DNA of 64,000 bases from Anaerotruncus massiliensis (ex Togo et al. 2026) (lineage in GTDB: Bacteria > Bacillota > Clostridia > Oscillospirales > Ruminococcaceae): the NCBI RefSeq assembly GCF_900199635.1, contig NZ_LT962687.1:1101501-1165500 (forward strand). The letters run 5' to 3'. Numbering within the stretch: position 1 is the first letter of the stretch; each line of letters opens with the position of its first letter. The notes below the pieces were generated by a model. That model worked only from the letters and a program-made list of their open reading frames with translations. It was not told the DNA's origin and ran no database searches. A program made the position numbers and the translations under genes. Below are positions 1-64,000 of the stretch, one piece after another.

Positions 1-2
1 CG

Positions 3-278
3 GCCCGGCACCTGTGGGGGCTCAAAAGCGTCCTCTACGACGCGCCCTATGAAAACGCGGACAAGTCCTTCGAACTGGAGGGGTTCCATATCACGGACCG
101 CCGCCGCGTGCGCTATTCCTTTACGCTGGAGGGGAGCGCCCTCATCGAGAGCCTCTTTTCGATGACTCCCTATTACTATAAGACCCCGGCGGAGGGGGCG
201 GCCCGGCTCGCGGCGCTGGAAACCCTCACGACCGAGGCGGATTTCTGGGTGGTCGCCTACGGGAAGGGGGAGGCGTGA
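3..278 (+). CDS. 23S rRNA (guanine-N1)-methyltransferase, RlmA-like, C-terminal part
   Basis: Partial gene that runs in from the left edge. The 91 visible residues match the C-terminal end of RlmA-type SAM-dependent enzymes, which methylate N1 of a guanine in 23S rRNA helix 35. Typical features are RHLWGLKSVLYDAPYEN near the start, LEGF in the middle, and FSMTPYYYKTP followed by an acidic tail. The catalytic SAM-binding half and the N-terminal zinc finger lie outside the window, so activity cannot be judged. The stop overlaps the ATG of the next gene (TGATG), so the two are probably cotranscribed. Family assignment is fairly secure; the exact target base is inference. Confidence 0.75.
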   Translation, partial: ARHLWGLKSVLYDAPYENADKSFELEGFHITDRRRVRYSFTLEGSALIESLFSMTPYYYKTPAEGAARLAALETLTTEADFWVVAYGKGEA

Positions 279-772
279 TGGAAAACGCCGTCTGGGTCGC
301 GCGCACCGGCGCGCGGGACCTCTCGGCGGCGGCCCGCGCGCTGCTTGCGCGCGCGCTTGGCCTGCCCGAGCCCCCGCGCGTCGAAAAGGACGCGCGGGGA
401 AAGCCCTTTCTGCCGGATTTCCCGGGAATTCAAATCAGCATCTCCCACACGCGTGGCGCGGTGGCGGTCGCACTCTCGGAACGCCCCGCCGGCGTGGACG
501 TGGAACCGGCCTCCCGCACGCTGCACGACTGGTTCCCCGCGCGGTTCTTTACCGGCGCCGAGCGTTCCCTCGCGGACTGCCCGGAGGAGGTGATCGCGGT
601 GTGGACCCGCAAGGAGGCGCTTCTCAAACGGGATGGGCGGGGGATCACCCTGCCGCTGCGTGAGGTCGAAACGGCCGGCCGGGACGACCTCGTGACCCGG
701 CGCGTCGGGGACTATGTGGTCTCCTTCTGCGGCGAGCCCGCCGCCTTTTCCCTCATCGAAACCACGCTCTGA
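278..772 (+). CDS. 4'-phosphopantetheinyl transferase superfamily protein (Sfp/AcpT-like)
   Basis: A protein of 164 residues that should move the 4'-phosphopantetheine arm of CoA to a serine on an acyl or peptidyl carrier protein. It has the ordered motifs of the family: GKPFLPD (about 41-47), SISHTRGAVAVAL (about 54-66), the Mg-binding GVDVE (about 73-77) and WTRKEALLK (about 109-117). Its length is short for Sfp (about 220) but longer than AcpS (about 125). The ATG at 278 overlaps the upstream stop; a GTG at 275 is an alternative. It ends just before a terminator. The carrier protein it serves is not visible here. Confidence 0.85.
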   Translation: MENAVWVARTGARDLSAAARALLARALGLPEPPRVEKDARGKPFLPDFPGIQISISHTRGAVAVALSERPAGVDVEPASRTLHDWFPARFFTGAERSLADCPEEVIAVWTRKEALLKRDGRGITLPLREVETAGRDDLVTRRVGDYVVSFCGEPAAFSLIETTL

Positions 773-780
773 CAGGAAAC

Positions 781-805
781 GGTCCGCCATTGGCGGACTG
801 TTTTT
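781..805 (+). terminator. Intrinsic terminator after the transferase gene
   Basis: GGTCCGCC / GGCGGACT stem (one G-U pair) with loop ATT, followed by a run of five T. It ends the rRNA methyltransferase-transferase unit. Confidence 0.8.
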
Positions 806-825
806 GTAATCCTGCACGATTCTGG

Positions 826-854
826 TTGAAGAAAGTGGAAAAATATTGTATAAT
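826..854 (+). promoter_or_regulatory. Promoter of the polyphosphate:AMP phosphotransferase gene
   Basis: -35 TTGAAG at 826-831, 17-bp spacer, -10 TATAAT at 849-854. The leader that follows has an 8-bp stem (TGTGCCCG at 878-885 with CGGGCACA at 906-913). Confidence 0.75.
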
Positions 855-948
855 CGAGAGTAACAACCCTCCGCTCATGTGCCCGCGGCAAAAATCTCTC
901 CGCACCGGGCACAATAGGAGGAAGCTCGGAATGAAAAGCGAGGAATAA

Positions 949-2436
949 ATGATGCTGGAAAATCTGGATTTGGATGTTCGGATGGAAAAAGAGGAGTGGG
1001 ACGCGGTGTCCGACGGCCTGAAACAGAAGCTCGGCGTGCTTCAGCAGCGCATCCGCGCGCTGAAGATCCCGATGGTGCTTGTCTTTGAAGGGTGGGGCGC
1101 CTCCGGCAAGGGGGACAAGATCTCCCGCCTGATCACCAACCTCGACCCGCGCGGTTTTTCGGTGCACAGCATCCTCGCGCCGACGGCGGACGAGCGGCGG
1201 TATCCGTGGATGCGGCCCTTCTGGCAGGCGCTGCCCACCTACGGGGACACGGCGATCTTTGACCGGAGCTGGTACCGCGCGGTTTCGGTGGCGCGGGATG
1301 AGGAACGCCTCACCCGCCGCGATCTCAACCACCGGTTCGACGAGATCGTGGACTTTGAGCAGCAGATTACCGACGACGGGTACGTGCTGGTGAAATTCTT
1401 CTTCCACATCTCCAAGAAGGAGCAGAAGAAGCGGCTCAAATTGCTGGACGATCAGAAATCGACCCGCTGGCGCGTGACAAAGGCCGATTGGGACCACAAC
1501 CGCCGGTATGGCGAATATCTGGAAATTTTCGATGAGATGATCTCCCGCACCGACCGGCACAACGCCCCCTGGACGGTGGTGGCATCGACCGACCGCCGCT
1601 ATGCGACCTGGAAGGTCTTTACCACTGTGATCGGCGCGATGGAGCAGGCGATCGAGCGCAAGGAGAACGGCTATGAAAAGCCGTTCACCGGCATCCGCGT
1701 GTCGGACGACATCAAGACGCTGCCCGCGCCGCGCCTGCGGGAGATCGACCTAAGCGTCACCATCGCGGAGGACGACTACCGCAAAGAGCTCAAGGACTGC
1801 CAGAAGCGCCTCTCCGAGCTGCACAACGAGCTCTACCGCCGCCGCATCCCGATGATCCTCGCCTACGAGGGCTGGGACGCGGCGGGCAAGGGCGGCAACA
1901 TCAAGCGGGTGGCGGCGGCGCTCGACGCGCGCGGCTACGAGGTCATCCCGATCGCCGCGCCGACCGCCCTGGAAAAAAACCATCCGCACCTCTGGCGGTT
2001 CTGGAACGCGCTGCCCAAGGACGGGCATGTGGCGATCTTCGACCGCACCTGGTACGGCCGCGTCATGGTCGAGCACATCGAGGGGTTCTGCACCGACGAG
2101 GAGTGGGGCCGCGCCTACGACGAGATCAACCGCTTTGAGCGGGGGCTTGCCGAATGGGGCGCGATCATCCTCAAATTCTGGCTGCACATCGACAAGGACG
2201 AACAGCTCGCCCGCTTTACCGACCGCCAGAATACCCCGGAAAAGCAGTACAAGATCACCGATGAGGACTGGCGCAACCGCGACAAATGGGACGACTACGA
2301 GAAGGCGGTCGACGAGATGCTCCTGCGCACCAACACCGCCTATGCGCCGTGGATTGTCGTCGAGTCGAACGACAAGCGCTACGCCCGCATTCGGACGCTC
2401 AAGGCGATCATTGCGGCGATTGAAGCCAGGCTTTGA
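949..2436 (+). CDS. pap: Polyphosphate:AMP phosphotransferase (two-domain PPK2 family)
   Basis: A 495-residue cytoplasmic enzyme expected to make ADP from AMP using polyphosphate. It consists of two PPK2 domains in tandem. Walker A loops are GWGASGKGDK (about 48-57) and GWDAAGKGGN (about 306-315). The lid or catalytic motifs are DRSWYRAV in the first half and DRTWYGRVMVE in the second. In characterised class II PPK2 proteins the C-terminal domain is the catalytic one, and here too the second copy looks more canonical. ATG codons at 949 and 952 are both possible; GAGG at 940-943 suits 952 slightly better. A five-codon mini-ORF ends immediately before the start. The gene is monocistronic by its promoter. 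Confidence 0.9.
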   Translation: MMLENLDLDVRMEKEEWDAVSDGLKQKLGVLQQRIRALKIPMVLVFEGWGASGKGDKISRLITNLDPRGFSVHSILAPTADERRYPWMRPFWQALPTYGDTAIFDRSWYRAVSVARDEERLTRRDLNHRFDEIVDFEQQITDDGYVLVKFFFHISKKEQKKRLKLLDDQKSTRWRVTKADWDHNRRYGEYLEIFDEMISRTDRHNAPWTVVASTDRRYATWKVFTTVIGAMEQAIERKENGYEKPFTGIRVSDDIKTLPAPRLREIDLSVTIAEDDYRKELKDCQKRLSELHNELYRRRIPMILAYEGWDAAGKGGNIKRVAAALDARGYEVIPIAAPTALEKNHPHLWRFWNALPKDGHVAIFDRTWYGRVMVEHIEGFCTDEEWGRAYDEINRFERGLAEWGAIILKFWLHIDKDEQLARFTDRQNTPEKQYKITDEDWRNRDKWDDYEKAVDEMLLRTNTAYAPWIVVESNDKRYARIRTLKAIIAAIEARL

Positions 2437-2711
2437 TTTGCCGCGCTGCGCCCGGCAGGGCTATCGCGGGAATTGCCGCTTAAAAAAGCGGCAAGAAATA
2501 CGAGCGCGTTCCGCCGCGCGCCACGGGTTCCTTTTCGGACGGACGAAAAGGAACCAAAAGTCCGCCTAAGGGGGCTCCGCCGCCCCCTTAGGAATCCCCG
2601 GGAGTACCTTGCCAGTACCCGCAGGTTACAGCCGCTCCCCACGGGTACACCAGCTGTGGGCACAATTCGGGTTGCGGACGCTCCCAACATCCGGGAACGG
2701 AAGGTACAAAT
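2437..2711. other. Non-coding hairpin-rich intergenic stretch
   Basis: No convincing gene. It holds several inverted repeats: TTGCCGCTT (2473-2481) with AAGCGGCAA (2486-2494), GGTTCCTTTTCG (2526-2537) with CGAAAAGGAACC (2544-2555), and CCTAAGGGGGC (2565-2575) with GCCCCCTTAGG (2582-2592). The arrangement resembles mobile palindromic intergenic elements; only genome-wide copy number could show that. Confidence 0.5.
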
Positions 2712-2747
2712 AAAAAGGGCGCGCAGCGATCGCTGCGCGCCCTTTTT
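2712..2747 (-). terminator. Perfect 17-bp palindromic terminator (either strand)
   Basis: Arms AAAAAGGGCGCGCAGCG and CGCTGCGCGCCCTTTTT around a 2-nt centre. The T run is present in both orientations. On the minus strand it would end a transcript started at the promoter at 2857-2886. Confidence 0.8.
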
Positions 2748-2850
2748 GCAAAGGCGGCTGTTATAGAAGGGAGTAACTGCCGATGAGTTACCAAGGGAAA
2801 CGGTAACGAGGCAAATTCGGCCCACCAAAGCAAACGTACTTATGAAGCGT
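2712..2850 (-). ncRNA. Candidate small RNA, minus strand
   Basis: A consensus minus-strand promoter (TTGACA at 2886-2881, 18-bp spacer, TATAAT at 2862-2857) and a perfect terminator (2712-2747) bracket about 139 nt that contains no plausible reading frame with a ribosome site. The transcript could form GTTACC...GGTAAC and an alternative GTAACT/AGTTAC stem. No known RNA family was recognised. This is inference from signals only. Confidence 0.4.
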
Positions 2851-2855
2851 AATAA

Positions 2856-2906
2856 TATTATACAGCATAATAAGCAGGAATGTCAATAAGTTTATGCTGT
2901 ATAATA
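2856..2906. promoter_or_regulatory. 15-bp inverted repeat with divergent -10 elements
   Basis: TATTATACAGCATAA (2856-2870) is repeated inverted at 2892-2906. Each arm contains a TATAAT: 2900-2905 for the ribbon-helix-helix gene and 2862-2857 on the minus strand. Only the minus side has a TTGACA -35. This is a likely operator, possibly for the adjacent DNA-binding protein. Confidence 0.5.
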
Positions 2907-2937
2907 ACCTTATTAAACAGATAAGGTTTTGATAGCA

Positions 2938-3147
2938 ATGGCGACAATCAAAGTAAGCGGAGACCTCAAAAATAGAGATCGGTTATCGACGACCGTTGAT
3001 AAGGGCCTGTATAAGGCGATCAAGGGTTATAGCGAAGAGTCGTTGGTGCCGATGTCGAAGATCATAGACGAGGCAGTGGAAGACTTCCTGATCAAAAAGA
3101 AAATTCCCTATGAGTGGGTTGCTCCTTACCGGGTGCCAAAGGAATAA
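2938..3147 (+). CDS. Small ribbon-helix-helix (CopG/Arc-like) DNA-binding protein
   Basis: A 69-residue protein with a predicted short N-terminal beta strand (about 2-8) and two helices. The pattern DRLSTTVDKGLYKAIKGYS then PMSKIIDEAVEDFLIKKK fits ribbon-helix-helix repressors such as antitoxins and plasmid or phage regulators. ATG at 2938 has ATAAGG upstream; TTG at 2929 is in frame but too close to that site. The codons are less GC-rich than in the surroundings. It stands alone, with no toxin partner beside it. The inverted repeat upstream suggests autoregulation (inference). A strong terminator follows. Confidence 0.65.
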   Translation: MATIKVSGDLKNRDRLSTTVDKGLYKAIKGYSEESLVPMSKIIDEAVEDFLIKKKIPYEWVAPYRVPKE

Positions 3148-3148
3148 T

Positions 3149-3181
3149 AAAATGCGGACCGCGAAGCGGTCCGCATTTTTT
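3149..3181 (+). terminator. Intrinsic terminator
   Basis: Stem AATGCGGACCGC / GCGGTCCGCATT with loop GAA and a run of T. Confidence 0.85.
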
Positions 3182-3322
3182 GATGATTGATTTATCGAAA
3201 CTGGCCTTCTTCGCTTCCTATCTTGGGCGAACAAGAAAGGAACTCGCCGCCGGTCGACTATCGGCAGGCCCTGCGCCCGCTGGGCGGAAGACCTAAGAGA
3301 AGAGGCCCGCCGGGGCGCAAAG

Positions 3323-3859
3323 CTAACGGGGGAAAGCATACTCCTCGTCGAGCAGGAACCGCACCCGGCCGGGCGGGGGATCGGCATAGGGGTTATACTC
3401 CATCCCGTTCAGCGAGCCGGCGTCCACAAGGTCGAGCCATCCGAACCGGGGCACGGAGACCTCCTCGAAATAGAGCCTGCGCACCCCGTAGCGGTCCTCG
3501 CCGGGGTCGTACCGGCCGGGAATCGGCCTGCGGTCGTACCGGACGAGGTAGGGCGCCGTCTCTCCGCCCCCGGGGACGCTGACCGTACAGACGACGGTGC
3601 GCGCGTCGGGATAGAAGGTCGCGTTATAGAGGATGGGGCCCGCGTCCTGTTCGGCGGGCAGGGGAGAGGCGACCAGTTCGTCGAGGTCAAGGCTGTGGTT
3701 GGGGCTTTGTGCGCGCAGGGAGGCCATCAGGGGCGTGTCGGGGCGCGCGTCGATGTACTGCTGTTTCTCAGCCTGTGTGCGGGCGGCCAGCAGGACCGCC
3801 GCGGCCAGCAGGAAGAGGAAAAGCGGGAGCGCGCGGCGGCGCTTTTTCGGTTTACTCAT
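3323..3859 (-). CDS. Hypothetical exported/membrane-anchored protein, last gene of ABC operon
   Basis: A 178-residue protein not recognised as a known family. It has a basic N-terminus (KPKKRRR), one hydrophobic segment (about 11-26, LPLFLFLLAAAVLLAA) that is a signal anchor or uncleaved signal peptide, and a soluble tail of about 150 residues outside the membrane. There is no lipobox. The start overlaps the end of the permease gene by 8 nt, so it is almost certainly translated from the same mRNA. It may be an accessory factor of the transporter (inference). Confidence 0.6.
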   Translation of the reverse strand: MSKPKKRRRALPLFLFLLAAAVLLAARTQAEKQQYIDARPDTPLMASLRAQSPNHSLDLDELVASPLPAEQDAGPILYNATFYPDARTVVCTVSVPGGGETAPYLVRYDRRPIPGRYDPGEDRYGVRRLYFEEVSVPRFGWLDLVDAGSLNGMEYNPYADPPPGRVRFLLDEEYAFPR

Positions 3860-5264
3860 GCTTGATCGCCTCGAGGGCGGAAATCTTCATCGCGCGGTTG
3901 GCGGGCAGGATGCCGGAGATCAGGCCGATGAGGGTGGCGAAGAGGATCGCCGCCACGACGAGCCACGGCGGGATGAGGGAGACCTGCGCGGCGGCCTGCT
4001 CGCCGCCGCCCCCGTAGTAGCCCATATAGCGCATCGACATGCCGCTGTTGTCCCCGCCGAAGGAGAAGTTGAAGTAGTTCATCAAAAAGGAGATGAAATA
4101 GCTGAGGATGACGCCGATGATGCCGCCGACAAAGCCGATGACCCCGGCTTCCATCAGGAAGACGGAGCGGATGTTCTTGACCTTGCAGCCGAGCACCTTC
4201 ATGACGCCGATTTCGCGGGTCCGCTCATAGATCGACATGATCATCGTGTTGGTGATGCCGATAGCCGCGACGAGCAGGGAGATGCCGCCCAGTCCGCCCA
4301 GGAACATCTGCTGCTGGCGGGCCTGCTCCTGCATCGGCTTGCGCACGTCCTCGGCCGAGTTCGTCTCGAAGCCCATCGCCTTGATGGCCTCCTGAACCGG
4401 CTCGACGTCCTCCATCGTGGCGACCTTGACGGTGACGTTGCTGTAGCCCTTGTTGTTGCGGGTGCTGGTCTTGATCTTGTTGACGCGGTTGTATTCCGCC
4501 TCGAGCCACTTGATGTCCTCGATGTCCATGATGATGCCCTGCGAGGTCTCCCAACCCTTGTCGTAGTCCTGCTTGACCCGCCCGACCGGCTTGATCTCGC
4601 GGGAGAACTGGGTGCTGTCGGGATCGTCCTCGTCCTGCTTGTTGCTGCGCAGGATGAGCTCGTCGTTCATGATGTCGACGAACGGCTTCTGCTTGAGCTC
4701 GCCGTTCTCGTCCGTCTCGGGCCAGCGGTAGTTGTCAAACTTTTTCTTGTTGTCCTGGAAGCTGTAGCCGGTGTATTCGCCGACCACCACATAGATCGGC
4801 TTTTTCTTTTCGGTCTGCGGCCCCGTGGGATATTCCCCCTCGAGCAGCGTGTAGCCCATTTTGGGCATGGCTTTGGCATACATGCCGGTGATGTCCCACA
4901 GCTCCATCTGGTAGCGGTCGTCCTTGCCCGCATAGATGCGCGCCTGGAGGCCGGGGGAATAGATGGGGGTCGCGACCTCGACGCCGGGGAGGTTCTGCAT
5001 CTGCTCGACCGCCTTGTCGTCCATGACGGCGGCGTCGCCCTCGCCCATCCCGCTGTAGCGGTAGTTGTAGACGCTGATGGTGGTGAGGCGGCTGCCCATC
5101 TGCGCGAGGGTGTTTTCGAGTTGGAGGTTCATGCCGAGGCCGAGGGAGATCATGACGACGATCGCGCAGGTGCCGACCACCACGCCGACCACGGTGAGGA
5201 TGGAACGCATCTTTCGGCGGAAGAGATTTCCAAAGCACATGGAAATCATATCAGATATCTTCAT
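3852..5264 (-). CDS. ABC transporter permease, MacB/FtsX family
   Basis: A 470-residue membrane protein with the MacB layout. It has a first membrane segment after a basic start (about 21-44, ILTVVGVVVGTCAIVVMISLG), a large extracytoplasmic domain (about 45-310), and then three membrane segments toward the C-terminus. The cytoplasmic motif YERTREIGVMKVLGC, typical of FtsX permeases, lies between them. Such permeases work with a LolD/MacB ATPase as mechanotransmitters or exporters. It overlaps the preceding exported-protein gene by 14 nt. The substrate is unknown; export of a peptide, antibiotic or lipoprotein is possible. Confidence 0.85.
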   Translation of the reverse strand: MKISDMISMCFGNLFRRKMRSILTVVGVVVGTCAIVVMISLGLGMNLQLENTLAQMGSRLTTISVYNYRYSGMGEGDAAVMDDKAVEQMQNLPGVEVATPIYSPGLQARIYAGKDDRYQMELWDITGMYAKAMPKMGYTLLEGEYPTGPQTEKKKPIYVVVGEYTGYSFQDNKKKFDNYRWPETDENGELKQKPFVDIMNDELILRSNKQDEDDPDSTQFSREIKPVGRVKQDYDKGWETSQGIIMDIEDIKWLEAEYNRVNKIKTSTRNNKGYSNVTVKVATMEDVEPVQEAIKAMGFETNSAEDVRKPMQEQARQQQMFLGGLGGISLLVAAIGITNTMIMSIYERTREIGVMKVLGCKVKNIRSVFLMEAGVIGFVGGIIGVILSYFISFLMNYFNFSFGGDNSGMSMRYMGYYGGGGEQAAAQVSLIPPWLVVAAILFATLIGLISGILPANRAMKISALEAIKHE

Positions 5265-6855
5265 CGTCGTCCTCCAGGAAGGCCTCGTCCTCCTTACGGC
5301 GCGCGAGCATGAGCCTGATCAGGAAGGCCGCGAAGATCATGAGCACCACGCCGCCGACCATCCAGCCCCAGACGGGAATCGTCTGGTACCAGGGCGTCTC
5401 CTCGGGGACCTCGTCCATCGGGTTCATCGCGTCCATGCCGTCGTCGGAGGGCATCGAGAAGGAGATCGCGGTCGTCGTGAAGGGCTCGCGGATCTCGGTG
5501 ACGTGCATGTTCGCGTCCTCGTAGGTGATGATGATCTCGCCCTTGACCTCGCCGCCCTCCAGGGCGCCGAGCTGGAAATCGGCGGAATCCTCCTTGCCGG
5601 CCTCGATGTTGCCGATGAACTGGCGCTGGCCGGGCTGGGCGATGTTGCCGGCGATTTCGGCGGAGACGTTGTAGATGGGGGATTTCCCCTTGTTGACAAA
5701 GGAGACCTCGATGCTCGTGTCGTCCCCGACATAGAGTTCGGAGGGGACCTCGACGGGGTTGAGGGTGAAGCGGTCGAGCTGGGTGACGGGGATGCTGATC
5801 TCCTGCTCGGAGGTCAGCTGCTTGCGCGCCTCGTCGATGACCGCCTCATAGGCAAAGTCGAGCTTGATCGCGTGAGAGATCGGTTCCGCGCCCGGCTTGA
5901 CCGACAGCGCGATCGTGCGCTCGATCGACGACTCGCGCGACATCTTTTCAAGGTAGATGGTGTTGGAGGAGCCCTTGAGGGTGAACGCCTCGGGCACCGT
6001 GATCTTGATGACGATGTTGTCGATCGGGAGCTTTTTGCTCGTGTTGGTAAAACGCAGTTTGAGGGAGAAGTCGCTGGCCGCGGCCACGCTCGCGCCGCCG
6101 TAGTCGAACTCCGACACGATCAGCGTCGGAGTGGGCGGCGCGATATCCGGGCGGCTGGAGGAGTCGTCGTCATCGTCGTCGTTCTTGTTGTGTTCCCGCT
6201 CGCTCGAGGGGGATTTCACCTTGAGCTCGTTGAGCTCCTTGCTGAAATCGGTCATGCCGATGCCCCATTCGGGCGGGTAGGAGACGGAGAGGCGCAGGGT
6301 CTTGCTCTCGCCAGTGTATGTAATATCTGGATAGGTAATGGTATAGTAGACGCCCTTCTCGTTCGAGCTGGAACCCACAAAGAAATCAGGGTGGTCGCCC
6401 GGCAGATTGTTGATGCGAAAGACGTCCGTGTTGATCGAAAAGGCGAAGAAGTCATAGGGGTCCTTTCCGGCGACCAACGCGTCATACTGATCGTGGGTGA
6501 AACGGGTGTCGACCACGGTAATGACCATCTTGGCATGGTCACCGTTGGTGAGCTGGGTCAGGCGCTTGCCGTCCCTGAGAAACTGCACGCCCTGGATGTT
6601 GTAAGCATCCGATGTGGGGTCGGTCTTGTCGTCGCTGTTGCTTCCATCGCCGTCACGGGGCGTCACGTTCAGCACCGCGTCGGGTTCCTCCTTCGGCGCC
6701 TGGGATTCCACCTGCGTGGTGGTGCCGGCGGTATCGCCCTCCTCTGCGTAGACGGTCGTGCCCCGGAAAAGCGTGGCAAAGGAGATGCCCGCCGCCGAAA
6801 AGAGGAAGATCACGGCGAGCACGAGGGAGATCACGCGGCTGGAAAGATGGTTCAT
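5251..6855 (-). CDS. Exported membrane-anchored protein with CARDB/NEW3-like Ig-type domains
   Basis: A 534-residue protein with an N-terminal signal peptide (about 8-37), a long extracytoplasmic part, one C-terminal membrane segment (about 490-515, WGWMVGGVVLMIFAAFLIRLML) and a short acidic cytoplasmic tail. The stretch GDDTSIEVSFVNKGKSPIYN and similar segments read like beta-rich CARDB/NEW3 domains, common in COG1361-type S-layer-like proteins. A low-complexity patch of Asp and Ser (NDDDDDDSSS) separates two halves. It sits between ATPase and permease in the operon and overlaps the ATPase gene by 4 nt, so it probably acts as the extracellular partner of this transporter. The function is inferred from context only. 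Confidence 0.7.
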   Translation of the reverse strand: MNHLSSRVISLVLAVIFLFSAAGISFATLFRGTTVYAEEGDTAGTTTQVESQAPKEEPDAVLNVTPRDGDGSNSDDKTDPTSDAYNIQGVQFLRDGKRLTQLTNGDHAKMVITVVDTRFTHDQYDALVAGKDPYDFFAFSINTDVFRINNLPGDHPDFFVGSSSNEKGVYYTITYPDITYTGESKTLRLSVSYPPEWGIGMTDFSKELNELKVKSPSSEREHNKNDDDDDDSSSRPDIAPPTPTLIVSEFDYGGASVAAASDFSLKLRFTNTSKKLPIDNIVIKITVPEAFTLKGSSNTIYLEKMSRESSIERTIALSVKPGAEPISHAIKLDFAYEAVIDEARKQLTSEQEISIPVTQLDRFTLNPVEVPSELYVGDDTSIEVSFVNKGKSPIYNVSAEIAGNIAQPGQRQFIGNIEAGKEDSADFQLGALEGGEVKGEIIITYEDANMHVTEIREPFTTTAISFSMPSDDGMDAMNPMDEVPEETPWYQTIPVWGWMVGGVVLMIFAAFLIRLMLARRKEDEAFLEDDDEDI

Positions 6856-7787
6856 ATCGGCAGTTCTCCTTTTTCTTCTTCAGCGGCCGCCGGGGCGGGC
6901 GGCGGAGCACAGGGCGCGTCCCCGTCGTCCGGAAGGATCAGCGGCTCGTCGTCGGGCGGCAGGGGGAGCTCCTCCTCGGCCGGGATGGGCCCTTCCGGGA
7001 GCTTTGGCTCCTCGGGAAGCACCGATTCGGGCGGCAGGGAATCCGCGTCGGTGGTCCCGTCGTAGATCGGCGTATGGGTGACGTCCGAGGTGATCGCGCC
7101 GTCGATCAGGGTGATGACCCGGTCGGCGTAGTCGGCGATCTCGGGGTCGTGGGTAACGATGATGAGCGTCTGCTGGTACCGGCGAGCGAACCGGACCATC
7201 ATGCGCATGACGTCGATGGTCGTCCGGGTGTCGAGGTTGCCGGTCGGCTCGTCCGCGAAAACCACCTTCGGCCGCGAGACGAACGCGCGCGCGATGCCCA
7301 CGCGCTGCTGCTGGCCGCCCGACATCTGGGTGGGCTTGTGGTGGGCGCGCTTTTTGAGCCCCACCGCGGCGAGCATCGCCATCGACGCCTTGTTGCGCTT
7401 CGATTTGGAGACCCCCTTGAAGATCATCGGCAGGGAGACGTTTTCGAGCGCGGTCATGGTTGGCAGGAGGTTATAGGACTGGAAGACAAAGCCCAAAAAC
7501 CGCTGCCGGAAGATCGCGAGCTGGTTTTCCGACAGGCGGGAAATGTTGGTCTTTCCAATATATACCGAGCCGCGGGTAGGCTTTTCAAGCCCCGCGAGCT
7601 GGTTGAGCAGGGTGGATTTACCGGAACCGGAGGTCCCGACGATGCAGACGACCTGCCCCTTTAAAATTTCCAGGTTGATGTCCGCGAGGGCGACGACTTT
7701 TTCATCGCCGATGCGGTAGACCTTGCGCAGATGGCGCACGCTGATCATGGGTTTCGGGCCGTTTTTGGCCTGCGCGGCGGTTTCCAA
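6852..7787 (-). CDS. ABC transporter ATP-binding protein (MacB/LolD type) with acidic C-terminal tail
   Basis: A 311-residue ATPase. Walker A is GTSGSGKST, signature MSGGQQQRVGIARAF, Walker B VVFADEPTGNLD, and the switch histidine is in IIVTHD. The last 70 or so residues are an unusual Pro/Glu/Asp-rich extension beyond the normal length of about 230. The start is placed at TTG 7787 because GGAAGGGGGTGG lies 7 nt upstream; the frame continues to 7817 without a ribosome site. It is the first gene of a four-gene operon (ATPase, exported protein, permease, small anchored protein) in which each gene overlaps the next. Confidence 0.88.
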   Translation of the reverse strand: METAAQAKNGPKPMISVRHLRKVYRIGDEKVVALADINLEILKGQVVCIVGTSGSGKSTLLNQLAGLEKPTRGSVYIGKTNISRLSENQLAIFRQRFLGFVFQSYNLLPTMTALENVSLPMIFKGVSKSKRNKASMAMLAAVGLKKRAHHKPTQMSGGQQQRVGIARAFVSRPKVVFADEPTGNLDTRTTIDVMRMMVRFARRYQQTLIIVTHDPEIADYADRVITLIDGAITSDVTHTPIYDGTTDADSLPPESVLPEEPKLPEGPIPAEEELPLPPDDEPLILPDDGDAPCAPPPAPAAAEEEKGELPI

Positions 7788-7911
7788 AGTGCCACCCCCT
7801 TCCGGCATACCGATCAATAGGTGCGGCTTTTTCCGCGATTTACTGCAACAAATTCACACTGCCGTCAACGCGGCTTCACCGGGGCAACACAATCGGCGCG
7901 GGAGAATCCGG

Positions 7912-7940
7912 TTGTACCCGCCCAAAAACTGTGATACAAT
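7912..7940 (+). promoter_or_regulatory. Promoter of the RlmD-like gene
   Basis: -35 TTGTAC (7912-7917), 17-bp spacer, -10 TACAAT (7935-7940), upstream of the rRNA methyltransferase and divergent from the ABC operon. Confidence 0.65.
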
Positions 7941-8019
7941 ATCCGGAGAGCCGGCGAATGCAACGGAAAATACAGGATGAGTATAGCATAGATTGTCCGA
8001 AATGCAAAGGGGTGGGCGG

Positions 8020-9378
8020 ATGCCGCGGAAGAACGACCTGGTGACGCTCGACGTCACCGATATGACCCATGAAGGCAGCGGCGTCGGGCATTTGGACGGC
8101 ATGGCGGTTTTCGTGCCCGCCTCGGCGGTGGGGGACCGGCTGCTGGTGCGGCTGGTCAAGGTCAACAAGACCCACTGCTTCGGGAAGATCGAGCAGGTTT
8201 TGACCCCCTCGCCCGACCGCGTCCTCCCCGACTGCCCGGTGAGCCGCCGGTGCGGCGGCTGCGTCTTCCGGCACGTCTCCTACGAGGCGGAGCTGCGCTA
8301 CAAGCAGGCCTTCGTCCAGCAGAACCTGCGCCGCATCGGCGGGATCGAGCTGGAAGTGGAGCCGATCCTGCCGTCGCCCCGGACGGAGGGCTACCGCAAC
8401 AAGGCGCAGTACCCCGTCCGGATGCAGAAGGGGAAGCTTGCGGCGGGCTTTTTCGCGCCGCGCACCCATGAGGTGATCGACTGCCACGACTGCCGCCTCC
8501 AGCCGCCCGGCTTCGCGCGGATTCTGGAGACGGTGCTCGGCTACCTGCGGGACTGCCGCGTCCCCGTCTATGACGAGGCCGCGGGCGGCGGGCTGCTGCG
8601 CCACGTCTACCTGCGCGCCGGGCAGCGTTCGGGCGAGACGATGGTCTGCCTCGTCGTCAACGGCGACCGCCTCCCGCACGAGCGGGAGCTGGTCGAGCGC
8701 CTGCGCGCCTGCGACCCGCGGATCGTATCGATCGTCCTCAACGTCAACGACCGCCCGACCAACGTCATCCTCGGGCGGGAGACCCGCGTCCTCTATGGGA
8801 AGGGACAGATCAGCGACGTGCTCTGCGGGGTGGAGTTCGACCTCTCCCCCCAGTCCTTCTACCAGGTGAACAGCCCCGGCGCCGAACGGCTTTACGGCGT
8901 GGCCGCCGATTTCGCCGCGCTCACCGGGGAGGAGACGGTGATCGACCTCTACTGCGGCGCGGGCACGATCGGGCTCTCGCTGGCGGGCCGCTGCAAAGAG
9001 GTGATCGGCGTCGAGGTCGTGCCGCAGGCGGTGGAAAACGCGGTCGCCAACGCGCGCCGCGCGGGCATTTCCAACGCGCGCTTCTTCTGCGCCGACGCGG
9101 CGGAAGCCGCCGCGCGCCTTTCGCGGGAGGGGATCCGCCCCGGCGTGGTCATCCTCGACCCGCCGCGCAAGGGCTGCGAGGAGGCGGTGCTCGAATCGGT
9201 CGCGCGGATGGCTCCCGGGCGGGTCGTCATGGTCTCCTGCAACAGCGCCACGATGGCCCGCGACTGCGCCGTGTTCGCCCGCCTCGGGTATGAGACGGTC
9301 CGCTGCCGGCCGGTCGACATGTTCCCGCGCACCGCGCACGTGGAGGCGGTGGTGCTGCTGGTAAAAGCGGAGACCTGA
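8020..9378 (+). CDS. 23S rRNA (uracil-C5)-methyltransferase, RlmD/RumA family
   Basis: A 452-residue enzyme of the TrmA/RumA family that makes 5-methyluridine in 23S rRNA. It has an N-terminal TRAM RNA-binding domain (about 1-60) and then cysteines of an Fe-S cluster (DCPVSRRCGGC, with a later cysteine in DCHDC). The SAM-binding motif is VIDLYCGAGTIGLSLA, the catalytic pair DPPRKGC and VSCNSATMARD. ATG 8020 is preferred because AAAGGGGTGG precedes it; an in-frame upstream TTG at 7993 has no such site. Firmicutes often carry several paralogues (RlmCD, RlmD), so the target uridine cannot be fixed. Confidence 0.88.
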   Translation: MPRKNDLVTLDVTDMTHEGSGVGHLDGMAVFVPASAVGDRLLVRLVKVNKTHCFGKIEQVLTPSPDRVLPDCPVSRRCGGCVFRHVSYEAELRYKQAFVQQNLRRIGGIELEVEPILPSPRTEGYRNKAQYPVRMQKGKLAAGFFAPRTHEVIDCHDCRLQPPGFARILETVLGYLRDCRVPVYDEAAGGGLLRHVYLRAGQRSGETMVCLVVNGDRLPHERELVERLRACDPRIVSIVLNVNDRPTNVILGRETRVLYGKGQISDVLCGVEFDLSPQSFYQVNSPGAERLYGVAADFAALTGEETVIDLYCGAGTIGLSLAGRCKEVIGVEVVPQAVENAVANARRAGISNARFFCADAAEAAARLSREGIRPGVVILDPPRKGCEEAVLESVARMAPGRVVMVSCNSATMARDCAVFARLGYETVRCRPVDMFPRTAHVEAVVLLVKAET

Positions 9379-9430
9379 CCCGTGTTTCATGGAAGAAGCC
9401 ATCAGATGAAACGGAGGCACCGGTATCGGC

Positions 9431-9681
9431 GTGGATGAATTGGAACAGTACAGGCAGCGGCTGCGGATCATCCTGGAGGCTGAGAAGATCTGCGTTTTCG
9501 AGCTGGACGGCGTCGTCTGCTCGTGCAGCGCCGGCGCCGCGTTTTATCCCCGGACACGCCCGATTTTGACGCGCTGTTCAAAAAGGCGGATATGGCGCTC
9601 TACGAGGCGAAAACCTCAAGGGAAAGGGTCGTCTTTTACCACGGGGGACCCGGGGACGGCGCCCCCGGACACACAGATTAA
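9431..9681 (+). pseudogene. Remnant of a GGDEF-domain (diguanylate cyclase) protein
   Basis: The start has a GTG with GGAGG upstream and encodes about 27 residues of a linker-like sequence (DELEQYRQRLRIILEAEK). It then jumps to SAGAAFYP, which is the late beta-strand of a GGDEF domain. A one-base loss in a C run near 9553 shifts the frame. In the new frame it continues PDTPDFDALFKKADMALYEAK...RVVFY, the classic end of GGDEF, to TAA at 9679-9681. The GGDEF signature itself and most of the domain are missing, so an internal deletion plus a frameshift explain it best. It abuts the EIIC-EAL gene (TAAATG), suggesting the two once formed a c-di-GMP pair. Confidence 0.7.
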
Positions 9682-9723
9682 ATGGCCGACGCGCGCCGGA
9701 GCGGCGGCGTTGGAGATCGGACG

Positions 9724-11841
9724 GTGAACGCGGTGAAATCGTCGCCCAGCGTCCTGGAACGCCTCTACGGGGGCATCGAGGACAATCGAATACTCACGTC
9801 GGTCCGCCGGGGAATGGTGCTCGCCATTCCGGAAATCCTGGTGGGCTCCTTTGCGCTGCTGCTTCTGAGCCTCCCGGTTGGCGGCTGGCAGACGCTGCTC
9901 GACGGGCTGTGGAGCGGGTCTCTCCGGCTGCTGCTGACGGTGGTGCGCGACGCGACGCTCGGCGTCATCTCGCTGATCATGCTGCTGACGATCAGCTACA
10001 GCTACGAGGAGGAGACGCCCGCCGGACACCGGGGGACCCTCCCCTTCGTCAGCCTCTGCGCCTACCTCGCGTTCACCTACGGGCCGGAGGGCTTTGCCTT
10101 CGCGGCCTTTGAGAGCTCGCGGCTGTTCGGCGCGATCGTGGTGACGATCGCCAGCTGCGCGCTTTTCACCCTGCTGTCCGAGCGGTTCTCCATCCGGATG
10201 CGCTCCTACACCGACGGCTCGGACTCCGCCTTCCAGCGGTCGATCTCCGCGATCGTGCCCGCCTGCCTGGTGATCGGCCTTTTCGCCCTGCTGGGCGTCC
10301 TGCTCACCCGCGTGCTGGGGGGCGCCGATTACTCGGTGGCGTTTTCCGGCTGGTTCGAGGGGCTCTTCCTGCGGATGGGGCGGGGGCTGGGCAGCGGGCT
10401 GCTCTTCATCCTGCTGATGCATCTGATGTGGTTCTTCGGCATCCACGGGAGCAACGTGCTCGACGGGGTTGCGCACGAGGTCTTCCGCGCGGGCATGGAC
10501 GTGAACCTTGCCCGGCTTGCAGCCGGGCAGGCCCCCACCGAGATCGCCACCAAGACCTTTTTCGACACCTTCGTGCTCTTCGGCGGCTGCGGGACGCTGC
10601 TCTGCCTGGTCGTCGCCATCTTCCTGTGCGACAGGCGCAAAAACGTCCGCGGGCTCTCCAAGATGGCGCTTGTGCCGGTGCTCTTCAACATCAACGAGCT
10701 GATAATGTTCGGCGTCCCCATCGTGCTCAACCCCATCTACCTGGTGCCCTTCCTCTGCACGCCGCTCGTGCTGACGGTCATCAGCTATCTGGCGACGCTG
10801 GCGGGGCTGGTGCCCGTCGCGATCCACACGGTCGAATGGACGACCCCGATCTTTTTGAGCGGCTACGCCGCGACCGGGTCGGTCGCGGGGAGCCTGCTCC
10901 AGCTGGTGAACCTCGCGGTCGGCGTGGGCATCTACCTGCCCTTTGTGCGCCTCGCGCAGGCCCGCCAGCTGCGGTCGCTGGAAAAGCAGATGGAGCGGCT
11001 GGCCGGGGAGGTCCGGGCCTGCGAGGCGGCGGGCGAACGCCCGGCGCTGCTGGCGCGCGGCGGCCAGCTCGGCTCGATGGCGAAGCTGCTGGCGGAGGAT
11101 CTGCGCTACGCGCTGCGCAGCGGGGGCGTGCGGCTTCACTACCAGCCCCAGACCGACGCGCGGGGGCGCGTGTGGGGCGCGGAGGCGCTGCTGCGCTGGG
11201 AGCATGGGCCGGGCGGGTTCGTCTACCCGCCGCTCGCGGTCGCGCTGGCGGCGGAGGGCGGCTTCGCGGACGAGCTGGCCGCGTTCGTCGTGGACACGGC
11301 CTGCCGCGACCTGGCGGCGCTCAGCGAATGGAGCTGCCGGGAGCTGGAGATCTCCTGCAACCTGACCGCCGGGCAGCTGACCGCGCCCGGCGCGCCGGAG
11401 CTCGTGAAAAAGGCGATCGAACGCTACCACATCCCGCCGGGGAGGCTCGGCGTGGAGCTGACCGAACAGGACGCGCTGTCCGGCGCGCCGCAGATGACCG
11501 AACGGCTCGCGGCGCTGCGGGAGACGGGCGCGCGGATCATCATGGACGATTTCGGCATGGGGCACAATTCGATGCTCTACCTGCAGGACAGCCAGTTCGA
11601 CATGGTCAAGCTCGACGGCTCGCTCGTGCGGGAAATGACGGACAATCCCCGCACCGGGGAGATCATTTCCACAATCGTGCGGCTGTCCGAATCGCTCGGC
11701 TTCCGCGTGGTGGCGGAGTATGTGGAGACGCCCGCGCAGCTTGAGGCGCTCGGCGCGCTCGGGTGCAGATATTACCAGGGGTACCTCTTCAGCCCCGCGA
11801 TTCCGCTTTCCGAGCTGAAGAAGTACATCCGGGAGCACTGA
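9724..11841 (+). CDS. PTS EIIC (lactose/cellobiose type)-EAL domain fusion protein
   Basis: A 705-residue fusion. Residues about 1-430 are a multi-spanning EIIC of the lactose/cellobiose PTS family, with typical segments HLMWFFGIHGSNV, FNINELIMFGVPIVLNP and HTVEWTTPIFLSGY. After a short charged linker, residues about 460-705 form an EAL c-di-GMP phosphodiesterase domain with EALLRWE, MDDFGMG, KLDGSLV and EYVET, so the metal and catalytic residues appear intact. There are no EIIA/EIIB domains. GTG 9724 has GGAG 8 nt upstream and gives the usual EIIC N-terminus; ATG 9682 is an alternative. It may couple sugar sensing or binding to c-di-GMP breakdown (inference). Confidence 0.85.
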   Translation: MNAVKSSPSVLERLYGGIEDNRILTSVRRGMVLAIPEILVGSFALLLLSLPVGGWQTLLDGLWSGSLRLLLTVVRDATLGVISLIMLLTISYSYEEETPAGHRGTLPFVSLCAYLAFTYGPEGFAFAAFESSRLFGAIVVTIASCALFTLLSERFSIRMRSYTDGSDSAFQRSISAIVPACLVIGLFALLGVLLTRVLGGADYSVAFSGWFEGLFLRMGRGLGSGLLFILLMHLMWFFGIHGSNVLDGVAHEVFRAGMDVNLARLAAGQAPTEIATKTFFDTFVLFGGCGTLLCLVVAIFLCDRRKNVRGLSKMALVPVLFNINELIMFGVPIVLNPIYLVPFLCTPLVLTVISYLATLAGLVPVAIHTVEWTTPIFLSGYAATGSVAGSLLQLVNLAVGVGIYLPFVRLAQARQLRSLEKQMERLAGEVRACEAAGERPALLARGGQLGSMAKLLAEDLRYALRSGGVRLHYQPQTDARGRVWGAEALLRWEHGPGGFVYPPLAVALAAEGGFADELAAFVVDTACRDLAALSEWSCRELEISCNLTAGQLTAPGAPELVKKAIERYHIPPGRLGVELTEQDALSGAPQMTERLAALRETGARIIMDDFGMGHNSMLYLQDSQFDMVKLDGSLVREMTDNPRTGEIISTIVRLSESLGFRVVAEYVETPAQLEALGALGCRYYQGYLFSPAIPLSELKKYIREH

Positions 11842-11897
11842 ACGCGGCGGGGCCGCCCGGAAATTCGGCGGAGGGCCTTTTGTTCGGGGGAAAGGTA

Positions 11898-11920
11898 TGG
11901 TATACTTTTTTCGGTATAAT
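11898..11920 (+). promoter_or_regulatory. Promoter region of the ECF sigma gene
   Basis: Extended -10 TGG-TATACT (TATACT at 11901-11906) and a second TATAAT at 11915-11920 precede GGGAGGAAAGG and the ATG. No clear -35 was found, and autoregulation by the ECF factor cannot be excluded. Confidence 0.4.
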
Positions 11921-11946
11921 CCACGGGAGGAAAGGGCGGTGAAGGA

Positions 11947-12498
11947 ATGCTGGTGTATCTGGCCGCGCTCGACAGCGAGCGGGAGCGGACGAAGTTTGAA
12001 CAGGTCTACCTGACCTACCGCCAGGTGATGTTCTATACGGCGAACAGCATCCTGCGCGACCCGCAGCTCGCCGAGGACGCGGTGCACCAGGCTTTCCTGC
12101 GCATCCTCGACCACATGCAAAATATTGGCGAGGTGGAGTGTCCCCAAACCAAAAGCTTTGTGGTTATAATTGTAAGGAACATTTCGATCAACCTCTATAA
12201 CAGCCGCAAGAAAAAGGCGGTGGTCTCGTTCGACGAGCTCGAAAACTGGACGGCGGATACCGCCGCGGTCCCGGTGGACGAGGTGGAGTCGCGCGAGGGC
12301 TACATGCACCTGATGGACCTGATCGACCGGCTGCCGGAGGGTTACAGAAGCGTGCTGATGCTGAAATACGACAACGGCTTTTCGACGGGTGAAATCGCCT
12401 CGATGCTGAACCTGAGCGAGGAAAACGTCAAAAAGCGGCTTCAGCGCGCAAAAAAGAAATTGGAGCAGGAGCTCCTGACGGAGGAGGTGAACATATGA
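11947..12498 (+). CDS. RNA polymerase sigma-70 family factor, ECF type
   Basis: A 183-residue alternative sigma factor. Region 2 covers about 17-90 (YLTYRQVMFYTANSILRDPQLAEDAVHQAFLRI) and region 4 about 118-175, with the helix-turn-helix FSTGEIASMLNLSEENVKKRLQRAKKKL. There is no region 1 or 3, as expected of ECF factors. The stop overlaps the ATG of the following gene (ATGA). That gene encodes a single-pass membrane protein with a cytoplasmic N-terminus, so this is a standard sigma/anti-sigma pair. The target promoters are unknown. Confidence 0.9.
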   Translation: MLVYLAALDSERERTKFEQVYLTYRQVMFYTANSILRDPQLAEDAVHQAFLRILDHMQNIGEVECPQTKSFVVIIVRNISINLYNSRKKKAVVSFDELENWTADTAAVPVDEVESREGYMHLMDLIDRLPEGYRSVLMLKYDNGFSTGEIASMLNLSEENVKKRLQRAKKKLEQELLTEEVNI

Positions 12499-13610
12499 CA
12501 GAGCTTCATGACGACCTGCTGGAAAAGGCTTTCGGCGAGGCGCGCGAACGAATGCTCGCGCGGCTTCCGGACGACGCAAAGCTCGATCATGTGTTCTCCG
12601 GAGAATTTGAGGAACGGATGCGGCGGATGATCCGGGCGGAGAAACGCAGCCCGTGGCAGCGGCGGATGACCGCGTTTGCGCGCCGCGCCGCGGTGATCGT
12701 GGTGGCGGCCGTGGTCGGCTTTTCCGCCTGCGTCCTGAGCGTCGACGCGTGGAAGCAGGGCCTCTTCAAGATGGTGGAGGAGAAGTTCCCCGAGTACTCG
12801 AGCATCACCTACGAGCCGGTCGACGGCGCCGCCGGCGTGGCGGAGTTCACCCTCGCCGAGTACCAGCCCGCCTACCTGCCGGACGGATTCCGCCTCACCG
12901 AGCAGATGCTCGCCGACAGCATCAACTGGTCGACCTACACCAACGCGGAGGGGGATATGATCTCCTTCCAGCAGTCGATCCTCGGCAGCGGGACGATGGC
13001 GATCAACACCGAGGGCTCCCAGCTCGAGGAATTCGACCTGGGCGGCGAGACCGCCTATAAAATGGATAACCGCGGCAGCCAGTTTGTGCTGTGGAACGAC
13101 AACCAGTATTCCTATATGGTGCTCACCAACGATATGACCCTCGACGAGGCGGTACGGATCGCCGCGTCGATCCGGCTCTACCCGCCCGACGCGCCCCATC
13201 CGCCCCACCTGCCGGTCGACCAGGGGCTGCTTCCCGACCCCTACACGCCCGAGGAGGCTGCGGAGAACGGGGACGTGGTGATCAGCGGCGGCGGGATCGA
13301 AAACGTGCAGGCGCTCGAGGCGCTCTTGAACGCGCAGCAGGCCAGCCCCGCGCAGTGGACGCAGCTCATCATCCGTGTGACGGATTTCGACCGGGGCGGC
13401 CCGATCATCCGCGACCTCTATTTTGACGGCTTCCGCGTCCACTGCGACGAGGACAACACCCGTACCGAGGGCCAGGAAAAGAACACCTACAGCGGCTACA
13501 CCTACGCGAAGCTGGTCAGGGAGACACAGGACGGCGTCACGGTCGTCTACGGCATCGACGACTATACCGGCGACCGGGTGGAGCTGATCCGCTACGACGA
13601 GACGAAATAG
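12495..13610 (+). CDS. Probable anti-sigma factor with DUF4367-like and DUF4362-like extracytoplasmic domains
   Basis: A 371-residue membrane protein. The cytoplasmic N-terminus (about 1-65) would bind the sigma factor. One membrane segment lies at about 67-85 (AAVIVVAAVVGFSACVLSV). Outside, residues about 110-235 resemble DUF4367 (YQPAYLPDGFRL...). Residues about 253-370 (NGDVVISGGGIENVQALEALL... GGPIIRDLYFDGFRVHCDEDNTR) resemble DUF4362. The same type of domain recurs in the next gene. It is translationally coupled to the sigma gene by a 4-nt overlap. Assignment as anti-sigma rests on topology and context. Confidence 0.75.
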   Translation: MTELHDDLLEKAFGEARERMLARLPDDAKLDHVFSGEFEERMRRMIRAEKRSPWQRRMTAFARRAAVIVVAAVVGFSACVLSVDAWKQGLFKMVEEKFPEYSSITYEPVDGAAGVAEFTLAEYQPAYLPDGFRLTEQMLADSINWSTYTNAEGDMISFQQSILGSGTMAINTEGSQLEEFDLGGETAYKMDNRGSQFVLWNDNQYSYMVLTNDMTLDEAVRIAASIRLYPPDAPHPPHLPVDQGLLPDPYTPEEAAENGDVVISGGGIENVQALEALLNAQQASPAQWTQLIIRVTDFDRGGPIIRDLYFDGFRVHCDEDNTRTEGQEKNTYSGYTYAKLVRETQDGVTVVYGIDDYTGDRVELIRYDETK

Positions 13611-13656
13611 GCTTCCCACATCAGAGAGCGGCGTTTTGCCGGGGGAGGACAACAGG

Positions 13657-15285
13657 ATGAAGCTTTTACGGAAATTTTCAGGAGCAGCGCTTGCGCTGCT
13701 CCTGCTTGTATCCGCGGGACTGCCCGCGTCGGCGCTGCTCAAATCGTCGCCCGCGCGGCAGGAGCTCCCGGAGCTGACGCTGGCCTACGGCGCGGAGCGC
13801 GCCACGGCGGCGACCGGCGGTTATGAGTGGGACTATGGGGACGGCTCGAAGGAGATTGCGGACGCGCCGCACCCGCTCGACGAGGGCTACCGGATGCCGA
13901 TCCTGCTGCGGCGCGTGAGCGTCGGGCGGATCGACCTGTCCTTCGGCCTGCGTCCCGACCGGGTCACCGTCAGCCGCTGGGACCTCTCCGACCGCGGGAA
14001 TTTTGGCGCGGAGCCCCAGACGCAGACGCTGCGTGACCTGAGGATCGAGGTCCCCGGCACGGGGTCCTATATCTATGAGGTCGCGGCCGAGTGGGAGCAG
14101 GGGAGCGCTTCCTATGCCTTTGAGTTCGGCCTCGCTTCGGACAGCACCCGCATGGCGCTCTCCGACCTGCCGGAGGAGTATCCGGCCGAGACGGCGCTCG
14201 CCAACGGGGACGTCGTCTCGCGTGAAGGCGCATCCGCGCTGGGCAACCGCGAAAAGCTCGACACCTTCCTTTCGGGGGTGGAGAGCAGGACGCCGGCCTC
14301 GGTGCGCGTCGCTTCCTACGGGGAAGCGGGCGGGCCGATCGTCTACGACCTCGCCTACGACGGAAAGGAAATCCTCTGCACGGTCGACCGCACACGCGAC
14401 GGGAGCCTTGCGGACGACCTGCGCGGGATCACCGAGCGGGTCTATGCCTCGGCGGCCATCGAGTGGGAGCACAGCGTCGATTCGGGCGGCAGCACCGCCT
14501 ACCTGCGCCTGTCCGGCGCGTCGGGAGGAAAGCTGACGGTGGCGCGGTTCGTCCCCATCGAGATGGCGGCGGAGGAGGAGAGCTGCCCTGAAGGGACCGA
14601 GAAGCTCTCTGTTTTGATCCGGAACAACACAGGGGACGAGGCGAGCTTCGACGCGGTGTTCGCGCTCGAGGCGTACCTGAAGGACAAATGGACCGCGGTC
14701 CCCTTCGACGGGACGTTCGACGACTGGGCGGGCGTTCTGCCCGCCGGGAGCGAAGCCTCCTGCGAGGTGGACCTCTCCCAGGTGGGGGAGACGCTCGTTC
14801 CGGCGCGTTACCGCGTCGTCAAGCTCCTGCGCTGCGGCAACCGCAGCCTGCGGGTGTCCGCGCCCTTCACGGTCACCGAGCCCGCCGACCGGCTGGCGCT
14901 TGAAAAACCGATGGAGATCGGCATCATGATCGGCAACGGCAAGCAGATGACCGCCGCGACGCTGACCCGGCGCGGCCGGTATGAGGAGGTCTCGCCCGTC
15001 ACCTACGTGATGAGCGAGCTGGGGCGGTTCCGCCCGGTGCCCGCCGACTGGCGGCTGGGCGGCGCGGCCGAGACGGACGGCGCGAGCCTTACCCTCTCCT
15101 ATGCGGACGGCTCGGAGGTGAAGCTCTACCTCGATCCCAACACGGACCGCCTGCGCGACGGGCAGGACCCGCAGCCGCTGACGCTGCTCTCGCTCGGCGG
15201 AAAGAACTACTACTCGGACGGGGAGGCGTACGCCCGGATCCGGAAATGCGCGGCCGCCGTGGGTGGAAAGGCGCAGCTCCAATAA
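13657..15285 (+). CDS. Exported protein with DUF4362-like domain
   Basis: A 542-residue secreted protein. The signal peptide is clear (KLLRKFSGAALALLLLVSAG, cleavage after ASA near 28). Residues about 180-290 contain ANGDVVSREGASALGNREKL...GGPIVYDLAYDGKEILCTVDRTRD, the same domain type seen at the C-terminus of the preceding anti-sigma factor. The C-terminal half holds beta-rich segments and no catalytic motif I can name. ATG 13657 has GGGGGAGG upstream; the frame opens slightly earlier at 13636. It sits 46 nt after the anti-sigma gene, probably in the same operon, and may be an extracytoplasmic sensor or effector. Confidence 0.65.
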   Translation: MKLLRKFSGAALALLLLVSAGLPASALLKSSPARQELPELTLAYGAERATAATGGYEWDYGDGSKEIADAPHPLDEGYRMPILLRRVSVGRIDLSFGLRPDRVTVSRWDLSDRGNFGAEPQTQTLRDLRIEVPGTGSYIYEVAAEWEQGSASYAFEFGLASDSTRMALSDLPEEYPAETALANGDVVSREGASALGNREKLDTFLSGVESRTPASVRVASYGEAGGPIVYDLAYDGKEILCTVDRTRDGSLADDLRGITERVYASAAIEWEHSVDSGGSTAYLRLSGASGGKLTVARFVPIEMAAEEESCPEGTEKLSVLIRNNTGDEASFDAVFALEAYLKDKWTAVPFDGTFDDWAGVLPAGSEASCEVDLSQVGETLVPARYRVVKLLRCGNRSLRVSAPFTVTEPADRLALEKPMEIGIMIGNGKQMTAATLTRRGRYEEVSPVTYVMSELGRFRPVPADWRLGGAAETDGASLTLSYADGSEVKLYLDPNTDRLRDGQDPQPLTLLSLGGKNYYSDGEAYARIRKCAAAVGGKAQLQ

Positions 15286-15299
15286 CCCAAAGCGGACGG

Positions 15300-15327
15300 G
15301 CCGCCCGGCTGACGCCGGGCGGCTTTT
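15300..15327 (+). terminator. Intrinsic terminator
   Basis: GCCGCCCGGC / GCCGGGCGGC with loop TGAC and four T, ending the sigma operon. Confidence 0.85.
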
Positions 15328-15330
15328 CGA

Positions 15331-15360
15331 TTGGATTTTCCCACCGCGCTGTGGTAGAAT
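15331..15360 (+). promoter_or_regulatory. Promoter of the amidohydrolase operon
   Basis: -35 TTGGAT (15331-15336), 18-bp spacer, -10 TAGAAT (15355-15360); the ATG follows at 15389 with AAAGGAGG. Confidence 0.65.
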
Positions 15361-15388
15361 AGTGGGGAAACCAAAAAGGAGGCGCGGT

Positions 15389-16975
15389 ATGAAACGGACG
15401 GTTTATTACGGCGGGGACATTCTCACGCTCGAAGGCGGCGGACGCGCCGAGGCACTGCTCGTGGAGGACGGGGTCATCCGGGAGCTGGGGACGAAGGAGG
15501 CGCTGTTGGCCTCCTTCCCGGGCGCGGAGCGCGCGGACCTGCGGGGCCGCACGCTGATACCCTCCTTCATCGACCCGCACAGCCACATCACCTCCTTCGC
15601 GCAGACCTTCGGGCTCGTATCCCTTGAGGGGTGCCGGGAGATCGCGGAGGTGGTCAAACGGATCGCGGACCACCGGGAAAAGGGCCGGGTGAAGCCGGGC
15701 GAATGGATCTGCGGGTTCGGCTACGACCACAACGACCTGAAGGAGCGCCGCCACCCCGGCCGGAAGGCGCTCGACCGCGCCGCCCCGGACAATCCCGTGC
15801 TGATCTCCCACGCGTCGGGACATATGGGGGCGGTCAATTCGGCGGCGCTCCGGGAGATGGGGATCACCGCGGACACCCCCGATCCGGACGGCGGGCGGAT
15901 CGGCAGGGTGGACGGCTCCCGGGAACCGGACGGCTATCTCGAGGAGACGGCGTTCATCTCCCGTTCCAACGCGGTCCCGCTGCCCTCGGAGGAGGAGCGG
16001 TTCCGCCAGATGGAGATGGCGCAGGACGCCTACCTGCGGTACGGCATCACGACGGCGCAGGACGGCTTGACCCGTCCGGCCGAGTGGGAGCTGCTGAAGG
16101 GGATGTCGGAGGCGGGGAAGCTCCGGCTCGACGTGGTGAGCTACCTCGATCAGAAGCAGTGCCCCGGGCTTCTCAGGGAGAACCCGGAGTGGTACGGCCG
16201 GTACCGCGGGAACCTGCGCATCGGCGGATATAAGATTTTCCTCGACGGCTCGCCGCAGGGACGCACCGCGTGGATGAGCGAGCCCTATGAGGGCGCGGCG
16301 GACGGCTACCGGGGCTACCCCTCCTATACCGACGAACAGCTGGAGGCCTTCGTGCGGCAGGCGGTGGACGAACGGGTGCAGCAGCTCGTGCACTGCAACG
16401 GCGACGCGGCCTGCGGCCAGCTCATCGGCGCTTACCAAAAGGTCGCGGGCGGGGACCTGGGGCTTCGCCCGGTGATGATCCACGCGCAGCTCGTGCGGGA
16501 GGACCAGCTCGCCGAGATGGCGAAGCTCGGCATGATCGCCTCCTTCTTCGTGGCGCACACCTGGTTCTGGGGGGACGTGCACCTCAAGAATTTCGGCGCG
16601 GCCCGCGCCGAAAAGATCAGCCCCGCCGCGAGCGCGCTCCGGGAGGGGGTCGTCTACACCTTCCACCAGGACACGCCGGTCATCCAGCCGGATATGCTCT
16701 TCACCGTCTGGTGCGCGGTCAACCGGCGCACCAGGGCGGGCGTTGTGCTCGGCCCGGAGGAGCGGCTCTCCGTAACGGACGCGCTGCGCGGGGTCACGGC
16801 GAACGCGGCCTACCAGTATTTTGAGGAGGACCGGAAGGGGACCATCCGCGCGGGCAAGCGGGCGGATCTGGTCGTGCTCGACCGCAATCCGCTGGATGTC
16901 CCGGCGGAGGAGCTGAAAAACCTGCGGGTGCTGGCGACCATCAAGGCGGGGGAACCGCTCTATCGAAAGGAATGA
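15389..16975 (+). CDS. Amidohydrolase, YtcJ-like (amidohydrolase 3 family)
   Basis: A 528-residue metal-dependent hydrolase. The beta-sandwich start (YYGGDILTLEGGGRAEALLVEDGVI) is followed by the metal-binding motif IDPHSHI (about 56-62). Later features are HASGHMGAVNS, VHCNGDAA, MIHAQLVR, FHQDTPV and the C-terminal KGTIRAGKRADLVVLDRNP, which returns to the sandwich. Length and order fit YtcJ-type proteins, whose substrates are mostly unknown amides or cyclic imides. The start at 15389 is set by AAAGGAGG; the frame itself opens at 15263. It is followed within 7 nt by a Nudix gene and then mutY, with which it is probably cotranscribed. Confidence 0.85.
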   Translation: MKRTVYYGGDILTLEGGGRAEALLVEDGVIRELGTKEALLASFPGAERADLRGRTLIPSFIDPHSHITSFAQTFGLVSLEGCREIAEVVKRIADHREKGRVKPGEWICGFGYDHNDLKERRHPGRKALDRAAPDNPVLISHASGHMGAVNSAALREMGITADTPDPDGGRIGRVDGSREPDGYLEETAFISRSNAVPLPSEEERFRQMEMAQDAYLRYGITTAQDGLTRPAEWELLKGMSEAGKLRLDVVSYLDQKQCPGLLRENPEWYGRYRGNLRIGGYKIFLDGSPQGRTAWMSEPYEGAADGYRGYPSYTDEQLEAFVRQAVDERVQQLVHCNGDAACGQLIGAYQKVAGGDLGLRPVMIHAQLVREDQLAEMAKLGMIASFFVAHTWFWGDVHLKNFGAARAEKISPAASALREGVVYTFHQDTPVIQPDMLFTVWCAVNRRTRAGVVLGPEERLSVTDALRGVTANAAYQYFEEDRKGTIRAGKRADLVVLDRNPLDVPAEELKNLRVLATIKAGEPLYRKE

Positions 16976-16982
16976 CAGCAAG

Positions 16983-17546
16983 TTGAACTACCGTGAAGAG
17001 ATTGCGGCCTACCGGCCGCGCGGGGAGGAGGAGGCCGCCGACCAGGCGCTCATTCTCTCGATGATCGAACATTTTCCCGATACGGTGCTCACCCGCGAAT
17101 GCCTCGCGGGGCACATCACCTCGTCGGGCTTTATCGTCAATGAGACGCGCGACAAGACGCTGATGGCGTGGCACAACATCTACCGCTCGTGGGCGTGGAC
17201 GGGCGGCCACGCGGACGGCGCGCCCGACCTGCTCGCGGTCGCGCTGCGGGAGGCGCGCGAGGAGACGGGCATCCTGCGGGTGTCGCCCCTCTCCCGGGAG
17301 ATTGCGGGGCTGGACGTGCTGACGGTGCCGGGGCATGTCAAACGGGGAAAATACGTCCCCACCCACCTGCACCTGTCGGTCTCCTACCTGCTGTCCGCGC
17401 CGGAGGACCAGCCGCTGGCCGTCAAGAGCGACGAGAACAGCGGGGTGCAGTGGATCCCGATCAGCGAGATCGAAAGCTACAGCAGCGAACCGGAGATGTA
17501 CCCCGTCTACCGCAAGCTGGTGGAACGGATGCGAAAGCTGCCGTGA
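16983..17546 (+). CDS. Nudix hydrolase
   Basis: A 187-residue protein with a complete Nudix box, GHADGAPDLLAVALREAREETGI (about 75-97; key residues G, E of REAREE, G), so it should cleave a nucleoside diphosphate linked to another group. Residues before the box (GFIVNETRDKTLMAWHN) and after it (PTHLHLSVSYLL) match Nudix proteins often found beside isopentenyl-diphosphate isomerase-like or ADP-ribose enzymes; the substrate is not predictable. The start is TTG at 16983, with AAAGGAA about 11 nt upstream. Its stop overlaps the GTG start of mutY, consistent with a repair/sanitation pair. Confidence 0.85.
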   Translation: MNYREEIAAYRPRGEEEAADQALILSMIEHFPDTVLTRECLAGHITSSGFIVNETRDKTLMAWHNIYRSWAWTGGHADGAPDLLAVALREAREETGILRVSPLSREIAGLDVLTVPGHVKRGKYVPTHLHLSVSYLLSAPEDQPLAVKSDENSGVQWIPISEIESYSSEPEMYPVYRKLVERMRKLP

Positions 17547-18595
17547 GGCTGGAGGAGATCGTAGAACCGCTGCTCGGCTGGTACGCGGAAAACGCCCGCG
17601 ACCTGCCCTGGCGGCGGGAGGTCACCCCCTACCGCGTGTGGATCTCCGAGATCATGCTCCAGCAGACCCGCGTGGAGGCGGTCAAGGGGTATTTCGCGCG
17701 GTTTATCGGCGCGCTGCCCGGCCCGGCGGAGCTGGCCGCCGTCGACGAGCGGGAGCTGCTGAAGCTGTGGGAGGGACTCGGCTACTACAGCCGCGCCCGC
17801 AACCTCCGGAAGGCCGCGCGGGTGATCATGGAAACGTACGGCGGGGAACTGCCCGCCTCCCACGAGGCGCTGCTGACGCTGCCGGGCGTCGGCCCCTATA
17901 CGGCCGGGGCGGTCGCGTCGATCGCGTTCGGCCTTCCCGAGCCCGCCGTGGACGGCAACGTGCTGCGGGTGCTCTCCCGGCTGACGGCGGATAACAGCGA
18001 CATCGCGGACCCCGCGGTCAAGCGCGCCGCCGAACGGACGGTGCGCGGGATCATCCCCGCCGGGCGCGCGGGGGCGTTCAACCAGGCGCTCATGGAACTG
18101 GGCGCGACCGTCTGCGCGCCGAACGGCCCGCCCGCCTGCGGGCGCTGCCCGCTCGCGGGCCTCTGCGCGGCGCACGCGGCGGGGAACGAAACAGCCTATC
18201 CCGTCAAGGCCGCGAAGAAGGCGCGCCGCGTCGAGGAGCGCACCGTGCTCCTGCTCGTGCGGGACGAGCTGCTCGCGCTGCGCCGCCGCCCGGCGAAGGG
18301 GCTGCTGGCGGGGCTGTGGGAGCTGCCCAACCTGCCGGGCGCGCTCGACGGCGCCGGCGCCGTCGAGGCGGCGCGGACGCTGGGGCTGGCCCCGCTGCGG
18401 GTGGAGCCGCTCGGCCCGGCCAAGCACATCTTCACCCACATCGAGTGGCACATGACCGGCTACCGCGTCACCGTCGAGGAGGCGCAGGCGGGGGAGGGGC
18501 TCGAGTGGATCGATCCCAGGGGGCTGCGGGAGGACTATCCGCTGCCCTCCGCGTTTTCGGCCTACCTCGCGCCCTATCTCGCTGCGGGCGGGTGA
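17543..18595 (+). CDS. mutY: A/G-specific adenine glycosylase MutY
   Basis: A 350-residue base-excision repair enzyme that removes adenine opposite 8-oxoguanine. Visible are the catalytic glutamate in ISEIMLQQTRVEAV (about 35-48), the helix-hairpin-helix LPGVGPYTAGAVASIAFG (about 112-129) and the catalytic aspartate in EPAVDGNVLRVLSRL. An Fe-S cluster motif is CAPNGPPACGRCPLAGLC (C-x7-C-x2-C-x5-C; the usual first spacing is six). A C-terminal Nudix-like 8-oxoG recognition domain ends the protein. The GTG start at 17543 overlaps the Nudix gene stop (GTGA), and CTGGAGGAG lies just inside. A terminator follows. Confidence 0.92.
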   Translation: MRLEEIVEPLLGWYAENARDLPWRREVTPYRVWISEIMLQQTRVEAVKGYFARFIGALPGPAELAAVDERELLKLWEGLGYYSRARNLRKAARVIMETYGGELPASHEALLTLPGVGPYTAGAVASIAFGLPEPAVDGNVLRVLSRLTADNSDIADPAVKRAAERTVRGIIPAGRAGAFNQALMELGATVCAPNGPPACGRCPLAGLCAAHAAGNETAYPVKAAKKARRVEERTVLLLVRDELLALRRRPAKGLLAGLWELPNLPGALDGAGAVEAARTLGLAPLRVEPLGPAKHIFTHIEWHMTGYRVTVEEAQAGEGLEWIDPRGLREDYPLPSAFSAYLAPYLAAGG

Positions 18596-18647
18596 CGCCG
18601 CCCGGACGTCAGGAGAAATCCGTTTGAAGTCCGGCGACCGGAGATGG

Positions 18648-18675
18648 GAGACCGCCCGTTGGGCGGTCTCTTTTT
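18648..18675 (+). terminator. Intrinsic terminator after mutY
   Basis: GAGACCGCCC / GGGCGGTCTC, loop GTT, five T. Confidence 0.85.
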
Positions 18676-18699
18676 GTCAGGGAGATTTTTCAAGCGGGG

Positions 18700-18728
18700 T
18701 TGCCGAAACAGGGAAAATGTGCTATAAT
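18700..18728 (+). promoter_or_regulatory. Promoter of the RNA/leader upstream of citrate synthase
   Basis: -35 TTGCCG (18700-18705), 17-bp spacer, -10 TATAAT (18723-18728). Confidence 0.65.
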
Positions 18729-18732
18729 AACA

Positions 18733-18866
18733 CCATCCTAAACTGGGGGAATGTTTCGTCCCCCTGTAAGCTGTAACCGGGACCGCCGGGCCCGCCCCGC
18801 GGCCGTGTGCGCCATGACGGATGGCCGTCTGCCGAGATTCGATTCGACAGGCGGCTTTGCGTTATT
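18733..18866 (+). ncRNA. Candidate structured RNA or leader upstream of citrate synthase
   Basis: About 130 nt without a gene between a good promoter and a second promoter. CCATCC (18733-18738) can pair with GGATGG (18819-18824) to close a domain. That domain contains the hairpin GGGGGA (18745-18750) / TCCCCC (18759-18764). It is followed by GCCGTCTG (18824-18831) / CAGGCGGC (18848-18855) and TTT, which resembles a weak terminator. I compared it by eye with 6S, SRP, ZTP and other common classes and found no match. Either a free small RNA or an attenuator is possible. Confidence 0.4.
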
Positions 18867-18896
18867 CAAAGTTTGGAAACGAATTGTCCACAATTT

Positions 18897-18907
18897 TTTG
18901 GTATAAT
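18897..18907 (+). promoter_or_regulatory. Second promoter before citrate synthase (extended -10)
   Basis: TTGG-TATAAT with TATAAT at 18902-18907 carries a TGn extension; no good -35 (ACGAAT at the right distance). Together with the upstream promoter, citrate synthase may have two starts. Confidence 0.5.
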
Positions 18908-18964
18908 AAGGTGATTCATTAAATCAATAAAAACATAAAGAGGAACAGAAAGGGAGTGTGACAC

Positions 18965-20338
18965 ATGTCGTCCAACAACCCGTATTCCGAGATTACGCAG
19001 GAAATACTGGACCTTTCCGAGCTCTGCCGGAAGGGCAGCGCCATTGACCCCGCGCTGTATGAGAAACTGGACGTGAAACGCGGCCTGCGCGACATCAACG
19101 GCAAGGGCGTGCTCGCGGGGCTCACCGAGATCTCCGAAATCCAGTCCAGCATGGTGGACGAGAGCGGCTCGACCATCCCCTGTGAGGGCAAGCTCTTCTA
19201 CCACGGCATCAACATCAAGGACCTCGTCTCCGGATTCATCCGCGAAAAGCGGTTCGGTTTCGAGGAAGCCGTCTACCTGCTGCTCTTCGGGCAGCTGCCC
19301 AGCGAACGGCAGCTGAAGGATTTCTCGGCCCTGCTCGCCCGTTACCGCACGCTCCCGACCAGCTTTGTGCGCGACATCATCATGAAGGCGCCGAGCCGCG
19401 ACATGATGAACACCCTCGCGCGCAGCGTGCTCACCCTCTATTCCTACGACGACCGCGCCGACGACATCAGCATCCCCAACGTGCTGCGCCAGTGCCTCCA
19501 GCTCATCGCGCTCTTCCCGCTGCTGTCGGTCTACGGCTACCAGGCCTACAACCACTACCACGAGGGACAGAGCCTCTATATCCACGCGCCCGACCCCGAG
19601 CTTTCGACGGCAGAGAACATCCTGCGCATCCTGCGCCCCGACAGCAAGTACACCGCCCTGGAGGCCCGCGTGCTCGACGTGGCGCTCGTGCTCCACGCGG
19701 AGCACGGCGGCGGCAACAACTCGACCTTCACCACCCATGTCGTCTCCTCCTCCGCGACCGACACCTATTCGGTCATCGCGGCCGCGATCGGCTCCCTCAA
19801 GGGCCCGCGGCACGGCGGCGCGAACATCAAGGTCGTCAAGATGTTCGACGACATGAAGAAGACCCTGCCCGACTGGACCGACGAGGACGCCGTGCGCGGC
19901 TACCTCAAGGCGCTGCTCAACAAGCAGGCGTTCGACCACGCGGGGCTCATCTACGGCATGGGCCACGCGGTCTACTCCCTCTCCGACCCGCGCGCCGACA
20001 TCTTCCGCGCGTTCGTCAAATCGCTGTCGGAGGAGAAGGGGCTCGACAAGGAATACGAGCTCTACTCCCTCGTCGAGCGGCTCGCCCCCGAGGTCATCGG
20101 CGAGGAGCGCCGCATCTACAAAGGCGTCTCCGCCAACGTCGACTTCTACAGCGGCTTCGTCTACAGCATGCTCGACCTGCCGACCGAGCTGTTCACCCCG
20201 ATCTTCGCCATCGCACGCATCGCGGGCTGGAGCGCCCACCGCATCGAGGAACTGTGCAACGCGGGCAAGATCATCCGCCCCGCCTACCAGAGCGTGGCGC
20301 CCCGCGCCGACTACATCCCGCTGCACGAGCGGCAATAA
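18965..20338 (+). CDS. gltA: Citrate synthase
   Basis: A 457-residue enzyme that condenses acetyl-CoA and oxaloacetate to citrate. The catalytic triad motifs of the citrate synthase family are present: HAEHGGGNNSTF (His), GPRHGGANIKVV (His) and NVDFYSGFVYSML (Asp). An N-terminal extension of about 70 residues (ELCRKGSAIDPALYEKLDVKRG) is typical of the clostridial form. The ATG follows GAAAGGGAGTG. It is transcribed alone from one or two promoters and ended by a strong terminator. In anaerobes the enzyme usually feeds glutamate synthesis (established knowledge); no other TCA genes are near. Confidence 0.93.
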   Translation: MSSNNPYSEITQEILDLSELCRKGSAIDPALYEKLDVKRGLRDINGKGVLAGLTEISEIQSSMVDESGSTIPCEGKLFYHGINIKDLVSGFIREKRFGFEEAVYLLLFGQLPSERQLKDFSALLARYRTLPTSFVRDIIMKAPSRDMMNTLARSVLTLYSYDDRADDISIPNVLRQCLQLIALFPLLSVYGYQAYNHYHEGQSLYIHAPDPELSTAENILRILRPDSKYTALEARVLDVALVLHAEHGGGNNSTFTTHVVSSSATDTYSVIAAAIGSLKGPRHGGANIKVVKMFDDMKKTLPDWTDEDAVRGYLKALLNKQAFDHAGLIYGMGHAVYSLSDPRADIFRAFVKSLSEEKGLDKEYELYSLVERLAPEVIGEERRIYKGVSANVDFYSGFVYSMLDLPTELFTPIFAIARIAGWSAHRIEELCNAGKIIRPAYQSVAPRADYIPLHERQ

Positions 20339-20348
20339 CGGAAGCCCA

Positions 20349-20378
20349 GAGGCCCGCCGTCCGGCGGGCCTCTTTTTT
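20349..20378 (+). terminator. Intrinsic terminator after citrate synthase
   Basis: GAGGCCCGCCG / CGGCGGGCCTC and a run of T. Confidence 0.9.
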
Positions 20379-20497
20379 GTGCGCCGAAATCCATAAAGGC
20401 GGGGGCGGGGACGGGCCTGCGATTTGTCGATTTTGCGGGAATGGCATTTTGGGAGAAGATGTGTTAAGATAGACTGATGGAAAGAGAGGGGTACGGA

Positions 20498-22255
20498 ATG
20501 AACCGGCAAATCAAAACCAGCGAGCTGCTTCGGCGGTTCGCTCCTTATTTTAAGAAATACCGCGGGGTGCTGGCGCTCGACCTCTTCTGCGCCTCGCTGA
20601 CGACGGTGTGCGAGCTGGTGCTGCCGCTGATGGTGCGGTATATCACCGACCTCGGCATGAACGACCTGGCGAGCCTCACCGTTTCGCTCATCCTGAAGAT
20701 CGGGCTGCTCTACCTGCTGCTGCGGGTGATCGACATGGCCGCCAACTACTACATGCAGAACATCGGCCACATCATGGGCGCGCACATCGAGACGGACATG
20801 CGCAGCGACCTGTTCGAGCATCTCCAGCGGCTCTCCTTCACCTATTTCGACAGCACCAAGATCGGCCAGCTGATGGCGCGTATCACGAGCGACCTGTTCG
20901 ACGTGACCGAGTTCGCCCACCACTGCCCCGAGGAGTACTTTATCGCGGCGCTCAAGATCGTCGTGTCCTTCATCATCCTCGCGAACACCAACCTCTGGCT
21001 CACGCTGATCATCTTCGCGCTCATCCCGCTGATGGTCCTCTGCGCCACCTATTTTAACCAGCGGATGCGCCGCGCCTTCAAAAAGTCGCGCAACCAGATC
21101 GGCGAGCTCAACGCGCAGGTGGAGGACAGCCTGCTCGGCATCCGGGTGGTCAAATCGTTCGCCAACGAGCAGATCGAGCGGGAGAAGTTCCGCGAGGGCA
21201 ACGAGGAATTCCTCGACATCAAGCGGGAGCAGTACCACTACATGGCGGGCTTCGGCAGCGTGACCCGCATCTTCGACGGCATCATGTACGCCGCCGTGAT
21301 GATCGCGGGCGGGCTCTTCATGATCTACGGGCAGATCAACGCGGCCGACCTGATGGCCTACCTGCTCTATGTGACGACGCTGCTCACCACCATCCGCAGG
21401 ATCGTCGAGTTCACCGAACAGTTCCAGCGCGGCATGACGGGCATCGAGCGGTTCCTTGAGGTGGTCGACGCGCCGGTGGACATCCACGACGCGCCCGGCG
21501 CGAAGGAGCTTCGGGACGTGGCGGGCGACATCGCCTTCGAGCATGTGGCCTTCCATTATTCGGACGACGACCACTGCGTGCTCTCGGACATCAACCTGCA
21601 CGTGCGCCCGGGGGACAGCGTGGCCCTTGTCGGGCCGTCGGGCGGCGGCAAGACGACGCTTTGCAGCCTCATCCCGCGCTTTTACGACGTGACCGAGGGG
21701 CGCATCCTCGTCGACGGGCAGGATATCCGCGGTCTCACGCTCGAGTCCCTGCGCAAGAATATCGGCGTCGTGCAGCAGGAGGTCTACCTCTTCGCGGGCA
21801 GCGTCTTTGAAAACATCTCCTACGGCCGCCCGGGGGCGAGCCGCGAGGAGGTCGTCGAGGCGGCGAAGCTCGCGGGCGCGCACGACTTCATCATGGAGTT
21901 CCCCGACGGGTACGACACCTACGTGGGGGAGCGCGGGGTGCGCCTCTCGGGCGGGCAGAAGCAGCGGATCAGCATCGCGCGGGTCTTCCTCAAGAACCCG
22001 CCCATCCTCATCCTCGACGAGGCGACCTCCGCGCTCGACAACGAGAGCGAACGGATCGTCCAGCAGTCGCTTGAGACGCTTGCGAAGGGGCGGACCACCT
22101 TTACGATCGCCCACCGCCTGACGACCATCCGCGGCGCGCAGCTCATCCTCGTGCTGACCGAGGAGGGGATCGCCGAGCAGGGCACCCACGCCGAGCTGAT
22201 GGCGAAGGGCGGGCTCTACCACCGCCTCTACAGCATGTACACCGAGATGGAATAG
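20498..22255 (+). CDS. ABC exporter, fused permease-ATPase (MsbA/LmrA-like)
   Basis: A 585-residue half-transporter that acts as a dimer. The N-terminal 330 residues form the six-helix type I exporter domain with the usual coupling segments (FEHLQRLSFTYFDSTKIGQLMARITSD). The ATPase follows with Walker A GPSGGGKTT, Q-loop VQQEVYLF, signature LSGGQKQRISIAR, Walker B ILILDEATSALD and the switch histidine in TIAHRLTT. ATG 20498 has GAGAGGGG upstream; ATG 20477 is in frame but lacks a site. Two MATE exporters follow closely, so a multidrug efflux unit is plausible. The substrate is unknown. Confidence 0.9.
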   Translation: MNRQIKTSELLRRFAPYFKKYRGVLALDLFCASLTTVCELVLPLMVRYITDLGMNDLASLTVSLILKIGLLYLLLRVIDMAANYYMQNIGHIMGAHIETDMRSDLFEHLQRLSFTYFDSTKIGQLMARITSDLFDVTEFAHHCPEEYFIAALKIVVSFIILANTNLWLTLIIFALIPLMVLCATYFNQRMRRAFKKSRNQIGELNAQVEDSLLGIRVVKSFANEQIEREKFREGNEEFLDIKREQYHYMAGFGSVTRIFDGIMYAAVMIAGGLFMIYGQINAADLMAYLLYVTTLLTTIRRIVEFTEQFQRGMTGIERFLEVVDAPVDIHDAPGAKELRDVAGDIAFEHVAFHYSDDDHCVLSDINLHVRPGDSVALVGPSGGGKTTLCSLIPRFYDVTEGRILVDGQDIRGLTLESLRKNIGVVQQEVYLFAGSVFENISYGRPGASREEVVEAAKLAGAHDFIMEFPDGYDTYVGERGVRLSGGQKQRISIARVFLKNPPILILDEATSALDNESERIVQQSLETLAKGRTTFTIAHRLTTIRGAQLILVLTEEGIAEQGTHAELMAKGGLYHRLYSMYTEME

Positions 22256-22281
22256 GCTTTTGGCGCGGAAGGACCGATGAA

Positions 22282-23634
22282 ATGGTAAGGGATATGACGG
22301 CCGGCAGCCCGTCGAAGATCCTTGTGACCTTCGCGCTGCCCATGATCCTCGGCAACGTCTTTCAGCAGCTCTACAACATCGTGGACTCGGTGGTGGTGGG
22401 GAACTTCGTGGGCTCCGACGCGCTCGCGGCGGTCGGGGCCTCCTATCCGGTCACCTTCCTGTTCATCGCGGTCGCCACCGGCGCCTCGATCGGCTGCTCG
22501 GTGGTGATCTCGCAGTTTTACGGCGCCAAGCGGATCACCGAGATGAAATCGTCGGTCTTTACCGCGCTCACCTCGATGATGACGCTGAGCGCCCTGCTTT
22601 TGCTCGCCGGGCTGCTGCTCGCGCGCCCGCTACTTTTGCTCATGCGCACGCCGGGCAACATCTTTTCCGACGCGGACGCCTACCTGCGCATCTATGTGGC
22701 GGCGGTGCCCTTCCTATTTCTCTACAACACCTCGACGGCCGCCTTCAACGCCCTCGGGGACAGCCGCACCCCCCTCTGGCTGCTGATGCTCTCGTCGGTG
22801 ACCAACATCTTCCTCGACCTGCTCTTCGTCATTCGGTTCGGGATGGGGGTGCCGGGCGTGGCGTGGGCGACCCTCATCGCGCAGGCGCTCGCCTCCCTGC
22901 TGGCGTTTTTTGTGCTGCTGCGCCGCCTCAGGCGGATGCCGTGCGAGGGGAAGCCCCACGTCTTTGAATGCGAGCGCCTCCGGCACATCTGCCGGGTGGC
23001 GGTGCCGTCGATCGTCCAGCAGTCGATCGTCTCGTTCGGCGCGCTCTTCGTGCAGGCGCTCGTCAACGGCTACGGCTCCGACGTGATCGCGGGCTACACC
23101 GCCGCGACCAAGATCGACAGCATCGCGATCATGCCGATGCTCAACGTCGGCAACGCCGTCTCCTCCTTCACCGCGCAGAACATCGGTGCGGCGAAGCCCG
23201 GGCGGGTGGGGAAGGGTCTGCGCGCGGCGGTCGTGATGTCGGCGGTCATCGGTGGCGCGACCACCGCCGTGCTGTGGGGGTTCGGCCCGCAGTTCGTCGG
23301 GCTCTTCGTCGATTCCTCCGCCAACGCCGCAGTGATCGCGGCGGGCGTCGAATACCTCACCGTCGTCTCCCTCTTCTACGCGGTAATGGGGATCATGTGC
23401 GATTTCAACGGCGTGCTGCGCGGCGCGGGGGACATGAAGGTGTTCATGATCGGGACGCTGGGCAATTTTTCGGCGCGCGTCGTCCTCGCCTACACGCTCG
23501 CGGCGTTTATCGGGGAGGCCGCCGTCTGGTGGTCGATCCCGATGGGCTGGACAATCGGCCTCGTCATCGCGGCCGCCCGGTTCTTTTCGGGCGGCTGGAA
23601 AACGAAATCCATCATTGAGGACGCGCCCCACTGA
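22282..23634 (+). CDS. MATE family efflux transporter
   Basis: A 450-residue membrane protein with 12 expected helices in two halves. The start RDMTAGSPSKILVTFALPMILGNVFQQLYNIVDSVVVG is the hallmark of clostridial MATE/NorM-DinF-like proteins. The cation-coupled export substrate is unknown. It lies 26 nt after the ABC exporter and 23 nt before another MATE gene, probably all in one operon. Confidence 0.9.
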   Translation: MVRDMTAGSPSKILVTFALPMILGNVFQQLYNIVDSVVVGNFVGSDALAAVGASYPVTFLFIAVATGASIGCSVVISQFYGAKRITEMKSSVFTALTSMMTLSALLLLAGLLLARPLLLLMRTPGNIFSDADAYLRIYVAAVPFLFLYNTSTAAFNALGDSRTPLWLLMLSSVTNIFLDLLFVIRFGMGVPGVAWATLIAQALASLLAFFVLLRRLRRMPCEGKPHVFECERLRHICRVAVPSIVQQSIVSFGALFVQALVNGYGSDVIAGYTAATKIDSIAIMPMLNVGNAVSSFTAQNIGAAKPGRVGKGLRAAVVMSAVIGGATTAVLWGFGPQFVGLFVDSSANAAVIAAGVEYLTVVSLFYAVMGIMCDFNGVLRGAGDMKVFMIGTLGNFSARVVLAYTLAAFIGEAAVWWSIPMGWTIGLVIAAARFFSGGWKTKSIIEDAPH

Positions 23635-23657
23635 AGGCGCGCCCGGACAGGAGCTCT

Positions 23658-25025
23658 ATGCCAGCACAATCGCTTGCCGGAAAGGCGCGGCGCGCCGAGG
23701 TCCGGTCGGAATATTTCCGCTACCTCGTCCCGACGATCATCGGGCAGGTGGCGCATTGCTGCTACTGCCTGGCCGACGTCTTTTTCGTCGGCATGGCGGT
23801 GGGGGAAAACGGGCTCGCGGCGCTTAACGTCGCGCTGCCCATCTTTACCGTCTACACCACCTTTTCCATCCTGATCGGCGTCGGCGCGGCGACCACGATT
23901 TCGGTCTGCCGCGGCGAGGGGGACCCCGAAAGCGGCGACCGCGTCTTTACGATGGCGGTCGTTTCGGTGCTTGCGGCCGGCGCGCTGCTCTCCGTCTTCG
24001 GGACGCTCTTCCTGCGGCAGATCGCCTGCCTCTTCGGCGCGACCGACCTGATCGTCGGGAACGTTGTCGCCTACCTGTCTCCGATCAGTCCCCTCTGCTT
24101 CGTCTATATGCTTTCGAGCGCGATGTGCGTCATCGTGCGCAGCGACGGCAATCCCCGGCTCGTGATGGTCGCGGGAGCGGCGGGCAACGCCGCCAACATC
24201 CTGCTCGACTATCTCTTCGTGATCCCGCTGGGGATGGGGACGTTCGGCGCGGGGCTTGCGACAATCATCGGCCCCTTCATCACCTGCGGGCTGCTGAGCC
24301 TGCACTTTGTCACCCGCCGTAACGAGGTGCGCTTCACCCGGCGGTTCTTCTCTCCCCGCCTCTGGTGGCGGATGGTCAAAAACGGCGCGGGCTCGGGGGT
24401 GCTTGAGACCTCGGCGGGCTTCGTCATTCTCATGTTCAACATCGTGCTCATCCGGGTGGGCGGGGAGACGGCGGTCGCGGTCTTCTCGATCATCTCCAAC
24501 ATCGGCTATGTGGGCAAGGGCATCTTCAACGGCATGGCGCAGGCCGCCCAGCCGATCATCTCGATCAGCTACGGCTCGGGCTGGTACGGGAGGATGAAGG
24601 CGGTCGACCGGGTCGCGGCGGCCACGGCGGTGCTCTTTTCGCTCGCGGTCTACGGGGTCATCCTGCTCTTCCCGGGGCAGATCATCGGGCTTTTCATCTC
24701 GACCGACGCGCGGGTGCTCGCCATCGGCGTGCCCGCCGTGATGCTCTACTTCCTCTCGCTGCCCTTCACCGGCGCGAACACGATCCTCATGTACTATTTC
24801 CAGTCGATCGAGCAGTCGCTCTGCACGACGGCCGTCGCCCTGCTGCGCGGCATCGTGCTCGTCTACCTGGCGCTGCGGGCCTTCTCCGCGCTGTGGGGGC
24901 TCAGCGGCGTGTGGCTCGCGCTTTTCGCGGCGGAGGCGCTCACCTTCGCGATCTTCTTCCCCGTCAAGCTGCGCCTCAACCGCGGGTTCCGGGAGACGGA
25001 CGACGGCCCGAAGCAATCTCTGTGA
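23658..25025 (+). CDS. MATE family efflux transporter (second copy, MepA-like)
   Basis: A 455-residue multi-spanning protein. RYLVPTIIGQVAHCCYCLADVFFVG near the N-terminus and GAGLATIIGPFITCG further on fit MATE transporters. It is distinct from the previous gene in sequence, so this is not a recent duplication. ATG 23658 has AGGAG about 6 nt upstream. Its stop is 10 nt before a lipoprotein gene. The substrate is not predictable. Confidence 0.88.
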   Translation: MPAQSLAGKARRAEVRSEYFRYLVPTIIGQVAHCCYCLADVFFVGMAVGENGLAALNVALPIFTVYTTFSILIGVGAATTISVCRGEGDPESGDRVFTMAVVSVLAAGALLSVFGTLFLRQIACLFGATDLIVGNVVAYLSPISPLCFVYMLSSAMCVIVRSDGNPRLVMVAGAAGNAANILLDYLFVIPLGMGTFGAGLATIIGPFITCGLLSLHFVTRRNEVRFTRRFFSPRLWWRMVKNGAGSGVLETSAGFVILMFNIVLIRVGGETAVAVFSIISNIGYVGKGIFNGMAQAAQPIISISYGSGWYGRMKAVDRVAAATAVLFSLAVYGVILLFPGQIIGLFISTDARVLAIGVPAVMLYFLSLPFTGANTILMYYFQSIEQSLCTTAVALLRGIVLVYLALRAFSALWGLSGVWLALFAAEALTFAIFFPVKLRLNRGFRETDDGPKQSL

Positions 25026-25035
25026 GGTGGATGAT

Positions 25036-25386
25036 ATGAAAAAGCTGGTTTTTTGCCTGTGCGTTTTCCTCCTGCTGTCCGGCTGCGCCCGGCCGATGAG
25101 CATGGACACCGTCGGGAAGGAGCCGAATTTTGCCGGGGTCGTCGAAGAGGCGCGCGAGGGGAGCATCCTCGTCCGCGTCAACGAGGACGAGGAGGTCTGC
25201 CGTACCAGCGATCTCGTCAGCGTCTCGCTGGACGCGGCGCTGGGGGACAGCATGACGCACTTCAGCGTGGGGGACGCGGTGCGCGTCTACTACGACGGGA
25301 CGATCGCCGAGAGCTACCCGGCGCAGGTCGACACGGTGTACGCGATCATTCTGGTGAAGCCCCCGGAGGACGGGCAGGCCCGGTGA
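25036..25386 (+). CDS. Small lipoprotein
   Basis: A 116-residue protein with a lipoprotein signal (KKLVFCLCVFLLLSGC, lipobox LLSGC), so it is anchored outside the membrane. The mature part looks like a small beta-barrel (GVVEEAREGSILVRVNEDEE... VGDAVRVYYDG), similar in style to DUF3221-like lipoproteins; this is a weak resemblance. ATG 25036 is preferred because GAGGTGG is at a better distance than for ATG 25027. It is the last gene of the efflux operon. Confidence 0.7.
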   Translation: MKKLVFCLCVFLLLSGCARPMSMDTVGKEPNFAGVVEEAREGSILVRVNEDEEVCRTSDLVSVSLDAALGDSMTHFSVGDAVRVYYDGTIAESYPAQVDTVYAIILVKPPEDGQAR

Positions 25387-25512
25387 TTGCGGCCGTCCGC
25401 GGGCGGGTGGAAAAACCGCTGGCAGAAAGAGTATGACATGTCGTGCAATTCGACAAAAAGAATCCTGCAAGATCGTACATTTTAAATCAACCCTCCAATC
25501 TTTCAAAACGGT

Positions 25513-25552
25513 GCATTTTCCAATTGAAAATGCCGGCGGAATCCTGTAAACT
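25513..25552 (+). promoter_or_regulatory. Purine operon promoter overlapped by a palindrome
   Basis: -35 TTGAAA (25524-25529), 17-bp spacer, -10 TAAACT (25547-25552). GCATTTTC (25513-25520) and GAAAATGC (25526-25533) form an 8-bp inverted repeat that covers the -35. It may be a repressor site for purine control; it does not resemble the B. subtilis PurBox. Confidence 0.55.
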
Positions 25553-25584
25553 GGAAGTGTATTTTGATTGCGGAGGTGGCGGAA

Positions 25585-25695
25585 ATGGCTCTTCTGATGG
25601 GCGAATGCGGATCATCAAGGGAGAGCTGCATCCGGCTGGCAGGCGGCCTTTTGGGGCGTGCGGCGGGCGGGTCCGCCATGCCTTCGCGGAAGTAG
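25585..25695 (+). CDS. Putative 36-residue leader peptide of the purine operon
   Basis: An ATG 8 nt after a perfect GGAGG (25572-25576) opens a 36-codon frame that is rich in glycine (7 of 36) and ends with TAG at 25693-25695, two nucleotides before a terminator hairpin. There is no similarity I recognise. Position and ribosome site are those of an attenuator leader peptide, in which ribosome position could control the terminator. It could equally be a chance frame in the leader; confidence is limited. Confidence 0.35.
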   Translation: MALLMGECGSSRESCIRLAGGLLGRAAGGSAMPSRK

Positions 25696-25697
25696 TG

Positions 25698-25731
25698 CAG
25701 GTTGCGAGCGATCGCAGCCTGTTTTTCATTT
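25698..25731 (+). terminator. Terminator/attenuator in the purine operon leader
   Basis: CAGGTTGCGA / TCGCAGCCTG (one G-U pair), loop GCGA, then TTTTT, lying between the promoter and purE. This implies control by readthrough. Confidence 0.65.
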
Positions 25732-25771
25732 GCAGAAAACAAAATCGGAAATGGAAAGGGAAGTGTCGAAA

Positions 25772-26269
25772 TTGGCGGACAAAAAAGTAGCGGTCATTAT
25801 GGGCAGCGACAGCGACCTGCCGGTCGTCAAGGGCGCGATCGATACCCTCAAGGGGTTTGGCATCGGCGTGGAGGTCCACGTCATGAGCGCGCACCGGACC
25901 CCCGCGCTCGCGTGCGAGTTCGCGGCGTCGGCGCGCGACCACGGCTTTGCCGCGATCATCGCGGCGGCGGGCAAGGCGGCGCACCTGGCGGGCGTGCTGG
26001 CGGCGCACACGACGCTGCCGGTCATCGGCATCCCGGTCAAATCCTCCACCCTCGACGGTCTGGACGCCCTGCTCGCGACGGTGCAGATGCCCTCCGGCAT
26101 CCCGGTGGCGACGGTGGCGATCGACGGCGCGCAGAACGCGGCGATCCTCGCGGCGCAGATCATCGGCGTGACCGACGCGGAGGTCGCGTACAAGCTGTCG
26201 CTCAGGAAGGAAGAGATGAAGCAGGGCGTCATCGAGAAGGACCGCAAGCTCCAGGAGCAGCTCGGCTGA
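25772..26269 (+). CDS. purE: N5-carboxyaminoimidazole ribonucleotide mutase PurE
   Basis: A 165-residue class I PurE, which moves the carboxyl group of N5-CAIR to C4 to give CAIR in de novo purine synthesis. The motifs MGSDSDLPVV (near the N-terminus), MSAHRTPAL and AAAGKAAHLAGVLAAHT are intact. The start is placed at TTG 25772 since the protein then begins MADKKVAVIMGSDSD like its homologues, with AAAGGGAAG upstream; ATG 25751 is an alternative. It is the first gene of an eight-gene purine operon behind a leader with a terminator. Confidence 0.92.
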   Translation: MADKKVAVIMGSDSDLPVVKGAIDTLKGFGIGVEVHVMSAHRTPALACEFAASARDHGFAAIIAAAGKAAHLAGVLAAHTTLPVIGIPVKSSTLDGLDALLATVQMPSGIPVATVAIDGAQNAAILAAQIIGVTDAEVAYKLSLRKEEMKQGVIEKDRKLQEQLG

Positions 26270-26337
26270 TCTCTCCGCCAAAATGCGCACGATCATCGGA
26301 AGATTCAAATACTTCAGGACTTTAGGAGGAAACAGAA

Positions 26338-27048
26338 ATGGAAAAAAGGGAACAGCTCTACGAGGGAAAAGCCAAGAAGGTCTTTGCGACCGACGACCCG
26401 AACGCCTACATCGTCTCCTATAAGGACGACGCGACCGCCTTCAACGGCCAGAAGAAGGGCACCATCGCCGAAAAGGGCATCATCAACAATAAGGTCTCCA
26501 ACCACCTGATGAAGATGCTCGAGGAGAACGGCATCCCCACCCACCTGATTGAGGAGCTCTCCGACCGCGAGACCCTCGTTAAAAAGGTCACGATCGTCCC
26601 GCTCGAGGTCATCGTCCGCAACATCGCGGCCGGCTCCCTCTCCAAGCGGCTCGGCCTGCCCGAGGGCAAGAAGCTCGCCAAGACGGTGCTCGAGTACAGC
26701 TACAAGGACGACGAGCTCGGCGACCCGATGATCAACGACTACCATGTGTTCGCGATGGAGCTGGCCACCCCCGAGGAGCTCAAGACGATCGCCGGCTACG
26801 CCTTCAAAATCAACGACCTGCTCGCCGCCTACCTCAAGGATCTCGGCATCGAGCTCATCGACTTCAAGCTCGAATTCGGCAAGACCCCCGACGGCCGGAT
26901 CATCCTCGCCGACGAAATTTCTCCCGACACCTGCCGCTTCTGGGACAGCAAGACGGGCGAAAAGCTCGACAAGGACCGTTTCCGCCGCGACATGGGCGGC
27001 GTCGAAGGGGCGTACCACGAAGTGATGCGCCGCCTGCTCGGCGAATAA
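26338..27048 (+). CDS. purC: SAICAR synthetase PurC
   Basis: A 236-residue enzyme joining aspartate to CAIR with ATP. It begins [19 protein letters not shown], with the ATP loop, and contains [18 protein letters not shown] and [12 protein letters not shown], typical of PurC. Full length. The ribosome site AGGAGG lies 9 nt before the ATG. It is cotranscribed with purE (68 nt gap) and its TAA directly touches the ATG codon at 27049. Confidence 0.95.
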
Positions 27049-27087
27049 ATGAGAGAGATCCACGAATTTCCGATGGAGGGAATCGAT

Positions 27088-28530
27088 TTGTACAGCGAAC
27101 TGCATGAGGAGTGCGGCGTTTTCGGCATCTACGAAAACAGCCGCACCGACGTGGCGACCAGCGCCTATTTCGCGCTTTACGCGCTCCAGCACCGCGGCCA
27201 GGAGAGCTGCGGTATCGCGGTGAATGACGACGGCGTCATCAACTGCCACAAAAACGTGGGCCTTGTGCCCGACGTCTTCAACCGGGACGTGCTCGAAAGC
27301 CTCGGGCAGGGCAATATGGCGGTGGGCCACTGCCGCTATTCGACGACGGGCAACGGCAGCGTCGTCAACGCCCAGCCGCTCGTCGTGCGCCACTGCAAGG
27401 GCACGATGGCGCTCGCCCACAACGGCAACCTCGTCAACGCCCCCGACCTGCGCCGCCAGCTCGAAATGAACGGCGCGATCTTCCACACGACCAACGACAG
27501 CGAGGTCATCAGCTATATCATCACCCGCGAGCGGCTGCTCTCCCCGAGCATCGAGGAGGCGGTCGCCAAGGCGATGTACACGCTCAAGGGGGCCTATTCG
27601 CTCATCGTCATGTCCCCCAAAAAGCTGATCGCCGCCCGCGACCCCAACGGCTTCCGGCCGCTGTGCGTCGGCAAAACGGAGAACGGCTATGCCTTCGCCT
27701 CTGAGAGCTGCGCCTTCGACAGCATCGGCGCGCAGTTTTTGCGGGATGTCGAGCCGGGCGAGATCGTGGTCGCCGAGGACGGGGAGCTTAAGAGCATCCG
27801 CACCCACTGCGGCGGCAGGAGCAGCTTCTGCGTCTTTGAATACGTCTACTTCGCGCGCCCCGACTCGGTGGTCGAGGGGGTGAGCGTCCACGAGGCGCGC
27901 CAGCGCGCCGGGCGGATCCTCTACCGCGAGCACCCGATCGAGGCGGACGTCGTCATCGGCGTGCCCGATTCGGGCCTCGACGCGGCGCTCGGCTATTCGC
28001 GCGAATCGGGCATCCCCTACGGCGTCGGCTTCATCAAGAACCGCTACGTCGGGCGCACCTTCATCCAGCCCACCCAGGGCCAGCGGGAAAACGCGGTGCG
28101 CATCAAGCTCAACGTCATCGCCGAGACGGTGAAGGACAAGCGGGTCGTGCTGATCGACGATTCGATCGTGCGCGGGACCACCTGCGGGCGGATCGTCAAG
28201 CTGCTGCGGGAGGCGGGCGCCAAGGAGGTGCACTTCGCCGTTTCCGCGCCGCCCTTCCGGAATCCCTGCTTCTTCGGTACCGACATCGACAGCCGCGACA
28301 AGCTGATCGCCTGCAGGATGACGATCCCCGAGATTGCAAAGACGATCGGCGTCGACTCCCTCCACTACCTGAGCGTCGAGGGGGTCCAGCAGATCGCCCG
28401 CGGGGCGCACTGCGGCTTCTGCGTCGGCTGCTTCACGGGTGAATATCCGATCAAGGTGCCCGACGAGACCCCTAAGGACAAGTTTGAACACAAGATCAGC
28501 GAGAAGGCCAAGCGGAGGGAACAGGCATGA
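27088..28530 (+). CDS. purF: Amidophosphoribosyltransferase PurF
   Basis: A 480-residue first enzyme of purine synthesis, making phosphoribosylamine from PRPP and glutamine. TTG 27088 is chosen because GGAGGG sits 7 nt upstream and gives MYSELHEECGVFGIY. The nucleophile Cys of the Ntn-hydrolase domain is then residue 9, after a short propeptide to be cleaved. ATG 27049 is in frame but has no ribosome site. The PRPP motif is VVLIDDSIVRGTT. Late cysteines (AHCGFCVGC) suggest the Fe-S form found in Bacillus. It overlaps purM by 4 nt. Confidence 0.95.
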   Translation: MYSELHEECGVFGIYENSRTDVATSAYFALYALQHRGQESCGIAVNDDGVINCHKNVGLVPDVFNRDVLESLGQGNMAVGHCRYSTTGNGSVVNAQPLVVRHCKGTMALAHNGNLVNAPDLRRQLEMNGAIFHTTNDSEVISYIITRERLLSPSIEEAVAKAMYTLKGAYSLIVMSPKKLIAARDPNGFRPLCVGKTENGYAFASESCAFDSIGAQFLRDVEPGEIVVAEDGELKSIRTHCGGRSSFCVFEYVYFARPDSVVEGVSVHEARQRAGRILYREHPIEADVVIGVPDSGLDAALGYSRESGIPYGVGFIKNRYVGRTFIQPTQGQRENAVRIKLNVIAETVKDKRVVLIDDSIVRGTTCGRIVKLLREAGAKEVHFAVSAPPFRNPCFFGTDIDSRDKLIACRMTIPEIAKTIGVDSLHYLSVEGVQQIARGAHCGFCVGCFTGEYPIKVPDETPKDKFEHKISEKAKRREQA

Positions 28531-29567
28531 ACAACAGCTATTCCGAGAGCTATAAGGCGGCGGGCGTCGACGTCACCGCCGGATACAGGGCGGTCGAACT
28601 GATGAAGTCGCATGTGGCGCGCACGATGACGGGCGGCGTGCTCGGCGGTCTCGGCGGGTTCGGCGGCCTCTTCGAGCTCGATTTGGCGGGCATGCCCAAC
28701 CCGGTGCTCTGCGCGGGCACCGACGGGGTCGGCACCAAGCTGAAGCTCGCCTTTCTGATGGACAGGCACGACACCGTCGGCATCGACTGCGTGGCGATGT
28801 GCGTCAACGACATCATCTGCTGCGGCGCGAAGCCGCTCGTCTTTCTCGATTACATCGCCTGCGGCAAAAACGTCCCCGAAAAGATCGCGCAGATCGTTTC
28901 GGGCGTCGCGGAGGGCTGCGTACAGGCGGGCTGCGCGCTCACAGGCGGCGAGACCGCCGAGATGCCCGGCTTCTACCCCGAGGACGAGTACGATCTCGCG
29001 GGCTTCGCGGTGGGCGCGGTGGACAAGTCCAAAATCCTTGACAACACCACCGTCGCGGCGGGGGACGCGCTCGTCGGCATCAAGTCGAACGGCGTGCACT
29101 CCAACGGCTTCTCCCTCGTGCGCAAGGTCTTCGACGTGGAGGCCCCCGGCGTGCTCGACCGCTACTACGACGAGCTGGGCGCGACGCTCGGCGAGGCGCT
29201 GCTCGCGCCCACCCGCATCTACGTCAAGCCGGTGCTCGCCGTGATGGACGAGCTCGCCGTCAAGTCGGTCGCCCACATCACGGGCGGCGGCTTCTACGAA
29301 AACATCCCGCGCGCCCTACCCGAGGGCAAGCGCGCCCTCATCAGCAAGCGGCTCGCGACGCCCCTGCCCCTCTTCGACATGATCCAGCGGATCGGCGGGA
29401 TTTCCGAGCACGACATGTACAACACCTTCAACATGGGCACCGGCATGGTGCTCGTGGTCGATAAGGACGACGCGCAGCGCGCGGTCGAGATCCTCAACGA
29501 CCACGGCGAGCGCGCCAGGGTAATCGGCTACGTCGACGACGGCGAGCGGGGGGTCGAGCTATGCTGA
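28527..29567 (+). CDS. purM: AIR synthetase PurM
   Basis: A 346-residue phosphoribosylformylglycinamidine cyclo-ligase. Motifs include AGTDGVGTKLKLAF, DCVAMCVNDIICCGAKPLVFLDYIACG, GGETAEMPGFY and HITGGGFYENIPR. Full length. It starts inside the purF stop (ATGA) and overlaps purN by 7 nt, so translation is coupled. Confidence 0.96.
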   Translation: MNNSYSESYKAAGVDVTAGYRAVELMKSHVARTMTGGVLGGLGGFGGLFELDLAGMPNPVLCAGTDGVGTKLKLAFLMDRHDTVGIDCVAMCVNDIICCGAKPLVFLDYIACGKNVPEKIAQIVSGVAEGCVQAGCALTGGETAEMPGFYPEDEYDLAGFAVGAVDKSKILDNTTVAAGDALVGIKSNGVHSNGFSLVRKVFDVEAPGVLDRYYDELGATLGEALLAPTRIYVKPVLAVMDELAVKSVAHITGGGFYENIPRALPEGKRALISKRLATPLPLFDMIQRIGGISEHDMYNTFNMGTGMVLVVDKDDAQRAVEILNDHGERARVIGYVDDGERGVELC

Positions 29568-30169
29568 AACGGGTCGTGGTGCTCGTTTCGGGCGGCGGGA
29601 CCAATTTGCAGGCGCTCATCGACGCGAAGGCGCGCGGAGAGCTGCCGAGCGCCGAGCTCGCCGGGGTCGTCTCCTCAAAGGAGGGGGCCTTCGCGCTCGA
29701 GCGCGCCAAAAAGGCGGGCATCCCCACCGAGGTGGTCCCGCGGAAGGCCTACGCCTCCCGTGCCGATTACGACGAGGCGATCATCGCCGCGCTCGAGCGG
29801 TTCGAGGCGGACTACGTCGTGCTGGCGGGCTTTCTCTACGTGCTGGGGGATAAGGTCGTCGAAAATTACGACCGCAGGATCATCAATGTGCATCCGGCGC
29901 TCATCCCCTCCTTCTGCGGGGACGGGATGTACGGCCTGCATGTGCACGAGGCGGCGCTCGCCTACGGCGTGAAGGTCACCGGCGCGACGGTGCATTTCGT
30001 CAACGAGGTGACCGACGGCGGGCAGATCATTTTGCAGAAGGCGGTCGACGTCCTGCCGGGCGACACCCCCGAACGGTTACAGAGGCGCGTCATGGAGCAG
30101 GCCGAATGGGTGCTGCTCCCGAAGGCGCTGGAATTGGTATGCAGCGGACAATTGGAGGGAATGGAATGA
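29561..30169 (+). CDS. purN: Phosphoribosylglycinamide formyltransferase PurN
   Basis: A 202-residue folate-dependent GAR transformylase. VLVSGGGTNLQALIDA starts the protein. The active-site region reads INVHPALIPSFCGDGMYGLHVHEAALAYGVKVTGATVHFVN, with the catalytic Asn, His and (later) Asp of the family. The stop overlaps the ATG of the PurO gene. Confidence 0.95.
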   Translation: MLKRVVVLVSGGGTNLQALIDAKARGELPSAELAGVVSSKEGAFALERAKKAGIPTEVVPRKAYASRADYDEAIIAALERFEADYVVLAGFLYVLGDKVVENYDRRIINVHPALIPSFCGDGMYGLHVHEAALAYGVKVTGATVHFVNEVTDGGQIILQKAVDVLPGDTPERLQRRVMEQAEWVLLPKALELVCSGQLEGME

Positions 30170-30864
30170 AACAGGACATCGCAAAGCTGCTCAGAGAGAA
30201 CGCCTACCCGGGCCGCGGCATCCTGCTCGGGCGCAGCGCGGACGGGAAACACGCCGTCGCCGCCTATTTCATCATGGGGCGCAGCGAGAACAGCCGCAAC
30301 CGGATTTTCGTCACTGACGGGGAGGGTATCCGCACCGAGGCGTTCGACCCGGCCAAGCTCTCCGACCCGTCGCTCATCATCTATTCGCCGGTCCGGGTGA
30401 TCGGCGACACGACGATCGTCACCAACGGCGACCAGACCGACACGATCTATGACTTTCTCCAGAGGGGCGGTTCCTTCGCGGACGCCCTGCGCACCCGCAC
30501 CTTTGAGCCGGACGCCCCCAACTACACCCCGCGCGTGTCGGGGCTGCTGCACGGCTTCGACTACCGCCTCTCGATCCTGAAGAGCGCGGACGGCGACCCC
30601 TCGTCGGTGCGCCGCTACTTCTTCCAGTATTGGGACCCGCGCCCGGGCGAGGGGCACTTCATCCACACCTACCGCTGCGACGGCGACCCGATCCCCTCGT
30701 TTGAGGGGGAGCCGGAGGAGGTGGCGGTCGAAGGGGATATCGACGTCTTCACCGGCACGCTCTGGGAGAATCTCAACGACGCGAACAAGGTCTCCCTCTT
30801 CGTCCGCTACATCGACGTGGCGGCGGGCACCTGCGAGACGCGCATCGTCAACAAAAACCACTGA
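30166..30864 (+). CDS. IMP cyclohydrolase, PurO type
   Basis: A 232-residue protein of the PurO/IMP_cyclohyd family known mainly from archaea and some clostridia, which closes FAICAR to IMP. It contains YPGRGILLGRSADG, AAYFIMGRSENSRNRIF, IIYSPVRVIGD and VTNGDQTDTIYDFL. It replaces the missing cyclohydrolase domain of PurH and is encoded directly before the stand-alone AICAR transformylase. ATG 30166 follows GGAGGG and overlaps the purN stop (ATGA). Confidence 0.88.
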   Translation: MKQDIAKLLRENAYPGRGILLGRSADGKHAVAAYFIMGRSENSRNRIFVTDGEGIRTEAFDPAKLSDPSLIIYSPVRVIGDTTIVTNGDQTDTIYDFLQRGGSFADALRTRTFEPDAPNYTPRVSGLLHGFDYRLSILKSADGDPSSVRRYFFQYWDPRPGEGHFIHTYRCDGDPIPSFEGEPEEVAVEGDIDVFTGTLWENLNDANKVSLFVRYIDVAAGTCETRIVNKNH

Positions 30865-30877
30865 GGAGGACGGCGGC

Positions 30878-32053
30878 ATGGCAAAGGAACTGGAACTGAA
30901 ATACGGCTGCAACCCCAACCAGAAACCCGCGCGCATCTTTATGAAGGAGGGCGAGCTGCCGGTCGAGGTCCTGAACGGCAAGCCCGGCTTCATCAACTTC
31001 CTCGACGCGTTCAACTCCTGGCAGCTCGTGCGGGAGCTGAAAGCCGCGACGGGGCTTCCCAGCGCGGCGTCCTTTAAGCATGTGAGCCCCGCCGGGGCGG
31101 CGGTCGGCCTGCCCCTGAGCGAGGTGGAAAAGAAGATCTACTTTGTGGACGACCTCGAGCTCAGCCCGATCGCGAGCGCTTACGCGCGCGCGCGCGGCGC
31201 CGACCGCATGTCCTCCTACGGCGACTGGGTCGCGCTCTCCGACGCCTGCGACGTGCAGACCGCCAAGCTGCTCGCGCGCGAGGTGTCCGACGGCGTCATC
31301 GCGCCCGGCTATACCGACGAGGCGCTCGAAGTGCTGAAGACCAAGCGCAAGGGCGGCTACAACGTCGTCAAAATCGACCCGGCCTACATCCCCGCGCCGG
31401 TCGAGCACAAGGACGTCTTCGGGATCACCTTTGAGCAGGGGCGCAACGAGCTCAAGATCGACAACGCCCTTCTCGAGAACGTCGTCACCGACTGCAAAAC
31501 CCTGCCCGACGACGCGAAGCGCGACCTTGTGATCGCGCTGATCGCTCTCAAATACACCCAGTCCAATTCGGTCTGCTACGCCAGGGGCGGCCAGTGCATC
31601 GGCATCGGCGCGGGCCAGCAGAGCCGCATCCACTGCACCCGCCTGGCGGGCAACAAGGCGGACATCTGGTGGCTGCGCCAGCATGAAAAGGTGCTGAACC
31701 TGCCCTTTAGGGCAGACATCCGCCGCCCCGACCGGGACAACACGATCGACGTGTACATCTCGGACGACTGGATGGACGTGCTGGCGGAGGGGACGTGGCA
31801 GCAGTTCTTCACCGAGCGCCCCGTCCCGCTGACGCGGGAGGAGAAGCGCGAGTGGCTCGACAGGCTCGACGGCGTTTCGCTCGGGTCGGACGCGTTCTTT
31901 CCGTTCGGCGACAACATCGAGCGCGCCCACCGTTCGGGCGTGCGCTACATCGCGCAGCCGGGCGGCTCGATCCGCGACGACAACGTGATCGAGACCTGCA
32001 ATAAATATGGCATCGCCATGGCCTTCACCGGCATCCGGCTTTTCCACCACTAA
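30878..32053 (+). CDS. AICAR transformylase (stand-alone PurH-type domain)
   Basis: A 391-residue protein that corresponds to the formyltransferase half of PurH, with no N-terminal cyclohydrolase (MGS) domain. LKYGCNPNQKPARIF, SAASFKHVSPAGAAVG, YTQSNSVCYARGGQCIGIGAGQQSRIHCTRLAG and the C-terminal QPGGSIRDDNVIETCNKYGIAMAFTGIRLFHH are typical of AICARFT. It formylates AICAR with 10-formyl-THF and passes FAICAR to the PurO partner. The start at 30878 has GAGGAGG upstream; the frame opens far earlier. Confidence 0.93.
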   Translation: MAKELELKYGCNPNQKPARIFMKEGELPVEVLNGKPGFINFLDAFNSWQLVRELKAATGLPSAASFKHVSPAGAAVGLPLSEVEKKIYFVDDLELSPIASAYARARGADRMSSYGDWVALSDACDVQTAKLLAREVSDGVIAPGYTDEALEVLKTKRKGGYNVVKIDPAYIPAPVEHKDVFGITFEQGRNELKIDNALLENVVTDCKTLPDDAKRDLVIALIALKYTQSNSVCYARGGQCIGIGAGQQSRIHCTRLAGNKADIWWLRQHEKVLNLPFRADIRRPDRDNTIDVYISDDWMDVLAEGTWQQFFTERPVPLTREEKREWLDRLDGVSLGSDAFFPFGDNIERAHRSGVRYIAQPGGSIRDDNVIETCNKYGIAMAFTGIRLFHH

Positions 32054-32095
32054 GGCGCGCCGGAACTGAGATCACAACAACAGGAGGACGGCCTC

Positions 32096-33367
32096 ATGAA
32101 GATTCTGGTAGTCGGCGGAGGCGGGCGCGAACACGCGATCATCCGCAAGCTCCGCGAGAACCCCGAGGCGGAAACCATCTACTGCGCGCCCGGCAACGGC
32201 GGCATCGCCGCCGACGCGGAGTGCGTCCCCATCAAGGCGACCGACCTCGACGGGATGGTCGCGTTCGCGAAGGAGCACGCGGTCGATTTGGCGGTCGTCG
32301 CGCCCGACGACCCGCTCGCGCTCGGCATGGTCGACGCGATGAACGCCGCGGGCGTCCGCACCTTCGGACCCAACAAGGCCGCCGCCCGCATCGAGGGCAG
32401 CAAGGTCTTCGCCAAAAACCTCATGGAGAAATACGGCATCCCGACCGCGAAATACCGCACCTTTGACAGCGCCTCCGAGGCCGTCGCCTACATCGAGACG
32501 CAGAACGCCTTCCCGACCGTCGTCAAGGCGGATGGGCTGGCGCTCGGCAAAGGGGTCGTCATCGCGCGGGACCTCGCCGAGGCGAAGGACGCGGTCCGCT
32601 CGATCATGGAGGACAAGCTCTTCGGCGCGTCGGGCAACCGCATCGTCGTCGAGGAATTTTTGACCGGGCCCGAGGTGAGCGTGCTCTCCTTCTGCGACGG
32701 GGAAACGGTGGCGCCCATGATCTCGTCGATGGATCATAAGCGCGCCTTCGACGGGGACGAGGGCCCCAACACGGGCGGCATGGGCACCGTCGCGCCCAAC
32801 GCCTGCTACACCCCGGAGATCGCCGCGGAGTGCATGGAGCGTATCTTCAAGCCCACCCTCGCGGCGATGCGGGCGGAGGGCTGCCCCTTCTCCGGATGCC
32901 TCTATTTCGGGCTCATGCTCACGCCGGACGGCCCGAAGGTGATCGAGTACAACTGCCGGTTCGGCGACCCCGAGACGCAGGTGGTGCTGCCGCTCCTCAA
33001 AACCGACCTGCTGGAGATCATGCTGGCGATCGACGAGCGCCGGCTCGGGGAGCTTCCGGTGGAATTTTCCGACGAAAGCGCCGCCTGCGTCGTGCTCGCG
33101 AGCGGCGGCTACCCGCTCAAGTACCAAACCGGCCTTCCCATCGAAGGGCTCGGCGCTGACGGGCAGGTCCCGGGCGCGACCGTCTACCACGCGGGCACCC
33201 GCCTTGAGGACGGCGTCTATAAGACGGCGGGCGGCCGCGTGCTGGGGGTCACCTGCACCGCCCCGACGGCCGGGGAGGCGCTCCGAAACGCCTACCGCGC
33301 GGCGGAGGGCATCCGGTTCGAGGGCGTGCATTTCCGCCGGGACATCGGCGCGCGCAACCACAGATAA
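32096..33367 (+). CDS. purD: Phosphoribosylamine-glycine ligase PurD
   Basis: A 423-residue ATP-grasp enzyme making GAR. It has the N-terminal KILVVGGGGREHAIIRKL, the ATP-grasp core (PTVVKADGLALGKGVVIARD), DHKRAFDGDEGPNTGGMGT and YNCRFGDPETQVVLPLL. It is the last gene of the purine operon, followed by a strong terminator. purL, purB and purA are not in this operon. Confidence 0.96.
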   Translation: MKILVVGGGGREHAIIRKLRENPEAETIYCAPGNGGIAADAECVPIKATDLDGMVAFAKEHAVDLAVVAPDDPLALGMVDAMNAAGVRTFGPNKAAARIEGSKVFAKNLMEKYGIPTAKYRTFDSASEAVAYIETQNAFPTVVKADGLALGKGVVIARDLAEAKDAVRSIMEDKLFGASGNRIVVEEFLTGPEVSVLSFCDGETVAPMISSMDHKRAFDGDEGPNTGGMGTVAPNACYTPEIAAECMERIFKPTLAAMRAEGCPFSGCLYFGLMLTPDGPKVIEYNCRFGDPETQVVLPLLKTDLLEIMLAIDERRLGELPVEFSDESAACVVLASGGYPLKYQTGLPIEGLGADGQVPGATVYHAGTRLEDGVYKTAGGRVLGVTCTAPTAGEALRNAYRAAEGIRFEGVHFRRDIGARNHR

Positions 33368-33375
33368 CAAAAAAA

Positions 33376-33403
33376 GGAAGGCCGCGCGCGGCCTTCCTTT
33401 TTT
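33376..33403 (+). terminator. Terminator of the purine operon
   Basis: GGAAGGCCGCG / CGCGGCCTTCC without loop spacer, then TTTTTT; an A run before the stem makes it usable from both sides. Confidence 0.9.
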
Positions 33404-33449
33404 GGCGCGCGCCCGCCCGCCCGCATAGACTGTAGGGGAGGTGGTGCGC

Positions 33450-33851
33450 ATGGCGACAGGTTCGGAGGGCGTGGTCGGGGCCGCGGGGATCGAAGGGGTG
33501 TTCGTTTCGGACGCGCAGGTCAACCGCGCCGCGCGGGCGGCCGCGGAAGCCGCGGGGCAGGCCTCCTCCACGGGGGCGGCGGGCCCCTTCTCCGCGGCTT
33601 CGGGGGCGGCGGACCCAACGGGTCCCACCGGTTCCACGGGCTCCACAGGCTCCACGCGGCCCACCGGGCCGCAGGCCCAGAGCGGCCAAGGCGCGCAGTT
33701 CGTCTACGCGGCGGCGACCGTTGCGAACGTACTCTGCGACAACCTGACGCAGACGCAGATCAACCTGCTGGCGAACTTCCTGTCGGTGGTGACCACCTGC
33801 GTCTACGCCATCCTGACGGTGGAGAACCCGACCGACGTGCTCGAAGCGTGA
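33450..33851 (+). CDS. Small collagen-like (Gly-X-Thr/Ser repeat) protein
   Basis: A 133-residue protein with no signal peptide. The first 45 residues are Ala/Gly-rich. Then comes a short collagen-like tract of triplets (GPTGSTGSTGS, PTGP), and finally a hydrophobic alpha-helical tail (LTQTQINLLANFLSVVTTCVYAIL). Similar layouts occur in clostridial spore-coat or exosporium proteins, but this is only resemblance. ATG 33450 has AGGGGAGGTGG upstream. It stands alone between two terminators. Confidence 0.55.
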   Translation: MATGSEGVVGAAGIEGVFVSDAQVNRAARAAAEAAGQASSTGAAGPFSAASGAADPTGPTGSTGSTGSTRPTGPQAQSGQGAQFVYAAATVANVLCDNLTQTQINLLANFLSVVTTCVYAILTVENPTDVLEA

Positions 33852-33857
33852 CGAAAG

Positions 33858-33886
33858 TTGCACTTTTCCGCGATGCTTGCTATAAT
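33858..33886 (+). promoter_or_regulatory. Promoter of the second ECF sigma gene
   Basis: -35 TTGCAC (33858-33863), 17-bp spacer, -10 TATAAT (33881-33886). It looks like a housekeeping promoter, so the ECF gene need not depend on itself. Confidence 0.7.
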
Positions 33887-33922
33887 GTGTGCATTGGCTT
33901 TGCCGACGCACACATTCTTTTT
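33885..33922 (+). terminator. Terminator overlapping the sigma-gene promoter
   Basis: ATGTGTGC (33885-33892) / GCACACAT (33908-33915) then TCTTTTTT. The left arm lies at the expected start site of the sigma-gene promoter, so this hairpin serves transcripts from the collagen-like gene upstream. Confidence 0.55.
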
Positions 33923-34005
33923 TGGATTCTTTCCAAATCATGTGCAGTAAATTGCAGCTTTCCCTTCACTATATCAGTGAACCGTTTGCAAGAAAATGGT
34001 GGTAA

Positions 34006-34539
34006 ATGAAGATGGTTGTTGACGTTACGGCGGTGCGTGAGGCCCGCCTCGGAGACAAGGATAGTTTCGCAAGGGTTTATCAGCAGATCGCTGATGACCT
34101 TTATCGTGTTGCGCTCTATTCGCTGGGCAACGCCCATGACGCGCAGGACGTGGTAAGCGAAACCTTCATCGAGGCGTTCAAGGGCATCAAGAACCTGCGG
34201 GACGACAACAGCTTCCGGCCATGGATCATGCGGATCCTTTCGATCCGCTGCAAGCGGAAGATCGGGCAGTATATTTCGGGGCGCAACGAGCTGGATATCG
34301 ACGATTTCCTCGACCTCACCGAGGAAGGGGAGGGCGTGGAGGAGCACTCCACCCAAAAGCTCGCGCTCGTATCCGCGCTGGAAACCCTCACGCCGCAGGA
34401 GCGCCAGATCATCGCGCTGGCGGTGGTGCAGGGCTACACGGTGCGCGAGACTGCCGAGATCCTGGGGGCGCCGCAGGGCACCGTGAGCTCCAAGCTGCAC
34501 CGGACGCTCAAAAAACTGCGCGCCCAGCTGGAAAAATAA
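34006..34539 (+). CDS. RNA polymerase sigma-70 family factor, ECF type (second)
   Basis: A 177-residue ECF sigma factor. Region 2 reads VYQQIADDLYRVALYSLGNAHDAQDVVSETFIEAFKGI (about 24-61). Region 4 reads LTPQERQIIALAVVQGYTVRETAEILGAPQGTVSSKLHRTLKKLR (about 128-172). It is followed after 20 nt by a single-pass membrane protein with an extracellular beta-propeller, which probably controls it. ATG 34006 is taken with GGTGG upstream; ATG 34012 is also in frame. Confidence 0.9.
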   Translation: MKMVVDVTAVREARLGDKDSFARVYQQIADDLYRVALYSLGNAHDAQDVVSETFIEAFKGIKNLRDDNSFRPWIMRILSIRCKRKIGQYISGRNELDIDDFLDLTEEGEGVEEHSTQKLALVSALETLTPQERQIIALAVVQGYTVRETAEILGAPQGTVSSKLHRTLKKLRAQLEK

Positions 34540-34559
34540 CCCGAAAGGAGTGAATGTGC

Positions 34560-36746
34560 GTGAAGCCCGACAGACAGGAAGAGTTGCAGGAATCGTTGGA
34601 TTTTCTGCGCGGCAGGTTCGAGGAACTGAATCGTGACATCAAGCTGCCACATTCACTCGACGCGGAGGTGCTGCGCGCGCGGCTGGAGGAGATCGAGGAG
34701 GTCCCGGAGGAGAGATCCGGGAAGGTCATCCGGTGGCGCGCGATCGCGAGCGTCGCGGCCTGCTTTGTGGTGGTGCTCGGCGCGGTATGGTTTTTGAATT
34801 CAGGCGCGGCGAAATCCGCCGACCTGCTTAACGGCCCCGCTTTGGCGGAGGCGGAAACGGCGGAGATGCCGGAGACGGCGGCCGATATGGCCGCGGCCCC
34901 GGCGGACGCGCCGGCTGAGGCGGCCATGCCGATGCTGGCGTCCGCGGCTTCCGGCGGCGCGGAAGCGGCCTATTACGCGGCGGACTACACCGAGGTCCGC
35001 GACACGATCTACCGGCTGGCAGGGGACCGGATGCTCAAGGGCAGCTTCAGCGGAGACCTGTACCTTGCGGACGGGGCGGCACCGGAGGCGGGCGCGGTGG
35101 GAGACGCGGCCCCCGCCGCGGATGCCGGCGGGATGATCCGCAGCGCGCCCGCCGCGTTCTCCGGCACCAACGTGCAGGAGGCGGGGGTCGACGAGGCGGA
35201 CATCGTCAAGACGGACGGGAAATACCTCTACAGCTACGTCTATCAGAATACGACGAGCCAATCCCCGGCGATTTTCATCGCGGATGCGCAGGAGATGACC
35301 CTGACCGCGACGATCGAGGTCGATCCCGCGATCGATGAATTCTATCTCGACGGCGACAGGCTGGTCACCGTCGGTTACAGCGCGGACGAACTCCCGGCAC
35401 CGAAACAGACGGTGGTCGAGGCGACGGACGACAGCCTTGTCGACAGGTCCGCCGCATCGGGCGACGCGGCTTCATGGAACGGCGGGAGCTGGGACGGCGG
35501 AGTGGAGATGACGGTCTACGACATTTCCGACCCGGCCGAACCGCAGGAGGTGCGCACCTTCCGGCAGGACGGCAATTACGTCTCCTCCCGCCTGATGGAC
35601 GGGACCCTCTATCTCGTCAGCCGGAAATATGTCTACGCGGACCTCACCGATAAGCGCACCCCTTTGAGCGACATCGTACCGGTCTGCTTCGAGAGCGGCG
35701 CCGCCGAACCCCGGCTTCTGCCCGCGGACAAGATCGCGATCGCGCCGGATTGCAGCTCCGCAGATTACGCGGTGGTTTCCGCCGTCAATGTGCGGACGGG
35801 GAAATCGGACACCCGCGCGGTGCTCGGCGGGGGAGACGGCGTCTACATGTCGACCGACAACCTCTATGTCTATTATGACTCCTGGCGCGGGTCCGTCTCC
35901 GATTCGGAGAGCTACCGCCGAACCGGGATCGTCAAGTTCTCCGCCGGCGGCAAGCTGGACCTCATGGGGACCGCGTGGATCGACGGATACGTCGACGGGC
36001 AGTTCGCGTTCAGCGAGCTCGACGGCAACCTGCGGGTGGCTGCCACGGCGGAATATCCCGTGAAGGGCGTAAGCAACAACCTCTATGTGCTCGACAGCGG
36101 CATGCGGCAGATCGGCCGCCTCGAGGGGCTCGCGCCGGGCGAGCGCATCTATTCGGTACGCTACCTCGGCGAGATGGCCTACGTCGTAACCTTCCGGGAG
36201 ACCGACCCGCTCTTCGCGATCGACCTTTCGGACCCGCGCGCGCCCAAGGTGCTCGGGCAGCTCAAGATCCCCGGATTTTCGGAGTACCTGCACCCGCTGG
36301 ACGACGGGCTCCTGCTCGGCATCGGGCAGAGCGTCGACGAGCGCGGCACGGCGAACGGCGTCAAGCTCTCGATGTTCGACGTCTCCGACCCGCTCAACCC
36401 GAAGGAACTCTATGTCTACAACTTCGGGGGCGAGGGCGTCTGGGCGGAGGCGCTGTCCAACCACAAGGCCGTCCTCTTTGACGAGGAACGCTCCCTCTTC
36501 GGGTTTGCGGTGGATACGGGCTTCGGACGGATCGTCAGCCGCTACTACGTGTTCAGCTACGGGAAGGACGCGGACGGCTTCACCCTCAAGGCGAAGATCA
36601 GCCACGACGATTTCGGGCCCAACGCATTTTCCGGGGTGAACCGGGGACTCTACATCGGGAACACCCTCTATACCTTCTCGCCCGACTGGATCGTGAGCTA
36701 CGACCTCGACAGCTTTACGCGCAAGGAAATCCTGCGGCTCAAATAA
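34560..36746 (+). CDS. Membrane-anchored beta-propeller protein, probable anti-sigma partner
   Basis: A 728-residue protein. The N-terminal 60 residues are cytoplasmic and charged, a membrane segment follows at about 62-80 (AIASVAACFVVVLGAVWFL), then an Ala/Glu-rich linker and a large extracytoplasmic beta-propeller of the Beta_propel/COG4880 family. That domain opens with TNVQEAGVDEADIVKTDGKY and runs to the C-terminus. GTG 34560 is favoured by GGAG at a 9-nt distance; ATG 34554 is two codons earlier but too close. Topology and coupling to the ECF gene suggest an anti-sigma role with an external sensor (inference). Confidence 0.78.
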   Translation: MKPDRQEELQESLDFLRGRFEELNRDIKLPHSLDAEVLRARLEEIEEVPEERSGKVIRWRAIASVAACFVVVLGAVWFLNSGAAKSADLLNGPALAEAETAEMPETAADMAAAPADAPAEAAMPMLASAASGGAEAAYYAADYTEVRDTIYRLAGDRMLKGSFSGDLYLADGAAPEAGAVGDAAPAADAGGMIRSAPAAFSGTNVQEAGVDEADIVKTDGKYLYSYVYQNTTSQSPAIFIADAQEMTLTATIEVDPAIDEFYLDGDRLVTVGYSADELPAPKQTVVEATDDSLVDRSAASGDAASWNGGSWDGGVEMTVYDISDPAEPQEVRTFRQDGNYVSSRLMDGTLYLVSRKYVYADLTDKRTPLSDIVPVCFESGAAEPRLLPADKIAIAPDCSSADYAVVSAVNVRTGKSDTRAVLGGGDGVYMSTDNLYVYYDSWRGSVSDSESYRRTGIVKFSAGGKLDLMGTAWIDGYVDGQFAFSELDGNLRVAATAEYPVKGVSNNLYVLDSGMRQIGRLEGLAPGERIYSVRYLGEMAYVVTFRETDPLFAIDLSDPRAPKVLGQLKIPGFSEYLHPLDDGLLLGIGQSVDERGTANGVKLSMFDVSDPLNPKELYVYNFGGEGVWAEALSNHKAVLFDEERSLFGFAVDTGFGRIVSRYYVFSYGKDADGFTLKAKISHDDFGPNAFSGVNRGLYIGNTLYTFSPDWIVSYDLDSFTRKEILRLK

Positions 36747-36749
36747 CAT

Positions 36750-36783
36750 CCCAAAGCAGCCGCCGCCGGCGGCTGTTTTGGGG
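36750..36783 (+). terminator. Intrinsic terminator
   Basis: CAGCCGCC (36757-36764) / GGCGGCTG (36768-36775), loop GCC, flanked by CCAAAG and TTTTGG that extend the stem. Confidence 0.8.
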
Positions 36784-36880
36784 TTTCCGCCGGGGCAAGC
36801 TCCGGCCGCGCGGGAACGATGAGAAAGAGACGGCAGGGGGACGGCGAATGCCGGTCCCCTGCCTTTGGGAGGACCGTGAA

Positions 36881-37312
36881 ATGCGGATTCTGGTGGACGC
36901 CGACGCCTGCCCGGTCAAGGAGCAGATCGTGCGGCTTGCGAAAAAGCGGGGGATCGCCGTCGTCATGGTGATCGACAATACCCATGTCCTGAGCGACGGC
37001 TACAGCACCGTGATCACGGTGGATAAGGCGCGGGACAGCGCGGACATCAAGCTCGCGAACCTCATGGAGCGCGGGGACGTCGTCGTGACGCAGGATTTTG
37101 GCGTGGCGGCGATGGCGCTGGGCAAGGGCGCGCGCGCCCTCAACCAGAACGGGATGGTGTACGATTCGGGCAATATGGACCGGCTGCTCTTTGAACGGCA
37201 CCTGGGGCAGAAGGTGCGCCGGGCGGGGGGCAGGACGGGCACGATCAAAAAGCGCACAGCCGCGGACGACGAAGCGTTTTTCCACGCGCTGGAGACCCTG
37301 CTGGACGAATAG
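36881..37312 (+). CDS. YaiI/YqxD family protein (DUF188)
   Basis: A 143-residue protein of the UPF0178 family. It opens with the characteristic RILVDADACPVKEQI. DNTHVLSDGYSTVITVDKARDSADIKLANL and VVTQDFGVAAMALGKGA are also typical. The fold is PIN-like/NYN-like with conserved aspartates, so a nuclease role has been suggested for the family but not shown. ATG 36881 has GGGAGG upstream. Confidence 0.88.
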   Translation: MRILVDADACPVKEQIVRLAKKRGIAVVMVIDNTHVLSDGYSTVITVDKARDSADIKLANLMERGDVVVTQDFGVAAMALGKGARALNQNGMVYDSGNMDRLLFERHLGQKVRRAGGRTGTIKKRTAADDEAFFHALETLLDE

Positions 37313-37316
37313 AGTC

Positions 37317-37347
37317 AAAAGACGCCCGCGAGACGCGGGCGTCTTTT
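37317..37347. terminator. Bidirectional terminator between yaiI-like and yjjI-like genes
   Basis: AAAAGACGCCCGCG / CGCGGGCGTCTTTT, loop AGA; A and T runs on both sides serve the convergent genes. Confidence 0.9.
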
Positions 37348-37377
37348 ATTTCCCGGGAATCCTGCCGTGGGCCGCTT

Positions 37378-38892
37378 TTAGACGCTGCGCACCATCCGTT
37401 CGTAGGTGCCGCGTTCCTCGATCGTTTCCCTGGAGGCGGCGACCGCGCCGTTGGCGACCGGCGCGCCCTTTTGCAGGGCTTCGAAGTCGGAGCGTTTGAT
37501 GAGGTAGCCGGTCACGCGGATCACGTCGCTCTCCGACTCGTAGGTGGAGATATACTGCATGCCGACCCGGAAGGCCCCCTTGAAGACGTCGAGCACGGCG
37601 GCGGGGTTTTGGAGCGCGGTCCGGTCGAAGGGGAAGATGTCGCCGATCCCCGACGGGAAGAAGCGGTGGAACATCCCCGCCTGCCGCAGGTGGTCGTAGA
37701 GGGGGATTTCGCTGCCGATCGCGAGGCGCACGCCGGGGGTGACGCCGTTGTCGCCGACGGCGCCGACCTGCGCGTGCAGCAGGAAGCGGTGCCCGTTGAT
37801 CTCGCAGTATTTGCTCTGGAAGGCGTTCACCTGCCGTTCGATCGCCTCGACGATCCGCAGGCCGAGCCGGTTGGCCTCCTCGTCCGGACCGTAGCGGCCC
37901 GGCCTGCCGCAGAGGTCCATCAGGGTGTTGACGCACTCGTTCATGCCGACCAGCCCGAACAGCCCGACGAAGCGTTCCCGCTCCAGGAACCCCTCCTTGA
38001 CAAGAAAATTCGTCCGGAAGAAGGGGATCTCCTCGGCGATAAAGCGGATTTTCGCCTCCATGAACCGGCAGGCGGCGTCCACTGCCTCGGGCAGGCGCAC
38101 GGAAAAGAATTCGTCGAGGCTGCGGCACCGTTCGGCGATCCGGCAGAGCCGCATGCGCGAGAGGGAGTAGGCCCCGCCGCCGACATAGAGGCCGTTGTAG
38201 CAGCTTGCGATTCCATACCGTTCCCCGATGCGGGAACGGTAATAGGGGTCATGGGCAAACGCGGGGTTCGCGCACTTCAGCGCGCTGGAGACGCATTTGA
38301 CCGCGAATTCGTCGGGCGTGACCGCGGGGTCGTAGAGCAGCGTGAGATTGGGGACGGCGTTTTGCAGCTCGGGAAGCAGCTCAACGACCAGCTCCCCCGT
38401 GACGGTGGCTTCGGGGCCGATGTTGGCGTGGCAGAAGCTGTCGCTCACCGTCCGGTCGAGCGCCGTCAAAAAGAGGCGCAGCATGCCGCGCGCCTCATCG
38501 CGCGGGACCTCCCGGACGAACGGCTCGAGCATCCGGTCGATCCGCCCGATGTATACGGGATAATGGGTCACCGACGGGACATGGGAATAGAAGATCATCA
38601 GCGAGGCGAGCGCCTCCGCCAGCGTTCCGGGCGGCGGGAGGCGGAGGAACGCGCAGCCCCGCTCCATAAACCGTTCGTAGTCGGGGAGGATGTAGCGGGG
38701 GCAGAGGGGGGCGTGCCCGTCGTTGTGGTCGCAGAGAATCTCCTCCTCCACGAGCCGCTGGAAGTTGTCCGGCACGCCCGCCGGGTAGCCGCAGAGGTTT
38801 TCCGCGAACTCCGCCAGGGAAAAAACCGTCTGCATGTGCGTCTTGGTGGGGTCCTTGATGATCTCCAGGACCTGCCGCTGGATCGATTCCAT
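37378..38892 (-). CDS. YjjI family glycyl radical enzyme
   Basis: A 504-residue protein of the YjjI (DUF3029) group, shorter than pyruvate formate-lyase. The C-terminus carries the glycyl radical motif RVTGY in a context VIRVTGYLIKRSDF (about 457-470). A candidate thiyl-radical cysteine is in GIASCYNGLYVGGG (about 228). The reaction of this family is not established to my knowledge. In enterobacteria yjjI is followed by yjjW, a radical SAM activase; no such gene lies next to this copy. It is divergent from a Crp/Fnr regulator, with a shared palindrome between them. Confidence 0.85.
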   Translation of the reverse strand: MESIQRQVLEIIKDPTKTHMQTVFSLAEFAENLCGYPAGVPDNFQRLVEEEILCDHNDGHAPLCPRYILPDYERFMERGCAFLRLPPPGTLAEALASLMIFYSHVPSVTHYPVYIGRIDRMLEPFVREVPRDEARGMLRLFLTALDRTVSDSFCHANIGPEATVTGELVVELLPELQNAVPNLTLLYDPAVTPDEFAVKCVSSALKCANPAFAHDPYYRSRIGERYGIASCYNGLYVGGGAYSLSRMRLCRIAERCRSLDEFFSVRLPEAVDAACRFMEAKIRFIAEEIPFFRTNFLVKEGFLERERFVGLFGLVGMNECVNTLMDLCGRPGRYGPDEEANRLGLRIVEAIERQVNAFQSKYCEINGHRFLLHAQVGAVGDNGVTPGVRLAIGSEIPLYDHLRQAGMFHRFFPSGIGDIFPFDRTALQNPAAVLDVFKGAFRVGMQYISTYESESDVIRVTGYLIKRSDFEALQKGAPVANGAVAASRETIEERGTYERMVRSV

Positions 38893-38962
38893 TGGATCGC
38901 CGCCTTTCCGGTGATTGTTCTGTTTCCATCATAGGCCGGCGGTCCGGCAAAGAAAATGACAA

Positions 38963-38991
38963 TTGACATCTTATCAAAAGTGTTTTATGCT
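38963..38991 (+). promoter_or_regulatory. Promoter of crp/fnr-type gene with overlapping palindrome
   Basis: -35 TTGACA (38963-38968), 17-bp spacer, -10 TATGCT (38986-38991). TTGACATCTTATCAA (38963-38977) is a near-perfect 6-3-6 palindrome over the -35, resembling a Crp/Fnr-type site. It lies about 49 bp upstream of a plausible yjjI start site (-10 TATGAT on the minus strand at 38933-38928). Confidence 0.6.
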
Positions 38992-39014
38992 GGTGACGGA
39001 AAGGGGGATATCCA

Positions 39015-39716
39015 ATGGAATTCGCGGAGGGCCTCACGGAGCTCATGGATGCCGCCGCACGCGGGGAAGCGGGCCCCGAGCTGCTGTCCCGCTGCTGCGG
39101 GCCGGGACTGCGCGCGCGCAGGGTCAAAAGAGGGGAGCGGATCCTCCACGCGGGGTTCCCCATCCGCTCCGTCCGGATCATGCTGTCGGGGCGGTGCCAC
39201 GTCCTCACGATCTCCCGCGACGGCCGCAGCTTCATTGCCTACGTCAACGAGGGCTTTCAGATTTACGGCCTCACCGAGCTGCTCTGCGGCGGAGAGGCCT
39301 TCAGCGCGTCGATCACCGCGGAGGAGGACTGCCTCTTTGCCGAGGCGGACGCGCGGCGCTTCTGCGCGCTGCTTGAAAATAGCGGCGGTTTTTCCGGCGT
39401 GGTGCTGCGCTACCTCGCGTCCCTTGTGGAGCGGGCGATGCAGACCAGCGTCCGCCGCCGGTTCGCGGGCGGATACGAGGCGGTGCTCCTCTACCTCCAC
39501 GAGCGGGTCCGGCAGGAGACGCCGCCGGTATCCGTCCGGATCAACCGGCGCGTCCTCTCCGAGCTGCTGGGGTTGAACCTGCGCACCCTCTACCGCTATT
39601 TCGACCGGCTGGAGGCGGAGGGCTACGCCGTACGGGAGCACGGCAGGCTGGCGCTGGACGGGCGTGCGCTCGGGAAGCTGGAAGCGGCGGCCCGGGAGAT
39701 TTATGAACGCATGTGA
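39015..39716 (+). CDS. Crp/Fnr family transcriptional regulator
   Basis: A 233-residue regulator. The cyclic-nucleotide-binding-like beta-roll covers about 35-125 (RGERILHAGFPIRSVRIMLSGRCHV...), a long dimerisation helix about 130-155, and a winged helix-turn-helix about 165-225 (RINRRVLSELLGLNLRTLYRYFDRLEAEG). Cysteines are present (RCCGPG, CHV, LCGG) but not in the FNR Fe-S pattern, so the signal is unknown. The divergent position to the yjjI-like gene and the palindrome between them suggest it controls that gene and itself. Confidence 0.88.
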   Translation: MEFAEGLTELMDAAARGEAGPELLSRCCGPGLRARRVKRGERILHAGFPIRSVRIMLSGRCHVLTISRDGRSFIAYVNEGFQIYGLTELLCGGEAFSASITAEEDCLFAEADARRFCALLENSGGFSGVVLRYLASLVERAMQTSVRRRFAGGYEAVLLYLHERVRQETPPVSVRINRRVLSELLGLNLRTLYRYFDRLEAEGYAVREHGRLALDGRALGKLEAAAREIYERM

Positions 39717-39719
39717 CGG

Positions 39720-39753
39720 AAAAGCGCGGCCCCGGAACCGGGGCCGCGCTTTT
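39720..39753. terminator. Bidirectional terminator
   Basis: AAAAGCGCGGCCCCGG / CCGGGGCCGCGCTTTT, loop AA, between the convergent crp/fnr-type and eIF2B-like genes. Confidence 0.9.
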
Positions 39754-39770
39754 GTATGGGAGAATGGGGA

Positions 39771-40721
39771 TCAGCCGAGAAGCTGGGCTTCGAGGCGGTC
39801 CCAGTTGAGGGAGATCATCGAGGGAGCGATCACGCCGCGCTCGGTGATGAGCCCGGTGATCTGGTGCGAGGGGGTCAGGTCGAAGAACTGGTTGATGACC
39901 TCGATCCCTTCCATGCTGTCGAAATCGCCGGGGGAGACGATCTCCGCGGGGGTGCGGCGCTCGAGCACGATCGGGTGCCCCTGCGCGGTGCGGCGGTCGA
40001 GCTTATAGATTTCGCTGGCGATGTAGACCGGCTTCTTGCAGGAGAGCGCGAGCTGGGAGATCAGCGCGGTGCCCATCTTGTTGGCGACCGAACCGTCCCA
40101 TGCGATGGTGTCCGCCCCCATGATGATGAGGTCGCAGGCGGGCATGAACTCCCAGATGGAGGCGTCGGTGACATAGGTGACGGGGACATGCAGCTCCTGG
40201 AGGATCTTTGCCGCGACACGGGATTCACGCAGGGGCCGGGACTCGGTGCAGATCAGGCTGAACCGTTTCCCCTGCTTGGCGGCCGCGGTAAAGACGCTCA
40301 TCAGGGCGCTCGAATAGCTGTGCATCATGACCGTGCAGCCGTCCTGGATCAGGTTGGCCCCGTTCTCCCCGAGGTGGTCGACGGCGCTGAGGGAATATTG
40401 AATGATCCGCTGGCAGAGCGCCGCGATCTCGCCGGTGATGGTGGAAATCTCCGTGCCGGCGGGGAAGGAGTCGAGCTTTTTATAGACGAGGGACTTGGAG
40501 TTATAGATGGTGGCCATCGTGGGCTTGAGGCTGAGCAGCTCGCTCGAAATATAGTCGAACCGTTCCCTGAGCGCGGCCACGTCCGCGAATTCCTCCTGGG
40601 TGCAGGCGAGGCGGTAGGCCCACGCGGCGGCGCGCCCGAACGGGCTGCCGCCCTTGACGTTCATATTGCGCACCTCGTCGATGACGTGCTGTGCCGATTG
40701 GAATTGGATGTCCTGTAACAT
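39771..40721 (-). CDS. eIF2B-alpha/MtnA-like sugar-phosphate isomerase (ribose-1,5-bisphosphate isomerase-like)
   Basis: A 316-residue protein of the eIF2B alpha/beta/delta-related superfamily, which in prokaryotes includes methylthioribose-1-phosphate isomerase and ribose-1,5-bisphosphate isomerase. Typical segments are GGSPFGRAAAWAYRLAC, IQDGCTVMMHSYSSALMSVFTAAAKQGKRFSLICTESRP and the catalytic-region CDLIIMGADTIAWDGSVANKMGT. AAAGGAG is 8 nt before the ATG. It lies 30 nt after the PurM-like gene, in one operon divergent from a nucleoside transporter. It probably converts a ribose phosphate from nucleoside breakdown (inference). Confidence 0.75.
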   Translation of the reverse strand: MLQDIQFQSAQHVIDEVRNMNVKGGSPFGRAAAWAYRLACTQEEFADVAALRERFDYISSELLSLKPTMATIYNSKSLVYKKLDSFPAGTEISTITGEIAALCQRIIQYSLSAVDHLGENGANLIQDGCTVMMHSYSSALMSVFTAAAKQGKRFSLICTESRPLRESRVAAKILQELHVPVTYVTDASIWEFMPACDLIIMGADTIAWDGSVANKMGTALISQLALSCKKPVYIASEIYKLDRRTAQGHPIVLERRTPAEIVSPGDFDSMEGIEVINQFFDLTPSHQITGLITERGVIAPSMISLNWDRLEAQLLG

Positions 40722-40750
40722 GGTGATCGCTCCTTTATTAATATGGTATC

Positions 40751-41578
40751 TTATTGAATCCGGCCGATGAAAAAGCAGGGGATGTCCAGTTCCGCGGCGA
40801 GCGCCGCGCCCGATTCCTCCGGCAGGCTGACCAGCACGGCGGTGCAGGAGCCGGCGGAGGTCTTAAGGTCGACGGGAGGCTGCTCGACGGGCAGGAACCG
40901 CCGGCCGACACATTCCGCGAGCTGGCCCGCCTCATACAGGACGCCCTTCGAGCCGACAGGGAGGATCTCGTGGACGAAATCCAGCTCCCGCAGCTTCGCC
41001 ACGGTGGAGATTTTGGCGACGGTGCCGTCGCGTTCGCTGTAATGCTCGATGATCCCGCTCTGCGGGACGCCGGCGCAGTAGACCGCGTCGCCCGAACGGG
41101 TGCGGCCGAGCCGGAGGGCGGCGTCGCTCACGAGCCCGACGACGGTGACGCCGATGCCCGTCTGGAGGGTGCGCATGTTGTCCTCGGTGCTGCCGGTGAA
41201 CTGGATGCTGTCCAGCAGCCCGCAGCGGTCCAGCTCCTCCTGCATGGCGGAGATGATTTTCCGTCCGCTCGGCTCCATCTCCACGCAGAGATTGTCCGCA
41301 ATGACGATGGGGGTGGCGCCGGTGGCGAGCACCTCCATGGTGGGGACCTTCAGCGCGCTGACCGCGGTCTCGTCATAGGTGTTGCGGTGGGTGTCGTTCG
41401 GCTTTTCCCCGTTGGAGGCGTTGGAATCGCAGGCGACGACAAGGCTCACTTCCCCCAGCAGCCGGAGGATGGAGAGGTCCCGGTATTTGCGGATCCGGGA
41501 GGAAAAGCTGTGCCTGCGGGTCATCTCCAATAGCTCTTCATATTCATTCCAGATGGTCTCGGGCGTGAAAGCATCCAT
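40751..41578 (-). CDS. PurM/ThiL-superfamily protein, alpha-ribazole kinase (CblS)-like; putative nucleoside kinase
   Basis: A 275-residue protein of the AIR synthase-related superfamily. The pattern VVACDSNASNGEKPND, YDETAVSALKVPTMEVLATGATPIVIADNLCVEMEPSGRKIISAMQEEL and FTGSTEDNMRTLQTGIGVTVVG resembles the CblS group, which phosphorylates the nucleoside alpha-ribazole. That comparison is from memory and needs a search. ATG 41578 has AGAGGG 8 nt upstream; the frame opens at 41623. In this locus a role as kinase for an imported nucleoside such as pseudouridine is plausible, as no PfkB-type PsuK is present. Confidence 0.6.
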   Translation of the reverse strand: MDAFTPETIWNEYEELLEMTRRHSFSSRIRKYRDLSILRLLGEVSLVVACDSNASNGEKPNDTHRNTYDETAVSALKVPTMEVLATGATPIVIADNLCVEMEPSGRKIISAMQEELDRCGLLDSIQFTGSTEDNMRTLQTGIGVTVVGLVSDAALRLGRTRSGDAVYCAGVPQSGIIEHYSERDGTVAKISTVAKLRELDFVHEILPVGSKGVLYEAGQLAECVGRRFLPVEQPPVDLKTSAGSCTAVLVSLPEESGAALAAELDIPCFFIGRIQ

Positions 41579-41624
41579 AAGGAATCCCTCTTTTCCAGAC
41601 TTGATGGATTCACTATAACACAAG

Positions 41625-41653
41625 ATGATATAGTTGTATAGATGTTTTTACAA
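41625..41653 (-). promoter_or_regulatory. Promoter and operator motif (site A) of the PurM-like/eIF2B-like operon
   Basis: On the minus strand: -35 TTGTAA (41653-41648), 17-bp spacer, -10 TATCAT (41630-41625). The motif AGTTGTATAGATGTTT (41632-41647, plus-strand reading) fills the spacer exactly, a classic repressor position. The same motif recurs upstream of three other units nearby. Confidence 0.6.
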
Positions 41654-41816
41654 TTTTTACGATTTGCACAGATTTCACCCGGAAATTTCTCCATGGGGGC
41701 TGGGCGTTTTGCATAAAGCGCCGCAATCCAGCATGAAATGCGAGAAAACGCGGGCATTTGATGGGGGAAAGAGGCTCATTCTGCATAATAAAATTGAAAA
41801 TTGAAAAAGAAAACTA

Positions 41817-41870
41817 TTGACAATTACGGAGAGCGCATGCTACCCTTATGCCATAAACATATAGACAACT
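41817..41870 (+). promoter_or_regulatory. Promoter and operator motif (site B) of the nucleoside ABC transporter operon
   Basis: -35 TTGACA (41817-41822), 18-bp spacer, -10 TACCCT (41841-41846). AAACATATAGACAACT (41855-41870) is the reverse complement of AGTTGTCTATATGTTT, 14 of 16 identical to site A. It begins at about the transcription start. The rest of the divergent region (41579-41935) is AT-rich and holds no gene. Confidence 0.55.
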
Positions 41871-41935
41871 AAATCTATAAAACACTAAATCTTTCCACTG
41901 AACAACCAGGCGGTTGCACCGAAGGAGGTTATCGG

Positions 41936-43468
41936 ATGGCTCCTGTCGTAAGGATGGAATCCATTACAAAACGCTTTGGGGCGCTCGTGGCGAACGACCG
42001 GATCGACTTTTCGCTGGAGGCCGGCGAGACGCACGCCCTCGTCGGGGAAAACGGCGCGGGCAAGACGACGCTGATGCGGATCCTTTACGGACAGTACGCG
42101 CCGGACGCGGGCAAGATCCTGATCAACGGGGAACCCTGTTCCTACCACGTCTCGGGCGCGCTTAAGCACGGGATCGGCATGGTGCACCAGAACTTCATGC
42201 AGATCGACCATATGAGCATCACCGAGAACATCATCCTCGGCCACGCGCCCACCCGGGCGGACTTCATCGATTACCGGGCGGCCAAGGAGAAGATCCGCGG
42301 GCTGCTCGCGCGCTTCGGCATGCAGAAGATCTCCCCCGACACGCCGATCGGGAACCTCTGCGTGGGGGAGCGCCAGAAGATCGAGATCATCAAGGCGCTC
42401 TATCTGGGCGCGCGGGTGCTCATCCTCGACGAGCCGACGGCGGTGCTGACGCCGCAGGAGTCGGACGAGCTCTTCAGCGTCATCGACGAGCTCAAAAAGG
42501 ACGGCACCTCCATCGTTTTCATCTCCCACAAGCTGCGGGAGGTCATCCGGGTGGCGGACCGTATCACCGTCATGCGCAAGGGGCGGGTCGTGGCGCATTT
42601 CAAGCGCGGGGAGGCCTCCGAGACCGACGTGGCGCGCGCGATGATCGGCAAGCAGGACGTCCAGCTGATCCAGAACAGCGAGCGGGGCGAGGTGGGCGAG
42701 CCGGTCTGCGTCTGCAAGAACCTCTGGTATATCGACGGAAACGGCATCCCGCGCATCCGGGACCTCACCTTTGCGGTGCGCCGCGGGGAAATCCTCGGCG
42801 TGGGCGGCGTGGAAGGGAACGGGCAGACGGAACTCATCAACCTGCTGATCGGGATGTTCCGCCTCTCGGGCGGCAGCATCCTGCTGGATGGCGAGGACGT
42901 CACCCGCCTGCCGATCCGCCAGCGGCGGGCCAAGGGGGTCGGCTATATCTCGGAGGACCGGATGACGACGGGGCTGGCGCTGCAGGCGAACGCGGACGAG
43001 AATCTCATCTGCGGGGTCGCGGGACAGCCGCCCTTCAGCAGGCGCGGGATTCTGCGCGGCAGGGCGATCGCGGAAAACACGGCGGAGATGGTCCGCAAGT
43101 TCGACATCCGCGGCCTCACGCAGGACAAGCCCGTCCGGTCTCTCTCGGGCGGCAATATGCAGAAGATCGTACTGGCGCGGGAGATCAGCCGGAACCCCAA
43201 GCTGCTGATCGCGGCGCAGCCGACCCGCGGGCTCGACATCGGCGCGATCAACTTCGTGCGGGAGCACCTGCTCGAACAGAAGCGGCGCGGGACGGCGATC
43301 CTGCTCGTCTCCGCCGACCTCGAGGAGCTGATGAGCCTGAGCGACCGCATGATTATCCTCTACGAGGGGCGCTGCTCGGGCGAGGTGACCGACATCCCCT
43401 CGGCGACCGAGGCGGAGATCGGGCTGATGATGGGCGGTATTACAAGCTCGGAAAGGGAGGCAAACTGA
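41936..43468 (+). CDS. BMP-family nucleoside/sugar ABC transporter, double ATPase
   Basis: A 510-residue protein with two ABC domains, as in RbsA/NupB-type importers. The first has Walker A GENGAGKTT and Walker B VLILDEPTAVLTPQE. The second has a degenerate Walker A (GGVEGNGQTELI), signature LSGGNMQK and RNPKLLIAAQPTRGLD. This one-good, one-degenerate pattern is normal for the family. A GGAGG lies 8 nt before the ATG. It is the first gene of a four-gene operon with two permeases and a BmpA-like lipoprotein, most likely importing nucleosides. Confidence 0.9.
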   Translation: MAPVVRMESITKRFGALVANDRIDFSLEAGETHALVGENGAGKTTLMRILYGQYAPDAGKILINGEPCSYHVSGALKHGIGMVHQNFMQIDHMSITENIILGHAPTRADFIDYRAAKEKIRGLLARFGMQKISPDTPIGNLCVGERQKIEIIKALYLGARVLILDEPTAVLTPQESDELFSVIDELKKDGTSIVFISHKLREVIRVADRITVMRKGRVVAHFKRGEASETDVARAMIGKQDVQLIQNSERGEVGEPVCVCKNLWYIDGNGIPRIRDLTFAVRRGEILGVGGVEGNGQTELINLLIGMFRLSGGSILLDGEDVTRLPIRQRRAKGVGYISEDRMTTGLALQANADENLICGVAGQPPFSRRGILRGRAIAENTAEMVRKFDIRGLTQDKPVRSLSGGNMQKIVLAREISRNPKLLIAAQPTRGLDIGAINFVREHLLEQKRRGTAILLVSADLEELMSLSDRMIILYEGRCSGEVTDIPSATEAEIGLMMGGITSSEREAN

Positions 43469-43469
43469 G

Positions 43470-44525
43470 ATGGGAGAGAATGTCATGGAACGGAAGCTCC
43501 CGGAGGTTTCCTTGAAGAAGCTGCTGGGCGGCCTGTCCCCGGTGGTTGCGGTGCTGATCGCGTTCGCAGTCGCGGGGCTGGTCGTGCTGGCTTCGGGCGG
43601 CAACCCGCTCGAGGCGTACCGGGCGCTGGCCAAGGGCGCGCTGGGAAGCTGGGTCGGCGTCAAGAACACCATCCGTTACACCCTGCCGATCATCCTGCTG
43701 GCCTTTTCCTTTTCGATCTGCAACCGCTGCGGCTATTTCAACATCGGCCAGGAGGGCCAGATGTATTTCGCGGCGCTGGGCATCGCCTTCGTGCCGCAGG
43801 TCATCCCCAACGCGCCGCTCTGGGTGCAGGCCGTCGTCATGGTGGCGGCCGGGGCGCTCTTCGGAGGACTCATCTCGCTGCTGCCGGCGGTGTTCAAATT
43901 TCTGTTCGGGGTCAACGAGGTGGTCATCGCCATCCTGATGAACTATATCATCCTGCTGCTGACCGACTATCTGCTCAACAACGGGCCGATCGCGAAGGCG
44001 GACACCACCGTGCCGATGTCGGTGAACCTCGCGCCCTCCCTCAACACGACCCTGATCCTGATCGCGGTCGTCGCCATCATCATCGCCTACGCGCTCTGCA
44101 TCCGGGGGACCGTCCCGGGCTATGAGCTGCGGATGATCGGGCACAATCCGAAGTTCGCCAAGGCGTGCGGCGTCAAAACGATCCGGATCGTCCTGGTCGT
44201 CGCGCTGCTGGGCGGCGTCTTTTCGGGGCTGACCGCCGCGGGCGAGGTCATGGGCGTCTACCACAAGGTCTACAACAATTTTGCGGTGGACATGGGCTTC
44301 AACGGCATGACCGCCGCGCTCATCGGCAAGGATTCGACGCTCGGCATCATCTTCGGCTCGCTCATCCTCGGCGCCCTGCAGAGCGGCGCGGTGACGCTGT
44401 CGGTCGAGACGAGCGTCCAGGCGGAGATGGTCCAGGTGGTCAAGGGCTTCGTCATGCTCTTCGCCACCATCAACATCCTGCGGTACCTGCTCCAGAGCAG
44501 GCGGAAGGAGGGGAAGACGGCATGA
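43470..44525 (+). CDS. ABC transporter permease (NupP/BmpC-like, branched-chain permease superfamily)
   Basis: A 351-residue integral membrane protein of the BPD_transp_2 family. NRCGYFNIGQEGQMYFAALG and FGVNEVVIAILMNYIILLLTDYLL are typical of the first permease of nucleoside ABC importers. So is the EAA-like loop GHNPKFAKACGVKTIRI. GGGAGG lies 8 nt upstream of the ATG. It overlaps the second permease gene by 4 nt. Confidence 0.9.
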   Translation: MGENVMERKLPEVSLKKLLGGLSPVVAVLIAFAVAGLVVLASGGNPLEAYRALAKGALGSWVGVKNTIRYTLPIILLAFSFSICNRCGYFNIGQEGQMYFAALGIAFVPQVIPNAPLWVQAVVMVAAGALFGGLISLLPAVFKFLFGVNEVVIAILMNYIILLLTDYLLNNGPIAKADTTVPMSVNLAPSLNTTLILIAVVAIIIAYALCIRGTVPGYELRMIGHNPKFAKACGVKTIRIVLVVALLGGVFSGLTAAGEVMGVYHKVYNNFAVDMGFNGMTAALIGKDSTLGIIFGSLILGALQSGAVTLSVETSVQAEMVQVVKGFVMLFATINILRYLLQSRRKEGKTA

Positions 44526-45481
44526 TCAATGTGGAACAGCTGTTGAACCTGTCGGTCCGGCTGGCTGCGCCGGTCATCCTCATCTGTCTGGGCGGCCTCT
44601 TCTCCATCAAGGTGGATATCTTCAACCTCGCGCTCGAGGGCTTCACCCTCTTTGGGTGCTTCGCCGCCGTGGTCGGGACCTATATGACGCAGAGCGTTAT
44701 GGGCGGCATCCTCTTCGCCGTCCTGCTGACGCTGCTTGTCGCGCTGGTCTACGCGCTCTTCGTCTTTGAATTGGATGTCGACCCGATCATCTGCGCGCTG
44801 GCGTGTACGACGATCGCCACCGGCCTGACGCGGTACCTGCTCGTCCCGATCTTCGGCGCGAGCGGGCGGTTCATCCTGCCGTCCGAGCTCGCGCTGCCGA
44901 CCATCCACTTTGCCTTCCTCGAAAAAATCCCGCTGATCGGGCCGGTCCTGAACGACCACTCGGTCCTCGTCTATCTGGCGCTCCTCCTGCCGTTCGCGGT
45001 CCACGTCTTCCTCTACCGGACGAACATGGGCCTGTCGGTGCGCGCGATCGGGAAAAACGCCGACGCGGCCCTCTCGGCGGGCATCGGCATCAAGCGCATC
45101 CGCTATTTCGCGCTCGCTCTAAACGGCGTCTTCTGCGGGCTGGCGGGCGCGCAGCTCGCGCTTTCCCTCAACATGTTCAACGTCGGGATGACCGACGGGC
45201 GCGGCTTTACGGCGATCGCGGTGCTTGTGCTCACAGGGGCGGAGCCGGTGCTTTCGCTGCTGGCCTGCCTGATGTTCGGATTCTCCGACGCGCTGGTGCT
45301 GACCCTTTCGGGCAGGGGCTATCCGGTGCAGATCCTCTCGATGCTGCCCTATGTGCTCGCGCTGATCGTGGTCATCGCGCCGCTGCTCATCAAGAGCCTT
45401 GTCAAATGGCTGCGGAAGCGCTCCGCGGAAAAGAAGCTGATTGTTATGGGGTCCGACGTTACCGCCGGAGACCGTCAATAA
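44522..45481 (+). CDS. ABC transporter permease (NupQ-like)
   Basis: A 319-residue membrane protein, partner of the preceding permease. LFSIKVDIFNLALEGFTLFGCF near the start matches the second permease of BMP-type importers. So do DPIICALACTTIATGLTRYLL and the cytoplasmic loop GLSVRAIGKNADAALSAGIGIKRIRYFAL. It starts in the upstream stop (ATGA). Confidence 0.9.
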   Translation: MINVEQLLNLSVRLAAPVILICLGGLFSIKVDIFNLALEGFTLFGCFAAVVGTYMTQSVMGGILFAVLLTLLVALVYALFVFELDVDPIICALACTTIATGLTRYLLVPIFGASGRFILPSELALPTIHFAFLEKIPLIGPVLNDHSVLVYLALLLPFAVHVFLYRTNMGLSVRAIGKNADAALSAGIGIKRIRYFALALNGVFCGLAGAQLALSLNMFNVGMTDGRGFTAIAVLVLTGAEPVLSLLACLMFGFSDALVLTLSGRGYPVQILSMLPYVLALIVVIAPLLIKSLVKWLRKRSAEKKLIVMGSDVTAGDRQ

Positions 45482-45504
45482 ATCAATTCAAAGGAGAACG
45501 GAAA

Positions 45505-46584
45505 ATGAAAAAGTCTGTAAAGATCCTTGCTCTCGCAATGGCGCTGGTTCTTGTCGCGGCGGCGTTTACCGCCTGCGGCGGCCAAAAGGCGCCGGAGACC
45601 TCCGCCCCGGCCGCTCCCGCGGAAGACGCTTCCGCCCCCGCGCCCGGCGATGGGGACGCCGCGGAAAAGAGCTACAAGGTGGCGCTCGTCTCCGACATGG
45701 CCGTCGACGAGGCGGAATGGCTTCAGAACCTGGTTGCCGGCCTCGGCGACTACCAGACCGAGCATCCGAACATCGAGGTGAAGGTGGTCGAAGCCACCCA
45801 GTCGAGCGAATACGAGCCCAAGACCCGCGCGCTGGCGCAGGCGGGCTACAACATCATCATCACCACCAACTCCAGCATGGCCGACGCGACGACCGCCGTG
45901 GCCGCGGATTTCCCGGACATCCTCTTCGGCAGCCTGGACGGCGTGATCTCGGACATCGCGGACTATCCCAACCTGCAGGAATTCGGCCTGAACCGCACCG
46001 AGACCGGATACCTTGCCGGCGTGGCGGCCGCCTGCGCGACCAAGGCGAATAAGGTCGGCATCGTGGCGGGCGCGGACGAGCCGGTCATCAACGCGATCGT
46101 CGCCGGCTGGCAGCAGGGCATGCGCAGCGTCAACCCCGACATCGAGGACATGGTCGCCTATGCGAACACCTGGACCGACCCGACCAAGGGCAAGGAGCTC
46201 GGCCTCATGCTCGTCAACGAGGGCTGCGACGTGATCGCGGCCGCGGCGGGCGGCACCGGCGTCGGCGGCGCGCAGGCCGCGGCGGAAAAGGGCGTCTACT
46301 TTGTCGCGTGGGACGTGCACTATCAGGACGTGCTGGGAGACCTGGAGCTGGGCAGCGCGGTCAACTTCTTTGACAAGATGGTCATCCAGTTCATCGAGGA
46401 CGCGATCTCCGGCAATTTCCAGGGCGGCAAGCGCGTCGATTACGGCATCTCCGAAGGCGTCTGCACCTTTGAATATCTGGACAACTCCCCCCTGAGCGAC
46501 GAGGCGAAGGAGAAGATCAAGGCGGCCTACGACGATATCATCGCGGGCAAAATCGACATCTCCACCGAGCCGCTGCACAAGTAA
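45505..46584 (+). CDS. BMP family substrate-binding lipoprotein (nucleoside binding)
   Basis: A 359-residue lipoprotein, lipobox FTACG (signal about 1-24), then an Ala/Pro-rich linker and a periplasmic-binding fold of the Bmp/Med/PnrA family. Visible family segments are YKVALVSDMAVDEAEWLQNLVAGL, IIITTNSSMADATTAVAADFPDILFGSLD and GLNRTETGYLAGVAA. PnrA-type members bind nucleosides (established). AAAGGAG is 8 nt upstream. High expression relative to the rest of the operon is usual for such proteins. Confidence 0.9.
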   Translation: MKKSVKILALAMALVLVAAAFTACGGQKAPETSAPAAPAEDASAPAPGDGDAAEKSYKVALVSDMAVDEAEWLQNLVAGLGDYQTEHPNIEVKVVEATQSSEYEPKTRALAQAGYNIIITTNSSMADATTAVAADFPDILFGSLDGVISDIADYPNLQEFGLNRTETGYLAGVAAACATKANKVGIVAGADEPVINAIVAGWQQGMRSVNPDIEDMVAYANTWTDPTKGKELGLMLVNEGCDVIAAAAGGTGVGGAQAAAEKGVYFVAWDVHYQDVLGDLELGSAVNFFDKMVIQFIEDAISGNFQGGKRVDYGISEGVCTFEYLDNSPLSDEAKEKIKAAYDDIIAGKIDISTEPLHK

Positions 46585-46602
46585 GCGGAAGAGAGAAGCG
46601 CG

Positions 46603-46630
46603 AACCCTCCGGGGGATTCCCCGGAGGGTT
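46603..46630 (+). terminator. Terminator of the nucleoside transporter operon
   Basis: AACCCTCCGGGG / CCCCGGAGGGTT with a 4-nt loop; the T run is poor. Confidence 0.65.
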
Positions 46631-46663
46631 TCGCGGAAAACCGGCGGCGCGCGGCGGCCGCCG

Positions 46664-46730
46664 AATTGGTTGACACAACCAATTGGAATGTGTATTATGA
46701 AAACAGGAAGAGACATACATACAGACGTTT
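46664..46730 (+). promoter_or_regulatory. gntR promoter with perfect 9-3-9 palindrome and operator motif (site D)
   Basis: -35 TTGACA (46670-46675), 17-bp spacer, -10 TATTAT (46693-46698). Arms AATTGGTTG (46664-46672) and CAACCAATT (46676-46684) form a perfect palindrome centred on ACA over the -35. Downstream, ATACATACAGACGTTT (46715-46730) matches the motif of sites A-C in reverse orientation at 11 of 16 positions. Confidence 0.6.
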
Positions 46731-46772
46731 GATTAAATGGAGCTCGCATGACTCCGGAATTCGGGTGAAGAG

Positions 46773-47507
46773 ATGAGTGCGCTGAAGAGGGTCGCCGGGG
46801 TTTCCCTGTACCACCAGATCATGGAAGACCTTCGCGAAGAGATCCAGGGAATGGCCTATGGGGAACAGATTGAAACGGAGCAGCAGCTCGCGGAAAAGTA
46901 CGCCGTGAGCCGGGGCACCGTCCGTCAGGCGATCACCGCGCTGGTGAGCGAGGGCCTGCTGACCAAGATCCAGGGGAAGGGGACCTTCAAGAGCGGCGTC
47001 GCGCTCGACCGCTCGACCGCGGTCGTCAAGAGCTTCACGGACCAGCTGCTGGCTTCGGGGCTCGTGCCGGGAATCCGCGACGTGAACCTCGAATCCGATT
47101 TTGCGGACGAGCGGACGGCGAAACATTTGGGGCTCGCGCCCGGCACGCCGATCTGGCGGCTCTCCCGCGTGAGGCTGGCGGACGGGGTGCCGATCTCCTA
47201 CTGTACGGCGTACATCAACCCGGCCTACGCGACGGGCCTCTGCGCGGGCGACCTTGAGATGTCGCTGATCGCGATGTTTACCGAAAAGCTCGGCGTCCCG
47301 CTCCAGCATGGGGAGAGCTTTGTGACTGCGACGCTGGCCAGCGAGGAGCTGGCGCAGCGGCTGGGCGTCAGCACCTCCACCCCCATCCTGCGCCTGGAGC
47401 ATGTCGGCTTCCTGGCGTCGGGGGACCCGGTGTTTTTCGACGTCACCGACTCGATCGGCGAGCGGTACGTCATGCAGATCGAACAGGGCTCCTACGGCAG
47501 GGGCTGA
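46773..47507 (+). CDS. GntR family transcriptional regulator, HutC subfamily (UTRA domain)
   Basis: A 244-residue regulator. The winged helix is at about 10-78 (LYHQIMEDLREEIQGMAYGEQIETEQQLAEKYAVSRGTVRQAITALVSEGLL...QGKGTF) and the UTRA effector domain at about 90-240. HutC-type regulators respond to small sugar phosphates or nucleoside-like ligands. It sits between the nucleoside transporter and psuG and is the natural candidate for binding the shared motif. Repression relieved by a nucleoside metabolite is inferred. Confidence 0.9.
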   Translation: MSALKRVAGVSLYHQIMEDLREEIQGMAYGEQIETEQQLAEKYAVSRGTVRQAITALVSEGLLTKIQGKGTFKSGVALDRSTAVVKSFTDQLLASGLVPGIRDVNLESDFADERTAKHLGLAPGTPIWRLSRVRLADGVPISYCTAYINPAYATGLCAGDLEMSLIAMFTEKLGVPLQHGESFVTATLASEELAQRLGVSTSTPILRLEHVGFLASGDPVFFDVTDSIGERYVMQIEQGSYGRG

Positions 47508-47554
47508 GGGATCCCGGTCGACCCGGGGTCCCGGAAAAATCGAAATAATGATCT

Positions 47555-47570
47555 AGATGTCTATATGATA
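47555..47570 (+). promoter_or_regulatory. Operator motif (site C) upstream of psuG
   Basis: AGATGTCTATATGATA, 13 of 16 identical to site B. It overlaps a TATGAT that could be the -10 of psuG. Confidence 0.5.
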
Positions 47571-47608
47571 TTGGCCAAGATAAAATGAATCGTGGAGGTA
47601 TGACTGCA

Positions 47609-48523
47609 ATGAACCTGGAAAGATATTTGGATATCACGCCCGAAATCGCGCGGGCCGTAAGCGAAAACCGTCCGGTGGTGGCGCTCGAATCCACCATCCT
47701 CAGCCACGGCATGCCCTATCCGCAGAATCTGGAATTCGCGCACAAGGTGGAGGAGATCATCCGCGCCGAGGGCGCGGTCCCCGCCACCACGGCGATCCTC
47801 GGCGGAAAGCTCAAGGTGGGGCTGACGGCGGACGAGCTCGAGCGGATGTGCAAGCCGGGCGACATCGGCAAGGTGAGCCGCCGGGATGTGGCGGTCTATC
47901 TGGCGCAGAAGCGGGACGGCGCGACGACGGTCGCCACGACGATGCTGATCGCCTCGCTGGCGGGGATCCGCATCTTCGCGACCGGGGGGATCGGCGGCGT
48001 GCACCGCGGCGCGCAGGAGACCTTCGACATCTCGGCGGACCTCCAGGAGCTCGCGAACACGCCGGTCGGCGTGGTCTGCGCGGGGGCGAAGAGCCTGCTC
48101 GACCTCGGCCTCACGCTGGAATACCTCGAGACGTACGGCGTGCCGGTGCTGGGGGTGCGCACGGAGGATTTCCCGGCCTTTTACTGCCGCAGCAGCGGCC
48201 TGAAGGTGGATTACCGGATCGACACCGAGGCGGAGATCGCCGGCATCCTCCGCACCAAATGGGAGCTGGGGCTCAAGGGGGGCGCGGTCATCGCGAACCC
48301 GATCCCGGAGGAGTACGCGCTCGACTACGACGAGATGGAGCGGGTGATCACCAAAGCGCTCGACATGGCGAAGGAGCAGGGCGTCCATGGAAAGGCGACG
48401 ACCCCCTTCCTGCTGGCTGCGATCAAGGACATGACCCACGGCGTGTCGCTGGCGAGCAACCTGGAGCTCGCCTACAACAACGCGCGCGTGGCGGCGCGGA
48501 TCGCCGTCGCGTACTGCAAATAA
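47609..48523 (+). CDS. psuG: Pseudouridine-5'-phosphate glycosidase PsuG
   Basis: A 304-residue enzyme that splits pseudouridine 5'-phosphate into uracil and ribose 5-phosphate (C-C bond). The family hallmarks are present: PVVALESTILSHGMPYPQN, VPATTAILGGKLKVGL, KVSRRDVAVYLAQKRDGATTVATTM, FATGGIGGVHRGA and a catalytic lysine region. ATG 47609 has GGAGG 10 nt upstream; ATG 47585 and 47600 are badly placed. Its normal partner PsuK is missing here, while a nucleoside importer and a PurM-like putative kinase are next door. Confidence 0.93.
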   Translation: MNLERYLDITPEIARAVSENRPVVALESTILSHGMPYPQNLEFAHKVEEIIRAEGAVPATTAILGGKLKVGLTADELERMCKPGDIGKVSRRDVAVYLAQKRDGATTVATTMLIASLAGIRIFATGGIGGVHRGAQETFDISADLQELANTPVGVVCAGAKSLLDLGLTLEYLETYGVPVLGVRTEDFPAFYCRSSGLKVDYRIDTEAEIAGILRTKWELGLKGGAVIANPIPEEYALDYDEMERVITKALDMAKEQGVHGKATTPFLLAAIKDMTHGVSLASNLELAYNNARVAARIAVAYCK

Positions 48524-48533
48524 CAGGCGGCAA

Positions 48534-48569
48534 AAAACGGCCGGCCGGCAAATGCCGGTCGGCCGTTTT
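48534..48569. terminator. Bidirectional terminator psuG / rpsR
   Basis: AAAACGGCCGGCCGGC / GCCGGTCGGCCGTTTT, loop AAAT, serving the convergent genes. Confidence 0.9.
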
Positions 48570-48590
48570 GATGCGTTGTTTTGTCAGCGA

Positions 48591-48842
48591 TCAGTCGCTG
48601 GTGTAGGGGAGCAGCGCGATATGACGGGCGCGTTTGATCGCGAGGGTCAGCTGGCGCTGGTGACGCGCGCAGGTGCCGGTGACACGGCGGGGAACGATCT
48701 TCGCGCGCTCGCTGAGATACCTTCTCAGGCGGGGGACGTCCTTATAATCGATCGGGCCGAGCTTGTCGACGCAGAAGGAGCAGACCTTTTTACGGCCTTT
48801 TCTGCCGCGCGGGCCACGGTTATCGGATCTGTCGTAAGCCAT
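48591..48842 (-). CDS. rpsR: 30S ribosomal protein S18
   Basis: An 83-residue S18. [32 protein letters not shown] and [27 protein letters not shown] are diagnostic. Three cysteines suggest the zinc-binding form. It is the last gene of the rpsF-ssb-rpsR operon, with AAGGAGG upstream. Confidence 0.97.
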
Positions 48843-48892
48843 GATTCTAACCTCCTTGTAATGATATGGGGTTCACAGGTGGAAGAATGCGG

Positions 48893-49345
48893 TCAGAAGG
48901 GAAGGTCGTCGGAATCGGACGACATCTCGGAGAAGTCGCCCACATCGCCGCTCGCATAGGAGACGGCGGGCTCCGGCGGGGCCTGGGTGGGAGCGGGAGC
49001 GGTATAGCCCTGCTGGGAACCGCCGGCGCTCTTGCTCTCGCCGAACTGGACGTTGTCCGCGACCACTTCGACGGCACGGCGCTTGTTGCCGTTGCGGTCC
49101 TCATAGCTGCGGGTCTGGATCGAGCCTTCGACAATGATCATCTTGCCCTTGCTGAAGTACTTCGACACGAATTCGGCGGTCTGGCGCCAGGCCACGACGT
49201 CAATGAAGTCGGTCTGGCGTTCCCGGTCCCGGGAGTAGTTCCTGTCGACCGCGACGGTGAAGGTGATGACCGACACACCGTTCGGGGTCTGGCGCAGTTC
49301 CGGGTCGGCCACGAGGCGGCCCATGATAATCGCCCTGTTTAACAT
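48893..49345 (-). CDS. ssb: Single-stranded DNA-binding protein
   Basis: A 150-residue SSB. The OB fold is at about 1-105 (LNRAIIMGRLVADPELRQTPNG..., FIDVVAWRQTAEFVSKYFSKG). A Gly/Gln/Pro-rich linker follows, then the acidic protein-interaction tip DDLPF. It lies between rpsF and rpsR, the standard Firmicute order. Confidence 0.97.
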   Translation of the reverse strand: MLNRAIIMGRLVADPELRQTPNGVSVITFTVAVDRNYSRDRERQTDFIDVVAWRQTAEFVSKYFSKGKMIIVEGSIQTRSYEDRNGNKRRAVEVVADNVQFGESKSAGGSQQGYTAPAPTQAPPEPAVSYASGDVGDFSEMSSDSDDLPF

Positions 49346-49366
49346 CGCGGTACACCTTCCTTACGC

Positions 49367-49744
49367 TTACTGCTCGGCGGGAGCAGCGGGTTCCTCGGCC
49401 GCGGGAGCGGCGGGGGCTTCTTCCTCCTTGGGCTCCTCCTTCGCCTCTTCCTCGTCTTTCGCGACGATCAGCGAACGCAGGACGCCGTCAGTGATCTTGT
49501 AGATACGGTCGAGCTCGGCGGGGAAATCGGGCTTCGAGGTGAAGTTGATCACCACGTAGTAACCGACGGTCTCATCGTTGATCGGATACGCCAGGGCGCG
49601 CTGTCCCCAAGTGTCGACCTTGGTGATGGTACCGTTCTCGCCGATGAGGGAAGAGAACTTCTCCACGAGCGCGTTGACGCTCTCCTCGCCGTTCTTCATG
49701 CTGAATACCATTACAGTTTCGTAGTTGGCTGTGAGCTGTGCCAT
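49367..49744 (-). CDS. rpsF: 30S ribosomal protein S6
   Basis: A 125-residue S6. NYETVMVFSMKNGEESVNALVEKFSSLIGENG and DTWGQRALAYPINDETVGYYVVINF are typical. The tail of about 25 residues is acidic and Ala/Glu/Pro-rich (EEAKEEPKEEEAP), longer than in B. subtilis. It is the first gene of the operon. Confidence 0.96.
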   Translation of the reverse strand: MAQLTANYETVMVFSMKNGEESVNALVEKFSSLIGENGTITKVDTWGQRALAYPINDETVGYYVVINFTSKPDFPAELDRIYKITDGVLRSLIVAKDEEEAKEEPKEEEAPAAPAAEEPAAPAEQ

Positions 49745-49835
49745 TTGAACACCTCCTTTTGGACTTTAGGCCCTCTCTCGATGGAAAGGGCAAGGATGTT
49801 TGCAGCGCGGAAGGAATTCCGCGGCTAACCAGTAA

Positions 49836-49864
49836 ATTATAGCAGGATTGCAGGAATTCGTCAA
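49836..49864 (-). promoter_or_regulatory. Promoter of rpsF-ssb-rpsR
   Basis: On the minus strand: -35 TTGACG (49864-49859), 17-bp spacer, -10 TATAAT (49841-49836). The leader of about 85 nt can form a CGCGGAA/TTCCGCG hairpin near 49805-49828, the place where an S6:S18 autoregulatory element is found in other Firmicutes; I cannot confirm its consensus. Confidence 0.7.
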
Positions 49865-49977
49865 GGCCCGGACACTCCTTTTTTGTACAAGCTTTCGCTG
49901 TTTTCCGCCCATGAAACTGTGCTATACTATGGAGAGGAAACGGCCGGGACACACAAAAGCGACAGGGGGCTGACGAC

Positions 49978-51513
49978 ATGAGGATTCTGACATCCGAACA
50001 GATGAAGACGGTGGAACGCAATTCCCTCAACTATTCGATGAGCTGCGAGCGCCTGATGGAGAACGCGGGCAGCGCCGCGGCCGCGGCGATCCGCCGGGCG
50101 GCGGACGTGGAGGGGCGGTACGTCACGATCTTCTGCGGGCGGGGCAACAACGGGGGCGACGGGTTCGTCGCCGCGCGCCGTCTCAGCGAGGCGGGCGCGA
50201 ACGTGGCGGTCGTGCTGACCGACGGGGACCCCAAGACGCCCGAGGCCGCCGAGATGCTCCGGCGGATCGGCGTGATGGACATCGCGGTCGTCGGCTACGG
50301 GGACGACCCCGAATACCTGACCGAGCGGCTCGCCTCGACCGACCTGCTGGTCGACGCGATCTACGGCACCGGCTTCCACGGCGAGCTCGACGGGCGCCAC
50401 CGGGACGTCTGCCGCCTGATCAACGGCGTGGGCGTGCGGGTCTTCGCGCTCGACATCCCCAGCGGGGTAAACGCCGACACGGGGGAGGCGGACCCCTGCG
50501 CGGTGCGCGCGGGCATGACGGTCGTCTTCGACAGCGACAAGCCCGCCACCGCGATGCCCGCCGCCGCGGAGTACTGCGGCGAGGTGGTCGTCGCGGACAT
50601 CGGCATCCCGCCCGAGGCGCACGAGGGGGTGGAGCCCCTCTTTACCCTCGTCGACCGCGGCTGGGTCTTCGACCGGCTGCCCCGCCGCCGCCGCGACACC
50701 CACAAAGGGGATTACGGCAAGCTCTTAAACGTCGCGGGCTCCCAGCGGTACATGGGGGCGGCGGTGCTCTCGACGCTCGCCGCGATGCGTTCCGGCGCGG
50801 GCTACGTGACGCTCGCCTCCACCAAGGAGGTCTGCCGCACCGTGCTGCCCATGCTGCCCGAGGCGGTGCTGCTGCCGCTCGCGCAGAACCCCGACGGCTC
50901 CCTCTCCTACAAGGCGATGGACGCGCTGCTCGAGGCGGCGGAACGCAGCACGGCAGTGCTGGTCGGAAACGGCCTGGGGACCGGGCCGGACGCCTGCCGC
51001 ATCGTCTACGAGCTCGTGCGGCGGGTCTCCCGCCCGCTCGTCATCGACGCGGATGGTATAAATGCGCTCGCGCGGAATATAGATATATTGAAGGACAAAA
51101 AGGCGGAGGTCATTCTCACGCCCCACCTGATGGAGCTCTCCCGGCTGACGACACTGCCCCTCGAGCAGCTGAAACCCGACCCGCTGACCGCCGGGAAGGC
51201 GTTCGCGCAGGAGTACGGGGTCACGGTGGTGCTCAAGGGCGCCCACACGCTGACCGCCGCGCCCGGGGAGCGGGTGTGGATCAACACGACGGGCAACGCC
51301 GGGCTCGCCAAGGCGGGCAGCGGCGACGTGCTCGCGGGACTCGTGGGCGCGCTCGCCGCGCAGGGCAGGAGCCCGGAGGAGGCCGCCGCCTGCGGCGTCT
51401 GGCTGCACGGCATGGCGGGCGACTACGCCGCCGGGGAGTTTTCCCAATATGCGATGCTCGCCCGCGATGTGATCGACGCGCTTCCGCGCGTGTTCGCGGA
51501 TAACGACCGGTAG
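49978..51513 (+). CDS. nnr: Bifunctional NAD(P)H-hydrate repair enzyme (epimerase and ADP-dependent dehydratase)
   Basis: A 511-residue two-domain protein. The epimerase half (YjeF_N, about 1-215) has CGRGNNGGDGFVAARRL and DAIYGTGFHGEL. The dehydratase half (ribokinase-like, about 225-511) has GDYGKLLNVAGS, LVGNGLGTGPDA, LVIDADGINAL and TGNAGLAKAGSGDVLAGLVGAL. Together they repair hydrated NADH and NADPH. It is full length and followed by a lipoprotein gene after 17 nt. Confidence 0.95.
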   Translation: MRILTSEQMKTVERNSLNYSMSCERLMENAGSAAAAAIRRAADVEGRYVTIFCGRGNNGGDGFVAARRLSEAGANVAVVLTDGDPKTPEAAEMLRRIGVMDIAVVGYGDDPEYLTERLASTDLLVDAIYGTGFHGELDGRHRDVCRLINGVGVRVFALDIPSGVNADTGEADPCAVRAGMTVVFDSDKPATAMPAAAEYCGEVVVADIGIPPEAHEGVEPLFTLVDRGWVFDRLPRRRRDTHKGDYGKLLNVAGSQRYMGAAVLSTLAAMRSGAGYVTLASTKEVCRTVLPMLPEAVLLPLAQNPDGSLSYKAMDALLEAAERSTAVLVGNGLGTGPDACRIVYELVRRVSRPLVIDADGINALARNIDILKDKKAEVILTPHLMELSRLTTLPLEQLKPDPLTAGKAFAQEYGVTVVLKGAHTLTAAPGERVWINTTGNAGLAKAGSGDVLAGLVGALAAQGRSPEEAAACGVWLHGMAGDYAAGEFSQYAMLARDVIDALPRVFADNDR

Positions 51514-51530
51514 ATAAAGGAGGAGTCCCG

Positions 51531-52070
51531 ATGATGAAACGGGTGTTCGGCATCCTGCTGGCGGCGGCGCTGCTGCTGGGTGCGGCGGGCTGCGGCGCGA
51601 AGGCGCGGGAGGAGTCGGCGGCGGAGCAGATGCGCCAGAACCTCAGCCAGTCGTTCCAGACCACGGCAAAGGTCCGCTACGGCGGGCTGGAGACGGAGAT
51701 GACGATCTACAAAAAGCCGATGAACTGCGCGGTCGTGACCTTCCAGTCGCCCGAGAGCATCCGGGACATCAAGATGACCTTCTTTACCGACAAGGTGACC
51801 GTCCAGTACGGGGACCTCAGCTTCGACTTCACGCCCGACAGCGTGCCGGGCAAGGCCGCCTCAAAGATGATCCTGTCGGCCCTCAACGCCGCGCTCAACG
51901 ACCAGGGGGTCCGGTTCGAGGAGCAGGACGGAAAGCTCGTCGTGACCGGGAAGATCGAGGAGGGGGACTTCTCGCTCGTGGTCGACGGGGAAAACGGAAA
52001 TATCCTGAAACTGTCGATTCCGCAGAACGACTTCGAGGTGGAGATCCTGAATTTCAAGATTCTTGAATGA
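51531..52070 (+). CDS. Small lipoprotein, LolA/outer-membrane-carrier-like fold possible
   Basis: A 179-residue lipoprotein (MKRVFGILLAAALLLGAAGC, lipobox GAAGC). The mature part looks like a beta-sheet sandwich (FQTTAKVRYGGLETEMTIYKKP, FFTDKVTVQYGDLSFDF, GKIEEGDFSLVVDGENG), the style of LolA-like or DUF4292 proteins; this is a guess. AAAGGAGG precedes the ATG. It is cotranscribed with nnr and ended by a terminator. Confidence 0.7.
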   Translation: MMKRVFGILLAAALLLGAAGCGAKAREESAAEQMRQNLSQSFQTTAKVRYGGLETEMTIYKKPMNCAVVTFQSPESIRDIKMTFFTDKVTVQYGDLSFDFTPDSVPGKAASKMILSALNAALNDQGVRFEEQDGKLVVTGKIEEGDFSLVVDGENGNILKLSIPQNDFEVEILNFKILE

Positions 52071-52086
52071 ACCCGGAGGTTTCAAA

Positions 52087-52117
52087 CGGCCCGCACCGTA
52101 AGGTGCGGGCCGTTTTT
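52087..52117 (+). terminator. Intrinsic terminator
   Basis: CGGCCCGCACC / GGTGCGGGCCG, loop GTAA, five T. Confidence 0.9.
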
Positions 52118-52288
52118 GCTGTCAAAAAGACGCGCCCGGAAATAGAATGGTAGAGGCGCGGGAACATTTTTCCCCCGCGCTGTTTAAACCATGCCCTGGA
52201 GGTTCAAAATATCGGTGCAGGATAACGCGTTAAAAATGCGAATACGGGCGGCGTGCTCGCCCGCCCATAACCACGGAGAGTGATGGAC

Positions 52289-52660
52289 GTGACCGTAAAA
52301 AGGGGAGAGATCTACTACGCCGATCTCAGCCCGGTAGTAGGCTCGGAACAGGGCGGTGTGCGGCCGGTGCTGATCGTTCAAAACGACGTCGGAAACCGCT
52401 ACAGCCCCACGGTGATCGCCGCCGCGATCACCAGCCAGAAGGAAAAATCCAAGCTGCCCACCCACATCGAAATCCATTCGGACGGGTGCGGCCTGTCGAA
52501 GGACTCGGTGGTGCTGCTCGAGCAGATTCGCACCATCGACAAAAAACGCCTCAAGGAGAAGATGGGCCGCCTCGACGACGGCTCGATGGGACAGATCAAC
52601 CATGCCCTTTCGATCAGCTTCGGATTGGGCGACACGGGCAGCCAGTTCACGCCTACATAA
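52289..52660 (+). CDS. MazF/NdoA-type mRNA endonuclease toxin (PemK-like)
   Basis: A 123-residue protein very close to B. subtilis NdoA (EndoA): [46 protein letters not shown] covers the active-site Arg region, followed by KLPTHIEI and [15 protein letters not shown] with the catalytic Thr/Arg positions. The start GTG 52289 matches the NdoA N-terminus with GGAGAG 8 nt upstream; ATG 52283 is an alternative. The antitoxin gene that normally precedes it is absent: 52118-52288 has only short hairpins. A C-terminal tail of about 8 residues is extra. Confidence 0.9.
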
Positions 52661-52714
52661 ACGCGTGGGCGAGCTGTCTTTATAAAGCGCCGGCGGTTTT
52701 TCCCCGGCCATATA

Positions 52715-52745
52715 ACGCCCCGCCGGGGTCTCCCCGGCGGGGCGT
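52715..52745 (+). terminator. Perfect 14-bp hairpin after mazF-like gene
   Basis: ACGCCCCGCCGGGG / CCCCGGCGGGGCGT with loop TCT; no T run, so termination is uncertain. Confidence 0.5.
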
Positions 52746-52749
52746 CCGC

Positions 52750-52778
52750 TTGCGGGGACGCGCGGAACCTGATAAGAT
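52750..52778 (+). promoter_or_regulatory. Promoter of the thioesterase gene
   Basis: -35 TTGCGG (52750-52755), 17-bp spacer, -10 TAAGAT (52773-52778). Confidence 0.5.
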
Positions 52779-52809
52779 GGGGATACGAAATGAACGGAGG
52801 CGTCAGTTT

Positions 52810-53286
52810 ATGGAAAACCTTGAGCACCGGGTCGCGGAATCCCGCACCGAGCAGATACAGATCGTCATGCCGGGCTATACCAATGGCAACGGCCGTCTCT
52901 TCGGCGGCAAGCTGGTGGCGTGGATGGACGTGGTGGCGGCGGTGACGGCGCGCAGGCACGCCCACCGGGACGTGACGACCGTCTCGATCGACAACCTCCA
53001 GTTCAAAAAGGCCGCCTACGCCAACGACACCGTCCTGCTGATCGGGCAGATCACCCACGTGGGGGTCACGTCGATGGAGGTGCGGGTGGAGGCGTTCGTC
53101 GAACGGCTGGACGGGAGCAAGGAGCTTGTGAACCGCGCCTATTTCACCCTCGTCGCGCTTGATTCGCACGAGCGCCCCACCCCGGTGCCCCGCCTCCTCC
53201 CCGAGACGGACGAGGAGCGCGCCGAGTGGGAGGCGGGCGCGCGCCGTACCGAGCTGAGGCTCCAGCGCCGCATCGAACAGTTTTAA
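52810..53286 (+). CDS. Acyl-CoA thioesterase, hotdog fold (YkhA/YciA-like)
   Basis: A 158-residue hotdog thioesterase. QIVMPGYTNGNGRLFGGKLVAWMDVVAAVTARRH is the family signature with the conserved glycine-rich turn and Asp. VTTVSIDNLQFKKAAYANDTVLL and MEVRVEAFVERLDGSKELVNRAYFTLVAL complete the fold. It hydrolyses acyl-CoA; chain length is not predictable. ATG 52810 has GGAGG about 9 nt upstream. It is monocistronic. Confidence 0.9.
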   Translation: MENLEHRVAESRTEQIQIVMPGYTNGNGRLFGGKLVAWMDVVAAVTARRHAHRDVTTVSIDNLQFKKAAYANDTVLLIGQITHVGVTSMEVRVEAFVERLDGSKELVNRAYFTLVALDSHERPTPVPRLLPETDEERAEWEAGARRTELRLQRRIEQF

Positions 53287-53303
53287 AGAGCGCCGCGCGC
53301 AAA

Positions 53304-53339
53304 AAGCAGGGCGTCCGCCATCCGGCGGACGCCCTGCTT
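53304..53339. terminator. Bidirectional terminator
   Basis: AAGCAGGGCGTCCGCC / GGCGGACGCCCTGCTT, loop ATCC, between convergent genes. Confidence 0.9.
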
Positions 53340-53342
53340 CCA

Positions 53343-54632
53343 TCAGTAGGCGATCTCGCATTTGAGCATCCCGTAGCCGTCCGGAAAGATGCGCAGGATC
53401 TTCCCGTAACAGGCCGCGCCGGTCGGCAGCTCGGGACAGAGGATCGCGGACGGCCCCGCCCCGAGGTTCCCCACGTCGATGGGCGGCCCGTCCTCCACGA
53501 CGGCGCTGACCTGCATATAGTCGCTGAAGCGCGCGTCGGGCAGGTGGCGGATGATGACCGCCTGCCCGGGGACGCAGACGGCGAGGCGTGCCTGCCGCCC
53601 GTGCAGAAAGCTCCCGGTGACGAAGGCGCGGCGGGCAAACTGCGGGCGGGCGCCGGCCGGCGGCATGCCGCCGAAAAAGGCGGCTTCCCCGCCGCCGGAA
53701 GGCCCCCATATCGAGGGGGAGGCGGCCTCCGTGAAGGCGGGCGCCTCCCATGCGTCCCACGGGGAGGACGCCGCGCGCACGGGGGCGGGCGGCGCCCATT
53801 CGTTCGGGGGATATGGGGGAAGCCTCCGGACGTCGAGCAGCCAGTCGAGCCGGGCGGCGGGGGTGGCGGAGGGCGCGGGCCCCTCCTCCGCGGCAAATAC
53901 GGCCGGGGCCGGTCCCTCCGGAACTGTCCGCGCGGCGGGGGCGGGCTCTTTCTCCGTCCATGCGGCCGGGACGGGCCTCTCGCGGACGGGCGGCCCGGTT
54001 GGGGCGGCGCCCGGTATCCCGCGGGGAAACGCGGCGGTTTCCGGAAGGGGAAGCTCCTCCGGTTCCCCCGCGGGGAACATGTCGTCCCCGTCGGCGGAAA
54101 GCTCCCCGGCGGCGGGGGAGAAGAGGGCGCGCCGCCGCCAGAAATAGGCGAGGTTGCAGGCGCAGAGCACGGACACGGCGACGGCGGCCCAAAGGGGCGG
54201 CCGGGGGAAGAGCCCGCCGGGCGGCGCAAAGAAGCAGGCGGCCGCCAGCGTGAGGCAGGCCGCCGCATTGACGCAGAAGGAGAGGCGGTCATAAAAGCGC
54301 AGGAAGAGCAGGTCGGCCAGCGCGCAGCCGCCCGCCGCCATCCAGACGACGGCGCCGGGGAGGGGAGGCGCGCCCGAAAGGATCACGTATCCGAGCAGGA
54401 GCCCGCCCGCGATCCCCAGGAAGGGAAGCAGCATGTTGGCGTAGAATTTGAGCCAGACGACCCGCCGCAGGGAAGTGGCCGCGAGCCGCCGGTCGAGCGC
54501 GCGGGAAAGGGAAAGCGCCTGCGCGTAGGCGAGCGGGTCGTCGTAGCGCGGCCGCCGCAGGAAAAGCCGCAGGTAGATTCCGGCGCCCCACAAGATGCAG
54601 GCGGCGCCGAACAGGCCCATCAGCCCAAACAT
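53343..54632 (-). CDS. Hypothetical membrane protein with proline-rich linker
   Basis: A 429-residue protein of no family I recognise. The N-terminal about 165 residues hold five or so membrane segments (GLMGLFGAACILWGAGIYL, MLLPFLGIAGGLLLGYVIL and others). A long Pro/Ala/Glu-rich low-complexity linker (about 185-320) follows. The C-terminal about 85 residues look like a small soluble beta domain (RLAVCVPGQAVIIRHLPDARFSDYMQV). ATG 54632 has GGGAGG 7 nt upstream; the frame opens at 54698. Monocistronic. Confidence 0.6.
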   Translation of the reverse strand: MFGLMGLFGAACILWGAGIYLRLFLRRPRYDDPLAYAQALSLSRALDRRLAATSLRRVVWLKFYANMLLPFLGIAGGLLLGYVILSGAPPLPGAVVWMAAGGCALADLLFLRFYDRLSFCVNAAACLTLAAACFFAPPGGLFPRPPLWAAVAVSVLCACNLAYFWRRRALFSPAAGELSADGDDMFPAGEPEELPLPETAAFPRGIPGAAPTGPPVRERPVPAAWTEKEPAPAARTVPEGPAPAVFAAEEGPAPSATPAARLDWLLDVRRLPPYPPNEWAPPAPVRAASSPWDAWEAPAFTEAASPSIWGPSGGGEAAFFGGMPPAGARPQFARRAFVTGSFLHGRQARLAVCVPGQAVIIRHLPDARFSDYMQVSAVVEDGPPIDVGNLGAGPSAILCPELPTGAACYGKILRIFPDGYGMLKCEIAY

Positions 54633-54718
54633 GAGATGCCCTCCCGGATGTCGAAATCTGTCGAAATTAAGCATAGCATATCCGCGCGGCTTTTTCAATC
54701 ACCCGGGAGGAAACAAAA

Positions 54719-54748
54719 GGAACCGCCCGGCATAAGCCGGGCGGTTCC
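54719..54748 (-). terminator. Terminator of the kinase gene
   Basis: GGAACCGCCCGGC / GCCGGGCGGTTCC, loop ATAA; on the minus strand followed by TTTTG. Confidence 0.85.
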
Positions 54749-54770
54749 CGAAACGGTTTCAAATGGCCGG

Positions 54771-55709
54771 TCAGTCCCGCTTGATGAATTCCTGAATGAG
54801 GGAGGTCGCGGGCACCAGCGCCTGGTCGATGCCGAAGAAGTGCCGGGCGGAGTCGGTCAGCCGGCCGATCGTCTCGCGGTAGGGGGAGTCCGGGTCGGTC
54901 TGCCGCAGCATTTCGGCGAGGGTGTCGTGGTAGAGGAATGGCTCGTAATCGTGGGTGGAATTGATGTGCGCGTCCGCAAATTCGCGGAAGGGCCGGATAT
55001 AGAGGTCCTCGCCGCGCAGCACATAGTCCCACATCCGCAGCGTCTCCTCCGCGCCGGTGCCCCGGTAGTAGAAATCGCGCAGCAGCCGCCGGGTGAGGCG
55101 CAGGTCGCGCGCGCCCAGCAGGATGCGCCCGCCGTCGTCCACGAAGTCGCTGTGCACGCTGATGTAGAGCTTGACGGTGCGGTGCGGGGCGAGCGTGTCG
55201 GTGAGCAGCGGGTTAAGGGCGTGGATGCCCTCGATGATGAGGTAGGTGTGCTCGTCGTAGGAGATTTCAAAGGTCTTCTCCGAGCGGCGTCCCGCCGTGA
55301 AATCGAAGATGGGGAACTGCGCGCGCCCCGTCTGCAGCAGGCGCTGCACCGTTTCGCGGAAGCAGTCGAGGTCGAGCCCCTCGACGCTCTCATAATTCTG
55401 GTAGCCGTCCTCCCAGCGGGGCAGCTGGTCGCTCGATTTATAGAAATTGTCCAGCGAGATGCGGTTGACCACCTTGCCGCGCTCGCGCAGCTCGTGCGCG
55501 ATCTTTTTGGCGGTCGTGGTCTTGCCCGAGGCGGACGGCCCGGTGATCAGCAGGATGTGGATGTGCCGTTCGGTGACCCGGTCGCAGACGGCGGAAATCT
55601 TCTGGAAATACACGCCCTCCTCCCGGCTGACGAACACCTCCGGCCGCGCGGCCAGTTCCTCGGCGATCGGAGCGGTGTGGACCCGTTCCATTTCAGGATT
55701 GTATTTCAT
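54771..55709 (-). CDS. Uridine kinase-like nucleoside kinase (PRK/URK family)
   Basis: A 312-residue P-loop kinase. Walker A is ITGPSASGKTTTAKKIA (about 54-70), followed by NRISLDNFYKSSDQLPRWEDGYQNYESVEGLDLD, the uridine kinase/phosphoribulokinase pattern. YLIIEGIHALNP is the Walker B-like segment. It is longer than Udk (about 210) and resembles the clostridial 'nucleoside kinase' group that lacks the TGS half. Start at 55709 (ATG) with GGGGGGAA upstream; ATG 55733 is upstream in frame. Confidence 0.85.
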   Translation of the reverse strand: MKYNPEMERVHTAPIAEELAARPEVFVSREEGVYFQKISAVCDRVTERHIHILLITGPSASGKTTTAKKIAHELRERGKVVNRISLDNFYKSSDQLPRWEDGYQNYESVEGLDLDCFRETVQRLLQTGRAQFPIFDFTAGRRSEKTFEISYDEHTYLIIEGIHALNPLLTDTLAPHRTVKLYISVHSDFVDDGGRILLGARDLRLTRRLLRDFYYRGTGAEETLRMWDYVLRGEDLYIRPFREFADAHINSTHDYEPFLYHDTLAEMLRQTDPDSPYRETIGRLTDSARHFFGIDQALVPATSLIQEFIKRD

Positions 55710-55795
55710 CAGGATTCCCCCCGGTTTCATCATATGGTTTTCAATCTAACGATAGCACATTCACGCGGTTCCCACAAACCAGAATCTTCCTGTGC

Positions 55796-55820
55796 AAAAA
55801 GGGCGGCCATACGGCCGCCC
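55796..55820 (-). terminator. Terminator of desulfoferrodoxin gene
   Basis: GGGCGGCC / GGCCGCCC, loop ATAC; the minus strand ends in TTTTT. Confidence 0.85.
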
Positions 55821-55836
55821 TCCCGGCTCCGACCGA

Positions 55837-56220
55837 TCAGACCACGGTCTTCCAAAGGCCGTGCAGGTTGCAGTAGGCGAATGCCGCGACGGGCTCGTCG
55901 TCCTCGAGCAGGAAGGTGACCTTCGGCTCGCCTCCGACAGGCAGGCTCTTGCGCTGGCCGCCCTTGGCGGTCTGGAGATAGACCCACGCGATGTGGTGCT
56001 CCTCGGTCATCGGATGCGGAACGCTCCCGACCGAGACGGTGACCTGCTTGCCGGACACCTCGACCACAGGCAGGTGCTTTTCGCCCGCCGCGTCGGTGGT
56101 GTTGGGGACGAGCTCGGTCATCGGCTCGCCGCAGCAGATGATCTTGACGCCCGCGTTGTGGATCATGCCGACAAGGTTCCCGCAGTGCTTGCAGATGAAA
56201 AATTTCTGCTCCTGGCTCAT
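55837..56220 (-). CDS. Desulfoferrodoxin (superoxide reductase, 2Fe type)
   Basis: A 127-residue protein that reduces superoxide to peroxide without making oxygen, a defence of anaerobes. The N-terminal rubredoxin-like centre I has four cysteines (FICKHCGN and IICCGEPM). The catalytic centre II ligands are in GEKHLPVV (Glu/Lys/His), PMTEEHHIAWV (His) and AYCNLHGLW (Cys, His). The start at 56220 has AAAGGAGG upstream. An extended -10 (TGC-TATAAT, 56364-56356 minus strand) and a GCCGCGCCG/CGGCGCGGC leader hairpin (56252-56272) precede it. Confidence 0.95.
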   Translation of the reverse strand: MSQEQKFFICKHCGNLVGMIHNAGVKIICCGEPMTELVPNTTDAAGEKHLPVVEVSGKQVTVSVGSVPHPMTEEHHIAWVYLQTAKGGQRKSLPVGGEPKVTFLLEDDEPVAAFAYCNLHGLWKTVV

Positions 56221-56550
56221 GGATGTTTCCTCCTTTGATGTCTGCGTTGTTGCCGCGCCGTTTCGGCGCGGCTGAAAATGACGGGGCTGCCCGCCACTGT
56301 CAACAGGATTATGCGGCCGCGGCGCCGGGCGGCCCCCGGCCATCGGTTGATCTTTATTATAGCATATCCTATGCCGCGCTTCATGAAAAAAGAGCGAAAA
56401 ATTCGTGAACGGCAAGTCCGGTCACGGCAGGGACGCCATGCGCTTCCGCTCCCCTGGGAAAAGGACCGGACGGCCCCGGGATTTAGGATGTCCAACCCAC
56501 GCGCGAATATTGTTTTTATTGAAACCTCATAGGAACAGCCGAAAAAAATC

Positions 56551-56579
56551 TTCACGCGGGTGGGGGTTTGTGGTATAAT
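56551..56579 (+). promoter_or_regulatory. Promoter of the GNAT gene
   Basis: -35 TTCACG (56551-56556), 17-bp spacer, extended -10 TGG-TATAAT (56574-56579). Between this and 56364 the intergenic stretch holds no gene. Confidence 0.6.
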
Positions 56580-56635
56580 ACCAATGGAAAGGGGAATGGG
56601 TTTGCAAGCAGTCCGGCCGAAGGAGGCGGAACCGA

Positions 56636-57142
56636 ATGGAGATGCTGGAATGGATCCCGGTAGAGCAGGCGGGGCAGATCGAAACGGTGTGCGAACTTGC
56701 CCGGGAAATCTGGACGGATCGCTATCTGGGGGTCTACGGGTCGATGGAACTGGACTATCTGCTCAGGACCTGGCAGTCTCCCGGGGCGGTCCGCCGCCAG
56801 ATCGACGGAGGGCATATGGAGTACCGGCTCATCTGCTATGATGGGGCGGAGGTCGGGTATGCCGCCCTCCGGGAAAAGGAGGACGCCCTCTGGGTGTACC
56901 ATGCCTATATCCGCGGGGAATATCACGGGAACCGCACGGTGACCGGGATGCTGGAACTCATCGAGAGGGAGTGCGCCGCTCGGGGGCTTGCCCGCGTATA
57001 TGCGGTGGTGGACCGGAAAAACAGCCGCGCTTTGGACTACTGCGAGCGGCTGGGGCTGCGCCTCCTGGAGAGGCGGACATGGGAGGCCGGCCCGGGTTTC
57101 CCGATGGAACTCTGGGTGTTTGAAATGAAGATCAGAAAATAA
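56636..57142 (+). CDS. GNAT family N-acetyltransferase
   Basis: A 168-residue acetyltransferase. The acetyl-CoA binding core is around LWVYHAYIRGEYHGNRTVTGMLELIERECAARG (about 83-115), then RVYAVVDRKNSRALDYCERLGLRLLERR, the typical late GNAT motif. The substrate is unknown. AAGGAGG is 9 nt before the ATG. Confidence 0.85.
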   Translation: MEMLEWIPVEQAGQIETVCELAREIWTDRYLGVYGSMELDYLLRTWQSPGAVRRQIDGGHMEYRLICYDGAEVGYAALREKEDALWVYHAYIRGEYHGNRTVTGMLELIERECAARGLARVYAVVDRKNSRALDYCERLGLRLLERRTWEAGPGFPMELWVFEMKIRK

Positions 57143-57199
57143 ATATCGGAACTATTACTATTATATCACATCTTTTGAATTTGAAAAGAGGGAACGGCC

Positions 57200-57631
57200 A
57201 TGTTTTTTCACAAATTCGGTGACACCTATGCCATCCGCCTCGAACGCGGGGAGGAGCTGGCCGCGTCATTGAAGGAGCTGTGCGTCACGGAGCAGGTCCG
57301 GCTCGGGACCCTCTCCGGGCTGGGCGCGATGGACCATGTTGTGGTCGGCGTCTACGATCTGGCAGAGAAGCGCTTCTGCCCGAATGTCTTTGACGAGCCG
57401 CTTGAGATGACCGGCTTGGAGGGCAGCGTCACGGAACGGGAGGGGGAGCCCTACCTGCATATCCACGCCTCCTTCGGCCGCGCGGACGGGTCGGTGATCG
57501 GCGGGCATCTGAGCGAGGCGCGCGTCAGCGCGACTGCCGAACTTTTCCTGCGCACGCTTGCCGGCCGCGTCGGCCGCGTCTTCGACGAGAAGACGGGCTT
57601 GAACCTGCTGGATTTCCGGCTGGAAGGATAA
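57200..57631 (+). CDS. PPC/DUF296 domain protein
   Basis: A 143-residue single-domain protein of the plants-and-prokaryotes-conserved (PPC, DUF296) family. YAIRLERGEELAASLKELC, GTLSGLGAMDHVVVGVYD, LEGSVTEREGEPYLHIHASFG and GGHLSEARVSATAELFL are typical, including the metal-ligand histidines HIH and GGH. Its function in bacteria is not established. AGAGGGAAC precedes the ATG. Confidence 0.85.
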   Translation: MFFHKFGDTYAIRLERGEELAASLKELCVTEQVRLGTLSGLGAMDHVVVGVYDLAEKRFCPNVFDEPLEMTGLEGSVTEREGEPYLHIHASFGRADGSVIGGHLSEARVSATAELFLRTLAGRVGRVFDEKTGLNLLDFRLEG

Positions 57632-57656
57632 GAGGCGAAAAATGTGAAAAACCCTC

Positions 57657-57688
57657 TTGATTTTACCTGCCGATTATGCTAATATAAT
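57657..57688 (+). promoter_or_regulatory. Promoter of tRNA-Pro
   Basis: -35 TTGATT (57657-57662), 17-bp spacer to TAATAT (57680-57685); TATAAT at 57683-57688 is an alternative -10. Confidence 0.6.
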
Positions 57689-57696
57689 ATAGCCGT

Positions 57697-57773
57697 CCGG
57701 ATATGGCGCAGTTTGGTAGCGCGCTACCTTGGGGTGGTAGAGGCCGTGGGTTCAAGTCCCGCTATTCGGACCA
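57697..57773 (+). tRNA. tRNA-Pro (anticodon GGG)
   Basis: A full cloverleaf by hand. Acceptor CCGGATA / TATTCGG (one G-U), D stem GCGC/GCGC, anticodon stem CTACC/GGTAG with loop TTGGGGT (GGG), T stem GTGGG/CCCGC with loop TTCAAGT, discriminator A and encoded CCA. Confidence 0.95.
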
Positions 57774-57776
57774 TTG

Positions 57777-57813
57777 GTAGAAGACCGTCGACTTTTGTCG
57801 GCGGTCTTCTACT
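57777..57813 (+). terminator. Long hairpin after tRNA-Pro
   Basis: GTAGAAGACCG and CGGTCTTCTAC are the outer arms of a 16-bp near-perfect stem with loop TTTT; a short T tract follows. Confidence 0.75.
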
Positions 57814-57885
57814 TTGTTTAAATTGATTTATATACAAGCAAGGTGTATACTATTTACATGATGTATAATTTTGGAGGAATAAAGT

Positions 57886-59274
57886 ATGAGTTTGAGATTG
57901 CCGTCTCGTTACGAGGACTTAGATACTGCATATCGTGGACGATTAATTCCAGATCAGGCGTTACTTGAGCTTGTTAATAGGGCCAAAAAGTCCATCGATA
58001 TCAGTGGCGGAATTCGGTTCTTGCCAATTTGGGGGCAAAGTGGTGCAGGTAAAAGTTGTGCTGCTATTGAAATTGGCACTCATATACCTTTGGTACATAC
58101 TCTTGTTTTAACGCGCGACGAGATAGAATCAAAAAGTTTACTTTTGGATAGGATTCTTTTGGAAAAAAAGAAAGCGCATGGTAAATTTTTGGTTGTAATT
58201 ATTGACCAATTTGAAGAAAAAGTTATTGGGAAAGAACGTATTCCGACTCAATTTGTTGAGCATATAAGTCTACTTGACCGGGCGGAATTGCGGGATTATC
58301 CGACTCTATTTATATGGCTTACAACAGATAAGTCATTTCAAAAGCAGTTGCAAGATGCTACTTCTCGCAATAGACGCATATTACTCGAATCTGATTTTGA
58401 AGTCACTGGTCCAGAAAAATCAATTTGGCCTACAATTATTAAACAGACATTCTCTTTCCATAACGCTGAAAAGGCTTTGGCTGATTATGGAATTATTGAT
58501 GAAGATATTAAAAATATAGCAGAGGATTCAACTACATTAGGTGCTGCTAATGAGCAAGTTGGAAACCTTTTATTGAAAGAAGAACCTGATATGCAAAATC
58601 TATCTAAATATCAGGTTATACTGACATGGCCCGTAGCGGATGGACTAAGAAATACACGCGTAATGCAGTTTGCTAATCCTAGGGATGGATATACTCTCAA
58701 CTGGGACTATTGGTTTAGTCAGCTTAATGCGGAAGACAAAAAGCAGTTGCCGTTGCATGAATTCAACCGAGCAAGACTATACTTTGATTTTCGTGTTATT
58801 CCTATTCGTGTTGCTGACTTACACAAACTTTGCACTGATCTTAATGTGGAATCGCCGACTCTGGCAAAGACATATTTGCATCGTTTTAAGCAAACACATT
58901 TTTTTCATGTTGTTTCAGGTGATTGGAATGAGTACGACTATAATCCCGTACGCGAACGAGAATCGAATCGTGCTGCGGAAGCTTCTGAATGGTATAAGAC
59001 CGTAACCGAAAAACCTGTTTTGTTAGGCAAACGACTTTGCTATGTTTTAAGTCAATGTGGTCTTGCCTCGAAATATGAATACCCAATACAAACTGAATTT
59101 GGCAGTGTTCGGACAGATATATTTACCGGTAGGGAAAAGGTGGATGATAAAAAGCTATTAATAGAACTTAAGGTGTTTTCATCCGAAAACACAATGCCTT
59201 CATCTATAAAGGATGCTATTAAAACAACGATGAGAAAGTACGCTCAATTAGCGGGTTTTCTGAATAGGCAATAA
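57886..59274 (+). CDS. AT-rich P-loop ATPase with C-terminal PD-(D/E)xK-like nuclease motif; possible defence protein
   Basis: A 462-residue protein whose base and codon use (many AAA, AAT, TTA) differs sharply from all neighbours, pointing to recent transfer. Walker A is GQSGAGKSCAA (about 49-59) and a Walker B-like segment is FLVVIIDQFEE (about 101-111), so it is a STAND/AAA-type ATPase. The middle (about 170-380) is not recognised. Near the C-terminus, VRTDIFTG then LLIELKVF (about 409-432) has the D...ExK spacing of PD-(D/E)xK nucleases. Directly after the stop, in frame, lies a SHOCT domain. It sits beside tRNA-Pro, a common integration point. Function inferred, not proven. Confidence 0.65.
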   Translation: MSLRLPSRYEDLDTAYRGRLIPDQALLELVNRAKKSIDISGGIRFLPIWGQSGAGKSCAAIEIGTHIPLVHTLVLTRDEIESKSLLLDRILLEKKKAHGKFLVVIIDQFEEKVIGKERIPTQFVEHISLLDRAELRDYPTLFIWLTTDKSFQKQLQDATSRNRRILLESDFEVTGPEKSIWPTIIKQTFSFHNAEKALADYGIIDEDIKNIAEDSTTLGAANEQVGNLLLKEEPDMQNLSKYQVILTWPVADGLRNTRVMQFANPRDGYTLNWDYWFSQLNAEDKKQLPLHEFNRARLYFDFRVIPIRVADLHKLCTDLNVESPTLAKTYLHRFKQTHFFHVVSGDWNEYDYNPVRERESNRAAEASEWYKTVTEKPVLLGKRLCYVLSQCGLASKYEYPIQTEFGSVRTDIFTGREKVDDKKLLIELKVFSSENTMPSSIKDAIKTTMRKYAQLAGFLNRQ

Positions 59275-59397
59275 TCTGATGAAACACAGAACGATATTCT
59301 GCCCCAGATCCAAAAAATATTAGAATTAAAGGAAAGTGGCGTTTTAAGCGAAGCAGAATTCCAAGGAAAGAAAGAACAGCTATTGAAAAAAATATAG
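59275..59397 (+). pseudogene. SHOCT domain remnant in frame after the ATPase stop codon
   Basis: After TAA (59272-59274) the same frame continues for 40 codons to TAG. The segment IQKILELKESGVLSEAEF and then KKEQLLKKI is a textbook SHOCT (short C-terminal) domain. No start codon of its own is evident. Either the ATPase lost this C-terminal domain through a nonsense change or the stop is read through. It shares the AT-rich composition of the preceding gene. Confidence 0.65.
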
Positions 59398-59400
59398 GTA

Positions 59401-59528
59401 GTAGTTCATGTGTTTGGATAATATTTTGGATTACTTGATTTGGGATAAGAACCTCTTGCTGACAGTCTGCAAACCGTTGATATTACTGGGCTTCTATAAG
59501 TCCTATAATTACATTCCGACCAGAAGAA
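59401..59528. other. AT-rich non-coding end of the acquired segment
   Basis: No gene supported. ATTCCGACCA at 59513-59522 is a one-mismatch copy of the tRNA-Pro 3' end (ATTCGGACCA, 57764-57773), a weak hint at an attachment-site remnant. Confidence 0.25.
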
Positions 59529-59567
59529 AAAGCCCGCATATGAGCAAAATGCTCATATGCGGGCTTT
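59529..59567 (+). terminator. Strong terminator at the edge of the AT-rich segment
   Basis: AAAGCCCGCATATGAGC / GCTCATATGCGGGCTTT, perfect 17-bp stem, loop AAAAT. Confidence 0.9.
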
Positions 59568-59635
59568 CTTCATGTCCTGCGCTGAAAAGGGGACCCCATC
59601 GGTTTTGCGTATCTACGACACTTGTACCGGATCAG

Positions 59636-59676
59636 CAAAAGAATCGGGCCCGCCGGAATCATCGGCGGGCCCGATT
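59636..59676 (-). terminator. Terminator of the MDR dehydrogenase gene
   Basis: AATCGGGCCCGCCG / CGGCGGGCCCGATT; on the minus strand followed by TTCTTTT-like sequence. Confidence 0.75.
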
Positions 59677-59699
59677 GACCATCCACGGATCCGGAAGCT

Positions 59700-60713
59700 T
59701 TATCCGGGCAGCTGTGCTATGCCGCAGAACCGGTTTTCATAATACTTTGGCGAAAACAGGGACAGGGCGTTTTCAAACGGCACGAGATTTTCGGTCAGGC
59801 GTTCCAGACCGAGGCGGGGCATCAGATCAAGCGCTTTCGGAACGTCGAGCGCGCCCTGCTTCAAGACCTTGATCCGGGGCTCCTTGAAATAGAAGTCGGA
59901 GAGATTGACCGAAATTTTTGACCCCGGCCGGTAGACATGGGGGATGACAAGGGAACCGCCGTACATGAGGACGTCCATCGCCTCGCGTAGCAGAGGAAGG
60001 CTTCCGCCGCAGTCGATGACCGCATGAAAACCGCCGGAGGCCTCGTTGATTTCGGTCGACAGCATCAGCAGGTTGTCCGTGCCGAACCGCACCACATGGT
60101 CGGCCCCGAACCGTTTCGCGTACGGAAGCATCCCCGGATTGGGGCTGACCACGGTTACGGAGCGCACGCCGCAGAGCTTTGCATACCAGGCGATCAAAAG
60201 GCTCTTGTGATTGACGCCGAGGATTGCGATCGAGGAATCGGCGTCGATCTCCGCTTCATGGAATACGCGCAGGCAATCCAGGATGTCCTGGAAAAAGACG
60301 CCCTGTTCCAGCGGCAGAGAATCCGGAATTTTGTAGATATAGGCCTCCTTCCAGGTCATGTATTCCGCGAAGGAGGTGGTGCAGTAGGTCATGTTGGGGC
60401 AGTACAGCGGCCTGCCGGTGCTGCACTGGTAGCACATCCCGCAGTTCGCGCGGTAGAACCAGACCACCCGGTCCCCCTCCGACAGCCCCTTGTGATAGGC
60501 GGCGGGACCGAGTTCTTCGATGATCCCCGAGCCGGCCTGGCCGAACGTATAGGGGTTGGGGATGATCATGTTTCCGCCCAAATAGAGTTCGAGGTCGTCC
60601 GGCGGGAGAAGCGCGTATTGAATTTTCACGAGGATGTCGTCTGGATAGATGATTTGTGGCTTCGGAAGGTCGTTGAAACGAACCTTCCCATGAGAGATGC
60701 CGAGGATTTTCAT
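59700..60713 (-). CDS. Zinc-type medium-chain dehydrogenase/reductase
   Basis: A 337-residue MDR protein. GroES-like N-terminal domain, structural-zinc cysteines in CGMCYQCSTGRPLYC (C-x2-C-x2-C-x7-C), and a Rossmann part (SIAILGVNHKSLLIAWYAKLCGVRSVTVV) in which the usual GxGxxG is altered to GVNHKS. The usual catalytic Cys near position 38 is replaced (LPPDDLELYLGG), so the catalytic zinc site may be atypical. AGGAGG lies 7 nt before the ATG. It is 54 nt downstream of an AraC regulator gene on the same strand. Confidence 0.8.
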   Translation of the reverse strand: MKILGISHGKVRFNDLPKPQIIYPDDILVKIQYALLPPDDLELYLGGNMIIPNPYTFGQAGSGIIEELGPAAYHKGLSEGDRVVWFYRANCGMCYQCSTGRPLYCPNMTYCTTSFAEYMTWKEAYIYKIPDSLPLEQGVFFQDILDCLRVFHEAEIDADSSIAILGVNHKSLLIAWYAKLCGVRSVTVVSPNPGMLPYAKRFGADHVVRFGTDNLLMLSTEINEASGGFHAVIDCGGSLPLLREAMDVLMYGGSLVIPHVYRPGSKISVNLSDFYFKEPRIKVLKQGALDVPKALDLMPRLGLERLTENLVPFENALSLFSPKYYENRFCGIAQLPG

Positions 60714-60767
60714 ATCCGCGCCTCCTGATTTTCCTGATACAAATATGCGCGCATCCGTTTCTGGAAC

Positions 60768-61784
60768 TCAAACGGGGGTCATGCCGACCTCTTTTTTAAA
60801 ACGCAGCGCGAAATAGTGCGCGTTGCTGAAACCGCACAATTCCGCCACCCGATGCACACGGAGATGGCCGGAGGAGCTCAGCAGGAGCCGCGCCCTGTCG
60901 ATCCGGATATGATTAAGGTAATCCACGAGGGTTCGACCGGTTTCCCGGTGGAATCGGCGGCTCAGATAGGACTCGCTCACATCCAAAAATTGAGCCGCTT
61001 CCGCCAGCGCGATCGGCTCCGCGCAGTGTTCCTGCAGGAACTCGACCGCGCAGGAAATGATGTCGGAGAAGTCGGCGGCGCTGTGGTTGAACGCCAGGAT
61101 AAAATGGTTGGAGATATCGGCGTAAAGGTCGTTAAGGCTGGACGCCTCCTCAAAGGTCATGGGGAAATCATGCCCGAGGCCGCCTTCCTGTTTCTCCGAA
61201 TAGGAGAACCAGACGTCGCGGATCAATTCATGCGCGACGCGGCAGGAGGGGAGATGCCGGTGCTCCGCCAGCAGTCCGCAGTAAAGCTCTTTCAATTGGG
61301 TGATAAATCCGAACTGGTTGCCCGCGTACAGCCGCTTGTGCAGCTCCCGGACCCGCTCCTCGAGCTCCTCCTGCGAAACGGGCTTTGGAGATGGGGACGG
61401 CAGGTGCAGGGATACGTAAGTGCCGAGGGCAAAAAAGCACTGTTCCTGAACCTGGGCGAGGGATTCGACCGCCAGCGCGACCTCCTCAAGGCCGTTGAGC
61501 CGCTCATAAAAGAGGTAATGCGTGTCGCGCGGCAGTTCGAGGGCGTCCAGCCGGGAAGCCAGTTCCCGAAAGCGTTTGGAATCGGAGGAGACGGACTGCT
61601 GCAGCAGCACGGCGCATTCCGCGTCATACTCCATCAGGCGGCGGGGGCCCGCTCCGCCGCAGGCGGCGGCCGCCTTTTCCAGATATTCGACCGCGTCCAC
61701 TTTTGCCGCGCCATCCGGAAGACGCAGTATGAACAGACTGAACGCGTCTCCATATTCCGCGGTGGAAAAGCAGGGAATGATCAT
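60768..61784 (-). CDS. AraC family transcriptional regulator, possibly shortened at the N-terminus
   Basis: About 338 residues. The C-terminal 100 residues form the double helix-turn-helix (AEAAQFLDVSESYLSRRFHRETGRTLVDYLNHIRIDRARLLL, then VAELCGFSNAHYFALRFKKEVGMTP). The large N-terminal part is unassigned. ATG 61784 is the first start in sequence that still looks like protein, but it has no ribosome site. The frame runs on to 61883 through the antisense of an esterase fragment. The original N-terminus may have been lost at that junction. It probably controls the MDR gene downstream. Confidence 0.65.
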   Translation of the reverse strand: MIIPCFSTAEYGDAFSLFILRLPDGAAKVDAVEYLEKAAAACGGAGPRRLMEYDAECAVLLQQSVSSDSKRFRELASRLDALELPRDTHYLFYERLNGLEEVALAVESLAQVQEQCFFALGTYVSLHLPSPSPKPVSQEELEERVRELHKRLYAGNQFGFITQLKELYCGLLAEHRHLPSCRVAHELIRDVWFSYSEKQEGGLGHDFPMTFEEASSLNDLYADISNHFILAFNHSAADFSDIISCAVEFLQEHCAEPIALAEAAQFLDVSESYLSRRFHRETGRTLVDYLNHIRIDRARLLLSSSGHLRVHRVAELCGFSNAHYFALRFKKEVGMTPV

Positions 61785-62460
61785 CGCGGGGCTCAACAAC
61801 CTGCACAGCTGCGGTCCCGTGTTTGACGGCGTCAACTTTGACGGAGACGACGCGCTGGCAATCATCGAGTCGGGTAAGGCCAACTACGTCGACATCCTCG
61901 GCGGCTTTAACCGGGACGAGTTCCATTACTATTACGATTTCTGCGACATGAAGAAGATGGACGACACGACGCTCGTCAATCTCTTCGGAAAATACGCGCG
62001 CTACGCAAAACGGACGCTGGAACGGCTGGTTCCGGAAGGGGACGACCGGAAGATGATCGACGTCGTCAGCAAATACCTCTATGGTAACGCCACCATCCAG
62101 TTGTTCGACGCCTACGCGAAGGCGGGCCGCGGAAACAGACTCTACCTTTACCGTCTGGATTGGGATAAGATGCCGATGCGGGCGCACCACGGCATCGACA
62201 GCGCCTTTGTCATGGGCGACGACAAGGAATGGCCGGGCGTAGAGACGTACGAAGGCTTTGAAGAGCTGTCGGCCACGATGCTCGGGGCGTGGAAAACGTT
62301 CATCAAAGACGCTTACCCGCAGGCGCCCGGCATGCCCGAGTGGCCCGTATACACGGCGGACGATAAGCGTCTGATGCGCTTTGATACGACGGTCGAGGTG
62401 ATCGACGCACCCAAAATCGATCTGGACCCGGATATCCCGCACCAGATCTTCGCACTTTGA
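61777..62460 (+). pseudogene. C-terminal fragment of a type B carboxylesterase
   Basis: About 227 residues matching only the C-terminal half of carboxylesterase/para-nitrobenzyl esterase proteins: CGPVFDGVNFDGDDALAIIESGKANYVDILGGFNRDEF, and later MPMRAHHGIDSAFVMGD, which holds the family's catalytic His region, and WPVYTADDKRLMRFD. The N-terminal half with the oxyanion hole and nucleophile serine is missing, and an AraC gene occupies its place on the other strand. There is no ribosome site before ATG 61777. This is best read as a truncated relic. Confidence 0.65.
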
Positions 62461-62487
62461 AACTGCCGGTGGAGAGTGAGCATACAT

Positions 62488-62531
62488 ACGGCCGGGAGGA
62501 CCCGCTTGCGGGTCCTCCCGGCCGTTTTTTG
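62488..62531 (+). terminator. Strong terminator after the esterase fragment
   Basis: 18-bp perfect stem, arms 62488-62505 and 62508-62525 (core GGCCGGGAGGACCCGC), loop TT, then a run of six T in total. Confidence 0.9.
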
Positions 62532-62658
62532 CGTGCATGTTTTGCTTTTGTTGTTACCGGGTATTTATAGAAATGGAATGAGAATCTCATTTATCTGTAA
62601 AAAACACTAAAAAACCCACCTGAAAATCGTGATAGTTTATAGAAAATCCAAAAAGGGA

Positions 62659-62698
62659 TTGACCGGCGAATGGTATAATGGTATATTGGTCTTACCAA
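62659..62698 (+). promoter_or_regulatory. Promoter and FadR-type operator of the GntR/FCD gene
   Basis: -35 TTGACC (62659-62664), 17-bp spacer, -10 TATATT (62682-62687). TTGGTCTTACCAA (62686-62698) is a perfect palindrome matching the FadR-subfamily consensus TNGTNNNACNA and overlaps the -10 end, so the gene should repress itself. Confidence 0.75.
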
Positions 62699-62756
62699 AG
62701 GAGGGAGTGTTATCTTTAGTAAAATTCAAGCGGGACCAAAGATCCCGGAGTTAGTA

Positions 62757-63416
62757 ATGAAAACCCTGCTGGACGCGATCTCGAGCGGGAAAATCCGGAT
62801 CAACGAGGAATTGCCGCCCGAACGGGAGCTTGCGGAAAACCTGGGAATTGGGCGCGGCTCCCTGCGGGAGAGCTTGGCGGTACTGGAATTCCTGGGTGTC
62901 ATTGAGAGCCGTGGAAACCGCAAGGTCGTCATCAAAGGCGCGGAATATTTTGAAAAGGCGATCTCGATGATCCGCATTTCGGACCAGGATGATATCATGT
63001 TTGATTTCATCGAGTTCAGGCGGATGCTGGAGTCCACGATCGTACGGCTTGCCTGCGAGCGCGGCTTGGAGGAGGATATCCGGCGAATTGAAGCTGCGGT
63101 GGAAAAGCAGCGCATGGACCCTGAAGACGTCGCAATCGACCACGAGTTCCACATGGGACTGGCCGAGGCAAGCCACAACGCGTTTATGGTGGCGGTTGAG
63201 GATTTCGTGGTGAGCATGCTCGCCGACATCCGCGCCAGAGGACTGGCGGTGGAAGGCAGAGCTGCCAAAATCGTGGAGGAGCACGACGGGATCCTGCAGG
63301 CGGTGCGCGGCCGCGACAAGGCCTTGGCGAAAGAGCGTATCTGCGCCCATCTGGACAACATTGAAATGATCGTCCGGATGGACCCTCAGACGAACCGCAA
63401 GCACGGGCGGGAATAA
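62757..63416 (+). CDS. GntR family transcriptional regulator, FadR subfamily (FCD domain)
   Basis: A 219-residue regulator. The winged helix-turn-helix is at about 1-62 (LPPERELAENLGIGRGSLRESLAVLEFLGVIESRGNRKVVI). The all-helical FCD ligand domain is at about 75-210, with metal-type residues in DHEFHMGLAEASHN and EEHDGILQAVRGRD. ATG 62757 has GGAG nearby. However, the frame encodes family-like residues upstream (KIQAGPKIPELV) back to an ATC at 62712, 8 nt after a perfect GGAGG, so the true start may be upstream and unusual. It probably regulates the dehydrogenase gene that follows. Confidence 0.88.
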   Translation: MKTLLDAISSGKIRINEELPPERELAENLGIGRGSLRESLAVLEFLGVIESRGNRKVVIKGAEYFEKAISMIRISDQDDIMFDFIEFRRMLESTIVRLACERGLEEDIRRIEAAVEKQRMDPEDVAIDHEFHMGLAEASHNAFMVAVEDFVVSMLADIRARGLAVEGRAAKIVEEHDGILQAVRGRDKALAKERICAHLDNIEMIVRMDPQTNRKHGRE

Positions 63417-63713
63417 ACCGCCGCGGCGTTTGATGTAGCGCAGTACATGTTGAATCAGAACGTTTTGTTTTATTGCGCCCGGCAATAAGGCTTGTTTCTT
63501 ATACGCATTTTTAAGGGAATCGGTCCTTTTTTCAAAATTGACATCGTGGGTTTCGTCTTATTGCATGCCGAATGCAATGGGATAGATTCGTTGTACCCAA
63601 AAACAGGCTGGAATTATGGTAAGCAAGGTGAAATTGTGCGCACAAGGGAGCCTTCGTTATAAACGTGCTGCCCCTCGGGACAGGACAGACGAACTGGGAG
63701 GGATGAAATCACA
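63417..63713. promoter_or_regulatory. Intergenic region with palindromes upstream of the E1 alpha gene
   Basis: No gene in 297 nt. TTATTGC (63470-63476) / GCAATAA (63482-63488) is a perfect inverted repeat. TTGACA (63538-63543) could be a -35. ATTGCAT (63560-63566) / ATGCAAT (63572-63578) is a 7-5-7 perfect palindrome lying where the -10 should be, a likely operator. Confidence 0.45.
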
Positions 63714-64000
63714 ATGAGCAATGTGTGCCACGGTGGAAGAACGATCGAGATGATTGAAACGGCGGCCAGCCACACCCGCACGGAGCGGGACCGGAGGGAA
63801 ATCATGCAGGGGATTTCAAAGGAAACCCTGCGCCGGATGTATGTCGATATGGTCCGCACAAGAACGCTGGATGAAAAGATCAAGGAGATGCTGAATCGGG
63901 GATTTTCCATCTCCGAACACTCCACGCTGGGTCAGGAAGCGGGCCCGATCGGCGCCTGCGCCGCGCTCGCGGAGAGCGATTACATCATGCCCTATCACCG
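63714..64000 (+). CDS. TPP-dependent dehydrogenase E1 component, alpha subunit (partial)
   Basis: The first 95 residues of a 2-oxoacid or acetoin dehydrogenase E1 alpha subunit, cut by the window edge. LRRMYVDMVRTRTLDEKIKEMLNRG and EHSTLGQEAGPIGACAALAESDYIMPYHR are typical (conserved Gly-Gln-Glu-Ala and the Asp before the TPP site). A leader of about 30 residues (SNVCHGGRTIEMIETAASHTR) precedes the family core. ATG 63714 has GGGAGGG about 11 nt upstream. Acetoin and pyruvate-type enzymes cannot be told apart from this piece. Confidence 0.8.
   Translation, partial: MSNVCHGGRTIEMIETAASHTRTERDRREIMQGISKETLRRMYVDMVRTRTLDEKIKEMLNRGFSISEHSTLGQEAGPIGACAALAESDYIMPYH

Follow-up and report, generated by a model that had tools for sequence, protein, structure and literature searches.

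A putative riboside-salvage module combining a CblS-related PurM-fold protein with PsuG in Anaerotruncus massiliensis

Layout of the locus

The locus lies in a 64,000-nucleotide stretch of the Anaerotruncus massiliensis genome (hereafter the window, whose numbering is used throughout), and comprises the following genes and predicted sites:

39771-40721, minus strand: eIF2B/ribose-1,5-bisphosphate-isomerase-like protein (Pfam IF-2B, 192.8 bits; TIGR00511; alignments)
40751-41578, minus strand: candidate riboside 5'-kinase, a member of the PurM superfamily from the CblS lineage, in its 'DSNAS' clade (Pfam AIRS, fold search, trees)
41625-41647, plus strand: predicted operator copy overlapping a promoter-like purM site (minus strand, 41653-41625; second-best matrix score of the window, promoter scan)
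41855-41877, minus strand: predicted operator copy in the divergent promoter region, towards the ABC genes (best matrix score of the window)
41936-43468, plus strand: double ATPase of a BMP-type (nucleoside-type) ABC importer (Pfam ABC_tran, two stretches)
43470-44525, plus strand: ABC permease 1 (Pfam BPD_transp_2)
44522-45481, plus strand: ABC permease 2 (Pfam BPD_transp_2)
45505-46584, plus strand: BMP-family substrate-binding lipoprotein (Pfam Bmp, 189.2 bits)
46773-47507, plus strand: GntR/UTRA (HutC-type) regulator, the putative operator-binding protein (Pfam UTRA and GntR)
47548-47570, plus strand: predicted operator copy overlapping a psuG promoter-like site (TCGAAA-18-TATGAT, 47540-47569; third-best site of the window, promoter scan)
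47585-48523, plus strand: PsuG, pseudouridine-5'-phosphate glycosidase (Pfam Indigoidine_A, 439.8 bits; residue map)

The original prediction had named eight genes here, and all eight proved to be intact open reading frames in those positions, each with a Pfam match to the family it had been given. The purM-like and eIF2B-like genes share the minus strand and diverge from the transporter operon. The absence of a PfkB-type kinase from the locus is likewise borne out, as the genome has 15 PfkB hits, all of them outside the window, while an Rfam search of the window returned a single tRNA and no riboswitch at the gathering threshold. With its double ATPase, two permeases and Bmp lipoprotein (Pfam), the importer resembles the BMP/PnrA-type nucleoside ABC importers, but its ATPase and those of the related modules in Anaerolinea and in G369, a distant genome from the window's own phylum, do not group in one clade, and no module-specific importer clade appeared in the transporter trees.

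A PurM-fold protein of the CblS family

In Pfam, the AIRS/PurM N-terminal domain of the 40751-41578 product scores 20.9 bits, which is below the 24-bit cut-off. This weak call is upheld by the G369 homologue (28.5 bits, above the cut-off) and by the predicted fold, for which ThiL is the best Foldseek match (E 6e-13) and AIR synthetase, SelD and HypE are also found, with TM-scores of only about 0.5-0.66 for the best matches. Judged from this modelled fold, the protein is a member of the PurM superfamily. A phmmer search of PDB sequences gave no match at E up to 1, and Pfam gave no match to a PfkB domain.

The protein is 34% identical to a protein of the Listeria cob cluster, with which it shares a profile and a tree, so that the predicted kinship with CblS stands and the protein can be placed by sequence in the family of this kinase. 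CblS (of Listeria innocua and Geobacillus, with the transporter CblT) has been described as an alpha-ribazole kinase, and an ATP-dependent riboside 5'-kinase chemistry is likely for the window protein as well. In contrast to CblS, the window protein belongs to a separate clade, carries a CDSNAS motif, adjoins a BMP-type ABC importer, the eIF2B-like gene and psuG, and lies at a locus without CblT or cobamide genes.

The family profile search found 99 places in 97 genomes (the window's own among them), and neighbourhoods were taken for 60. In the more careful of two trees, from which L024 and L025 were left out for their long branch and doubled domain, the window protein and 13 other rows are set apart from 50 rows at 99/91, and the DSNAS group within the tree reaches 100/99; with L024 and L025 included, the resulting 16-row grouping has an SH-aLRT of 89. 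Short or weak sequences (L111, L119-L123) were left out of both trees, whereas L078 and L106, in which the gene finder did not call purM, are included in the trees and absent from the cluster count.

In that count, cobamide genes were found at 0 of 14 loci of the clade groups (11 of them shared with the tree rows), compared to 26 of 51 other loci. Searched by tblastn, the stretches of the 14 clade rows gave no CobS, CobQ, CobU, CbiB or CobT, with all four cobamide loci used as controls positive, and neither CblT nor cobamide genes were found in the 64-kb window or in the stretches L021, L026 (two strains of a single species), L028 and L069. A CblT-like S component lies within six genes of the family member at 42 of the 51 other loci, and a CblT-like gene occurs at seven of eight loci of the DSDGG type versus none of four of the DSNAS type. 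The clade stretches hold importers and, variously, an ADP-ribosylglycohydrolase, a nucleoside hydrolase, an eIF2B-like protein or PsuG.

PsuG and the shared operator

The 47585-48523 product is, by its sequence, a member of the PsuG family (Indigoidine_A), being 56% identical to E. coli PsuG. It keeps all six of what we take to be the key residues (E31, K93, H137, D149, K166 and N289 in E. coli numbering). The locus thus shares PsuG and a logic of import, kinase and glycosidase with the PsuK-PsuG catabolism of E. coli, but its kinase candidate has a PurM fold, and an eIF2B-like protein and a UTRA regulator are added. PsuK itself is described as a PfkB kinase (PMC9247573). Among the titles returned from open-licence literature, none concerned a pseudouridine kinase of PurM fold, which is a weak negative.

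An operator matrix built from only three A. colihominis sites ranked the two sites of the divergent region first and second in the 64 kb and the psuG site third, and none of 2000 shuffles of the 77-bp psuG upstream region reached the psuG operator score. The promoter scan found 5 sites versus 1.7 expected. Altogether the window has three predicted operator sites, and two A. colihominis strains, whose GntR/UTRA regulator is 77-78% identical, have two each; no site before the regulator gene itself is among the top 12 of the window. On this small training set, it is proposed that the module promoters are under a shared GntR/UTRA operator.

The genome has five psuG genes. Apart from that of the window, three lie in PfkB-kinase clusters and one beside an apparent PTS. 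A PurM-like kinase therefore does not seem to be needed for pseudouridine use in general, and the suggestion that PsuK has been replaced is not borne out for the organism; A. colihominis, too, has a module without adjacent psuG and a separate HTH-PfkB/PsuG locus. No comparable operator was found when the three PfkB-psuG stretches were scanned, so that none of their kinases appears to be a PsuK co-regulated with the window psuG.

Recurrence of the module in other genomes

The pair of purM-like and eIF2B-like genes, with a similar transporter, recurs in A. colihominis and in G369, which makes the arrangement more than chance. In G369, the genes for the PurM-like protein, the eIF2B-like protein and PsuG are contiguous and lie within a BMP-ABC cluster. 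This contiguity and the common operator of the window, i.e. two loci, carry the predicted link between the PurM-like gene and psuG, and they weaken the view of psuG as a bystander. The G369 cluster also contains a PfkB kinase, which could be the kinase there. The two module-linked PsuG proteins share 43% identity and form no group of their own (one is on a long branch), and may therefore have been recruited separately. At the Anaerolinea locus, psuG is missing as well (the only psuG of that genome is on another contig), from which it follows that an importer-kinase unit can exist without it.

A proposed route of riboside salvage

We propose, with moderate confidence, that the locus is an inducible riboside-salvage module consisting of the importer, a CblS-lineage 5'-kinase, PsuG and a GntR/UTRA repressor, with pseudouridine as the leading candidate substrate. 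The BMP-type ABC importer would take up the riboside, the PurM-fold protein would phosphorylate its 5'-OH with ATP, and PsuG would cleave the 5'-phosphate to ribose 5-phosphate and the base. The eIF2B-like protein would most likely bind a sugar phosphate or open the ribosyl ring, rather than act as a standard isomerase, while the repressor would switch purM-eIF2B, the importer and psuG jointly through the shared operator.

Alternatively, the same kinase could serve the salvage of another riboside (e.g. an alpha-riboside or a modified nucleoside), psuG having joined the regulon in this strain to deal with a by-product or with something else that the importer takes up. The lack of psuG at the loci of A. 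colihominis and Anaerolinea fits this, as does the content of the DSDGG loci within six genes (ADP-ribosylglycohydrolase at 5/8, nucleoside hydrolase at 1/8, PsuG at 0/8), and pseudouridine is probably served already by the PfkB-PsuG loci. However, psuG bears the module operator and, in G369, directly adjoins purM-eIF2B, and we regard this alternative as a serious one that is nonetheless somewhat doubtful.

It is improbable that the protein is a working CblS, with alpha-ribazole as the imported riboside and its phosphate, made by the kinase, going into cobamide assembly. The family membership and the CobS of the Anaerotruncus genomes speak for this role, but all three Anaerotruncus genomes covered, of which two belong to a single species, also have CobT, close to CobS, and two genomes without a CobS or CobT match (G369 and G295) keep family members nevertheless. 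To this are added the lack of a riboswitch in the window and of cobamide genes in the clade stretches. The Anaerolinea genome G1017 and G1037 (same phylum) have CobS and no CobT match, and in each of them the one family member found at 1e-20 could serve as CblS.

Returning to the salvage of pseudouridine or a similar riboside, the locus suggests that bacteria have reused a CblS-family kinase for unusual ribosides. A more far-reaching version, which is speculative and on the whole unlikely, is that, in Bacillota and Chloroflexota, a whole clade of PurM-fold kinases derived from CblS left B12 assembly and drives riboside breakdown, that its DSNAS group represents a family of pseudouridine kinases with no relation to the PfkB-type PsuK, and that the eIF2B-like partner of this group, which lacks the cysteine, opens the ribosyl phosphate or presents it to PsuG. 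If the proposed salvage is true, an annotation as CblS does not always mean salvage of alpha-ribazole for B12, a second, unrelated fold exists for the phosphorylation of ribosides (perhaps pseudouridine), and a gut commensal has an inducible pathway devoted to the modified nucleosides that RNA turnover yields.

The eIF2B-like protein

The eIF2B-like protein shares the IF-2B family and the conserved Asp of the GAD motif (here GADT) with ribose-1,5-bisphosphate isomerase and MtnA, but scores below the family cut-offs and has Ser (MMHSYS) for the catalytic Cys (THC in 3a11), as have its homologues from A. colihominis and G369, the other two of the three module proteins compared. With this Cys lost, a standard isomerase role was rejected, and the earlier idea that the protein handles a ribose phosphate becomes doubtful. 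A route in which the PurM-like protein makes ribose 1,5-bisphosphate from ribose 1-phosphate, for the eIF2B-like protein to isomerise to ribulose 1,5-bisphosphate, is accordingly very improbable: ribose-1,5-bisphosphate isomerase is the best NCBIfam match (TIGR00511) and solved isomerases are the closest structures by sequence, but the score (217.1 bits) is under the cut-off of 314.1, the Cys is replaced in all three proteins, and no nucleoside phosphorylase is among the ten window proteins scanned.

The locus offers a context in which the role of a bacterial eIF2B-like protein without the isomerase cysteine can be tested. The profile of the protein was found in 1 of 391 genomes of the class and 2 of 398 of the phylum (at 1e-55, the window's own genome being included in both), and in one of 13 from the order to which G369 belongs (at 1e-50). 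A plasmid search with the protein returned 118 records, the best 25 of which are at most 29.9% identical to it, and 10 of these 25 are annotated as S-methyl-5-thioribose-1-phosphate isomerase.

Gene organisation and operator sites

The gene set predicted at 39771-48523 (source genome 3.15 Mb, genus Anaerotruncus) was confirmed, and is arranged in two divergent units:

Within 39771-48523, minus strand: purM-like (40751-41578) and eIF2B-like (39771-40721) genes, first unit
Within 39771-48523, plus strand: ABC ATPase, two permeases, BMP lipoprotein, GntR/UTRA regulator and psuG (47585-48523), second unit

A 23-base site is repeated within the window. Using an operator matrix trained on three A. 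colihominis sites only, a scan of the 64 kb (both strands) gave the two highest scores, 31.1 and 29.3, to sites in the divergent region; third came a site 14 bases ahead of the psuG ATG (21.4), the next scores being 17.7 (also within the divergent region) and 16.2. When the 77 bp upstream of psuG were dinucleotide-shuffled 2000 times, no shuffle equalled the psuG score, and with a four-site matrix this site reached 25.2, versus at most 12.1 in the three PfkB-psuG stretches of the same genome. A promoter-like pair (TCGAAA-18-TATGAT, 9 of 12 positions) overlaps the psuG site; five such pairs were found in the region versus 1.7 expected. No site upstream of the regulator gene was among the top 12 of the window scan.

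Near the module lies a YjjI-family glycyl radical enzyme (37378-38892, minus strand; 600 bits, cut-off 498), a homologue of which follows eIF2B by ~55 bases on the same strand in A. colihominis DSM 17241 and was not found in the JM4-15 stretch.

Kinship of the PurM-like protein with CblS

Pfam recognises the PurM-like protein only weakly, at 20.9 bits. The best solved matches of its AlphaFold model (built from four sequences, mean pLDDT 81.8) are ThiL, AIR synthetase, selenophosphate synthetase and HypE, with E ~1e-12 and TM-scores of ~0.5-0.66. A single-sequence search matched 6 of 247 genomes of the same taxonomic family (its own included), and a family profile found 99 places in 97 genomes of a 398-genome phylum sample. 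Sixty neighbourhoods from these places and 7 earlier loci gave a sample of 67, with the PurM-like gene called in 65; neighbour clusters were verified with Pfam through one representative each. Three kinds of loci depart from the rest of the family. Among the 51 loci outside these three kinds, a CblT-like ECF S component occurs within six genes in 42, and CobS, CobQ, CobU, CbiB or CobT in 26. In a Listeria record, a homologue (34% identical, annotated 'hypothetical protein') is immediately followed by cobU, cobS and cobC. In published descriptions, CblS is an alpha-ribazole kinase with transporter CblT (PMC6461909, PMC6167548). On the strength of these neighbours and descriptions the PurM-like family is taken to be the CblS family, i.e. 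the names are matched through gene context.

A clade outside cobamide loci

Together the data make a good case for some CblS-family members working outside B12 metabolism. The three deviating kinds are the DSNAS group (motif CDSNAS; window, A. colihominis, the distant genome G369 of the same phylum, and Anaerolinea), which neighbours BMP-type ABC importers (the Anaerolinea locus, at a contig end, has importer ATPase and permeases); the DSDGG group; and a doubled-domain pair adjoining ADP-ribosylglycohydrolases and a nucleoside hydrolase. Seven of the eight DSDGG loci counted have a CblT-like S component, five EcfT, six a UTRA-type regulator and five an ADP-ribosylglycohydrolase, while the eighth has a BMP-ABC importer and nucleoside hydrolases. 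Cobamide genes of the five kinds were found within six genes in none of the 14 special-group loci counted.

In a tree of 64 rows, from which L024, L025, L111 and L119-L123 were omitted, DSNAS and DSDGG (14 rows, 11 in common with the 14 counted loci) separate from the 50 others at 99/91, the motif that names them itself belonging to the alignment. DSNAS alone stands at 100/99, and DSDGG alone weakly (73/5). A tblastn search using a single representative query per cobamide protein, five in all, gave no match in the stretches of the 14 clade rows (some only 6 kb), and matched 4 of 4 control cobamide loci. A DSNAS-weighted profile matched 2 of 400 genomes in the Anaerolinea phylum at 1e-20.

Neither CobS nor CobT was found in G369 or in G295, and it is therefore unlikely that their family members serve cobamide assembly; for the same reason, the CblT/CblS pair of L084 (a G295 locus) is probably not for cobamide assembly. 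Both genes are present in G358 and in all three Anaerotruncus genomes covered by the search, two of which belong to one species. The Anaerolinea genome and another of its phylum (G1037) have CobS with no CobT match, so that their family members may act as CblS.

In the clusters L070, L084, L087 and L088 an ADP-ribosylglycohydrolase stands with a CblS-like kinase, a CblT-like S component, EcfT, an Ecf ATPase and a UTRA-type regulator.

Association with PsuG

The window's genome has five psuG genes. Two of them lie in clusters with an HTH-PfkB kinase that shares 35% identity with E. coli PsuK, one further psuG adjoins another PfkB and one adjoins PTS-like genes. The NCBIfam pseudouridine-kinase model gave 186 bits (cut-off 540) for the kinase of cluster L018 and no match for that of L139, and the PsuK label of these kinases thus rests on context. 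The A. colihominis module is 77-88% identical to the window's with psuG not adjacent; its psuG genes are elsewhere, that of DSM 17241 adjoining an HTH-PfkB gene. Since the genome has further psuG genes in PfkB clusters and the A. colihominis module lacks an adjacent one, the proposal that the PurM-like kinase acts in place of PsuK finds no support in this organism. In two other sampled congeners, neither the PurM-like gene nor psuG was found.

In G369 the minus-strand order is ADP-ribosylglycohydrolase, PfkB, BMP, ABC, two permeases, PurM, eIF2B and PsuG. Its PsuG is 43% identical to the window's (which is 61% identical to that of L017, a cluster of its own genome) and groups, on a long branch, with an Anaerolinea PsuG (84/94). 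Because the window and G369 sequences are so distant and group apart, the association of module and PsuG may have arisen twice.

The fifth PsuG (L140, G000:C7:1834000-1848000, 6197-7129), 46-47% identical to the window's, has Ser aligned at the His137 position and lies, by eye, among mannose-family PTS-like genes; phosphorylation may there be supplied by the PTS.

The eIF2B-like protein

Ribose-1,5-bisphosphate isomerase is the nearest family (217 bits, cut-off 314). The proteins of the window, A. colihominis and G369 (the last 50% identical to the window's) have MHS where PDB 3a11 has THC, and retain the Asp of the GAD motif; PDB 3vm6, an inactive mutant, departs from 3a11 likewise at the Cys position. 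Given this motif at the catalytic position, a standard isomerase role is unlikely; conceivably the protein acts in binding, as a sensor or in ring opening. The handling of a ribose phosphate put forward in the original prediction is doubtful on the same ground. The profiles matched only the window's genome among 391 of the class, and that genome and G369 among 398 of the phylum, so the PurM-eIF2B pair is rare.

A parallel cluster in the window's genome (L019, G000:C6:4000-20000) combines BMP-ABC and a PfkB kinase with an eIF2B-like protein without the Cys and with Glu in place of Asp; by eye, BtpA-like and ADP-ribosylglycohydrolase-like genes are also present.

Proposed mechanism

A riboside would be taken by BMP and imported through the ABC importer, the UTRA repressor would be released by the riboside or its phosphate, and the PurM-fold kinase would make the 5'-phosphate, which PsuG would split into ribose 5-phosphate and the base. 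The parts of this scheme directly observed are anatomy, operator copies and phylogeny only. The original prediction is partly supported, in its CblS kinship and the PsuG link. Pseudouridine as substrate fits PsuG, and alpha-ribosides fit CblS; ADP-ribosylglycohydrolases and ribose-1,5-bisphosphate isomerase prefer alpha, and alpha-ribosides agree with both. In the Anaerolinea locus an amidohydrolase (L028 4818-6176, Pfam Amidohydro_1) follows the PurM-like kinase and would perhaps act on the released base.
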